Positions 1 to 44,001 of a DNA stretch of 44,001 nucleotides are shown in pieces. The notes beneath the pieces were generated by a model. The model made no database searches and was not told the origin of the DNA. It worked only from the letters and a program-made list of their open reading frames with translations. Source of the stretch: Balneolia bacterium (lineage in GTDB: Bacteria > Bacteroidota > Rhodothermia > Balneolales > Cyclonatronaceae); NCBI GenBank assembly GCA_022565795.1, contig JAIUMA010000024.1, positions 1 to 44,001 of the forward strand. Direction: 5' to 3'. Position 1 is the stretch's first letter, and each line of letters begins with the position of its first letter. Position numbers and translations under genes: made by a program.

Positions 1-3000
1 GTGACAGAAGTGCAGATTTATGTTCATCACATCTTGTTCAGTTGTTTAGCGATGAGGCGCAGATATCAATATCGCCCGAAGAATTATTTTCAACACAATA
101 CCCCGATTCTGTTGAGACATTAAATTTGAATATTTCTAATAACGGAAACAGTACACTCACTTACGAAATATTCAATACGCAGACCCAAACGGTACTTCAT
201 TCAGGCTTCAGTTCCGATCAACAATTAAATGTCGGAAACATATCATCCGGCTCCTCTGCCGACCTGCTATCAGCCACAGAAGGAACTCCGCCGCGTACAT
301 CCATCGCATTTATGCCTCACAACACTTTCGATTGCGAGGGTGCTGAAGGGCTCATAATTCAGGACAATGGAGAAATCGACAACGGTTACAGCGGAAACCC
401 TAACCTGGTGGACGAAGTAATAGTCGCAGAAAGTTTTTCTATTCAGGACCCTTCATCTTTTGGTACCATATGTATTAGTCTGCTCTCTTTGGGTTCAGAA
501 AGCCTTGACTTTGAACTGGTTATCTACTCAGCTGACGAATCAACCGGAGCACCTGACGAAGAACTTTTTTCGGTTTGGGCAACTGCCGAGGATCTGCCGG
601 ACGGTTTACCGGATGAACCCGCCTGGTACACCGTCGATTTATCAGGTGCAGCGCTGCTGGCCGAGCCGGGCACTTATATAATTGGAGCCCGTTTCCAGCC
701 GCAGGATCCTAACGTATTTGTCGCAGCCGACGAATCCAGCGATGAGCAGGGAAATGGATGGTTTTATACAGATGATGCGGATGAATGGGTTCCCTTGACA
801 ACCCAGTTCCCCGATTACAAGAATTTGCTCATCCGTCCGCAGCTTACCGAACCCCTGGCCTGTATGTCGCCCGAAGAGGTTTCATGGATATCCGTGGCCG
901 ATGACTCCGGCGACGTGGCGCCCGGTGAAACGGAGCAGGCTTTAGTAACGCTTGACTCATCAGGGCTGACTGAAGGCACCTACGAAGCACTGCTTTGCGT
1001 TCTGAGCAACGATCCTGAAGCGGGACTTACAGAGGTTCCGGTAACCATGGAGGTTCTGCCTGATCCGCCCGTGGCCGAAGTCAATCCTGAAGAACTTAAT
1101 CCTGCGGCGGAAGAAGGAAGTCAGACAACTGAGACCATCACAATTTCAAATTCGGGAATTGGAGAACTGGAATGGACAGCAGGTACCACCAGCGAAACCC
1201 GTTATGGAACGTCAGCACCTGGTTTTCAGGAATACAACACAAGCAGCATGCAGCAGCCATTAAGCAGCTTCGACTGTGATGAAGCCGACGGACTTATCAT
1301 TCTGGATGCGGGCATTATCGACAACGGATATTCCGGAAACCCTGCGATGATCGACGAAGTTACAATAACGGAAAGCTTTTCCCCTGAAGATGGTGGGGTC
1401 TTAGGCACCGTATGCCTCAGCTTTATGTCACAGGGTCCTGAAAGTCTCGATTTCGAACTGGTTGTCTATCAGGATAATCCGAATGCTGATGGGCCCGGCG
1501 TGGAAATAGCCAGCGTACAGGCAACGGCGGAAGATCTGCCTGAAGCTGAGACAGGTATCGAAGCTGAATACTGGGTTACCGCAGACCTGTCGGGTCTTAA
1601 CATTATCGTAGAGGATGGCGAGCGCGTATATATAGGTGCAAAATGGTCTCCACCATCTCCGAATGTATTTCTTGCAGCAGACGAAAGCAGCTCTGTAACG
1701 GGTGAAGGCTATATCGATCTGGATGATGGCTGGCAGCCGATTCAGAATCAGTTTACGGAATATAAAGCCATGATGATAAGACCGCAGTTTATGGATCTTA
1801 GCGGTTGTTTCGACCCTGAGGGCACCGACTGGATCAGTCTTTCGGCAACCGATGGTATCATTGCTTCTGGTCAGGAAACTGAGATAACCGCAACTTTTGA
1901 TTCTGAAAACCTGTCACCCGGCACCTATGAAGCGCAGGTTTGTTTTCTTACAAACGATCCCGATAATTCTGTAGTTGCCATACCCGTATCATTCACTGTA
2001 GAAGAGGTACCTGACCTGGCAGAAGTTTGGCCGGGAGACACCAATAACGACGGTGTTGTAAGCCTTAGCGATGTGCTTACGATCGGTGCATTCTGGGGTG
2101 AAGAAGGTCCCGCCCGCGACGATGACGGCACCAGCTGGGAGCCGAATGAAGCTGAGTTCTGGGAAAATGAGCCAGCAGCCACCTGGGCAGATGCCAATGG
2201 TGATGGCGTTATAGACGATGATGATCTCAGCATCATTGTGCAGCACCAGGGTAACACGCAGCCGGACTATGAGCCATCAGACGAGGCGCCAATCAGCGAA
2301 AGCAACCTGCCCTCCGCTGAGCCCGGATCAATAATAACCGCAACCTTAACTCAGGTGCCGGATGACATACTCGGAGCGGCCTTTTACTTCACCATAGATG
2401 GGGGAAACAGTCCTGAATGGACAATACACTCCTTCGAAGCCGGCGACTGGGCACAAGAGTGGATCACTGATGATATGCTCCTGAGTCTCGACTATATCGA
2501 TGGGAGTGATTTTGGCATCGTCTGGGCCCACAAGGGTGAAGCTGCTCCATCACAAGCGCAGAATCTGGTAACTGTAGAAATCGAGGCCGGTGAAGGCTGG
2601 AACGGAGACCTCAATCTTCTGGTCAACCAGGTTAATGTCCTGGATGAAAACCTGGAGCAGGCATCTCTGAGCGGCGTGATCGTAGATATAACGGTTGAAG
2701 ACCCTGTCGATACACCAACAGATACGGAACTGCCCCAGGTTACAAAACTCAATCAGAATTACCCGAATCCGTTTAATCCAACCACTAACGTACAATTCGA
2801 CCTGGCCTCACAAGCTGAGGTTGTGCTTGAGGTGTACAACGTGCTGGGTCAGCATGTATCTACTCTAATCTCAGGAGAAATGATGCAGGCCGGATCTCAT
2901 TCCGTTACCTTCGATGGCTCCAGACTAAACAGCGGTGTTTATTTCATTCGTATGCAGGCCGGCAGCGAACAGTTTACAAAAAGCATGACGCTGGTGAAGT

Positions 3001-3002
3001 AG
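1..3002 (+). CDS. Secreted repeat protein with dockerin-like domain and type IX sorting domain (5' partial)
   Basis: The reading frame is open from base 3 with no convincing start, so the gene begins left of the window. It holds two copies of a unit of about 314 residues (roughly bases 60-1062 and 1074-2010). Each unit contains an FDC..DGLI....DNGYSGNP block and ends in an Ig-like segment with a SNDP..VPV strand of the type common in Bacteroidota surface proteins. Bases about 2027-2270 encode two dockerin-like calcium loops (GDTNNDGVVSLSD and ADANGDGVIDDDD). A cohesin-like beta domain follows. From about 2750 a type A T9SS sorting domain begins with QNYPNPFNPTT and ends SMTLVK. The product is inferred to cross the outer membrane by the type IX system and to be released or attached at the surface. 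No catalytic motif is visible, and its ligand is unknown. Confidence 0.9.
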   Translation, partial: DRSADLCSSHLVQLFSDEAQISISPEELFSTQYPDSVETLNLNISNNGNSTLTYEIFNTQTQTVLHSGFSSDQQLNVGNISSGSSADLLSATEGTPPRTSIAFMPHNTFDCEGAEGLIIQDNGEIDNGYSGNPNLVDEVIVAESFSIQDPSSFGTICISLLSLGSESLDFELVIYSADESTGAPDEELFSVWATAEDLPDGLPDEPAWYTVDLSGAALLAEPGTYIIGARFQPQDPNVFVAADESSDEQGNGWFYTDDADEWVPLTTQFPDYKNLLIRPQLTEPLACMSPEEVSWISVADDSGDVAPGETEQALVTLDSSGLTEGTYEALLCVLSNDPEAGLTEVPVTMEVLPDPPVAEVNPEELNPAAEEGSQTTETITISNSGIGELEWTAGTTSETRYGTSAPGFQEYNTSSMQQPLSSFDCDEADGLIILDAGIIDNGYSGNPAMIDEVTITESFSPEDGGVLGTVCLSFMSQGPESLDFELVVYQDNPNADGPGVEIASVQATAEDLPEAETGIEAEYWVTADLSGLNIIVEDGERVYIGAKWSPPSPNVFLAADESSSVTGEGYIDLDDGWQPIQNQFTEYKAMMIRPQFMDLSGCFDPEGTDWISLSATDGIIASGQETEITATFDSENLSPGTYEAQVCFLTNDPDNSVVAIPVSFTVEEVPDLAEVWPGDTNNDGVVSLSDVLTIGAFWGEEGPARDDDGTSWEPNEAEFWENEPAATWADANGDGVIDDDDLSIIVQHQGNTQPDYEPSDEAPISESNLPSAEPGSIITATLTQVPDDILGAAFYFTIDGGNSPEWTIHSFEAGDWAQEWITDDMLLSLDYIDGSDFGIVWAHKGEAAPSQAQNLVTVEIEAGEGWNGDLNLLVNQVNVLDENLEQASLSGVIVDITVEDPVDTPTDTELPQVTKLNQNYPNPFNPTTNVQFDLASQAEVVLEVYNVLGQHVSTLISGEMMQAGSHSVTFDGSRLNSGVYFIRMQAGSEQFTKSMTLVK
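60..2010 (+). repeat. Tandem internal duplication, two units about 942 bp apart
   Basis: The encoded blocks FDCEGAEGLIIQDNG (FDC codons from base 327) and FDCDEADGLIILDAG (FDC codons from base 1269) are offset by 942 bases, or 314 codons. Both are followed by IDNGYSGNP and ESLDFELV. The similarity is clear at protein level but diverged at DNA level, so the duplication is old rather than recent. Confidence 0.85.
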
Positions 3003-3025
3003 ACTAATTTCCGGCATTGGTCAAT

Positions 3026-3063
3026 AAAAAAGCCTGGCTTCATTCATGGAGTCAGGCTTTTTT
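3026..3063. terminator. Bidirectional intrinsic terminator
   Basis: An A-run, a stem starting GCCTG with matching CAGGC, and a T-run form a long hairpin. The outer 11 pairs are perfect, then G-T-tolerant pairing continues to a small loop. It lies 23 bases after the stop of the secreted repeat protein and separates it from the formate channel gene. Confidence 0.9.
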
Positions 3064-3115
3064 GATATTACATTGAAGTGAAATCAGCGCTTTTCTACAT
3101 ATTGGCGTACCAGGT

Positions 3116-3134
3116 AGCTGAACCTTTTTCAGCT
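3116..3134. other. Small hairpin upstream of the formate channel gene
   Basis: AGCTGAA and TTCAGCT form a perfect 7-bp stem around a 5-base loop. No T-run follows, so it is not an obvious terminator. A second short inverted repeat, GTCTAA (3149-3154) and TTAGAC (3166-3171), lies against the start codon. Either could be a regulatory site; neither matches a site I can name. Confidence 0.35.
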
Positions 3135-3174
3135 TAAATAACTTAACAGTCTAAACACCAATAAATTAGACCGG

Positions 3175-4023
3175 ATGGACCAACCAGAAGAAAAAAAACG
3201 AATAAGAACCTCAGAACTGGACGCATACGAACCTGATGAAATTGCGGAACGTGTACTAAACATAGGCGTAAAAAAGACACGATACCCGGCCTACAAAACA
3301 CTGGTATTAGGCCTTATGGGTGGGTGCTTCATTTCTTTTGGAGCACTTTATGAGCTCTACATTCTGGCTCATCCTCACATAGGCAGCAGCGTATCCATTG
3401 TCCTTGCCCCCTTGTTCTATGCTGTAGGGTATATAATGGCATTTATTGCCGGAGCTGAAATTTTCACGACAAACAACTTATCTGCTATGGCCTGGGCATC
3501 CGGAAAGGTATCCTTGTGGGATATTACCAGAAACTGGTCACTTGTTCTTTTGGCCAACATGGTCGGCGCTGGCTTTATTGCTCTCTTATACTTCTATTCC
3601 GGCCTGGTCTATATGTTCGACTACGCCGTTGTTGATATGGCCAAAACGCTCACATCACAAAAGCTAAGCTTCAATATTCTGCAGACTACCATTATCGGGA
3701 TTTTTGGGAATATGCTCATTTGTACCGGATTGTGGCTGGCGATGGCGGGCAGAAGCGTTACAGATAAGTTTTTAGCACTGCTCGTGCCGGTTGCCGCCGT
3801 TCCCGCACTTAATTTCCAGCACTCAACCGGAAACATGTTTCAGTTTTTCATTGCTTTGCTCACAGAAACTGAAACCGTCGATCTGGAACTGCCAACGCAG
3901 GTCACCTTCTGGACGATTTCAAGTAATTTATTTTTTGTCTCTCTCGGTAACATCATAGGCGGTGGTGTCTTCATCGCCATCATCTACTATTTTGTCTTCA
4001 TTCGGGAAACCAGATTCGACTAA
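3175..4023 (+). CDS. Formate/nitrite transporter (FNT) family channel
   Basis: This 282-residue inner-membrane protein has the six-helix FNT pattern. The GAEIFTTNNL segment (near 93-102) corresponds to the family G-x-E-L-F-T loop. Lys198 in the SVTDKFLA segment corresponds to the conserved lysine, and His216 in FQHSTGNM corresponds to the conserved pore histidine. The last helix starts with the family LGNIIGG motif. It lies 763 bp upstream of pflB, so formate export or re-import is the most likely role. Nitrite or hydrosulfide cannot be excluded from sequence. The charged N-terminal extension of about 40 residues is longer than in FocA and recalls the YfdC branch. It is convergent with the next gene, with only 22 bases between them. 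Confidence 0.88.
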   Translation: MDQPEEKKRIRTSELDAYEPDEIAERVLNIGVKKTRYPAYKTLVLGLMGGCFISFGALYELYILAHPHIGSSVSIVLAPLFYAVGYIMAFIAGAEIFTTNNLSAMAWASGKVSLWDITRNWSLVLLANMVGAGFIALLYFYSGLVYMFDYAVVDMAKTLTSQKLSFNILQTTIIGIFGNMLICTGLWLAMAGRSVTDKFLALLVPVAAVPALNFQHSTGNMFQFFIALLTETETVDLELPTQVTFWTISSNLFFVSLGNIIGGGVFIAIIYYFVFIRETRFD

Positions 4024-4045
4024 TCTGTTTATTTTCCTGTCGCTA

Positions 4046-4423
4046 CTAGCTTAAAAGCCATTCGATGGCAGCCTCACGTGTTGAGAACACTTTTACATGA
4101 AAGCCGATTTCTTTGTTTAGCTTGTTTGCATAAAGCATTGAAAGTGCCGTAGGAAACGGGCTGTCGGCTATCACTGCCTGCCGCTTTCCTTTTAACACAT
4201 GCTTGATTGAATGCAGAAATTCATCAATCGGCTCGGTATCCTCTACAGAAAACGTAAACTCAGCGCCCCTGTAATCGGTAAGCAGGTTGAATTTATTATT
4301 TACGAAATCCTCGTCTTCCAACAGTTCGCGCCAGGCTTTGCCAACTTCGTCTCTGGCAATAACCCCGCTGTGTCGATACTCGATGAACCCCTCTTCGGCT
4401 TGTTTTTCCATCGTATAGCTCAT
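4046..4423 (-). CDS. STAS/SpoIIAA-like domain protein
   Basis: This 125-residue soluble protein has alternating strands and helices and the C-terminal KVFSTREAAIEWLL ending typical of SpoIIAA-like (STAS/SEC14-type) single-domain proteins. There is no signal peptide or membrane segment. Such proteins are often of unknown function; some bind lipids or take part in regulatory switches. It lies on the opposite strand between the formate channel and pflB and shares its upstream region with pflB. Co-regulation with the fermentation genes is possible but unproven. Confidence 0.75.
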   Translation of the reverse strand: MSYTMEKQAEEGFIEYRHSGVIARDEVGKAWRELLEDEDFVNNKFNLLTDYRGAEFTFSVEDTEPIDEFLHSIKHVLKGKRQAVIADSPFPTALSMLYANKLNKEIGFHVKVFSTREAAIEWLLS

Positions 4424-4786
4424 TTAAGGTAATAGTCTAAAATGATATGTGGCAGCCCGGTCAGCTGTTGTGTTCTAAAAGTATAGCCCTCAGTTGAATG
4501 TTGTAAAAATCAACACGTGAGATGATAAGCACTACTAAGTGAACTGTTCTTTGATGCTGTCCAAAATACAAATATTGACGAATAATTTTTGACCGCACCA
4601 TATCAAAAATACCACTCTGAATACAAAATCTGTTTGTGGAAGCGGTTTTCCAAAATGCAGTAAGCACCCCTTCATATTGGCTTCATATTACTCTGCGCGG
4701 CGGTTTTTGCTTCAAACTATAAACAAATCTCCTTATTTTAATAGTGATATTAGATTATTACTTCTGATCACCTATATGCTAAACAA
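4424..4786. promoter_or_regulatory. Divergent control region between the STAS-like gene and pflB
   Basis: The 363 bases hold no convincing ORF. CTTCATATT occurs twice as a direct repeat (4670-4678 and 4681-4689), 11 bases apart, one helical turn. TATTAGATTATT lies at 4748-4759, 27 bases before the pflB start, and recurs upstream of sdhC. GTGAT (4745-4749) and ATCAC (4767-4771) flank that motif as a wide inverted pair. I found no clean TTG/TAnnTTTG promoter and no consensus FNR box. The start codon has no Shine-Dalgarno sequence. Confidence 0.55.
4748..4759 (+). promoter_or_regulatory. TATTAGATTATT motif upstream of pflB (shared with sdhC region)
   Basis: This 12-mer is identical to the minus-strand copy at 17818-17829. 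Its first 11 bases also match the plus-strand copy at 17765-17775. The similarity to the plus-strand sdh copy extends downstream (TTC-n-GAT). It is interpreted as a candidate operator; the binding protein is unknown. Confidence 0.45.
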
Positions 4787-7075
4787 ATGAGCAAAAAAAA
4801 TATTCAAACATCATTCTCTGACCTTCCGTTTTTATCAGATGATAACCGCCCGGTACAGCACCGGGGATTTCGCACCGGTATCTGGAACCGTGAAATCGAG
4901 CTCAGAAATTTTATTCAACTGAACTACACTCCTTATACCGGCGACGCCTCATTTTTGGCCGGACCCACCGATACTACCATGCTGCTTTGGCATCAGGTTT
5001 TGAACCTGATGAAAGAGGAGCAAAACAAAGGCGTGCTTGATGCAGACACTTCTGTTGTATCATCCATTATTTCGCATAACGCCGGCTACATCGACCGCGA
5101 CCTTGAGCGTGTTGTCGGCCTTCAGACCGAAAAGCCATTGAAACGGGCCCTCATGCCGTTTGGCGGCCTTCGTCTGGCGCAGGGAGCACTTGAAGCCAAC
5201 GGCTACAGCCTCTCTGAAGAAACCCTTAACGCCTTCAAAAATATCCGTAAGACTCACAATGATGGCGTATTCGACGGATACACTACGGAAATTAAAAAAG
5301 CGCGTTCATCCGGTATCATTACCGGTCTGCCGGACGCATACGCCCGCGGACGCATCATTGGCGACTACCGCCGCGTAGCCCTTTACGGCCTTGACCGCCT
5401 CATCGAAGATAAAATTGAGCAGCAGCAATCTCTTGAGACACCATCAATTACCGAAGAGGTAACCAGACTACGTGAGGAAATCAGTGAGCAGATCAGGTCG
5501 CTTAAAGAGCTAAAGGAAATGGCGGCTCTCTACGGATTTGACATCTCCGGACCAGCTACAAACGCATCCGAAGCCATACAGTGGCTCTATTTCGCCTACC
5601 TTGCTGCCATTAAGGAGCAGAACGGCGCGGCCATGTCGCTCGGACGCGTTTCAACCTTCCTGGATATTTACTTTGAGCGTGACCTGGCTGAAGGCACCAT
5701 AACCGAAGCTGAAGCTCAGGAGCTGATCGACCATTTCGTAATGAAACTTCGCATGGTGCGCTTTATGCGCCCGCCGGAGTACAATCAGCTTTTCTCGGGC
5801 GACCCGACATGGGTTACTGAAGTGATGGGCGGAATGGGAACCGACGGCCGCACCATGGTAAGCAAGACCTCCTTCCGCTTCCTTCAAACGCTGCATAACC
5901 TTGGTCCGGCGCCGGAGCCAAACCTCACCGTTCTCTGGTCTCAAAATCTACCGGATGGATTTAAGAACTTCTGTGCCAAGACCTCCATCGAAACCTCGTC
6001 GCTTCAGTACGAAAACGACGACCTGATGCGCGACTACTGGGGCGACGATTACGCCATCGCGTGCTGTGTATCAGCCATGAAGGTCGGCAAACAGATGCAG
6101 TTCTTTGGTGCCCGTGCGAACCTGGCCAAAACTCTTCTTTACGCCATCAACGGCGGACGGGATGAGATTTCAGGCGATCAGGTTGCACCGGCCATGAGCC
6201 CTATCACCGGCGACTACCTCACCTACGAAGAGCTCGTGCCTCGCTTCGAGCTGATGACCGACTGGCTTGCCGCGGTGTACATGAATGCGCTGAACATCAT
6301 CCATTATATGCACGACAAGTATTACTACGAGCGACTGGAAATGGCGCTGCACGACAGAGACGTAATTCGCACTATGGCTTGCGGTATCGCCGGGCTATCG
6401 GTTGTAGCCGACTCGCTGAGCGCAGCCAAATACGCTAAAGTGCGTATCATTCGTGATGAAAACGGACTTGCTACCGACTTCGAGACAGAAGGCGAGTTCC
6501 CGACATTCGGCAACGACGACGACCGTGTGGACGACATCGCCCGCGATCTGGTTAAGCAGTTCATGAACAAGCTGAAAAAGCAGCCGACCTATCGAAACGC
6601 CATTCCGACTCAATCGGTACTAACGATTACATCCAATGTAGTTTACGGCAAGATGACCGGAAACACGCCTGACGGACGCAAACTTGGCGAGCCATTCGCT
6701 CCGGGCGCAAACCCAATGCACGGACGTGATCACAAAGGCGCTGTGGCCAGCATGATGTCTGTCGCTAAATTGCCGTATGAATATGCACAGGACGGTATCT
6801 CCTACACCTTCTCGATAGTGCCTAAAGCACTCGGCAAGAGTGAAGAAGAGCGCACAACGAACCTCTCCAAACTGATGGATGGGTACTTCGGTGAAGGCGG
6901 ACATCACGTAAACGTGAACGTTTTCGAGCGTGAAACGCTGGTTGATGCGATGAAGCATCCGGAGAAATATCCGCAGCTTACCGTTCGGGTATCCGGCTAT
7001 GCGGTGAACTTCAACAAGCTTACCCGCGAGCAGCAGCTCGACGTTATCAACCGCACGTTCCACCAGGCGGGATAA
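4787..7075 (+). CDS. pflB: Formate C-acetyltransferase (pyruvate formate-lyase)
   Basis: This glycyl-radical enzyme converts pyruvate and CoA to acetyl-CoA and formate in the cytoplasm under anoxic conditions. At 762 residues it matches E. coli PflB in length. The paired catalytic cysteines are Cys426-Cys427 in [15 protein letters not shown], followed by the family block [20 protein letters not shown]. The radical-bearing glycine is Gly737 in [10 protein letters not shown], close to the C-terminus. The activase gene follows after 4 bases, so the two are surely co-transcribed. Presence of an oxygen-sensitive PFL implies real fermentative growth. The start has no Shine-Dalgarno sequence but matches family N-termini. 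Confidence 0.97.
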
Positions 7076-7079
7076 AGCC

Positions 7080-7814
7080 ATGAAAGACGTAACAGGATAT
7101 ATTCATTCTGTAGAAACCGCCGGTACGCTCGACGGACCGGGCGTACGGCGGGTTCTTTTTCTGCAGGGCTGCCCATTGAAGTGTCTGTACTGCCATAATC
7201 CTGATTCGAGAGAATTCAAGTGTGGCCGGCAGACCACTTCGTACGAGCAGCTTCGCGAGATTGCAAAAAGCCGCGGCTTCCTGATGAAGTCAGGCGGAGG
7301 TGTAACACTTTCCGGGGGGGAGCCCCTGAGTCAGCCCGAGTTCGTGAAATCGATCTTCGAAGGCTGCAAAATGATGGGGCTCCACACGGCTTTGGACACC
7401 TCCGGCTTTACCGGATGGAGAGCCGACGACGAACTGCTTTCCTTCACCGACCTCGTACTGCTCGATATCAAGCACATTGAGCCGGATGGGTATAAAAAGC
7501 TAACGGGAGTAGACCTCCAGCCTACGCTCGATTTCGCGCGCCGTCTTGCCGATATGGGTAAGCCGGTGTGGCTTCGCTACGTGCTTGTTCCCGGCTACAC
7601 CGACAATCAAGCGAACATCAAAAAGCTCGCAGAGCTTGCCAAAGAGCTTGGAAACGTTGAACGCGTTGACATTCTGCCTTTCCACAATATGGGTTCTTAC
7701 AAATGGAAAGAGCTCGGCATGGATTACAAGCTCGAAAATACGCCTGAACCTGAAGAAAGCAGTATTTCAATGGCGCAGAGTGCTTTCAGAGAAGCCGGAC
7801 TTACCGTATACTAA
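7080..7814 (+). CDS. pflA: Pyruvate formate-lyase activating enzyme
   Basis: This 244-residue radical-SAM protein uses S-adenosylmethionine and a [4Fe-4S] cluster to place the glycyl radical on PflB. The cluster cysteines are Cys31, Cys35 and Cys38 in the CX3CX2C motif (GCPLKCLYCHNPD). The SAM-binding GGE region is in VTLSGGEPL. The N-terminal GYIHSVETAGTLDGPG block is the family signature. It starts 4 bases after pflB. The length equals that of the E. coli enzyme (about 246), with no extra ferredoxin-like cluster insert, which distinguishes it from activases of glycerol dehydratase or HPAD-type enzymes. Confidence 0.95.
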   Translation: MKDVTGYIHSVETAGTLDGPGVRRVLFLQGCPLKCLYCHNPDSREFKCGRQTTSYEQLREIAKSRGFLMKSGGGVTLSGGEPLSQPEFVKSIFEGCKMMGLHTALDTSGFTGWRADDELLSFTDLVLLDIKHIEPDGYKKLTGVDLQPTLDFARRLADMGKPVWLRYVLVPGYTDNQANIKKLAELAKELGNVERVDILPFHNMGSYKWKELGMDYKLENTPEPEESSISMAQSAFREAGLTVY

Positions 7815-7902
7815 AACCGTGCATCCTGCCGGTTTTCCAAAAATGTTAATCAAACTGTGAACCTGACTCCATATCGGAGCCCATCACCCTAAACATCCGA
7901 CT

Positions 7903-9246
7903 GTGTTTTCATTTCTCGACCGCAAACATTCGGTGGCCAAACCAGGCCATAACCGCTGGCTGATTCCGCCTGCAGCGCTGGCCATTCACCTCGCAATCGG
8001 CCAGGTATATGCCTTCAGCGTATTCAACCTTCCGTTAACGCGTATTCAGGGCGTAGCAGCCTCGGCGCCCGGCGACTGGCAGTTGCCAACCATCGGCTGG
8101 ATTTTCTCTATAGCCATCGTTTTCCTGGGCCTTTCTGCCGCGCTTTTTGGCAAGTGGCTCGAGCGCGAAGGTCCCCGCAAGGCGATGTTTGTATCCGCTA
8201 TCTGCTTCAGCGGCGGATTTTTCGTATCAGCAATCGGGGTGTACCTCCACAACATCTGGATTGTCTATCTGGGCTACGGCGTGCTTGGCGGTATCGGACT
8301 TGGTATCGGATATATCTCACCCGTTTCCACACTGATTAAGTGGTTTCCGGACCGACCCGGAATGGCAACCGGCATGGCGATTATGGGATTTGGCGGCGGT
8401 GCCATGATTGGCTCCCCACTCGCCGTTGCGCTGTTAAAAAGATTCAGCTCGCCAGAAACCGCCGGCGTTTGGGAGACTATGCTAGTAATGGGAAGCATCT
8501 ATTTTGTACTGATGATGATTGGCGTCTTTCTGGTACGCGTCCCTCCCAAAGACTGGAAGCCCGAAGGTTATGTACCCGGTAAGTCCAACGGCCGCATGAT
8601 GACAAGCAACCATGTAGACGCCGATACCGCTATCAAAACAAAGCAGTTCTGGCTGTTGTGGGTAATGCTGCTCGTGAACGTAACCGCCGGTATTGGCGTG
8701 CTGGGACAGGCATCACCAATGATTCAGGAGATGTTCCCAAGAACCATTACGGTTGAGTCTGCAGCGGCTTTTGTGGCTCTGCTCAGCTTCTTTAACCTGA
8801 TTGGCCGCTTCCTGTGGTCGTCGTTTTCCGACAAAATTGGGCGACAGGTGGTTTACGGCATTTATTTCGGCCTCGGCCTGTTGCTCTATGCGCTCATTCC
8901 TACCTTCGGTGCTTTGGATTCAGCCGTGCTCTTCATCGCCGCATTTGCCATCATCATGACCATGTACGGCGGTGGGTTTGCGACCATACCGGCCTATCTT
9001 CGTGACCTGTTCGGCACCTTTGAAGTCGGTGCTATACACGGCCGCCTGCTTACGGCATGGTCCACGGCCGGCGTATTAGGCCCGGTGCTCATCAACTACA
9101 TTCGACAGGCACAGATTGATGCGGGCATCCCGGCAGAACAAGCCTACTCCGTTACCATGTATCTGATGGCGGGACTGCTTCTCATAGGCTTTATCTGCAA
9201 TCTTATGATCAAAGAAGTCGACAAGAAGTATCACATAAAAACGTGA
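7903..9246 (+). CDS. OFA-family MFS transporter (oxalate/formate antiporter type)
   Basis: This 447-residue 12-helix major facilitator protein has the OFA N-terminal signature RWLIPPAALAIHLAIGQVYA, in which a glycine-tyrosine-alanine stretch precedes SVFN. GTG at 7903 is the only plausible start, because an in-frame TGA lies at 7864. Family members move oxalate, formate, pyruvate or related small anions. The position 88 bases after pflA suggests exchange or uptake of formate, lactate or pyruvate; the substrate is inferred. It ends 6 bases from the convergent lipoprotein gene with no terminator between them. Confidence 0.85.
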   Translation: MFSFLDRKHSVAKPGHNRWLIPPAALAIHLAIGQVYAFSVFNLPLTRIQGVAASAPGDWQLPTIGWIFSIAIVFLGLSAALFGKWLEREGPRKAMFVSAICFSGGFFVSAIGVYLHNIWIVYLGYGVLGGIGLGIGYISPVSTLIKWFPDRPGMATGMAIMGFGGGAMIGSPLAVALLKRFSSPETAGVWETMLVMGSIYFVLMMIGVFLVRVPPKDWKPEGYVPGKSNGRMMTSNHVDADTAIKTKQFWLLWVMLLVNVTAGIGVLGQASPMIQEMFPRTITVESAAAFVALLSFFNLIGRFLWSSFSDKIGRQVVYGIYFGLGLLLYALIPTFGALDSAVLFIAAFAIIMTMYGGGFATIPAYLRDLFGTFEVGAIHGRLLTAWSTAGVLGPVLINYIRQAQIDAGIPAEQAYSVTMYLMAGLLLIGFICNLMIKEVDKKYHIKT

Positions 9247-9252
9247 CCAATC

Positions 9253-9798
9253 TCAGCGGGCTTCATTAATTCGCAGCGACTCGCTTACGACACTGAAGCC
9301 TGCTTTATTGATTTCACGGTCCGCTATTGTTCCTGCTTCCAGCACCAAAACGGAGTAGCCGGAATGTGTAAAGGCGAACATCACCCCTTCATACTCGGCG
9401 CCAAAATAAATTTGGGTAAACTCGGCTGACTCAGCCGGAAACCCGGCGTATTCCGATGCGCCGGTAAAGCTGAATGTCTCATCCGTGAAAGTAAAAACTT
9501 CCTGCCCGGCCATCATATCGCTGTGGCTCCTCAGCCATGACTCCGGTTCCAGCTCTTCGTTGATGGAAGTGATGGTAACAAAACCACTCGAAAACATCCC
9601 TTGTTTTCGTAAAAGCACGGTATCAAAGTTGTCATTTTTGTCCGTAATGTCCTGCAGCAGCCAGCCTTGAGGCTTTGTAAAAGAGACATAGTCGCGCTCA
9701 ATATTTTCCATTGGTTTCTTTCTGCAGCCAACGAGCATAAGCACGGTTACAAAGACCAGAATTAAAGTCGTTTTGGTTCTGAACATCATTAAAATCAT
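9253..9798 (-). CDS. Lipoprotein of unknown function
   Basis: The chosen start (Met at 9798) gives MILMMFRTKTTLILVF followed by a lipobox ending VLMLVGC, so the product is a predicted lipoprotein of about 181 residues. The frame is open further upstream to 9858, but that would overlap the preceding gene. The mature part begins YVSFTKPQGWLLQD, which resembles the opening strands of PsbP-like domains found in small bacterial lipoproteins. That similarity is weak and no function is assigned. It follows the matrixin-like gene by 13 bases and is very probably its operon partner. Confidence 0.75.
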   Translation of the reverse strand: MILMMFRTKTTLILVFVTVLMLVGCRKKPMENIERDYVSFTKPQGWLLQDITDKNDNFDTVLLRKQGMFSSGFVTITSINEELEPESWLRSHSDMMAGQEVFTFTDETFSFTGASEYAGFPAESAEFTQIYFGAEYEGVMFAFTHSGYSVLVLEAGTIADREINKAGFSVVSESLRINEAR

Positions 9799-9811
9799 AG
9801 CATTGTTTCTT

Positions 9812-10747
9812 CTATTCTGCGCAGCGGGCGACATCACGAATTTCCGCAATATCTTCATCGGTGAGCCTCAGCTCCGGCCTTGTGAGCTGCGCGCCAATCA
9901 TTCTGTACATCACAGAGAAGCTGTTTTCCACATGACTCAAACCCAGTGCATGGCCGACCTCATGAGCCAGTACAAGCGACAGCTCTCGTTCATTTGCAAA
10001 GTGGTAAATGGTGATGGTACCCTCGTTGCCAATCCGCTCGAAGTTTCCACCGGCGAAATACCGTGACGGTCCAACCTCCTCATTGAACCGATCTGCCAGC
10101 TCATTGCTGAAGTTTATTTCCCGGTTCAGCTCATCCAGCATCCGCTGATTGACCTCAATCTTCTGCTGAAGTCCGGATCGCATCTGCCTTTCCTGAGACT
10201 GCAGCTCATTCAGCGCGGCTCGTTCAGACTCTACGCGATCCACCTCCGCAGGGTTTAACCCTCCGGCACGATTTCGCTCCTCTATGAAATTATTGAGTGA
10301 TTCAACATGGGTGTTTATTCGCATAATGAGCCTTTCATGCTCCTCAGCTCTGCTCTGTAGCCTGCGCTCGGCATTTAGCAAATCGGCCCGCATACGATCG
10401 ATTCGCTGTCTTCTGATATCGAGATTCTCTTCCAGCTGCATGGCTCGGTTAGTTCCCGCCTGCCGTTCATCAAACACAAACCGGATGGCAATGTTTGCAT
10501 CCGGAGACTTCTCAGCGTGAATAGTATCTATTGCATCTGACCACAGGTTTATCGCGTTTTCTACCGCTTGCCTCACCTGTACGTCGGTGAGACCAAATCC
10601 ACTGTCGATATCGGAAATGCTGTAATGGAACTCCAGCTCACACGGTGTATGATCAGTTCGGTTACACTGCACGAGAATCAGCGTGAAGAGGGTAATCAAG
10701 CCGAATTTAGTGAGCTTCAGCTGGCTCTCAGAAGGAAACGACATCAT
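9812..10747 (-). CDS. Matrixin-like zinc metalloprotease lipoprotein with coiled-coil insert
   Basis: The protein has 311 residues. A hydrophobic N-terminus ends in ILVQC, so Cys28 is a likely lipidation site. Residues 38-93 look like the first strands and helix of a matrixin/metzincin domain (FHYSISD...LTDVQVRQAVENAINLW...IAIRFVF). A charged heptad-rich stretch of about 120 residues (roughly 100-222) is predicted coiled coil. The zinc site follows: His262, Glu263, His266 and His272 in HEVGHALGLSH, with a Met-turn at SVMYRM (Met280). All catalytic residues are present, so it should be an active cell-envelope protease. The insert between the two halves of the catalytic domain is unusual. The substrate is unknown. 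Confidence 0.85.
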   Translation of the reverse strand: MMSFPSESQLKLTKFGLITLFTLILVQCNRTDHTPCELEFHYSISDIDSGFGLTDVQVRQAVENAINLWSDAIDTIHAEKSPDANIAIRFVFDERQAGTNRAMQLEENLDIRRQRIDRMRADLLNAERRLQSRAEEHERLIMRINTHVESLNNFIEERNRAGGLNPAEVDRVESERAALNELQSQERQMRSGLQQKIEVNQRMLDELNREINFSNELADRFNEEVGPSRYFAGGNFERIGNEGTITIYHFANERELSLVLAHEVGHALGLSHVENSFSVMYRMIGAQLTRPELRLTDEDIAEIRDVARCAE

Positions 10748-10835
10748 TCAAAATAGGTTATGGCTGGACGTTCCTCATGATAACAGATTTCAGGATAAAT
10801 CACCCGCTAAATTCATCCTGTATGATGCGTTACGA

Positions 10836-11912
10836 CTACAGGCGGGCCAGAGAGAAGCGAAGGGAGAGGCGGTGGGTAAATCCCAGATCGGATGATGTCC
10901 CGGCAAAACTGCTGAAGCCGTAGTCGAAATCAAACGCGCCAAGACGCAGGCCGGCACCTAAAGTTGGGGATGTATAGATACGGCTGCTGCGGTCAGTGGC
11001 GAAATCAGTGAGTCCGAATCGAAGGAAAATGGTATCCACGTAGCCGGCTTCAACGCCAACATGAGGTTCGATGCTCATTGAGCCGACATTCATGTAATAG
11101 GTGCGGCGGTTTTCGAAGCGAAGATCGGTATCAAGTGCAGTTACCAGGCTGAAGTCTCCGAAGTCGAACAGTCGGGCAGCGCCAAGTTTCACCGTTGGTA
11201 GAATAACCTCGTTTTGTCCAACCGGAATTTCGTCACCGAACTCTGTTTCGAGCGCGCTGAGCTCGTTCGCATCAACCGACCAGAATTTCATCATGGTGGT
11301 TATATCCATAAGGTTTACACCAAACTGATAGTCGCCGGCACGGTAGAGCGCTCCCACATCGAGGCTATAGCCCCATGCATCGGCAAAGGGCCCGATGCGG
11401 CTGTTCAGTACTTTTACGCTCGCTCCCCAGCTCAGGCGTTCATTCACCGGGCTGGCATAAGAAAGTAGAAAAGCCAGATCCGCAGCGCTGAACTCAGTGA
11501 TGTAGTCATTCACATTTTCCCGCGGACGCTCGCGCTCACGATCCCAGGCGTTCAGGGTATTTTTGATATTATCTACACCCTGACGAAAAAAACTGAGAGC
11601 CAAAACGCCGTCCGATCCGGGAACCGGCAGAGCAACAGCGCCATAATCGTAGCCCACGATACCACCGAAACGCTCGGAGTGCATATAAGCAACTTCCAGG
11701 TCCTGCACGCTCAACAGTCCGGCAGGATTCCAGTATGCGGAAGTAACATCATTCGAAAAGGCAACGTGTGCACTTCCCATACCCAGCGCTCGGGCGCCGC
11801 TTCCAACCGACATGAAATCATTTCCATAAGAAACGCGGATAAAATCCTGACACTCAGCCTTAGAAAAGGTAAAAAGGGATGCAATTACAATAAGAAAAAT
11901 CGAGCGGATCAA
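10836..11912 (-). CDS. PorV/PorQ-family outer-membrane beta-barrel protein
   Basis: This 358-residue protein has a signal peptide (hydrophobic to about residue 18). It opens with the family block SVGSGARALGMGSAHVA followed by SAYWNPAGL, the same signature as the PorV in this window. The rest is amphipathic strands ending in an aromatic/leucine-rich C-terminus (LRFSLARL), typical of an outer-membrane barrel. PorV and PorQ assist type IX secretion. Which role this copy plays is unclear, because it is not beside por genes but beside a matrixin-like lipoprotein. It has its own predicted promoter. Confidence 0.82.
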   Translation of the reverse strand: MIRSIFLIVIASLFTFSKAECQDFIRVSYGNDFMSVGSGARALGMGSAHVAFSNDVTSAYWNPAGLLSVQDLEVAYMHSERFGGIVGYDYGAVALPVPGSDGVLALSFFRQGVDNIKNTLNAWDRERERPRENVNDYITEFSAADLAFLLSYASPVNERLSWGASVKVLNSRIGPFADAWGYSLDVGALYRAGDYQFGVNLMDITTMMKFWSVDANELSALETEFGDEIPVGQNEVILPTVKLGAARLFDFGDFSLVTALDTDLRFENRRTYYMNVGSMSIEPHVGVEAGYVDTIFLRFGLTDFATDRSSRIYTSPTLGAGLRLGAFDFDYGFSSFAGTSSDLGFTHRLSLRFSLARL

Positions 11913-11950
11913 AGGAAGCCGTAGGGTTTATCGGTTGATGTTATACGTTA

Positions 11951-11981
11951 CAAATATACGGTTTGCTGTGCACAGAGCAAA
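11951..11981 (-). promoter_or_regulatory. Bacteroidota-type promoter for the PorV/PorQ-family gene
   Basis: On the minus strand, TTTG (11981-11978) is followed after 19 bases by TATATTTG (11958-11951). This is an exact match to the TTG/TAnnTTTG pattern of Bacteroidota. Transcription would start near 11944, leaving a leader of about 30 bases before the start codon at 11912. Confidence 0.7.
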
Positions 11982-11995
11982 AGTGCAGACTCAGA

Positions 11996-13105
11996 TTATA
12001 CCTCAGGGCCGGGCTTTTGTTCCGGCTGATAAAGCCAGTGCAGCGGATCAACACCGTCGGGTTTCCAGTTTACCGGAGGTCGCTGTGCAAAGCCTATCGG
12101 CTCTGCGACTATTTGCCCAAAACCGGTGTTTGTGTCTGTGGTGTACAAACTCTGAATCCGCCTGCGGTTTTTCTCTGCAAAATGAATACACTCGTCTTTA
12201 TCTGCACGAGTAATGGTAACCAGACCGTCTGTGTGTAGATCAGGGTCAGTAGCAGCAATCAGCCTGTCACCCGCTGAGAAACACTGTTGATCCAATGCCC
12301 TGTAAAATGAGCGTTTGTAGTGCAGCAGCGGCGAAAGCTTACGAACAGAAAGATTTTCTTTTATGTAGGATGATGCGCCGGCTTCTGCCTCGATGGCCTC
12401 CACCAGAGAACGCGTATCACCATCGGTGAATACCGTCGTAAGCGAACGACAGCCCTTGCCCTCGTAGCGGAACATCGCTTCGACCAGCTCAGCGGCAACA
12501 GCTTCGAAATTTGCTTCCTGGGGAATCCAGGCTACGGAGCTGTGGGCTGTTCGTATGAGCTCCGCAGCACCTGCAGCCAGCATGTTTTTATCTGCAAGTA
12601 ATCTTCGAACATCAGCAACGCTGCTCTCCGAACCGCTGAACATCACCGCATCGGCCTCAAGATTCGTGAAGTCTTCTATTTTGGTGCTGTAGCGGTGGAT
12701 ATCAAATGTCGTATTCTCTTGCAGGAATCGCAACAGCGATGACAGCAGATGCGGATCTTTGCGCGATATTTTTCCCGCATAGTGATGTCCTGAAATTAAA
12801 ACGGCCAGTATATCCTGAAGCCCTACAAGCGGCAAGTTACCTGCATGGAGACAAAGCAGCATTTTTTTACCGGAGGCCGATTCAGTTTCGTGAAGTTGAT
12901 TTGAAAATTTCGAAGCCCAATCTTTGAGCGATTCAGCCGAAACCGAACTGCGAACGTGATCAAGTGCGAAATTGACATCATCCCTGAAAAAAAGCTGCTC
13001 ATCGAGAGTTGCCTTTAAAGCTTTTCCAAGCAGCCCTGACTCATCATCAATCCAGCTTTGGACTGCTTCACCAAGTGCTGTTGCTCTGTCTGCGGCAGTA
13101 TTCAT
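11996..13105 (-). CDS. LuxC-like acyl-CoA/acyl-protein reductase
   Basis: This 369-residue protein belongs to the LuxC family, which reduces activated fatty acyl groups to aldehydes with NADPH. The best candidate for the catalytic cysteine is Cys219 in the YEGKGCRSLTTVF segment, in the aldehyde-dehydrogenase-like position. A glycine-containing nucleotide-binding stretch lies in LCLHAGNLPLVGLQD near residues 84-98. It starts 2 bases after the stop of the LuxE-like gene, so the pair is translationally coupled. No luxA or luxB luciferase gene is in the window. The likely role is making a long-chain aldehyde or alcohol for something other than light. Confidence 0.85.
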   Translation of the reverse strand: MNTAADRATALGEAVQSWIDDESGLLGKALKATLDEQLFFRDDVNFALDHVRSSVSAESLKDWASKFSNQLHETESASGKKMLLCLHAGNLPLVGLQDILAVLISGHHYAGKISRKDPHLLSSLLRFLQENTTFDIHRYSTKIEDFTNLEADAVMFSGSESSVADVRRLLADKNMLAAGAAELIRTAHSSVAWIPQEANFEAVAAELVEAMFRYEGKGCRSLTTVFTDGDTRSLVEAIEAEAGASSYIKENLSVRKLSPLLHYKRSFYRALDQQCFSAGDRLIAATDPDLHTDGLVTITRADKDECIHFAEKNRRRIQSLYTTDTNTGFGQIVAEPIGFAQRPPVNWKPDGVDPLHWLYQPEQKPGPEV

Positions 13106-13107
13106 GC

Positions 13108-14094
13108 TTAGTCCCTGTCGATTAGAAAATTACAGCCCCTAAGATTTTCCGGCACAAAACGTCCCATCACCTGAAACCTTCCGTCTTCTTTCTGCACACC
13201 CTTATCTCCGGTGAGGATAAAGCTGCATGAATGCACGTTCGCCAAATCTATGATGCCAATGAGGCCCTCCTTACCGGCGGGGACTTCTTCAAGTGGATTC
13301 TGCGGATTGCGCACCGAGATCTTCAGCCAGCCCGGACAGCGAAACCAGCCTGTTCCGTCGGCGTAGGCCTGCGAAAGCATTTCGGTCATTCCATACTCCG
13401 AATGCACCTGCGACGGATCAAGGGTGAAGGCGCTCGCAAGGGTTTTATGAAGCTCATCGCGCGACATTTCACGCCGGTGTGTTTTCATACCGCCGGTTTC
13501 CATTATGATGGAATCTGAGGGCAGGCTGACCGGAAATTTTTCCGCCAGATCTATGAGTCCAAAGGCTGCTCCGAAGAGCAGTATGCGCTTGTTGCTGGCT
13601 TTAATCGCGTCTAAAGCCATAGGAGAAATGGGCTCACCGGGGACAAGGAAACGGCTCAATCCCGTTTCATCAGTGCTTATCAGCTCGTTGAGCATCCAAA
13701 TTAGTGAGGACTCGGGGTTTTCATTATAGCCGGGAGTGTACGCCAGTATCACAAACTCGTGCACAGGATAAAACGTATGAAGGCCTTTGTGAAGCGACTT
13801 CCGGTAAAGCTCCGGATCGGGCACGTAATGAGCAGAGCGCTTCATCCCCGTTGTGCCACTACTTCTGAAGCGAAGCATGTCTTTTTCCGGTGAAATTGAA
13901 GAGATTTCGGCGTCACGAAATGCTTCTACCGGAAGTAACGGCACGGCATCGCCCTTTTCTACTTTATTCGGGCTTATCCCAAGCTCATTACAAAATACCC
14001 GAAACGGCATCAGCTTTTCGTACTGATAGCTGAAAACCTTTCGCATTTTCGTTTCATAGTCGGTATCTGAGTCAAAAATAAAATCGGGATTCAT
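13108..14094 (-). CDS. LuxE-like acyl-protein synthetase
   Basis: This 328-residue adenylating enzyme of the LuxE family activates a fatty acid with ATP and passes it to its reductase partner. The nucleotide-binding loop is FRSSGTTGM near residues 76-84, and the second ANL-type motif is SEYGMTEMLSQAY. In LuxE the acyl-carrying cysteine is close to the C-terminus; here Cys321 in RGCNFLIDRD is the obvious candidate. The gene is immediately upstream of the LuxC-like gene on the minus strand. No LuxD-type thioesterase is seen nearby, so the acyl donor is unknown. Confidence 0.85.
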   Translation of the reverse strand: MNPDFIFDSDTDYETKMRKVFSYQYEKLMPFRVFCNELGISPNKVEKGDAVPLLPVEAFRDAEISSISPEKDMLRFRSSGTTGMKRSAHYVPDPELYRKSLHKGLHTFYPVHEFVILAYTPGYNENPESSLIWMLNELISTDETGLSRFLVPGEPISPMALDAIKASNKRILLFGAAFGLIDLAEKFPVSLPSDSIIMETGGMKTHRREMSRDELHKTLASAFTLDPSQVHSEYGMTEMLSQAYADGTGWFRCPGWLKISVRNPQNPLEEVPAGKEGLIGIIDLANVHSCSFILTGDKGVQKEDGRFQVMGRFVPENLRGCNFLIDRD

Positions 14095-14215
14095 CCGGTA
14101 GTCAACTCTGCTTTGTTTCTAAGTCCAAACTGTTCGGGATGTGTCGTTCAATTATAGATATGGGAATAATGGCTGCGTGGACTTCATCATTCCATCTAAG
14201 CCTTCGCTCAAAAAT

Positions 14216-14244
14216 AAAAGCCCCGGCGTGGTGCCGGGGCTTTT
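14216..14244. terminator. Intrinsic terminator after sdhCAB
   Basis: AAAAGCCCCGGC and GCCGGGGCTTTT form a perfect 12-bp stem with a 5-base loop. The A- and T-runs make it functional in both directions. It sits 41 bases past the sdhB stop on the minus strand and separates the sdh operon from the luxEC-like pair. Confidence 0.92.
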
Positions 14245-14285
14245 GTTGTGTTACACACACAATTTTGCTTTCCGCTATTACGAAA

Positions 14286-15044
14286 TTATGAGAACATTGC
14301 TTTTACGTACTCAGTTCTCATTGTAGCAATAGAGGTTATTGATATACCTACCGGGCAAACGGCTTCACACTCCGCAAAGTTGGAGCAGTCGCCAAAGCCT
14401 TCTTTATCCATTTGCTCTACCATTGCTTTTACGCGCTGTTTCCGCTCAGGAGCTCCCTGCGGAAGCTTGGAAAGCTGAGCCACTTTTGCACCCGTAAACA
14501 GAGATGCTGAGGAGTTCGGGCAGGCCGCAACGCACGCGCCGCAGCCGATACAAACGGCGTAGTCCATGGCGCTGTCAGCGTCGATTTTGGAAATCGGGAT
14601 GGCGTTGGCATCAGGAGCGTTACCTGTAGCTACGGTTACGTAACCACCGGCTGCCATGATGCGGTCGAAGGCGTTCCGGTCTACGACCAAATCTTTGATG
14701 ACCGGGAAGGCTGTTGCTCTCCACGGCTCGATGGTAATTGTATCACCATCGTTGAAGTGACGCATATGAAGCTGGCATGCCGCAGTACGCGCTTCCGGTC
14801 CGTGCGGGATTCCGTTAATCACAAGGTTACATGAGCCACAAATACCTTCGCGGCAGTCATGGTCAAACTCAACAGGCTGTTTCTGCTCTTTCATCAGGTT
14901 CTCGTTAAGAACGTCGAGCATTTCCAGAAACGACATGTGAGTGTTGACTTCCTTAAGAGAATAGTCCTCGAAACGGCCTTTATCGTTTGGACCGTCCTGG
15001 CGCCATACCTTAAGATTTACTGAAATGATGTCTTTATTACTCAT
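14286..15044 (-). CDS. sdhB: Succinate dehydrogenase/fumarate reductase iron-sulfur subunit
   Basis: This 252-residue subunit carries electrons between the flavoprotein and the membrane haem subunit. The [2Fe-2S] ligands are Cys64, Cys69, Cys72 and Cys90 ([10 protein letters not shown]...TAAC). The [4Fe-4S] motif is [12 protein letters not shown] (165-176), whose last cysteine may serve the [3Fe-4S] cluster, as is usual in the family. The final [12 protein letters not shown] block (220-231) completes the remaining ligands. It is the last gene of the sdhCAB operon, 21 bases after sdhA. The long loop between cluster domains is typical of the menaquinone-linked B-type enzymes of Bacteroidota. 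Confidence 0.95.
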
Positions 15045-15065
15045 AATTGATTTATCCGAAGTTCT

Positions 15066-17003
15066 TTATTTGTAGCTGCGCTGTGTAAGTTTAACATTCT
15101 CGAAGATAAGCGGTTCGCGATGGTGTACCGGAGCTTTATCAACTCCTGTGAATTCCCACGCGGAAACGTGTGTATAGTTTTCATCATCTCGCTTGGCCTC
15201 ACCCTCAGGTGTTTTGGACTCCTCACGGAAGTGTCCGCCGCACGACTCAGGTCGGTCCAGTGCATCGCGGGCCATCAACTCACCCAGCTCCAGGAAGTCT
15301 GCCACTCGAAGTGCATATTCCAGATACTTGTTGTAGGTAGCCGGCTGTCCGGGCACAAAAACATCCGACCAGAACTCCTTACGAAGCGCGCTTATTTCCT
15401 CGATGGCCTCCTTCAGGCCCTGCTCGTCGCGGGACATTCCAACTTTATCCCACATAATCTTTCCAAGCTGACGATGGAAGTCGAGAATGGTTTTCGAACC
15501 TTTGATATTGAGAACTTTCTCGATTTCAGCCGTAATGCTCTGTTCGGCTTCATCGAACGCTTTGTGCGTAGTATCGACTTCACCCGGAGTAACTTCCGTG
15601 AGGTAATTACCGATGGTGTAAGGAATTACGAAGTAGCCGTCGGCAAGTCCCTGCATGAGGGCACTGGCGCCGAGACGGTTTGCACCGTGATCAGAGAAGT
15701 TGGCTTCACCGAGAGCAAATAGACCGGGTACGGTTGTCATCAGGTTGTAATCAACCCAGAGACCGCCCATTGTGTAGTGAACCGCCGGATAGATGCGCAT
15801 CGGCACTTCGTACGGGTTTTCATCGGTGATCTTTTGGTACATCTCAAAAAGGTTGCCGTAGCGATCACGAATAGCTTTTTCACCATCGCGTTTGATCGCA
15901 TCGGCGAAGTCGAGATAAACAGCCAGACCGGATTCACCTACGCCGCGACCTTCATCGCATACGTTTTTTGCGTTACGTGATGCAACGTCGCGAGGCACAA
16001 GGTTACCAAAACTCGGATAGATTCGTTCGAGGTAGTAGTCGCGCTCCTCTTCCGGGATCTCGTTCGGATGACGCTTATCACCCTGCGCTTTTGGCACCCA
16101 TACGCGACCGTCGTTACGGAGTGACTCACTCATAAGCGTTAGCTTGGACTGATACTCGCCGGAAACGGGAATACATGTCGGGTGAATCTGAGTAAAGCTT
16201 GGGTTAGCAAAAAGAGCGCCTTTGCGGTAGCATCTCCATGCGGCCGTTACGTTCGAGTTCTTCGCATTTGTGGAAAGGTAGAAGACGTTTCCGTAGCCAC
16301 CTGTACAAAGAAGAACGGCATCAGCTGCATGTCTTTCGATTTTACCGGTTACCAGGTTACGGGAGATAATGCCTTTGGCTGTTCCGTCGACGGTTACCAG
16401 GTCGAGCATCTCCTCACGAGTGCGTACTTCAACCTTACCGGAGTGCACCATTTTCATAAGCGCACTGTAGGCGCCAAGCAGAAGCTGCTGCCCCGTCTGT
16501 CCGCGGGCGTAGAATGTACGGGATACCTGCGCACCACCAAAGGAGCGGTTATCAAGCGTTCCGCCGTACTCGCGTGCAAAAGGCACACCCTGAGCTACGC
16601 ACTGATCGATAATATTGTTACTTACCTCGGCAAGGCGGTACACGTTCGCCTCACGGGCACGGTAGTCACCACCTTTAATGGTATCATAAAAAAGACGCCA
16701 GATGCTGTCGCCATCATTTTGATAGTTCTTTGCAGCATTAATACCGCCCTGTGCTGCAATACTGTGTGCGCGTCTTGCAGAATCCTGAATACAGAAGGCT
16801 TTTACGTTATAACCAAGCTCACCGAGCGAAGCAGCGGCAGACGCACCGGCCAAACCGGTACCAACTACTAAAATATTGTATTTACGCTTGTTACTCGGGT
16901 TAACAAGTTTAACGTTGTTCTTATGGGTCTTCCACTTTTCAGTAAGCGGACCGGTGGGTATTTTTGAGTCCCATTTGAAGGTTGTTTTATCTGCAACTTC
17001 CAT
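15066..17003 (-). CDS. sdhA: Succinate dehydrogenase/fumarate reductase flavoprotein subunit
   Basis: This 645-residue catalytic subunit interconverts succinate and fumarate. The dinucleotide-binding glycines are in [14 protein letters not shown] (44-57). His80 in the [14 protein letters not shown] segment is the expected covalent FAD attachment site. Substrate-binding histidines and arginines are expected in the QIHPTCIPV and [12 protein letters not shown] regions and in [10 protein letters not shown]. The start codon overlaps the sdhC stop by one base (TAATG), so the subunits are translationally coupled. Direction in vivo cannot be told from sequence; fumarate reduction would fit the PFL-based fermentation encoded nearby. 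Confidence 0.96.
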
Positions 17004-17704
17004 TATGATAAGCCTCCGTTGATATAGATATAAAGTGGTAAAAGCAGGAATCCTGCGGCAAGCAATACGGCAACAACACCACCGACTACATAAAGTACCG
17101 GGGTAATTTTGGGGTTTTTAGCGCCGAGAGAAATAAAGGCACTCCAAACGCCGTGCTTGAGGTGAACTCCGATGAGGATCATAACAAAAGAATAGGCCGC
17201 TACGATCCATGGATTAAGGAATGCAACTTCAACATGCCTGGCCAGATCCACCATCTCCTCACCGTTGTAAGATGTCATGTAGGTTTCAGGGCTGAATAAG
17301 TGATACTTAAAGTGCATAACGTGCAGAATCACAAAAAGCAAAATCACGCTACCTGAAATAAGCATGCTTTTTGAAGCAAAATTTTGCTTGCTGGGGCCGC
17401 CCTGACTCTTATAATATTTGTAGTCGACCGGACGTGCCTTTTTCTTATTGCGGTAGATACTAATACCTATATAGGCGTGAATAAGAAAAAGAGCGACAAG
17501 AATAATTTCTGCTATCCAGAGCAGCGGGCCTAAATCGTGCAGAAAGTCTGCATAACGGTTAAACGCTTCGCCGCCATCGGGAATTAGTAATGAGAGATTT
17601 CCTGAGAGGTGAGCAACAAGAAACAGTGTAAGGAATATACCGGTGAGGCCGGTAAGTATCTTCCGGCCAACCTGTGACTGAAGGGCATTAGCAAAAGAAG
17701 CCAT
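17003..17704 (-). CDS. sdhC: Succinate dehydrogenase cytochrome b558-type subunit
   Basis: This 233-residue membrane anchor has five hydrophobic helices (about 15-35, 60-82, 113-133, 163-183 and 203-226). Histidines His32, His76, His128 and His181 lie within or at the ends of helices and are likely ligands of two haems b, as in the single-subunit diheme (type B) anchors. No separate sdhD is present, consistent with that type. The quinone is inferred to be menaquinone. It is the first gene of the operon and has an inverted-repeat regulatory region upstream. Confidence 0.93.
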
Positions 17705-18021
17705 TGGTTAATATTTGCTTAGGTTAATATGTAAAGAGTTTCGATTTAATAATATAAACAATCGTATTAGATTATGCTTTCAGATTGTGAACTTATAACT
17801 AATTTGTAACCCTTCTGAATAATCTAATACGACTATGCGATTTTATTTTTCACATCGGTTCTAAATATACTACTAACAGCTGTAAGTCCTAAAAATTGGA
17901 TGATTGCAATCACTTCTTTTAACTGCCTCAGATCACATTCTGCCCGTTTCTTTTTTATTGTTACCGTAAGTCATTATCTGTCAATTTATAACAGAAAACC
18001 GCTTTTCTATTCCACCTGTCT
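17705..18021. promoter_or_regulatory. Divergent control region between sdhC and yigZ
   Basis: The 317 bases are AT-rich and hold no convincing gene. The main structure is a perfect 14-bp inverted repeat, described separately. I found no exact TTG/TAnnTTTG promoter toward sdhC. Toward yigZ, TTG followed by a TCAATTTA segment near 17958-17988 is a weak candidate only. Confidence 0.5.
17762..17832. promoter_or_regulatory. Perfect 14-bp inverted repeat upstream of sdhC
   Basis: TCGTATTAGATTAT (17762-17775) and its exact reverse complement ATAATCTAATACGA (17819-17832) are separated by 43 bases, 57 bp centre to centre. The core TATTAGATTAT recurs upstream of pflB, and the minus-strand arm shares the full 12-mer with the pflB copy. 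A pair of operator sites for a looping or dimerising regulator is the simplest reading. A cruciform or RNA hairpin is less likely given the long spacer. Confidence 0.6.
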
Positions 18022-18648
18022 ATGAGTACCGTTTACAACACCTTCAATGCTGAAGTTGCCACCGAGTTTAAGGAGCTCGGGTCAAAATTTTTGACCATAG
18101 GCTTTCCCTGCGACAGCATCGAAAGCTTCGAGAACCACCTTGCTGAAATCAAAAAAGAGCACTACGACGCCACCCATCACTGCTACGGCTGGCGCATCGA
18201 CCCGTTTGATATAACGGAGTTCGCTCAGGATGATGGCGAACCTTCCGGAACGGCCGGACTACCAATTTTAAATCAGCTGCGCTCGGCAAACCTCTGCAAT
18301 ACAGGCATCGTGGTAATTCGTTATTATGGTGGCACCAAGCTTGGCAAGTCAGGTTTAATTAGCGCATACGGCAGCTCCGCTGAAGAGTGTATTGAACAGG
18401 CTAAGCTCGTGCGGATTGTTCCGGGAAAGTCTCTTAGGGTAAAGGCGCCCTATGAGCATGTAAAGCAGGTCGAATACCTCACCGGCATGCACGACGCTGT
18501 TCACGCAGATACCACCTATGCTGCTGAAGTCACTTTCGAAATCCATGTGCCTAATGACAGCTTTACCGCCTTGTTTGATGCCATTTCCCGGCTGGAATAC
18601 CTCGGCGTTAAGTGCGATGAAGGCAATACAGTCATCATCACACTTTAA
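18022..18648 (+). CDS. yigZ: IMPACT/YigZ family protein
   Basis: This 208-residue cytosolic protein has the UPF0029 N-terminal domain with the family block AQDDGEPSGTAGLPIL and the following IVVIRYYGGTKLGKSGLISAYGSSA. A small C-terminal DUF1949-like ferredoxin-fold domain (about 135-205) completes the YigZ architecture. Eukaryotic IMPACT regulates Gcn2; the bacterial function is not established. It is divergent from sdhC and begins a plus-strand run of genes. Confidence 0.92.
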   Translation: MSTVYNTFNAEVATEFKELGSKFLTIGFPCDSIESFENHLAEIKKEHYDATHHCYGWRIDPFDITEFAQDDGEPSGTAGLPILNQLRSANLCNTGIVVIRYYGGTKLGKSGLISAYGSSAEECIEQAKLVRIVPGKSLRVKAPYEHVKQVEYLTGMHDAVHADTTYAAEVTFEIHVPNDSFTALFDAISRLEYLGVKCDEGNTVIITL

Positions 18649-18736
18649 GCAAACGAGCATATTGCGACTAAATCCCCTTAACGGGAACCAATACGGTCAG
18701 GCGTCCATTTTACAAGCAACTCACGATTAAAAGCAC

Positions 18737-18744
18737 TAATTTTG
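18737..18744 (+). promoter_or_regulatory. Possible -7 element of the cobalamin adenosyltransferase gene
   Basis: TAATTTTG matches TAnnTTTG exactly, 26 bases before the start codon at 18771. The -33 region has only TTTT rather than TTG, so this is a partial promoter match. Confidence 0.35.
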
Positions 18745-18770
18745 CCCATCACAAAAACCAACGGATTTGC

Positions 18771-19313
18771 ATGAAGATATACACAAAAACCGGCGACAAA
18801 GGCGAAACATCACTTTTTGGCGGCCAGCGCGTATCAAAAACGTCCCTCCGAATTGAAACCTACGGAACCGCTGACGAGCTCAACTCCTTTATTGGTTTGG
18901 CCCGCAGCCACGGCCTAACTGATTTGAACGAAAAAATTGCCGTTCAGGCCCAAAACGACCTTTTTGTTCTGGGAGCAGACCTCGCCACTCCACCGGCTAA
19001 AGAAGCAAAAATTCCGCGTATCAGCGCATCACACTATAAGTTATTGGAAACCTTCATCGATGAAGTTTCCGATGAGCTGGAGCCGCTAACTAACTTCCTG
19101 CTCCCAACCGGCACGCAGGCCGCTTCCGCCCTTCACATTGCGCGTACCGTTTGCAGACGTACGGAGCGCATCTGCGTGGCCGCCCGCGAAACCGAGGATA
19201 TATCTGAAAATATCGTGATTTACCTCAACCGTCTTTCCGATCTTCTTTTTGTGATGGCACGTCTGGAAAACGAGCGCTCAAACATACCCGAAACACGCTG
19301 GATTGCTCGCTGA
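18771..19313 (+). CDS. pduO: PduO-type cob(I)alamin adenosyltransferase
   Basis: This 180-residue enzyme moves the adenosyl group of ATP to cob(I)alamin, producing coenzyme B12. The N-terminal KIYTKTGDKGETSLFGG motif binds the ATP phosphates. The later CRRTERICV block and the NRLSDLLFVMARLEN ending are family signatures. The length is usual for the PduO/ACA family. It precedes the SGNH protein by 14 bases, likely co-transcribed. No B12-dependent enzyme is in the window, so its client is elsewhere. Confidence 0.93.
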   Translation: MKIYTKTGDKGETSLFGGQRVSKTSLRIETYGTADELNSFIGLARSHGLTDLNEKIAVQAQNDLFVLGADLATPPAKEAKIPRISASHYKLLETFIDEVSDELEPLTNFLLPTGTQAASALHIARTVCRRTERICVAARETEDISENIVIYLNRLSDLLFVMARLENERSNIPETRWIAR

Positions 19314-19327
19314 ACAGGGATAAACAC

Positions 19328-21364
19328 ATGGGATTAAGCAACAAGCAAAAAAACTACATCGACAAGCATTCCGGCAAAAAAAGCGCCCGTGCCATTGCCG
19401 ATGAGCTCCGACTCGAAAAGTCTGAGGTCGAAGAGTACCTCAGCAAAAAAGAAGCTTCTGCCAGCGCTAAGGATGATGGCACCGTCCCGAAAAAGGCCTC
19501 CAAAAAAGGGGCCTTTTACGCCATTATGATTGCCATTCCGTTTCTGTTCTTCATACTGCTCGAGTTGGGACTTCGAATGGGAAATTACAGAGGCAACCTC
19601 GACCTGTTTATCTATCCGACTATTTTTGATGGCGAATATGCGATTCCTAATCCCAACTTTACATCACGCTACTTTTTCGCCACATCCTCCGTACCAAGCC
19701 CTTCCGATGATGTTTTCCTGGTGAATAAGCCCGAGAACGGATTCAGAGTATTTGTACTGGGTGGCTCTACCGCAAACGGATATCCGTACGGTTACAACGG
19801 CAGCTTCAGCAGGCTCTTTCGAGATATCATCCAGGATATCGCGCCGGACTCTCATGTTGAGGTCGTGAACGTAGCCACATCGGCCATCAACACATACAGC
19901 ATTTACGATCAGGTTGACGAAATCCTGGAGCAGAAGCCCGACGCCATCCTTATTTACGGCGGTCACAACGAGTATTACGGGGCGCTCGGTGTGGGGTCAT
20001 CCGAAACTTTTGGCGCTTTTCCGGGCTTTGTTCGCTCCTACCTCAGGCTTCAGAGGTACAAAACTTTCCTGCTGCTCAGAGACGGGATAGTTCGCGTATC
20101 CGGCTGGTTCGGCTCCATGCGGTCTACAGCTGCCGACCGGGCTCCCGGCGGCACGCTTATGCAGCGCATGGTGGGTCAGCAGCAAATCCCGCTGGATGGT
20201 GATCTCTATGAACTGGGAAAGCTTCAGTTTGAAAGCAACATGAACGCTATACTTCGCAAGTTTGAGCGGAATGACGTTCCCGTTTTTCTTGGTACCCTCA
20301 CAAGCAACCTGAAGGACCAGCGCCCTTTTATTTCAGTAGCTACGGACAAGCATCCGGCCGCCGATGAAGTTTTCAGCAACGCTATGGTTTTGGTTGAAGA
20401 AGAGAACTTCGATGACGCTTTCGATCAGTTTGTATACGCTAAAGATCTCGACGCCCTGCGATTCAGAGCGCCGGAATCGTTTAACGGGATAATTCGCGAT
20501 ATGGCCGACTCATACGCGAATACGAGAGTTGTTCCCGTGCACGAAGCATTTCTGCGCGAAAGCGAAAACAGGCTTATTGGCTTCAATCTCATGACAGAGC
20601 ACCTTCATCCGAACGTTCCGGGCTACCAGCTTATGGGACGTGCTTTTGCTGAATCATTCATGGAGGCAGACCTGCCCGGGATATCCATCAACCGAAACGC
20701 ACTTCGCGACTGGGAAGAGTATCACGAGATGATGCACATGACCGAATTCGACGTCCGGGTAGGGGATCACCGGATTATGCTGCTCATGAACAGCTGGCCG
20801 TTTGTGCCACAGCGTGATCCCCGGGGATATCCGAACAACTACAGCTTCGTTTCGCCTGCCGACAGCATGGCGTTCAAAGTGGTAAATGACAACGTTCGCT
20901 GGGATCAGGCGAAAGTCAGGCTCGCCACACTCTATCAAGATAATGGCGAACTCGACAAAGCTTTGGCAGAATACAAGGGCCTGATGCGCGCACAGCCATA
21001 TAATGACAGTCCCTTTATTTTCGGAGCCCGGATCTGGCTGGCCCGAAACAACTTCGATGAAGCCTTCCCGCTTCTGGAGCAGGCTTATGCCATCGAATCA
21101 ACAGCATTCACCACAAAAATGCTTGGTGCAATCGAGGTCGACCGAGGAAATACCTCTCGCGGCATTGAACTCCTGGAAGAGTCCATGGCGCTTGATCCGA
21201 CAGACGCGCAGACGTTATTTAATCTCTCCGGAGCCTATGCCCTCGAGGGTAACTTTTCCCGCTCCGATGAGATCCTCACAAAGCTGGAGGCAATCAACCC
21301 AAACTTCCCGGGTGCCGCAGCATGGCGCCAGCAATTGAACATACATTTGCGTCAGCAGCGCTGA
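19328..21364 (+). CDS. Membrane-anchored SGNH/GDSL-like hydrolase with C-terminal TPRs
   Basis: This 678-residue protein has four parts. Residues 1-42 resemble a small helix-turn-helix (QKNYIDKHSGKKSARAIADEL). Residues 62-82 form one membrane helix. Residues about 138-440 are an SGNH hydrolase-like domain with block I GGSTANG (Ser147), block II near NVATSAINTY, block III GHNEYYG (Asn214) and the terminal H-L-H-P-N motif (His427). The remainder holds tetratricopeptide repeats (from about 530). The N-terminus is therefore cytoplasmic and the hydrolase and TPRs face the periplasm. Acyl removal or transfer on an envelope glycan or lipid is plausible; the substrate is unknown. Confidence 0.82.
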   Translation: MGLSNKQKNYIDKHSGKKSARAIADELRLEKSEVEEYLSKKEASASAKDDGTVPKKASKKGAFYAIMIAIPFLFFILLELGLRMGNYRGNLDLFIYPTIFDGEYAIPNPNFTSRYFFATSSVPSPSDDVFLVNKPENGFRVFVLGGSTANGYPYGYNGSFSRLFRDIIQDIAPDSHVEVVNVATSAINTYSIYDQVDEILEQKPDAILIYGGHNEYYGALGVGSSETFGAFPGFVRSYLRLQRYKTFLLLRDGIVRVSGWFGSMRSTAADRAPGGTLMQRMVGQQQIPLDGDLYELGKLQFESNMNAILRKFERNDVPVFLGTLTSNLKDQRPFISVATDKHPAADEVFSNAMVLVEEENFDDAFDQFVYAKDLDALRFRAPESFNGIIRDMADSYANTRVVPVHEAFLRESENRLIGFNLMTEHLHPNVPGYQLMGRAFAESFMEADLPGISINRNALRDWEEYHEMMHMTEFDVRVGDHRIMLLMNSWPFVPQRDPRGYPNNYSFVSPADSMAFKVVNDNVRWDQAKVRLATLYQDNGELDKALAEYKGLMRAQPYNDSPFIFGARIWLARNNFDEAFPLLEQAYAIESTAFTTKMLGAIEVDRGNTSRGIELLEESMALDPTDAQTLFNLSGAYALEGNFSRSDEILTKLEAINPNFPGAAAWRQQLNIHLRQQR

Positions 21365-21431
21365 TTATCGTGTAAGACTCTCCAACATCATCTTTCAATT
21401 TGTTAATTTTTAAACTCAAGGAATTATACTG

Positions 21432-22775
21432 ATGGCTTTAATGGTATCCGTTTCCGGTATTCGCGGTATTTTTGGAACAGACCTCAACCCTGAGAACCTG
21501 GCCCGTTACAGCGCAGCTTTTGGCCAGTGGGCAAAGGGTGGAACCGTTGTGGTTGGCCGCGACTCCCGCGTTACCGGCGAGCTTTGTGAACGCGTAATTG
21601 TGGCTTCACTTCAGTCTGTGGGCTGCAACGTTATACAGCTCGGGATTACGCCAACGCCAACCGTAGCCATGGCCGTGCTAAAGCACAAGGCTAACGGCGG
21701 TATCATAATCTCAGCCAGCCATAACCCGGCCGAGTGGAACGCCATAAAGATGCTCAACGACAAATCGGAGTTCCTCGACGCCCACGAAGGTGCTGAGGTC
21801 CTTAAGATTGCCGAAAGCGGAATCTCGTATGTGCAGTATGATGAAATCGGCTCCGTCGAAACCGATGATCAGGCCCTGAAATACCACGTAGACGCCATTC
21901 TCGACCTCCCCTATATCAACGCTGATGCTATTGGCAGTGCCGGTTTCACCGTTGCCGTAGATGCCGTAAACGGAGCAGGATCGGAGTCCATCCCCTATCT
22001 GCTGGAGCGTCTCGGGGTGAAGAAAGTGCATAAGCTGCACTGCACGCCCAACGGACTTTTCCCTCACAATCCGGAGCCATTGCCAGAACATCTGGGCGAA
22101 ATTTGCGAGCTCATCAAAACAGAGGGAGCCGATCTTGGAGTCATTACCGACCCTGATGCGGACCGGCTGGCTTTTGCAGACAACAACGGCCGCCTTTTTG
22201 GCGAGGAATACACACAGGCATCAGCTTTTGACTTCTATCTGCGCCACAACAAAGGTGATGTGTGCACAAACCTGTCATCATCCATGATTTGCGATTTCAT
22301 AGCTGATAAGTACGGGGTAAAGTGCCATCGCTCGGCCGTGGGTGAAATAAATGTAGTGAAGAAAATGCGTAAAGAAGGTGCAGTGATTTCGGGTGAAGGC
22401 AACGGAGGCGTAATTCTGCCTGATCTGCACGCCGGACGTGATGCGCTACTTGGAACAGCGCTAATGCTTCAGCATATGGCCGATACCGGAATGACAGCCG
22501 CCGAATACCGCGATAGCCTGCCGAATTACTTCATCTCAAAAAACAAAATTCAGCTGCTTGATATTAATGCAGACGAGGCGCTGTCCGTAATTAAGCAAAA
22601 ATATGCCGACCGCAATCCTGATCTGACTGATGGTGTTAAAATACATTTCGATGAAGGCTGGGCTCACCTGCGCAAATCCAATACGGAGCCCATCATCCGG
22701 ATTTACACGGAAAGCGACTCTATGGAAAAGGCTAACGCCATTGCGGAGGAAATTAAACAGGCCGTATCGGGGTGA
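21432..22775 (+). CDS. glmM: Phosphoglucosamine mutase / phosphohexomutase
   Basis: This 447-residue alpha-D-phosphohexomutase moves phosphate between C6 and C1 of a hexose. The phosphoserine is Ser96 in IIISASHNPAEWN. The metal-binding loop is DPDADRLAF starting at residue 240, the sugar-binding loop is GEGNGGV, and the C-terminal phosphate loop is RKSNTEPIIRIY. The GEGNGGV and RKSNTEP forms fit GlmM of Bacteroidota, which supplies glucosamine-1-phosphate for peptidoglycan and LPS. Phosphomannomutase or phosphoglucomutase activity cannot be ruled out from sequence. Confidence 0.85.
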   Translation: MALMVSVSGIRGIFGTDLNPENLARYSAAFGQWAKGGTVVVGRDSRVTGELCERVIVASLQSVGCNVIQLGITPTPTVAMAVLKHKANGGIIISASHNPAEWNAIKMLNDKSEFLDAHEGAEVLKIAESGISYVQYDEIGSVETDDQALKYHVDAILDLPYINADAIGSAGFTVAVDAVNGAGSESIPYLLERLGVKKVHKLHCTPNGLFPHNPEPLPEHLGEICELIKTEGADLGVITDPDADRLAFADNNGRLFGEEYTQASAFDFYLRHNKGDVCTNLSSSMICDFIADKYGVKCHRSAVGEINVVKKMRKEGAVISGEGNGGVILPDLHAGRDALLGTALMLQHMADTGMTAAEYRDSLPNYFISKNKIQLLDINADEALSVIKQKYADRNPDLTDGVKIHFDEGWAHLRKSNTEPIIRIYTESDSMEKANAIAEEIKQAVSG

Positions 22776-22932
22776 CCGCAGGCGACAGTGTCAACAGTGA
22801 GGGAGTTTAGTTTATTTGCAGCAGACAACATGCCGGGTTGGTTAAGCTTTCAGACTATCTTGAGCTGACCCTCAGCCAGAACTGGTCTGCATAGAATTAA
22901 TCACAACAAACGATTACAGCCAATAAAAATAG

Positions 22933-22963
22933 TTTGGGATTATAAAAGGCTTTCATATATTGC
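22933..22963 (+). promoter_or_regulatory. Probable lexA promoter
   Basis: TTTG (22933-22936) is followed after 19 bases by TATATTGC, a six-of-eight match to TAnnTTTG. Just downstream, CACATAT and ATATTGTG form an imperfect inverted repeat (22963-22982) that could be an autoregulatory LexA site. I cannot match it to a known LexA box. Confidence 0.45.
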
Positions 22964-23004
22964 ACATATGTATAAATATTGTGAGCTAACGTAACCCAAC
23001 AGCC

Positions 23005-23646
23005 ATGGATCAGCATCAGCTAACGCGCAAACAGAAGCAGTTTTATGAATTCATACGGGATTATCTGTATGAAAACGATATCTGGCCTACCTACCGGGAG
23101 ATTGCTGAAGAATTCGGCTTTAAGTCACCGAACAGCGTGACTCAGAACCTTCAGGCTCTTGTTAAAAAGGGCTACCTCACCAAGACCGACGAAAACGAAT
23201 ATGTGCTCACCGAAGAGACTGAGCGCAATGAAGAGATTGATGAGGGTATTCCGGTTCGCGGAATTATCGCCGCCGGTTATCTTCAGGAGGCAGTTGAAGC
23301 CGACCTGGGTGTCATCACCCTAAAACACCTGTTCCCTGGTATACACAAAATGTACGCGCTTCGCGTAAGCGGCTACAGCATGCGTGATGCCGGCGTGATG
23401 GACGGCGACTTTGTATTACTGATGGACGACGACGTAAAAGACGGTGATATCGGAGCTGTGCTTTATAATGGCGAAACCAGCCTGAAGCGTATTTACTACG
23501 GGCCGAACGGTCTCCGACTGGAACCGGCCAATGATGCTTATAAAGACATTTATATTGAGCCCGACGTGTTTGAGGAAGTACGAATCCTTGGCAAGTACAT
23601 CGGTCACGTTAATCGTTCTGGAGTTTATCGCCAGAAGCCTAACTGA
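23005..23646 (+). CDS. lexA: LexA repressor (SOS regulator, S24 autopeptidase)
   Basis: This 213-residue protein has an N-terminal winged helix (about 1-70, with TYREIAEEFGFKSPNSVTQNLQAL) that binds DNA. The C-terminal S24 domain has Ser125 (GYSMRDAGVMDGD) and Lys161 (TSLKRIYY) as the catalytic pair. The self-cleavage site is Ala90-Gly91 in GIIAAGYLQEA. Activated RecA would trigger cleavage and derepress DNA-repair genes. All residues needed are present. It stands alone between its own promoter and a terminator. Confidence 0.93.
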   Translation: MDQHQLTRKQKQFYEFIRDYLYENDIWPTYREIAEEFGFKSPNSVTQNLQALVKKGYLTKTDENEYVLTEETERNEEIDEGIPVRGIIAAGYLQEAVEADLGVITLKHLFPGIHKMYALRVSGYSMRDAGVMDGDFVLLMDDDVKDGDIGAVLYNGETSLKRIYYGPNGLRLEPANDAYKDIYIEPDVFEEVRILGKYIGHVNRSGVYRQKPN

Positions 23647-23685
23647 TTGTAAATCAGAAGAGACTTTTATTTGAGTGTTGTCTCC

Positions 23686-23722
23686 GAAACGGGATTCAGG
23701 CATTGACCTGATCCCGTTTTTT
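23686..23722 (+). terminator. Intrinsic terminator after lexA
   Basis: GAAACGGGATTCAGG pairs with CCTGATCCCGTTTT with one bulged base around a 6-base loop, followed by a T-run. It ends lexA transcription before the thioredoxin-like gene. Confidence 0.88.
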
Positions 23723-23739
23723 ATTTCCTTCAGGTTGCA

Positions 23740-23771
23740 TTGGAGCAAGAATGGCATTCAGCGTATCTTTG
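23740..23771 (+). promoter_or_regulatory. Bacteroidota-type promoter for the thioredoxin-TPR gene
   Basis: TTG (23740-23742) is followed after 21 bases by TATCTTTG (23764-23771), an exact TAnnTTTG element. The start would be near 23778, with a leader of about 30 bases. Confidence 0.65.
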
Positions 23772-23808
23772 TTCTGGAAGTCCACCCGTTTTTTAAACCA
23801 AACTATTT

Positions 23809-24651
23809 ATGTCAGACTACGAATTAAAAGATATCCGAACCGATTTACTCGAGCCGAGCGCAGAAGTTCCCGTTGTAATAGATTTCTGGGCTCCGTGGTG
23901 CGGTCCGTGCAAAACCTTAGGCCCGGTTCTGGAGAAACTTGCTGCTCAGGCTAAAGGCCGATGGAAGTTTGTGAAAGTTAACGTAGACGAGCAGGAAAAC
24001 CAGCAGTTAGCCGCGCAGTTTCAAATCAGGAGCATTCCCGCAGTACGCATGCTCTATCAGGGAAAAATCCTGGGGTCGTTTGAAGGCGCGCTTAGTGAGG
24101 CTCAGGTAAAGCAGTGGCTGAAAACAAACCTACCCGAACGTGAAGGTCAGGATGAGGATGATGACGAGCAGGAAGACACCATAGAATCTTTCATTGAAAA
24201 GGGCGATCGCGAGTCAGCACTTAATGCTGCAAAGAAAGCCTACGATGAAGACAAGAACAGCGATGATAACAAAATTCAGCTGGCTCTGCTGCTGCTGCCC
24301 TCCGATCCTGACACAGCTATGAAATTAATTGAGGCGGCCGGCGAATCCGGAAAGTATGAGCTGGAGAAAGAGAGCATTCTCACCATCAGGCATCTGCAGA
24401 GTATTGCCGAATCAGGAAAGTTTGAAGGTGATAACAGCAAGCAGGCCGGCAGCTACGTTCAGGCAGCAAAAGACCTGTTTGATTTTAAGTATGAAAGCGC
24501 TCTGGAGAGATTCATCAATATTGTGATGATCGACCGCAAGCTTGATGACGACGGAGCCCGGAAGGCGTGCATCGCAATATTTCAGCTTCTTGGCGAAAAA
24601 CACCCGGTATCGCAGGCATGGAGAAGGCGATTCTCTATGGCATTGTACTAA
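23809..24651 (+). CDS. CnoX/YbbN-like thioredoxin with TPR domain
   Basis: This 280-residue cytosolic protein has a thioredoxin fold at about 1-110 with the redox motif WCGPC (Cys31, Cys34) and the cis-proline segment RSIPAVRMLY. An acidic linker (EDDDEQEDT) follows, then a helical TPR-like domain to the end. This is the YbbN/CnoX layout. E. coli CnoX lacks a normal redox pair, whereas this one keeps it and may act as a true oxidoreductase as well as a holdase that hands clients to chaperones. It is monocistronic, with its own promoter and terminator. Confidence 0.85.
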   Translation: MSDYELKDIRTDLLEPSAEVPVVIDFWAPWCGPCKTLGPVLEKLAAQAKGRWKFVKVNVDEQENQQLAAQFQIRSIPAVRMLYQGKILGSFEGALSEAQVKQWLKTNLPEREGQDEDDDEQEDTIESFIEKGDRESALNAAKKAYDEDKNSDDNKIQLALLLLPSDPDTAMKLIEAAGESGKYELEKESILTIRHLQSIAESGKFEGDNSKQAGSYVQAAKDLFDFKYESALERFINIVMIDRKLDDDGARKACIAIFQLLGEKHPVSQAWRRRFSMALY

Positions 24652-24678
24652 GTCCCGCTTTGCTGAGTTAGTTTAAAC

Positions 24679-24716
24679 AAAAAAGCGTCCGGCAGATAAT
24701 CCTGCAGGACGCTTTT
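24679..24716. terminator. Bidirectional terminator between convergent genes
   Basis: An A-run with GCGTCC pairs with GGACGC and a T-run; the inner GCAG pairs with CTGC. It serves the thioredoxin-TPR gene on the plus strand and the small gene on the minus strand. Confidence 0.88.
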
Positions 24717-24740
24717 TGTATATCTGAATCCCAGTCTTGC

Positions 24741-24947
24741 CTACTTCTCAGGAGCTGAAGCTGGCTTCAGTGCTTTGAGGGCTGGAGCTTCCCGATCGGG
24801 ATTACGCTCAACGGTAAGTGAAGCCGACTTAACGGCATCGTGCAGCTGTCCGTTTTTAATCCATGCACGGCCACCGTCGTAGCGCATACGCCGCTTGTTT
24901 TTCAGGGCCATTGCCTGCTTGTGAAGATCCGGTAGATTGCTGCTCAT
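24741..24947 (-). CDS. Small basic protein of unknown function
   Basis: The ORF encodes 68 residues, rich in Lys and Arg (KNKRRMRYDGGRAWIK), with no signal peptide or membrane helix. It ends in a Pro/Ala-rich tail. It is accepted as a gene because it has its own intrinsic terminator on the minus strand and lies in an otherwise gene-free gap. I recognise no family. Nucleic-acid or ribosome association would fit its charge, but this is only a guess. Confidence 0.55.
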   Translation of the reverse strand: MSSNLPDLHKQAMALKNKRRMRYDGGRAWIKNGQLHDAVKSASLTVERNPDREAPALKALKPASAPEK

Positions 24948-25083
24948 AGTGTCTAACGTTTGCGGGTTTATATTAATGAAGACTCTTACCGGACTGAGCC
25001 GGTGCGCATAATTTTATGTGAATATAACACAATTTTGGCGAAAGCGGGTTTCCTTCTGCACTTAAAAAACCATCAAAACTGAC

Positions 25084-25115
25084 TTTGATAATAATTCATT
25101 TTGTGCGTATATTTC
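25084..25115 (+). promoter_or_regulatory. Bacteroidota-type promoter for rplU-rpmA
   Basis: TTTG (25084-25087) is followed after 20 bases by TATATTTC (25108-25115), seven of eight to TAnnTTTG. The start would be near 25122, about 35 bases before rplU. Confidence 0.6.
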
Positions 25116-25157
25116 TAAGCTAGTAACAAAAATCACATACCGAATTTATTCTTTACT

Positions 25158-25469
25158 ATGTTCGCAATAGTACAAATTGGCGGCCATCAATATAAAGTAA
25201 GAGAAAATGATACCATCTTCGTGGATCGTTTATCTGAAGATGCAGACGCTACAGTAACATTTGATCGCGTTATGCTCGTATCTAATGACTCTGACGTAAC
25301 CGTTGGCACACCTGTTGTAGATTCTGCCAAGGTTGAAGCTACCGTTAGCAAGCATCTGAAAGGCGACAAAGTTATCGTTTTCAAGAAAAAGCGCCGCAAA
25401 GGGTACCAGAAGCAAAATGGCCATCGCCAGCATCTTACCCAGCTCACAATCAATTCCATTACGGTTTAA
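25158..25469 (+). CDS. rplU: 50S ribosomal protein L21
   Basis: This 103-residue protein has the L21 pattern: FAIVQIGGHQYKV at the N-terminus, the beta-barrel core, and the C-terminal 23S rRNA-binding segment KKKRRKGYQKQNGHRQ. It precedes rpmA by 19 bases, the near-universal bacterial order. Confidence 0.97.
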   Translation: MFAIVQIGGHQYKVRENDTIFVDRLSEDADATVTFDRVMLVSNDSDVTVGTPVVDSAKVEATVSKHLKGDKVIVFKKKRRKGYQKQNGHRQHLTQLTINSITV

Positions 25470-25488
25470 CCTTTAAAAGCAGAATAAA

Positions 25489-25740
25489 ATGGCTCATAAG
25501 AAAGGTCAAGGCTCCAGTAGAAACGGTCGCGATTCGGAAAGTAAACGTCTCGGCGTTAAGAAGTATGGTGGTCAGCAGGTAATTGCGGGCAACATCATTA
25601 TCCGTCAGCGCGGTACCAAAGTTCATCCCGGCGAAAATGTAGGTATTGGTAAAGACCATACCATTTTTGCAACTAAAGATGGCGTTGTTACCTTCAAAAC
25701 CGGTCGCAACAAGCGTAAGTTTGTATCTGTAGTAGCCTGA
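25489..25740 (+). CDS. rpmA: 50S ribosomal protein L27
   Basis: This 83-residue protein starts [16 protein letters not shown], so the N-terminal tail that reaches the peptidyl transferase centre is present directly after Met. There is no Firmicutes-style cleavable leader. The rest ([20 protein letters not shown]) matches the family closely. Confidence 0.97.
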
Positions 25741-25792
25741 TACATCAGATTTTAGATTAGCTGCGTTTTTAACGTGCTTGTTTATTTATATT

Positions 25793-25824
25793 AAGCCCCA
25801 ATGTCCCGTACATTGGGGCTTTTT
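25793..25824 (+). terminator. Intrinsic terminator after rpmA
   Basis: AAGCCCCAATGT and ACATTGGGGCTT form a perfect 12-bp stem with a 5-base loop and a T-run, 52 bases after the rpmA stop. Confidence 0.92.
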
Positions 25825-25856
25825 CAATTTGTGCTTACTTCAACGCTCCCAATACG

Positions 25857-26525
25857 ATGAGAAATATCAAAATTCCAGGACTTTCGCTAACACACACTAT
25901 TAATTCTATTTTTTGCATCGGTCGTAACTATGCCGATCACGCCAAAGAACTGAACAACCCTGTACCTGCCCTTCCGGTAGTTTTCACCAAACCCGTAAAT
26001 ACCGTAACGTTCGATGGTGGTGAGATCATCATACCAACCAACCTCACGCAGGATGTTCATCACGAAGCAGAAATGGTTATTTCAATCGGTAAGTTTGGCC
26101 GTTATATTTCAGAGGCTGAGGCAATGGATTACGTCTCCGGTTACGCCATAGGTATCGACGTAACAGCACGTGACCTTCAGGCTGCGCTCAAAGAGAAATC
26201 ACAACCGTGGACACTGGCCAAAGGTATGGATACATTTGCTCCAATTGGCAGCTTCGTTCCGGCCGCAGAGGTTTCGGACCCGCATAATCTAAATGTGAAG
26301 TTAACCGTAAACGGACAAACGCGGCAGGACGGAAATACTTCAGACATGATTTTCTCTATCCCCGCGTTAATAAGCTACGTCTCTCGGTTTATTACACTTC
26401 ATGAAGGCGACCTCATTTTCACCGGCACACCGGCCGGCGTTGGTCCGCTGAAAAATGGTGATAAAGTAGTAGCCACGCTGGGAAATAATCTGAGCCGTTT
26501 GAGCGTATCAGTAAAAGAAATCTGA
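25857..26525 (+). CDS. Fumarylacetoacetate hydrolase family protein (acylpyruvase/FAHD1-like)
   Basis: This 222-residue single-domain member of the FAH fold has the opening CIGRNYADHAKEL, the metal-site region HHEAEMVISIG, the YAIGIDVTARDLQ block and the closing IFTGTPAGVGPL. Short single-domain members cleave acylpyruvates, decarboxylate oxaloacetate, or act in aromatic catabolism. The neighbours give no pathway, so only the family is assigned. It lies 33 bases after the rpmA terminator and 44 bases before the M23 peptidase gene. Confidence 0.88.
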   Translation: MRNIKIPGLSLTHTINSIFCIGRNYADHAKELNNPVPALPVVFTKPVNTVTFDGGEIIIPTNLTQDVHHEAEMVISIGKFGRYISEAEAMDYVSGYAIGIDVTARDLQAALKEKSQPWTLAKGMDTFAPIGSFVPAAEVSDPHNLNVKLTVNGQTRQDGNTSDMIFSIPALISYVSRFITLHEGDLIFTGTPAGVGPLKNGDKVVATLGNNLSRLSVSVKEI

Positions 26526-26569
26526 CCAAATAACATCACTCTTCACTTTATACCCTTTCGCTTGTAATC

Positions 26570-28549
26570 GTGCATCTGCGCTTGCTTATTACCCTCATGG
26601 CCTTAATTGGGCTGTGGTCTTCTGTTGCCGCTCAGAATCTGAGCCCGGAACCAAACCTCCCGCCTTTTATTGACTCTACGGCAACGTATATCTGGCCAAC
26701 GGATGCAAGCGACTACTTTTCTGCGACCTTCGCTGAAACCCGCTCGGCTCACTTCCACGCTGCGGCCGATATCGGGACCTGGGGGCGCGAAGGCTATGAG
26801 GTATACGCAGCACGCGACGGAGTGTTGTTTCGGGTTGGAATCAGTCCCCACGGGTACGGAAACGTGATTTACCTGCAGCATGATGACGGCTCATTTTCTG
26901 TATATGCCCACCTCCAGGATTTCGAACCGGGCATTCGTGCGATTGTCGACTCCCTCCGGTTTCAGACCTATGAGCACTCTTTCGATGAAATCATGACAGA
27001 GTACAATCTCCGTTTTAGTCAGGGTGATTTGATAGGCCGAACGGGCTCTACCGGAATTGGTCCGCCCCACCTCCATTTCGAGCTTCGCTCACCACACAAC
27101 GCTGCTTTTAACCCCATGCTGGCGGGTATCCATATCGCCGATAGCGTGCCACCAACCTTCTCTTCCATGGCAATCCTGCCGATGAGTGGTGATGCTCTCA
27201 TAAACGGTAACGCCGAGATGATCACCCGAACACCATCCCGAAGCGGGAACCACTTCAACTTTGGGCGTATCGATGCGGAAGGAACCATCGGAATTGCCGT
27301 CAATGCCAGCGACCGCTCAGACAACGGCCGGAATGTTTATGCGGTCTATGCACTCGAAATGAAAGTTAACGGAGAGCCCATGTTTCATTCCAAAGTAGAT
27401 AGTTTCTACATGGGACAAAGCCGTCAGATGCTTATTGACCGCGTCTTTCCTCTGCTTCAGCAGCGAAGAGGCGGTTTCCAGAGGCTGCATATTTTACCGG
27501 CAAATACACTCCCGTTTTATGACCGCGATTTAGGTGACGGGCTTCTTCACCTGGAACCGGGCACGCATCAGGTAGAAATTACTGCGCTGGATTTTTACGG
27601 CAACCGCGCTACTGCATCCCTGGAAGTTCGGGTACCAGATGAGCCGGCTTACCGTGAGCCAGATGTTCAGTTCACATTCAAAGCCGGAACCGTTTCGCCA
27701 CCTGCCCCGCTTTCCGAGCAAAACCGACCGCCCCACGAACATTTTGTTTGGACGAATGCATGGATTCGTCCGTTGAATGAGGCAAGGAACCTCAGCATCC
27801 GTAGCCGGGGCGATTTCGGCAGGCCCGTTCATAAATATGAAATCCTGAACAGCAGGCAGACCGCTCCGATCGAGGGAGATGTAGTAGAGATAAACAGCGA
27901 AGCCACAGGGTCCTTCACTCTGAACAGGGTGCTGCCGGGTCGGGAAACAGAGCTTCGCTTTCCGGCACATCGCATGCGCATCAACTTTGCGGAAAACTCC
28001 GTGTACGACACAACCTATGTGCACGCAAACCGCTTCACCAGAAACGGGGAAGAATTTTTCAGGTTTTCTCCGGGCGATGAGCCTCTGCAGCGCGGTTTCA
28101 GGCTTACACTAACGCTGCCCGACAGTCTGGCCGATAACGACAAACTGAGCCTGTACTTCGTAAATGAAAGAAACAACGCACGCTCGGCAATGTCTTCAAC
28201 GGTTGAGGGCAATCAGCTTACGGCTAATGTTGGTGGTTTTGGGCTGTACGTGATTGCAGCCGATACTACTGCGCCTCAAATAAGCCGTCCCAGATTGTGG
28301 AGAAGAAATTCAGATCAGCGCTGGTTTGTGAGCGTACGGGCTGTTGACCTTCAGACGGGAATTGACTTCAACAACGTGGTATTCAAAGTTAACGGAGTCC
28401 GCGGCATAGCCGAGTACGATCCGTTTGGTCATCTTCTTACCTATCATCTTCCGGGTTTTGAGCCCTTAAGAGGTCAGAACACCATCACTATTGAGGTACC
28501 CGACAGAGCCGGAAACGTATCAGAGTTTACACACACGTTTAACCATTAG
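26570..28549 (+). CDS. Secreted M23 (LytM-type) metallopeptidase
   Basis: This 659-residue exported protein starts with GTG and a signal peptide cleaved near VAA-QN (about residue 21). The M23 domain follows directly, with the zinc ligands in HAAAD (His63, Asp67) and HLHFEL (His169), and His114 and His167 as catalytic histidines. The remaining 450 or so residues are predicted beta-sandwich domains with an Ig-like C-terminus (VPDRAGNVSEFTHTF). It would cut peptidoglycan cross-links or act as an envelope peptidase in the periplasm. All four active-site positions are intact. It is convergent with ridA, 5 bases apart, without a terminator. Confidence 0.87.
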   Translation: MHLRLLITLMALIGLWSSVAAQNLSPEPNLPPFIDSTATYIWPTDASDYFSATFAETRSAHFHAAADIGTWGREGYEVYAARDGVLFRVGISPHGYGNVIYLQHDDGSFSVYAHLQDFEPGIRAIVDSLRFQTYEHSFDEIMTEYNLRFSQGDLIGRTGSTGIGPPHLHFELRSPHNAAFNPMLAGIHIADSVPPTFSSMAILPMSGDALINGNAEMITRTPSRSGNHFNFGRIDAEGTIGIAVNASDRSDNGRNVYAVYALEMKVNGEPMFHSKVDSFYMGQSRQMLIDRVFPLLQQRRGGFQRLHILPANTLPFYDRDLGDGLLHLEPGTHQVEITALDFYGNRATASLEVRVPDEPAYREPDVQFTFKAGTVSPPAPLSEQNRPPHEHFVWTNAWIRPLNEARNLSIRSRGDFGRPVHKYEILNSRQTAPIEGDVVEINSEATGSFTLNRVLPGRETELRFPAHRMRINFAENSVYDTTYVHANRFTRNGEEFFRFSPGDEPLQRGFRLTLTLPDSLADNDKLSLYFVNERNNARSAMSSTVEGNQLTANVGGFGLYVIAADTTAPQISRPRLWRRNSDQRWFVSVRAVDLQTGIDFNNVVFKVNGVRGIAEYDPFGHLLTYHLPGFEPLRGQNTITIEVPDRAGNVSEFTHTFNH

Positions 28550-28554
28550 CCTAA

Positions 28555-28935
28555 TCAGACGTAGGCTATACAGCTGATTTCCACCTTCGCATTTTTGGGA
28601 AGCGTGCGCACCGCCACCGTCTCTCTGGCGGGGGGATTCTCCGGAAATGCGGAGCCGTAAATCTCATTTACGATTGCAAAGTCATCCATCGATTCGAGGA
28701 AAATGGTACACCTCAATACTTTGCTGAAAGATGATCCTGCGGCTTCAATAACCGCCCCAAGGTTTTTCATGACCTGCTTCGCCTGTGTCGCAACATCTTC
28801 ACCTGCAAACTCACCGGTATCCGGATGCATACCAATCTGACCGGAGCAGTAAACTATACCGTTAAAAACTGTCGCCTGTGAATAAGGGCCAATAGCAGCC
28901 GGCGCGTTAGAGATGTGTATCAGCTTGTGACTCAT
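28555..28935 (-). CDS. ridA: RidA family 2-iminobutanoate/2-iminopropanoate deaminase
   Basis: This 126-residue enzyme hydrolyses reactive enamine/imine intermediates released by PLP enzymes such as threonine dehydratase. It has the family blocks AIGPYSQATVFNG, SGQIG and the C-terminal PPARETVAVRTLPKNAKVEI, which includes the arginine that binds the substrate carboxylate. The length is standard for the family. Confidence 0.94.
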   Translation of the reverse strand: MSHKLIHISNAPAAIGPYSQATVFNGIVYCSGQIGMHPDTGEFAGEDVATQAKQVMKNLGAVIEAAGSSFSKVLRCTIFLESMDDFAIVNEIYGSAFPENPPARETVAVRTLPKNAKVEISCIAYV

Positions 28936-28967
28936 ATAGCAAAATCCTTTCTAAATAATTAAAAACC

Positions 28968-28985
28968 TGCATAATCCGTTATGCA
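28968..28985. other. Short inverted repeat upstream of ridA
   Basis: TGCATAA and TTATGCA are perfect complements around a 4-base spacer, 33 bases before the ridA start on the minus strand. It could be an operator. The rest of the 276-base gap up to the lipoprotein gene shows nothing else I can support. Confidence 0.35.
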
Positions 28986-29211
28986 TTAAAGCGACCCGTT
29001 GTGTAACTGACTTAATGAAAGCGTTAGCATCTGGTTTGCACAAATTGAACAGAAATGCCTGATTGGTTAAACAGTCGAGAAGTTACGCTTTCAGGGCCTG
29101 CTCTCACAACATAATGATTCTTTCCATATATTGCGTGAGGGTTCAGCTATCATTACCTTAATTAGGCAAAAATACTGTAACATTATTAGACGATAAATTA
29201 AATAATCTGTC

Positions 29212-30537
29212 ATGAAAATTAATTTCAAGATCACCACACTTGCCATCCTTTTAGCCGCTATTCTGGCTTCCTGTGCAAGTGATCCCAACATCGAATCTGC
29301 TAAACTCAATCTCAGAAACTCCGACTATCAGGGCGTGATTGATGCAGCTAACAGGGCGCTAGTCGAAAATCCTGATAATGCAGACGCTTTCTTCTACATC
29401 GGAGCAGCTCACCTCGAGTTAGCCGATGATAAGCCGGTATCAGAGCGTCGTGAAGACCTGCAAAAAGCGCGTGAAAACATGGTTCGCGCTGATGAGCTAT
29501 ACAGAGAGCAGGAAATTGCATCAAACGAGGCCGAATCTGCCATCTCTCTGCTGGTAGCACGCTGGCAGGATGAATACTCCCAGGGTATTGGCGGTATCGA
29601 CTTCGAAGTGGAAAATCCGCCGGAAGTTCTTCAAACAGCCATTTACCATGTGTACAACGCACATGCTGTAATGCCAGACAGCACCATGAACCTGGATGCT
29701 CTTTCTGAGCTCTACTTCATGATGGACGATGTAGACAATGCTGTTAACTACATGGAGAAAGCAGTTGATCAATCAACTGAGCCGGATCTTACCCGCTACC
29801 AGCGTCTCGCCTACTTCTATCAGGTGAAAGAAGATGAGCAGGCTAGTCTGAATCTTCTGGAGCGCGCCGCGGATCTTTTCCCCGATGAGATTTTCTTCGT
29901 TCAGGAGCAGGCTAATATTTACTTCCGCCAAGGAGAGAATGAAAGAGCTATGGAAATTCTCCAGCAGCTCATCGAAACGGATCCGAACAATCCGCAATAT
30001 CGCCTTGTGATGGGTTCCCAGATTTATCAGGAATATCTGAATATGACTGATGAAATTGCGGGTCTTTACGATCGTCTGTTCGACCTGAACTCTGAGTTTC
30101 GTGATGAAGCACGCAGTACCAACCCCGACTTAGGTAAAATCGAGCGTCTCGAAAATGAAATGGATGAAATCCAGGTAGAAATCATGAGAATTGATGAGCT
30201 TCGCTTCGAAATTGCCGAACGTGCTGAAGAGCAGCTTTTACGGGCACACGAGCTCGATCCGGAAGAGCCAAATACAACCTACACGCTTGGCGCCATTAAC
30301 GAAAACCGTGGCCTCGCGCTTCTCGACCAGATGAACAACTTGTTTACCCAGGATATCGATACGGAAGATTTCCAGCAGAGAGCACGTGCTTACTTTGAGG
30401 CTTCTCTTCCGTTTTATGAGCTAACAGCAGAGCTCGAGCCTGAGGAATCTGACAACTGGCTGAAACTCTTCCAGGTTTATACTCGCCTTGGCATGGCCGA
30501 GCAGGCTGAAGAAGCCGCTGAAAGAGCCGGACTCTAA
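29212..30537 (+). CDS. TPR lipoprotein (first of a tandem pair)
   Basis: This 441-residue protein has a lipobox ending AAILASC, so Cys21 is lipidated. The mature part is almost all tetratricopeptide helices (for example DYQGVIDAANRALVENPDNADAFFYIGAAHLEL). A charged coiled-coil-like segment (near residues 300-340) interrupts the TPRs. It is predicted to be a periplasmic or inner-leaflet scaffold. The next gene, 22 bases downstream, is a diverged paralogue. Confidence 0.85.
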   Translation: MKINFKITTLAILLAAILASCASDPNIESAKLNLRNSDYQGVIDAANRALVENPDNADAFFYIGAAHLELADDKPVSERREDLQKARENMVRADELYREQEIASNEAESAISLLVARWQDEYSQGIGGIDFEVENPPEVLQTAIYHVYNAHAVMPDSTMNLDALSELYFMMDDVDNAVNYMEKAVDQSTEPDLTRYQRLAYFYQVKEDEQASLNLLERAADLFPDEIFFVQEQANIYFRQGENERAMEILQQLIETDPNNPQYRLVMGSQIYQEYLNMTDEIAGLYDRLFDLNSEFRDEARSTNPDLGKIERLENEMDEIQVEIMRIDELRFEIAERAEEQLLRAHELDPEEPNTTYTLGAINENRGLALLDQMNNLFTQDIDTEDFQQRARAYFEASLPFYELTAELEPEESDNWLKLFQVYTRLGMAEQAEEAAERAGL

Positions 30538-30559
30538 CCCTTTATATCTCACTACCTTT

Positions 30560-31777
30560 ATGTTGAATCAACTTACCCGAATGGCTGTGCTTGTCATAGC
30601 CTTCGGGTTCTTTTTTGCATGCTCACAATCGTCTCACCTGGATCGCGCTGAAAATTTGCGCCAGGGTGATAACCTTTCTGAAGCCCTGCGAACCGCTAAC
30701 CGCGCGGCGGTCGAAAATCCGGAAAACGCTGAAGCCCACTTGCTGAAAGCCGAGATTATTGCCGAAATGGCTCGTAATAATCAGCCGGCAGACCGCGCAA
30801 CCCTGTACCGGGATATGGTCGAATCTTTGCAAATAGCCAGAGAAACAGCTGATGCTAATCAGGAAAGAAGTATACGAAACCGTGCTTCCGAACTGCGCAC
30901 CGAAAAATTTGATGCCGAGAACAATGCTGCTCAGAACATACTCGCAAGCGGTGAGTATCTGGACAATACCAATCGTATTACCGCAGCTGCGCATCTGGAA
31001 AATGCCCGGATCATTCGTGCCGACGAACCCCGTATTTACGATATCCTCTTTGAGCTGTATTATGAAATGGGTGAAACCGACCTTGCCATTTCTGCGCTCG
31101 AGGGTATGTACGAAAACGGAGTCGCAGCCAGCCGGCATGTTGCCGCACTTGGATTTCTCTACGTGCAGGAGTATGAGTTTGAGAAAGCCGTTCCGGTGCT
31201 GTATGAATCATGGAACGACGGTCAGGGACTTATTAACTCCGGACGTGGTCTGGCAAATGCACTGCTGGAGCTTGGTCGGAATGATGAAGCTTTTGCAGTA
31301 CTCGAACGACTAAGCCGCCTCGATGCTCAAACTGTTGAAAGCAAGCTCGGCTATGGCCGGATTCTGGCGCTCAACGCCATGGACACGCTCGATGAAATCA
31401 GTACCGGGAACTCACGCGATGAAAATGAGCAGTTTTTCGACTCGGCTATGACCGACCTGAGAGCCGCAGAATCTGAGTTTGAGGCTGCCCTTGTTCTGAA
31501 TCAGGATCACCTTTTGGCAAATCAGACGGTTGGATTGTATCACAGGAATCTGGCCATCAGGCTGACGAATCTGTACGCAGACTTTCCGTTTCTTTCTACT
31601 TCTGATCGCGAGCAGGACATATCAGATCATCTTTATCAGAGTCTGAACCATCTTGAGCTTTTGTCTGAGCAGGACCCTGCCAATCAGCAGGTTTGGCTGG
31701 CACTTGGCGATGTCTATGAGATGCTCGATATGGAAGAGGAAGCCGAAATTGCGCGCACCAACGCAGGCGCCCTCTAA
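30560..31777 (+). CDS. TPR lipoprotein (second of a tandem pair)
   Basis: The start is placed at ATG 30560, which gives a clean lipoprotein signal (MLNQLTRMAVLVIAFGFFFAC). A longer frame from 30488 would overlap the preceding gene and bury the signal. The 405-residue product contains TPRs and starts like its upstream neighbour (ALRTANRAAVENPENAEAHLL against VIDAANRALVENPDNADAFF). The pair probably arose by tandem duplication and forms an operon. Function is unknown; a scaffold for an envelope complex is plausible. Confidence 0.85.
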   Translation: MLNQLTRMAVLVIAFGFFFACSQSSHLDRAENLRQGDNLSEALRTANRAAVENPENAEAHLLKAEIIAEMARNNQPADRATLYRDMVESLQIARETADANQERSIRNRASELRTEKFDAENNAAQNILASGEYLDNTNRITAAAHLENARIIRADEPRIYDILFELYYEMGETDLAISALEGMYENGVAASRHVAALGFLYVQEYEFEKAVPVLYESWNDGQGLINSGRGLANALLELGRNDEAFAVLERLSRLDAQTVESKLGYGRILALNAMDTLDEISTGNSRDENEQFFDSAMTDLRAAESEFEAALVLNQDHLLANQTVGLYHRNLAIRLTNLYADFPFLSTSDREQDISDHLYQSLNHLELLSEQDPANQQVWLALGDVYEMLDMEEEAEIARTNAGAL

Positions 31778-31808
31778 TACACTTTTTTAGCGCAACCAGC
31801 TGATTTTA

Positions 31809-31850
31809 CAGGCTCGCATTCTCCAGGAATGCGGGCCTGTTCTGTTTGTT
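31809..31850 (+). terminator. Probable intrinsic terminator after the TPR lipoprotein pair
   Basis: CAGGCTCGCATT pairs with AATGCGGGCCTG (12 pairs, one G-T) around a 7-base loop, followed by a T-rich but interrupted tail. Confidence 0.7.
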
Positions 31851-31934
31851 AACCATTTCAATAGCTGGACTCAACTTTGTATCTTACCATCTTAGCAAGA
31901 TTCGACAGCTAAAAGCCGGTCCACACAGTATAAC

Positions 31935-31950
31935 AGCTATAATTATAGCT
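31935..31950. promoter_or_regulatory. 16-bp perfect palindrome upstream of the cystathionine gamma-synthase gene
   Basis: AGCTATAATTATAGCT is fully self-complementary and lies 90 bases before the start at 32041. The size and symmetry suit a dimeric repressor. I see no recognisable SAM riboswitch in the region. Confidence 0.45.
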
Positions 31951-31961
31951 CAACTCTTCTA

Positions 31962-32057
31962 ATGTCAGATTTTAAAGATACGACCGCTACTCAAGCTGCC
32001 TTTCACCACTTTTTAAGCAACTACAAGGACTACCGTTTTAATGAAGTTCAACTCTAA
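31962..32057 (+). CDS. Possible 31-residue upstream ORF overlapping the next start
   Basis: An ATG at 31962 opens a 31-codon frame (MSDFKDTTATQAAFHHFLSN...) whose stop TAA at 32055-32057 lies 14 bases inside the next gene, in another frame. It could couple translation of the downstream enzyme or act as a leader peptide. Chance is a real alternative, and there are no runs of Met or Cys codons to suggest attenuation. Confidence 0.25.
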   Translation: MSDFKDTTATQAAFHHFLSNYKDYRFNEVQL

Positions 32058-33186
32058 AGTAATTCATGCAGGTCAGGCGCCCGAAGAAACCTCAGGCGCG
32101 GTTATGCCACCCATTTTTCAGACATCCACCTACGTTCAGGAAGCGCCCGATGTAAACAAAGGCTATGATTACGCCCGCGTAGGTAACCCAACCCGTACCG
32201 CTCTCGAAAATATGATAGCGGGTCTCGAGGGAGCTGATGCCTGTGCATGCTTTGCCAGCGGTTGCGCAGCCATGGACGCCATCATTAAAATGTTTCGTCC
32301 CGGCGACCACATCATTGCTTCGAATGATCTTTATGGTGGCACGTACCGCCTGTTTACGCAGGTTTTCGAACCATTTGGCATCAGATTCACATTTACAGAC
32401 ATGACTAATGTCGAAAATGTCCGCGATACCATCAACGAAGACACCAAGCTTCTGTGGATTGAAACGCCAACCAACCCCCTGCTCAACATCGTCGACATTG
32501 AGGCGCTCACGAAACTGGCTAAGAGCAAGAACATGCTCACGGTAGTAGACAATACCTTCGCGTCTCCGTATCTGCAGCGCCCGCTCGAGCTGGGTGCCGA
32601 TGCAGTAATGCATTCAACCACCAAATACCTTGGCGGTCATTCTGATATAATTGGCGGAGCCGTAGCCACATCAAACAAAGAAATTCTTGAAAATCTGCGG
32701 TTTCAGGTGAAGACAACCGGAGGCGTGCCCGGTCCGATGGACTGCTATCTCACGCTGCGCGGCATCAAAACGCTGGCTGTGCGTATGGACCGTACCTGCA
32801 AAAACGCTGAGAAGATTGCACATCACCTTAAGAATCATCCGAAAGTGAAAAACGTGCGCTTTCCCGGTTTTGAAGACCACCCCGGACACGAAGTGGCCAA
32901 AAAGCAGATGAAGGCATTCGGCGGCATGGTTTCCTTCACCCTTAAAACCGACGATATTGAGTCGGCACATACGTTTATGAAGAACACCAAGCTTTTCACA
33001 CTGGCTGAAAGTTTGGGCGGTGTAGAGTCACTCATTAGCCACCCGGCGAGCATGACACACGGCTCTATTCCTGCTGAAGTGCGCAGAAAAGCAGGACTGA
33101 ACGATTCGCTCATCAGACTTTCGGTTGGAATTGAAGACGCCGATGACCTGATTGAAGATCTCGAAAAAGCTTTCTCTGCCGTTTAA
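32041..33186 (+). CDS. metB: Cystathionine gamma-synthase/lyase family PLP enzyme
   Basis: This 381-residue PLP enzyme of the Cys/Met metabolism family handles gamma-replacement or gamma-elimination on homoserine esters or cystathionine. The PLP lysine is Lys195 in [12 protein letters not shown]. The cofactor phosphate is bound by [11 protein letters not shown] and the SGCAAMDA loop, and the [17 protein letters not shown] block near the C-terminus is typical. Synthase and lyase cannot be separated from sequence alone. An upstream palindrome suggests its own control. Confidence 0.88.
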
Positions 33187-33210
33187 TATCGACTTAATCC
33201 TCCCCGCTAT

Positions 33211-33750
33211 TTGACTGAAGCGACCTCATACAAATCTACCGTCCTTACCTGGTTCGGTCTGACAGTTCTGGCCTTTATCGGGCTGGGATGCTGGAATCCG
33301 TTCGCACCAGGCGCAGAAGAGGGTGATCCGTTTGAGGAGCTTTTGGGCGACCCTTCCACCATAGAAGGTTTTTTCACCCGTTTTCAAAATGCGTACCAGC
33401 TTCGTGATACTACGTTGTATGGCCCGCTGATTGCATCGGACTTCACCTTCACGTTCCGCGATTACGACAACAATGTGGATATAAGCTGGGGTAGGGTTGA
33501 GGAAATGAACAGTACGTACAGGCTTTTTATAAACAGCAGGGATATTCGCATTCAATGGAATAACATTATCTCGCAGGAAGTTAATGCGGAGCGGGACCGC
33601 GCGCAGGTAATCAGAAGATTCGACTTAACGGTTGCGCTTGAAGCCGCCGACCTGATTCGGACTGACGGAGCCGTAAATTTCGTTTTGGCAAGAGAAGATT
33701 CGACTGAAAACTGGCAGATCCGTTCATGGAGAGATGAATCGGATCTGTAG
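33211..33750 (+). CDS. Lipoprotein with NTF2-like fold
   Basis: This 179-residue product starts at TTG; no ATG or GTG precedes the signal. The N-terminus ends in a lipobox (FIGLGC, Cys27). The mature domain (FFTRFQNAYQLRDTTLYGPLIASDFTFTF...WGRVEEM...WQIRSWRDES) has the strand-helix pattern of small NTF2/SnoaL-like domains. No catalytic residue is evident. It follows the PLP enzyme gene by 24 bases. Confidence 0.72.
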   Translation: MTEATSYKSTVLTWFGLTVLAFIGLGCWNPFAPGAEEGDPFEELLGDPSTIEGFFTRFQNAYQLRDTTLYGPLIASDFTFTFRDYDNNVDISWGRVEEMNSTYRLFINSRDIRIQWNNIISQEVNAERDRAQVIRRFDLTVALEAADLIRTDGAVNFVLAREDSTENWQIRSWRDESDL

Positions 33751-33818
33751 CAAGAATAAACAGCAAGATTTGACTAAATAAACAATACCATTACACATAT
33801 ATCTAAAAGAAATCATTT

Positions 33819-34997
33819 ATGAAAAATGTAGTCATTGTAGGGGCATACAGAACCCCAATCGGATCATTTGGAGGAAGTCTTTCATCATTTTCGGCGCCGG
33901 AACTTGGCGCAGCAGCCATCACCGGTCTGCTAAAAAAGACCAACTGCAAGCCTAATGATGTGCAGGAAGTAATTATGGGCTGTGTACTTACGGCCGGTAT
34001 CGGTCAGGCGCCGGCGCGTCAGGCTGCACTAAAGTCCGGGCTCGACAAAAACACGCCATCAACTACTGTTAATAAAGTATGCGCTTCAGGAATGAAGGCT
34101 GTGATGATGGCCGTAAACCAGATTCAAACCGGCGAGGCAGACGTGATTGTTGCCGGCGGTATGGAAAGCATGAGCAATGTGCCTTACTACCTGCCCGGAC
34201 ATCGCAACGGTTCAAAGCTTGGTCATGCTCAGGCGCTCGACGGCATTATTAAAGACGGTCTTTGGGATGTTTATAACGACTACCACATGGGTAACGCCGG
34301 CGAGAAAACAGCACGCGAGATGAAAATCAGCCGCGAGGACCAGGACAATTTCGCCATCGAGTCGTACAAGCGTTCTCAAAAAGCAACAAATGAAGGCTGG
34401 TTCTCCGATGAAATCATCCCAATTAACGTAAAAGACCGCAAGGGCAACGTTACCAAGATTGAGGCTGATGAGGAAGTAAACCGCGTAAACTTCGATAAGT
34501 TACCGGGTCTTCGCCCTGTTTTCGAAAAAGACGGAACCATTACGGCTGCAAACGCCAGCTCCATCAACGACGGCGCAGCGGCTATTCTGGTAATGAGCGA
34601 AGAAAAAGCCAATGAACTTGGTCTTAAGCCTATTGCAAAAATTAAAGGTCAGGCCAGCGCTGCTAAAGAGCCTGAATGGTTTACAACCGCACCGGCCGAT
34701 GCCATTCCGATTGCGCTTAAGCGTGCCGGCTACAGCGTGGATGACGTAGACCTGTTCGAAATTAATGAAGCTTTTTCAGTTGTATCGATTGCAAACAATC
34801 AGCTTCTAAAGCTTGATCCGTCCAAAGTGAACATTCACGGCGGCGCGGTAAGTATCGGCCATCCGATCGGATGCTCCGGTGCCCGCATCATCGTTACGCT
34901 GCTTCACGCGCTCAAGCGCACAGGCGGTAAAAAGGGCTGTGCAGGTATTTGCAACGGCGGCGGCGGCGCGTCTGCCATCACCGTAGAGATGCTGTAA
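33819..34997 (+). CDS. Acetyl-CoA C-acyltransferase (thiolase)
   Basis: This 392-residue thiolase joins two acetyl-CoA to acetoacetyl-CoA, or runs in reverse in fatty-acid oxidation. The nucleophile is Cys88 in NKVCASGMKAV. The active-site histidine is in GHPIGCSGARI and the second cysteine is in ICNGGGGAS. GGMESMSN is the usual signature. The length fits biosynthetic-type acetyl-CoA acetyltransferases, but 3-ketoacyl-CoA thiolase activity is possible. Confidence 0.93.
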   Translation: MKNVVIVGAYRTPIGSFGGSLSSFSAPELGAAAITGLLKKTNCKPNDVQEVIMGCVLTAGIGQAPARQAALKSGLDKNTPSTTVNKVCASGMKAVMMAVNQIQTGEADVIVAGGMESMSNVPYYLPGHRNGSKLGHAQALDGIIKDGLWDVYNDYHMGNAGEKTAREMKISREDQDNFAIESYKRSQKATNEGWFSDEIIPINVKDRKGNVTKIEADEEVNRVNFDKLPGLRPVFEKDGTITAANASSINDGAAAILVMSEEKANELGLKPIAKIKGQASAAKEPEWFTTAPADAIPIALKRAGYSVDDVDLFEINEAFSVVSIANNQLLKLDPSKVNIHGGAVSIGHPIGCSGARIIVTLLHALKRTGGKKGCAGICNGGGGASAITVEML

Positions 34998-35042
34998 TCC
35001 CGTTTTGAGGTGATGCCAATGAGGCTCATCTGCAGCAATATC

Positions 35043-35076
35043 AACGCCCGGGCTGCTTTACAGTCCGGGCGTTTTT
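35043..35076 (+). terminator. Intrinsic terminator after the thiolase gene
   Basis: AACGCCCGGGCT pairs with AGTCCGGGCGTT (one G-T pair) around a 7-base loop, followed by a T-run. Confidence 0.88.
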
Positions 35077-35167
35077 AATAAGAATTTACCTCCGGAAGGG
35101 TGATTGAACTTTTCTTTTTATGATCGGGAACAATGTGATCAAAAGAGGGTTTACTTGGTTAATTCAC

Positions 35168-35198
35168 TTGCTTTTATAGGGATGTAAAGGTATTTTTG
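35168..35198 (+). promoter_or_regulatory. Bacteroidota-type promoter for porU-porV
   Basis: TTG (35168-35170), a spacer of 20 bases and TATTTTTG (35191-35198) make an exact match to the consensus. The start would be near 35205. The gap 34998-35304 holds the thiolase terminator and this promoter; I see no further gene in it. Confidence 0.7.
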
Positions 35199-35358
35199 AA
35201 GTTCCTTTCTATCCGCACTCAATTACACAAAAGAGCTGATTTATCGCGACATACGCTACATAACTGTTTACAAATACTTTCACTATTTTGGAGATTAGCT
35301 TTTTTTGTCTTCTCCGTCGCCAAGCAGAACCTTTTATTCACGCTCTGAATTGAATACC

Positions 35359-38300
35359 GTGCACATTTTTTCCCGCGTTTGTATTTTGTTGATTTTCATC
35401 GGAATTACTTCCGTTGATCTTCATGCACAGCAGTTCCGTGTTATTCAGCAAACGTCTGAATTTACCGATTACGAATTCCGGAACGACAGCCTCAAAATTG
35501 CAGCTCCGGAGTTTCTGGATGTCCCATTTCGCGAAGGCGAACTTCGCTACCGCGTGCTCGAACAGGACATCGTTCGCACAAACAGGGCTAATAACCTGAT
35601 GTCTCAGCAGGTAGGCACCGCTGAAGACCTGATGGCGATTATCCCATCGACCTCGGAGTCTTTCATTGTAGCAAGCCCGGTTTTTGAGTATCGCAAACAG
35701 TACCGCTCCACGCTTATCCTGAACGTTGCGCGCCAGGATTTGAACAATTCCGAGAGCTTTCTGGTAGCCAGACATTTGCGCATCAGGGTGTACAACGACC
35801 AGACCTGGTCTGCCAACGCCACGCAGGGAGCCGCCCGCCCGCTTTCGGCTGAAGCGCATCCCCTCAACAGCGGCACATGGTACCGGATACCGATTACTAA
35901 AAATGGAATCTACCGCCTGAGCCGCAGCTATCTTCGCGATTTGGGAATTGATACCGATAACATCGACCCGAGAAACATCCAAATATGGGGTACTCCGGGA
36001 TACGAGCTGCCAAAGCCGAACGCCGATGAGCGTCCTGCTTTTGCACAAATCCCGATTTTGGTTGAAGGTGAGTCAGACGGGAATTTCGGCAGTAACGATG
36101 CTGTCATATTCTACGCCAACGATATCAATGAGCGCATTTTCGATCCGGTTGCACGTGACTGGAGCCATAATCTGCATGCTTACGACACCCGGAACTACAT
36201 TTTTATAACCGTTGGGCAAGAGCGCGGACAGCGCCTCACTCCATTTCAGGCTTCCGGTTCGGTTTCTCAGGAGATTACACAATTCCGCGACTTCCTCTGG
36301 CTGGAGCAGGATCTCTACATGCCGGAATCCCAGCAGCGGTCCGGCACATTTTGGTTTGGTCAGCTTTTTACGCCTGAATTCAGCAATCAAACCGTATTCA
36401 CAGATACACTTGCCGGCTTCATCCAGGGCACTGATGTGGAATTCAGAGCCAGAATGGGCGCGCGTTCCAGAACGACATCATCATTCAGTTTTACTAAGGC
36501 CGGACAAAATGCGGGCTCAATCACCATTACGCCAATCACAAATCTCGTATCGGCAACAGGGAGAGCGGCCAATTTGGGTAACATCACTCGCATCATCAAT
36601 AATGTAAACCTGGAGAACGACCGCATTCAGGTTCAGGCGCAGTTTAACCCAACTTCACCCGATACACGCGGTTGGGTAGACTTCATCCATATTCGCGCCA
36701 ATCGTCTTTTAGCTCCGAATAACGGTATTCTGGAGTTTTTGTCACCTGATGATGCTGAAAGCAGCCCGCAGATAGCCCGATACGTATTTAATGGCTTCAC
36801 TTCTCAGCCGATGGTGATGGATGTCACCGATCCTGCTAATCCCGTTCTCATTCCTTCTGAAGGCAGTGGTAACAACTGGTCGGCCCGCTATTTCTACAGC
36901 CCGGGCCGCAAGCTGATTGCCGCCACAAGATTTTTAACGCCTGCAATGGGCTCACCGGTGGCGAACCAAAACCTGAGCGGCACCAACTTTTTCCCTGATT
37001 ACATCATCGTAACGCACGAAACCCTGGTAGACGCGGCACAACGGCTCGCCGACTACCGTGCGGCGCAAAACGGCTTGCGCCCTTTAATCGTAACGCAGCG
37101 CCAGATTTTTAATGAGTTTAATGGCGGCGTTGCAGACCCTGTTGCCATTCGCGACTTCATGAAGTACCTGTATGATATGGCCGGACTCGATGATGATCTG
37201 ATGCCGAAATATCTTGTACTATTTGGCAACGCCACTTTCGACTACAAAGGCATTGAGACTTCCCCTATGCAGAACCTGGTGTTCAACTTCCAGCACTATG
37301 TCGACAACGACAACCTGTCCAGAGTTGACACCTACGGAAGCGATGATTTCTTTGCTTTCCTTGGCGATGATGAGGGCAGCTGGAGACGTCAGGATCAGAA
37401 CAACCGTCTGGACGTGCAGATTGGCCGCTTTCCGGTACAAACCCTGGAACAGGCCAACAATATGGTCGATAAAGTGATTGCCTTTGAAAACCTGGAGCAG
37501 GCCGGCGACTGGCGCACGCTCTTCACTTTTACCGCAGACGATAACGTAAACGGTCAGAGCAACGACCGTGATCTGCACACATTTAACGCCGACTTCACTG
37601 CTGAAACCATAGATGAAGACGCAACCGGCATCCGTGTGCGCAAGCTCTATCAGTTCAGCTATCCGGTCGAGAACACACCTGCAGGTCAGCGCGTACCGCA
37701 GGCCACTACAGCTCTGGTGAATCAAATAAATAATGGTACGCTCACGCTGCATTTTTCCGGGCATGGAAGCGAGCAGCAGCTTACGCAGCAGCGTCTGTTT
37801 CAATCCTCAGATATTCCCCGCCTCACCAACCGTAACCGACCGTTCATTATGGTTACGGCCACCTGTTCGTTCGGGCGATACGACGATAATGTTGACTTCT
37901 CCGGTGCCGAAAAGCTCATTAACCACAACAATGGCGGTGCTGTAGCTTCGCTTACGACCTCGCGCGTAGTATTTACCAGTAGCAGTCCAAATGCCGGGCA
38001 GGATAATAACTTTGCCCTTCATATCGAGCTTACGCGACAGATGGTTGAGCGAAACCCTGACGGTTCAAACAAAACGATTGGTCAAATTTTCAAAGACACC
38101 AAAAACTTTGTCACTGCTAATAACGAGGCCGCTGGTAACAACAGAATTAACAGCCGTAAATTTGTGCTTCTGGGGGATCCGGCTATGACGATGGGACTTC
38201 CTGAAAAGCAAATTGATATAACCAGTATCAACGACATCACAGATTTCAGCACCGGCCCGCTGCAGATTCGCTCTCTGGACCGAATGACCATTGCGGGTCA

Positions 38301-39324
38301 GGTTAGCGATGCCAACGGGCTACCGGATACCGATTTTAATGGTGAAGGCGTCGTGCGCGTATTTGATGCATCGAGGCTTGAGTCGCTGCCTAACCCGGAC
38401 GTAACCTGCGGGCTCCTTCAGCCCGAGTGTGGTTTCCGCGTTCAAAACGACGTGCTTTTCAATGGTCGCGTGAGTATTGTAAACGGTGAATTCAGCACGG
38501 AGTTTATCGTGCCTAAGGATATCGCCTACTCCGATTCCCTCGCCCGAATCCACGTATATGCTGTAAACCCAACCCGTACCGATGCTGCAGGCTCGTTCTC
38601 CGGTTTCTTCCTCAACGGAATTAATGAAGAAGCTGAAAACATTTTCGACGGTCCGGAGCTCGATGCCTACCTGAACGACGACAACTTTGTGAACGGCTCG
38701 CTGGTCAACCAGGATCCGACGCTGTTCGTAAACGTCTTCAGTGAAGGCGGTGTAAATACCACTGGAGCCGGCGTAGGGCACGAAATTATCGCCATATTGC
38801 GGAATGTAGACAATCCGCAGCAGGAACAGACGTTTATACTAAATGATTTCTATTCCGGCGAACTCGATGATTTCACCCGCGGGCAGATTGAATATCCGCT
38901 GGACAATCTCGAAGACGGAAGCTACTCCCTGAGCGTTCGCGTATGGGATGTTTTCAACAATGTCGGAGAGTCTGAAATCTTTTTTGATGTTTCCGGTGGC
39001 AATGACCTCACCATCCGAAACGTGTATAACTATCCTAACCCAATGAATAACTTCACCAGGTTTGCTTTTGAGCACAATCAGGCCGTTGGTCAGCCGCTTG
39101 ACGTGTTCATCCGAATCTATACGCTTTCGGGCAGACCTGTTGCACAAATTCGTGAAAGCCGCATAGCAACCGGCAATCTGGAAATGTTTGAGTGGGCCGG
39201 CCGCGACGACGACAACAATCGCCTGGCCGCCGGAACCTATCTGTATCACCTTCGTGTGCGCACCGACGGACCCGAAGGCAGGATCACACAAGAAAAGATT
39301 GAACGACTTGTAATCATTCGATAA
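35359..39324 (+). CDS. porU: Type IX secretion system sortase PorU (C25 gingipain-like peptidase)
   Basis: The frame is open from TTG 35305, but the GTG at 35359 gives a clean signal peptide (MHIFSRVCILLIFIG..., cleaved near HAQ), so I prefer it; the product is then 1321 residues. PorU cuts the sorting domain off exported proteins at the cell surface and attaches them to A-type LPS. The C25 domain spans about 545-940. The catalytic pair is His802 (HFSGHGSEQQ) and Cys836 (TATCSFGRYD), 34 apart, about the spacing in gingipains. The C-terminus carries its own sorting-like domain (YNYPNPMNNFTRF to VIIR). porV follows, as in other Bacteroidota. Confidence 0.92.
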   Translation: MHIFSRVCILLIFIGITSVDLHAQQFRVIQQTSEFTDYEFRNDSLKIAAPEFLDVPFREGELRYRVLEQDIVRTNRANNLMSQQVGTAEDLMAIIPSTSESFIVASPVFEYRKQYRSTLILNVARQDLNNSESFLVARHLRIRVYNDQTWSANATQGAARPLSAEAHPLNSGTWYRIPITKNGIYRLSRSYLRDLGIDTDNIDPRNIQIWGTPGYELPKPNADERPAFAQIPILVEGESDGNFGSNDAVIFYANDINERIFDPVARDWSHNLHAYDTRNYIFITVGQERGQRLTPFQASGSVSQEITQFRDFLWLEQDLYMPESQQRSGTFWFGQLFTPEFSNQTVFTDTLAGFIQGTDVEFRARMGARSRTTSSFSFTKAGQNAGSITITPITNLVSATGRAANLGNITRIINNVNLENDRIQVQAQFNPTSPDTRGWVDFIHIRANRLLAPNNGILEFLSPDDAESSPQIARYVFNGFTSQPMVMDVTDPANPVLIPSEGSGNNWSARYFYSPGRKLIAATRFLTPAMGSPVANQNLSGTNFFPDYIIVTHETLVDAAQRLADYRAAQNGLRPLIVTQRQIFNEFNGGVADPVAIRDFMKYLYDMAGLDDDLMPKYLVLFGNATFDYKGIETSPMQNLVFNFQHYVDNDNLSRVDTYGSDDFFAFLGDDEGSWRRQDQNNRLDVQIGRFPVQTLEQANNMVDKVIAFENLEQAGDWRTLFTFTADDNVNGQSNDRDLHTFNADFTAETIDEDATGIRVRKLYQFSYPVENTPAGQRVPQATTALVNQINNGTLTLHFSGHGSEQQLTQQRLFQSSDIPRLTNRNRPFIMVTATCSFGRYDDNVDFSGAEKLINHNNGGAVASLTTSRVVFTSSSPNAGQDNNFALHIELTRQMVERNPDGSNKTIGQIFKDTKNFVTANNEAAGNNRINSRKFVLLGDPAMTMGLPEKQIDITSINDITDFSTGPLQIRSLDRMTIAGQVSDANGLPDTDFNGEGVVRVFDASRLESLPNPDVTCGLLQPECGFRVQNDVLFNGRVSIVNGEFSTEFIVPKDIAYSDSLARIHVYAVNPTRTDAAGSFSGFFLNGINEEAENIFDGPELDAYLNDDNFVNGSLVNQDPTLFVNVFSEGGVNTTGAGVGHEIIAILRNVDNPQQEQTFILNDFYSGELDDFTRGQIEYPLDNLEDGSYSLSVRVWDVFNNVGESEIFFDVSGGNDLTIRNVYNYPNPMNNFTRFAFEHNQAVGQPLDVFIRIYTLSGRPVAQIRESRIATGNLEMFEWAGRDDDNNRLAAGTYLYHLRVRTDGPEGRITQEKIERLVIIR

Positions 39325-39429
39325 AATTTCCGAAAGACTGGAAATCTATCCTTAATTTAAAACATACGTCTATAAAACAGCCGATACCGAACACCATCGT
39401 TTATTAACAATCCATAGATTAACGAAGAT

Positions 39430-40545
39430 ATGAAGCAAGTAACAAAATCTATACTCACCGGTATGCTGCTGATCTGCCTCGGCGCTGGCTACAGCTTTGC
39501 ACAGGTGGGTATCACCGCAGTTCCTTTTATGCAAATCGAGCCTGATTCCCGTACTCCGGGTATGGGTAACGCAGGCGTGGCTATTGCCGACAACGCATCC
39601 GCTGTTTTTTGGAATCCCGCAGGTCTGGCTTTTCAGCCAAAAGAAACCCAGCTTTCATTAACCTACGCGAGCTGGCTTCCGAACTTCAACACCGACCTTT
39701 TCTACAACTACCTTGTAGGTAAAACCCACATTGACGGCATCGGTACTATTGGCGGACACATCACCTACCTCAACCTTGGAGAACAGATTCAAACCGATGA
39801 AACCGGCCGGGAGCTCAGAAGCTTTTCGAGCTATGAGCTGGCAACAGGTCTTAGCTACGGTTTCCAGCTGAACGACAATTGGGCGCTTGGAACGGGCTTC
39901 CGCTTCATTTACAGCCGCCTCACTCCAAATATCGATGTTGGTGGTCAGACAGCGAAAGCAGGTACCAGTGTTGGTATCGACGTAGCTGCGCTCTACCGCA
40001 GTAATGAGTTTATCCTGTTCGATCGTGCTTCCCGTTTCAGTGCAGGTGTAAACCTTTCGAACATTGGTCCTGCCATTCAGTATACGGATGATGCCCAGAG
40101 CGATCCGCTCCCTACCCTCCTTCGCATGGGCGTAGCCTACGATATCGCGCTTGATGATCAGGGTTTCAATACCATTACCTTTGCTGGTGATGTATCCAAA
40201 ATTATGGCTCGTAACGATACCGCCGGGCAGGCTATGGGCGTAATGGAAGCCCTCTACAGATCATGGGACACATACACCCGTTTTGACGGCCAGGACTTCA
40301 TTGATGTACCGCTTGCGGAGCAGTTCATGTACGCCATTGGCGCCGAATACTGGTACAACCAGCAGTTCGCCATCCGTACCGGTTATTTCTACGAGGCACC
40401 AAACAACGGTGACCGTCAGTTCCTTACTTTCGGTGCCGGTCTGCGATACAATATGTTCGGGGTCGATTTCAGCTACTTGTATACCATCCGGGAAGATCAC
40501 CCGCTGGCCAATACCATCCGATTATCGGTTCTGCTGAATTTCTGA
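39430..40545 (+). CDS. porV: Type IX secretion outer-membrane protein PorV
   Basis: This 371-residue barrel protein has a signal peptide cleaved near SFA-QV (residue 24) and the family blocks PDSRTPGMGNAGVAIAD and FWNPAGLAF. It ends in an amphipathic strand, NTIRLSVLLNF, of the kind inserted by BamA. PorV collects cargo from the translocon and brings it to PorU in the attachment complex. The adjacent gene order and the strength of the match leave little doubt. It lies 105 bases after porU. Confidence 0.93.
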   Translation: MKQVTKSILTGMLLICLGAGYSFAQVGITAVPFMQIEPDSRTPGMGNAGVAIADNASAVFWNPAGLAFQPKETQLSLTYASWLPNFNTDLFYNYLVGKTHIDGIGTIGGHITYLNLGEQIQTDETGRELRSFSSYELATGLSYGFQLNDNWALGTGFRFIYSRLTPNIDVGGQTAKAGTSVGIDVAALYRSNEFILFDRASRFSAGVNLSNIGPAIQYTDDAQSDPLPTLLRMGVAYDIALDDQGFNTITFAGDVSKIMARNDTAGQAMGVMEALYRSWDTYTRFDGQDFIDVPLAEQFMYAIGAEYWYNQQFAIRTGYFYEAPNNGDRQFLTFGAGLRYNMFGVDFSYLYTIREDHPLANTIRLSVLLNF

Positions 40546-40580
40546 CATATCCCTAATATTTCCATCGCATAAGCATTTTC

Positions 40581-43500
40581 ATGCTCCATTTCTTCATTAC
40601 AGGCAGAAGAATATCCACAGCGGGTATTCTTCTGCTTTTTATTTTTGGCTTCTCTTTTTCTCCGGTGAAGGCACAGGAAACGGTTGTTCCGGCCTTTAAA
40701 CCTCATCAACTTTCTGATAGCGCCGAGCGTCCTGCCCCGTTAAGTTACCCCATCTCCCAGGGAACCATCCATATTGTAGCAGCGATGGTTGAGTTCGAGC
40801 CAGAAGAAAACCGCTTTACTTCCGGCAACGGAACGTTTGAGCTCGATTACCTGATGCGCGATGACATCACAATCGGGCCCCTGCCGCACGATCAGGGCTA
40901 CTTCGAGGCACATCTGCAGTTTGCACGCAACTATTTCGAACAGGCATCCGGCGGCCAGCTCGATATTGAATTCACCGTACTTCCGCAAGTTTACCGCCTG
41001 GATAAGCCGATGCGTGAATATTCTCCAACCGGTCCTGACGACAGCGAAAATTTTCGTCTGGGTGATCTGTTCTACGACACATGGACGACCGTAGCCGCCT
41101 CCGACCTGCCCGACCTGAGCGGTCTTCCGCAGGATCGAACGATGTTTGTCATTTTTCATGCTGGTGCAGGCCGCGACATCGAGCTCACCGGCACCATTCT
41201 GGATAACACGCCGCAGGATATTCCCTCTGTGTTTCTTGATAAGGATGCTGTGTCAAGGCTTTCCTCTGATGCCGGACCTGATTTCGACGGCATTCCCCTT
41301 CCCGGTGGCCTTCGGGTAACTAATACCGCAATTTTGCCCCAAACGCAGTCCAGACGCGGTGAAGACGTAACCGGCGCAGAAATCGTGCTTGAGCTTTCCA
41401 TAAACGGTATTCTTACCGCCAACGTAGGCAGCTTTCTTGGTCTGCCCGACCTGTTCAACACGGAAACGGGATCATCCGGAATTGGTCAGTTCGGCCTGAT
41501 GGACGGTGCCGGTATTTTTTCTTATTACGGACTTTTTCCACCGCTACCCTCAGCATGGGAACGCATATTCATGGGCTGGGATACACCTTTCGACATTTCG
41601 CTTTCGGACGAGGCGCCCATCACCCTGCCTTCCGTTGCACTTGGCGACGCCTCCGCACGGGTAGCTCGACATCGGATTTCCTCCGACGAGTATTTTCTGG
41701 TCGAAAACCGCCACCGTGATCCTCAGGATACAGGAGTAGAGCTCACTTTCCGGCTGCCTGACGGCTCCATAGAAACGCGCACCTTCGATAATAGCGAAGA
41801 CCGCTTTTCACCGACGGACCAAAGTGATTACGATGAAATTTTCCCTGCAGGCGTGCTGGTAAACGTCAGTAATTTCGACTGGAGTCTTCCCGGCGGGCTT
41901 GATGTAGGTGAAGACGGCATTCCGGGCTCTGACGACGACAGAATACTGAACGGCGGCATGCTCATCTGGCATATCGATGAGGCCGTGATACGCAGAACTA
42001 TCGACGACAATGCGATCAATAATAACTTCGACCGACGTGGTATTGCGCTTCAGGAGGCTGATGGTGCGCAGGATATCGGTCGTCCTGCCCAGGGACTGAC
42101 CAACTTCGCCAACGGCGGGCCGTTCGACTTCTGGTGGTCGGGCAACGACTTTACGGTGATTACACCAACCGGCCAGCGTATCGTATTGTACCAAAATCGC
42201 TTTGCGGACGATACTTTCCCGAATAACCGCAGCAATACCGGAAGCAGCACCTTTTTTGAATTTTATGATTTTTCCGACAATCTGCCGGTTGCTTCATTCC
42301 GCGCCAGAACGGCTTCAGCGGAGAATGTAAATCTGCTTTATGAAGGCAACATAGGTACGGGTTATAGCCAGATGGAAGGCCTGTTTTACGCATGGCCGCA
42401 ATCACCTTCACTCTACTCATCCGGGCAGGGAACACCGTTTTTGCTCGTTCCAAGCGCTTCAACCGTCTCAGCTTTTCCATTAAATGCTGAAGCAGGAATT
42501 GATGAAGCAGGCCGCATCGATTTACCTTCAGGCACCGGCATGCCACTATTTACGATGGATGGCGTCCTGACCGTAAGCGAAGATTCCGATGGCTTCAGCG
42601 CTTCTCTTTTCCAGTATGATGAATCTTCTTCTGCTTTCGAAACAGTCTGGGCAACAGGCATTCCGGAGGCCGTTTTTGGCATCCCTTCTACCGTTGATGG
42701 TCAGCTAATCGATATTGATACCACGCCCGCAAGGCTTAATGCGCAAACTGGTGAGATCCAGCTCGTAAGCGGAGGTTTCCAGCAGAGCGCTTCAGTTGGC
42801 GGCGTGCAAACCATCATCGAAAACGGGCAGCTTACGACCACCGACGGTCGCATAAGCAGGAATGTGGGATCCGGAGACGAATCGAGAGTGTATGCGGCAA
42901 CCGTAAGGGTTAACACAGATGCGTCGCCTCAGCCCCTGCTCATCACCAATAATCAAATCACCCTTTTGGCAGAAGACTCCCGCGATGACATCACCCTTGC
43001 ACAGACATCGGGATTTCCGGGTCTCAGCTGGCCGGCACTGGTCGATTTCAACAACGACGGCTCGCTGGACTTCCTTTACATCAACTTTGCCGAGAATCGC
43101 CTTGAAGGGCGAAATGACAACGGCGCTTTCCTTTGGGATTTCCCGCTTGACGCGCCTGAGGGTCAGCGGTTTCTGTCTACTCCGATTGTAGCTGACCTCA
43201 CCGGCGACGGCCGCGCTGATCTGCTTGTTCCGGCAGCAGACAGCCTTTCTTACATTATTCATGCTTTCGACAACCGCCTCAACCCGATCGACGGTTTCCC
43301 TCTCTACGCCGGTTCACTATCTGATGACCCGCTGGAGTTTCCGCTTCAGCCCGTTCTGAGAGATAATCTGCTGTATGCGGTCAGCTCCGCCGGTGATCTT
43401 AAAATCTGGGAGCTCGACGGTACGGGTGAGGTTTTCTGGGGATCTGTTTACGGAAATGACCCCGGAAATAAAGTAGCCGCAAATCCGCTTGGCGACAGCG

Positions 43501-43799
43501 ATGGTCCTTCCGCTTTCGGTCTCCTCAACGCTGAGGAGACTTACAACTGGCCCAATCCTGCAACCAACGAGACGTGGGTAAGGTATCAAACCAGTGAGCA
43601 AGCCGACATCACCATTACGGTAACCAATATGAGCGGTAACCGCTTGTATGAGCGCCGTCTGCAGTCCAGAGGCGGAACGCCCGAGGAAGTTCTGCTCGAC
43701 ACATCCGGATGGAGCAGCGGTGTTTACTACGCCCGCGTACGGGCCACCAACGGCGGACGCGAAGAAACCCGCCTCATTAAAATTGCCGTAATTCGATAA
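40581..43799 (+). CDS. Secreted M6-like pseudo-metalloprotease with type IX sorting domain
   Basis: This 1072-residue protein has a signal peptide to about residue 31 (VKAQ). Residues about 60-330 follow the M6 (immune inhibitor A-like) layout. At the active site the family H-E-F-G-H-x-LGLPDL reads ANVGSFLGLPDLF (Ala280, Asn281, Ser284), so both zinc histidines and the glutamate are missing, while the LGLPDL end and the Met-turn region GQFGLMDGAG (near 302) are kept. Later come FG-GAP/VCBS-like calcium loops (DFNNDGSLDFL near 819, DLTGDGRADLL near 870) and a sorting domain from about 988 (YNWPNPATNET to AVIR). It starts 35 bases after porV, so it is probably in the same operon. A binding or structural role is likelier than proteolysis. 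Confidence 0.85.
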   Translation: MLHFFITGRRISTAGILLLFIFGFSFSPVKAQETVVPAFKPHQLSDSAERPAPLSYPISQGTIHIVAAMVEFEPEENRFTSGNGTFELDYLMRDDITIGPLPHDQGYFEAHLQFARNYFEQASGGQLDIEFTVLPQVYRLDKPMREYSPTGPDDSENFRLGDLFYDTWTTVAASDLPDLSGLPQDRTMFVIFHAGAGRDIELTGTILDNTPQDIPSVFLDKDAVSRLSSDAGPDFDGIPLPGGLRVTNTAILPQTQSRRGEDVTGAEIVLELSINGILTANVGSFLGLPDLFNTETGSSGIGQFGLMDGAGIFSYYGLFPPLPSAWERIFMGWDTPFDISLSDEAPITLPSVALGDASARVARHRISSDEYFLVENRHRDPQDTGVELTFRLPDGSIETRTFDNSEDRFSPTDQSDYDEIFPAGVLVNVSNFDWSLPGGLDVGEDGIPGSDDDRILNGGMLIWHIDEAVIRRTIDDNAINNNFDRRGIALQEADGAQDIGRPAQGLTNFANGGPFDFWWSGNDFTVITPTGQRIVLYQNRFADDTFPNNRSNTGSSTFFEFYDFSDNLPVASFRARTASAENVNLLYEGNIGTGYSQMEGLFYAWPQSPSLYSSGQGTPFLLVPSASTVSAFPLNAEAGIDEAGRIDLPSGTGMPLFTMDGVLTVSEDSDGFSASLFQYDESSSAFETVWATGIPEAVFGIPSTVDGQLIDIDTTPARLNAQTGEIQLVSGGFQQSASVGGVQTIIENGQLTTTDGRISRNVGSGDESRVYAATVRVNTDASPQPLLITNNQITLLAEDSRDDITLAQTSGFPGLSWPALVDFNNDGSLDFLYINFAENRLEGRNDNGAFLWDFPLDAPEGQRFLSTPIVADLTGDGRADLLVPAADSLSYIIHAFDNRLNPIDGFPLYAGSLSDDPLEFPLQPVLRDNLLYAVSSAGDLKIWELDGTGEVFWGSVYGNDPGNKVAANPLGDSDGPSAFGLLNAEETYNWPNPATNETWVRYQTSEQADITITVTNMSGNRLYERRLQSRGGTPEEVLLDTSGWSSGVYYARVRATNGGREETRLIKIAVIR

Positions 43800-43820
43800 T
43801 TTCTCTTTTTAGCTTTATAC

Positions 43821-44001
43821 ATGACTTTTTCCGGTTCCTTATTTAGCAAACGTTTCTTTAAAGGCCTGCTGGCAGCCGGAGCTATGGCGCTGCTTGGTCC
43901 TGCCATTACCGATGTTTACCATGCTGAAGCCCAGCAGCGGCCCGCCTGGCTGAACTACCCGCACAACCATCTCGACTGGTACACTATTAGCAGCGAGCAT
44001 T
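43821..44001 (+). CDS. Exported protein, 3' partial
   Basis: ATG at 43821 opens a frame that runs off the window after 60 codons. It starts with a basic segment and a hydrophobic stretch (GLLAAGAMALLGPAI), likely a signal peptide, followed by AQQRPAWLNYPHNHLDWYTI. The form 'LDWYTI-x-x-EH' recalls the opening of surface beta-propeller (PD40/TolB-like) proteins of Bacteroidota, but too little is visible to assign it. It starts 21 bases after the M6-like gene and probably extends the porU operon. Confidence 0.7.
   Translation, partial: MTFSGSLFSKRFFKGLLAAGAMALLGPAITDVYHAEAQQRPAWLNYPHNHLDWYTISSEH

Follow-up and report, generated by a model that had tools for sequence, protein, structure and literature searches.

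What does a protease homologue that has lost its zinc motif do directly behind the sortase and shuttle genes of a T9SS? The question arises from the window analyzed here – a 44,001-nucleotide stretch of a Balneolia bacterium genome (assembly GCA_022565795.1, contig JAIUMA010000024.1, positions 1 to 44,001). The gene concerned, M6i (T9SS-dependent inactivated M6 metalloprotease homologue; 40581–43799, + strand), had been predicted from the letters of the window to encode a selected, non-catalytic protein – for example a cargo receptor, an inhibitor of PorU or a component of the attachment complex. We considered the protein itself, its distribution across the phylum and the genes that accompany it.

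The M6i gene and its lost catalytic site

M6i starts 35 nt after porV, which sits downstream of porU on the same strand. We assigned porU (35305–39324, +) as the gene for the T9SS sortase from its C25 domain (PF01364) and its NF033707 match (985 bits, cut-off 420), and porV (39430–40545, +) as the gene for the outer-membrane protein that shuttles type A T9SS substrates (NF033710, 299.5 bits, cut-off 250). Relatives with names place the window in the Balneolales. This arrangement recurs across more than 20 families: porV and M6i are adjacent in 58 of the 59 regional loci, and porU, porV and M6i are contiguous in 50. The window's genome (G000) also encodes SprA (1503 bits) and its own PorZ (G000:C10, 386 bits), and it contains about 76 matches to T9SS sorting domains (CTDs).

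Elsewhere in the window, we observed another T9SS type A cargo of 986 aa (42–3002, +; CTD 46 bits) and, far from porUV, a PorV/PorQ-family paralogue (10836–11912, −) that scores 293.6 bits with the 'putative type IX sorting system protein PorV2' model (cut-off 325); literature searches returned no paper on PorV2 as a protein family. Upstream of porU, between a cystathionine-type gene and a thiolase gene, lies a conserved gene for a 179-aa protein (33211–33750, +), which has no Pfam or NCBIfam match and occupies the same place in several Balneolales loci.

The M6i frame is uninterrupted over 1072 aa. Residues 16–1072 align with positions 4–1043 of the NCBIfam profile NF052323 at 1094.2 bits (cut-off 600), and the M6 profile TIGR03296 scores 53.7 bits, below its cut-off of 110.8. 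Full-length M6i is present in a single copy in its genome. A search for a second copy returned one other M6-type match – a distant 637-aa protein (G000:C45) whose HEIGH motif is intact. By inspection, the protein plausibly begins with a putative signal peptide (MLHFFITGRRISTAGILLLFIFGFSFSPVKAQ).

An AlphaFold2 model of M6i (pLDDT 86, pTM 0.84) resolved the domain organization. Consistent with an M6 fold, residues 55–579 (40743–42317, +) of the model aligned with the immune inhibitor A2 zymogen (4yu5_B; VIA-align, Z 21.2, rmsd 3.6, 387 residues aligned). The following region, residues about 580–970 (42318–43490, +), is modeled as a beta-propeller with a BamB-like fold: residues 580–945 aligned with BamB-type propellers at Z 21.6, and a profile search of PDB sequences with M6i gave a weak BamB-type match only. 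The FG-GAP-like loops of the original prediction belong to this propeller, and FG-GAP_3 indeed scores above threshold there (29.7 bits, Pfam cut-off 26.9). A type A T9SS sorting domain occupies residues 985–1072 (43533–43796, +), with PF18962 at 31.3 bits (cut-off 27) and TIGR04183 at 34.4 bits (cut-off 23).

Translation bears out the reported loss of the zinc motif. ANVGS (residues 280–284; 41418–41432, +) stands in the place of HExxH, and it is followed by an intact LGLPDLFNT and by IGQFGLMDGAG at residues 301–311. In an alignment of 95 distinct homologues, which represent over 20 family-level groups, we found H280, E281 and H284 each kept in 0 of 95. Small or polar residues fill the zinc-histidine and catalytic-glutamate positions in nearly all of them, the usual combinations at 280/281/284 being AS..S, AN..S, AS..N and AQ..S. 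Apparent HExxH strings in 1 of the 95 sequences and in 2 of 80 contig matches proved to lie elsewhere, as the aligned active-site columns lack the motif in 95 of 95. A single-strain mutation is thus ruled out as the cause of inactivation, which, judged from this alignment, is ancestral.

The former active-site stretch (residues 270–312; 41388–41516, +) is nevertheless the most conserved part of M6i, with a mean pair identity of 0.70; the corresponding values are 0.45 in the remainder of the M6 domain, 0.41 in the CTD and 0.21 in the propeller. Across the family the stretch 270–312 holds LGLPDLFNT and IGRFGLMDG. Values of dN/dS ranged from 0.045 to 0.124 for pairs where the ratio was computable, several of which are near synonymous saturation.

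Catalysis through another set of residues is one alternative, and M6i does have conserved His, Asp and Glu residues (H103, H193, D213, D290, E370, E375, H464, D466, E492 and D498). Several of these fall in motifs that we take to be general to M6 proteins, and they are presumably structural. Residue conservation among the 95 homologues made no alternative metal site evident, and the zinc-histidine and catalytic-glutamate positions are never His or Glu in this set. We regard such alternative catalysis as highly improbable. Taken with the model, the alignment indicates that the M6 domain of M6i is folded and conserved yet non-catalytic, and the original prediction of a selected, non-catalytic protein is borne out. 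The pseudoprotease status of the family was already known, since NCBIfam curates NF052323 as 'T9SS-dependent M6-like inactivated metalloprotease'.

M6i in genomes without PorU and PorZ

To place M6i among T9SS components, we used an even set of 392 genomes sampled across the phylum. M6i was present in 158 of these, PorU in 275 and PorV in 320. PorV was found in all 158 M6i genomes, and 162 of the 320 PorV genomes lacked M6i. M6i has persisted intact over much of the phylum.

The gene order porU-porV-M6i and a residual distance correlation of 0.50 between M6i and PorU speak for the suggestion of the original prediction that M6i belongs to the PorU-PorV-PorQ-PorZ attachment complex or inhibits or regulates the sortase. 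A weak match of the PorZ profile NF052228 to 4 of 14 M6i homologues points the same way, although the window's M6i itself gave no match to this profile at E 0.1. Against this reading, 16 of the 158 M6i genomes, all near-complete, lack PorU. A relaxed search for PorU in these 16 genomes recovered sorting-domain matches only and no C25 domain, and none of the 16 has PorZ above the curated cut-off. All 16 retain SprA and PorV.

A tree of PorV and M6i, in which some inner nodes are poorly supported, places at least four separate losses of porU with M6i retained – in a Gracilimonas pair, in a Fodinibius/Aliifodinibius clade and at least twice in a Rhodohalobacter-like clade. Gracilimonas sp. ALOHA_A2.5_46 captures sortase loss in progress: some 90 codons from the 3' end of porU survive as a remnant (L153:7475–7783) between the thiolase gene and porV, and porV, M6i and the following gene, X, are intact beside it. 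Candidate porU remnants at five other loci (L016, L020, L021, L025 and L036) reflected loci cut by short flanks, which leaves L153 as the only real remnant. PorU-less M6i genomes have 5–32 CTD matches, compared with 13–87 in the PorU-bearing genomes compared.

We also observed a porU that is broken into three frames in Bacteroidetes GSL.Bin13, where the neighbouring porV and M6i are intact (L142:3775–7734), which is either a pseudogene or an assembly error. One further genome (G056) has PorU and M6i, no PorZ and 13 CTD matches, and it is possibly an intermediate in the loss of the attachment branch.

M6i dN/dS is about equal with and without PorU, and is about 0.1 in the sampled PorU-less lineages. 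These ratios indicate that M6i is under purifying selection, PorU-less lineages included. Because M6i is kept under selection in lineages that lack both PorU and PorZ, a role as PorU inhibitor or attachment-complex component is disfavoured, and we consider it very unlikely. M6i as a replacement for PorZ was ruled out, as a strong PorZ coexists with M6i in most genomes.

A predicted metalloprotease gene inherited with M6i

The strongest association that we found for M6i is with the metalloprotease gene encoded next door, gene X. In the window, X begins 21 nt after the M6i stop and is cut by the contig end after its first 60 codons (43821–44001, +; translation MTFSGSLFSK...LNYPHNHLDWYTISSEH). 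We located the rest of the gene on another contig of the same genome (C122:1–3303), where a near full-length X profile match starts from base 13 and where roughly the last 52 bases of the window appear again close to the contig start. The first 28 bases of that contig (L202:1–28), read as their reverse complement, match a nearby stretch at the window end; this assembly palindrome is a possible reason for the break between the contigs. In 104 of 134 loci, the gene that comes immediately after M6i in the same orientation is an X of about 1100 aa, with a median gap of 4 nt; many of the remaining loci end at contig edges.

X is predicted to be an outer-membrane metalloprotease. In its structural model (pLDDT 84), the metalloprotease domain is N-terminal, a TolB-like propeller is recognized at Z 25.8, and a C-terminal BamA-like barrel aligns with the BamA proteins of D. 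radiodurans (Z 21.4) and F. johnsoniae (Z 19.8). Pieces of X match PF13485 (Peptidase MA) and PF07676 (PD40)/TolB; NCBIfam holds no equivalog for the whole protein, and no paper on it came up in the literature searches. Most members carry HEFTH-like motifs, and residues H125, E126, H129 and E185 do not vary across an alignment of 42 sequences. The gluzincin-type site – HEFTH plus a conserved Glu – is intact, and on these motifs X is predicted to be active.

In about 103 loci, the window's genome included (C122:3354–4427, L202), the next gene after X is Y, a DUF5683-like gene. It is absent beside X, within 1.5-kb flanks, in the G303, G064 and G176 loci. Y may be a third member of the M6i-X module.

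We next took a census of X with a seven-sequence profile, counting full-length matches. X was present in 52 of 52 tested M6i-bearing genomes (12/12 and 40/40) and in 0 of 88 tested genomes without M6i (0/48 and 0/40), which gave propeller-region matches at most. It was also retained in 10 of 10 tested PorU-less M6i genomes. The pairing holds where the two genes are unlinked – about 860 kb apart in G064, and on different contigs in G176, G303, G072, G213 and G128 – and therefore exceeds operon hitch-hiking. These co-occurrence counts are phylogenetically non-independent, and the within-genus co-absences number two. In genus g20, six genomes lack both M6i and X but have PorV and SprA, and four other members have both; in genus g36, G133 has M6i and X, G267 and G375 have neither, and PorV and SprA stay.

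Strict co-inheritance suggests that M6i and X probably act as a pair. It also bears on whether M6i is an ordinary T9SS surface cargo, perhaps peptide-binding or adhesive, whose gene sits in the operon for co-expression. M6i does have the ordinary type A CTD and the propeller seen in many cargos, but its single copy, its fixed position over more than 20 families and its strict co-occurrence with X are not what this reading predicts, and neither is a dead cleft with higher conservation than any other part of M6i. We judge it unlikely.

Possible roles of M6i and comparison with known systems

We propose that M6i is an obligate non-catalytic partner of X, exported via the T9SS and delivered by PorV, and we give this reading, including the direct interaction that we infer, a probability of roughly 40%. 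M6i, with its Sec signal and type A CTD, would be exported through SprA, as these features and known T9SS biology suggest, and PorV would carry it to the cell surface. There it would contact X as a non-catalytic partner. The retained M6 cleft may hold a peptide or protein uncut, and could then either present substrates to X or control X activity or assembly.

Consistent with this partnership, the catalytic motif is absent throughout the family although the former active site is its best-conserved part, selection is purifying, the M6 fold is retained in the model and M6i occurs only with PorV. The linkage of X to M6i, its presence and absence together with M6i (both genera with joint absences included) and its invariant site agree with it as well. 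Our confidence is limited by a mirror-tree analysis, in which the partial correlation was 0.27 for M6i and X, 0.50 for M6i and PorU and 0.49 for PorV and X; as a partner test, it did not single out the M6i-X pair. It is limited too by topology. Domains N-terminal to Omp85-type barrels are normally periplasmic, and the N-terminal domains of X precede such a barrel, so M6i and X could face opposite sides of the membrane – unless X itself carries its N-terminus out, or M6i does its work prior to export or in the course of it.

The main rival holds that M6i is a PorV or translocon accessory – resident on PorV, and helping cargo to leave SprA or holding it at the surface – and that X is coupled to the same step, as in quality control, and not to M6i. 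A cargo receptor, as the original prediction had it, may likewise describe M6i. M6i is never found without PorV and adjoins porV in all but one of the regional loci. To our knowledge, all type A T9SS substrates depend on PorV, and the association of M6i with PorV is therefore weak evidence by itself. The persistence of M6i in genomes with few CTD matches agrees with an accessory role. Immature substrates in porU mutants of P. gingivalis remain attached to PorV (PMC5562754), which suggests that PorV could keep M6i on the cell surface even where there is no sortase, the uncleaved CTD of M6i serving as the anchor. PorV nevertheless works without M6i, as the half of PorV genomes that lack M6i attests, and we find the accessory role doubtful.

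More tentatively than the partnership of M6i and X itself, we suggest that the two may be the dead and live subunits of an unrecognized outer-membrane proteolytic machine, in which a PorV-delivered pseudoprotease receives or presents substrates to a gluzincin anchored by a BamA barrel. Such a machine would be widespread in the T9SS-bearing lineages of the phylum and would outlast loss of the sortase branch. PorU and PorZ have been lost repeatedly while PorV, SprA, M6i and X were kept, which indicates that evolution separates two T9SS modules. Rhodohalobacter and Fodinibius, which have a porV locus without porU, offer organisms for the study of a sortase-free T9SS. As far as the databases and literature searched show, the partner gene X, its strict co-occurrence with M6i and the separation from the PorU/PorZ branch have not been described.

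Among T9SS-linked proteins, PorZ offers one comparison. We know of no M6-like domain in PorZ. M6i resembles it (5m11, NF052228; Foldseek rank 30 for M6i) as a T9SS-linked surface protein with a beta-propeller and a CTD but, unlike M6i, PorZ disappears together with PorU. Within NF052323 (T9SSA_dep_M6i), the M6i of the window is a member with the same architecture and inactivation and no difference. The family name gives neither a function nor, in the libraries searched, a partner, and no paper on M6i came up in open-literature searches. Strict pairing with X, an outer-membrane protease that appears to be active, provides this family, until now a name without a function, with a testable partner. 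Immune inhibitor A type M6 peptidases (4yu5/4yu6) share the fold of residues 55–579 at 16% identity; M6i differs from them in lacking HExxH and in having a beta-propeller and a T9SS CTD. The type B CTD proteins of F. johnsoniae form cognate shuttle-substrate pairs, in which a CTD substrate is genetically linked to an outer-membrane shuttle (PMC12618676). M6i shares this linkage, but its CTD is of type A, PorV serves as a general shuttle, and the metalloprotease X is linked to the pair as a third protein.
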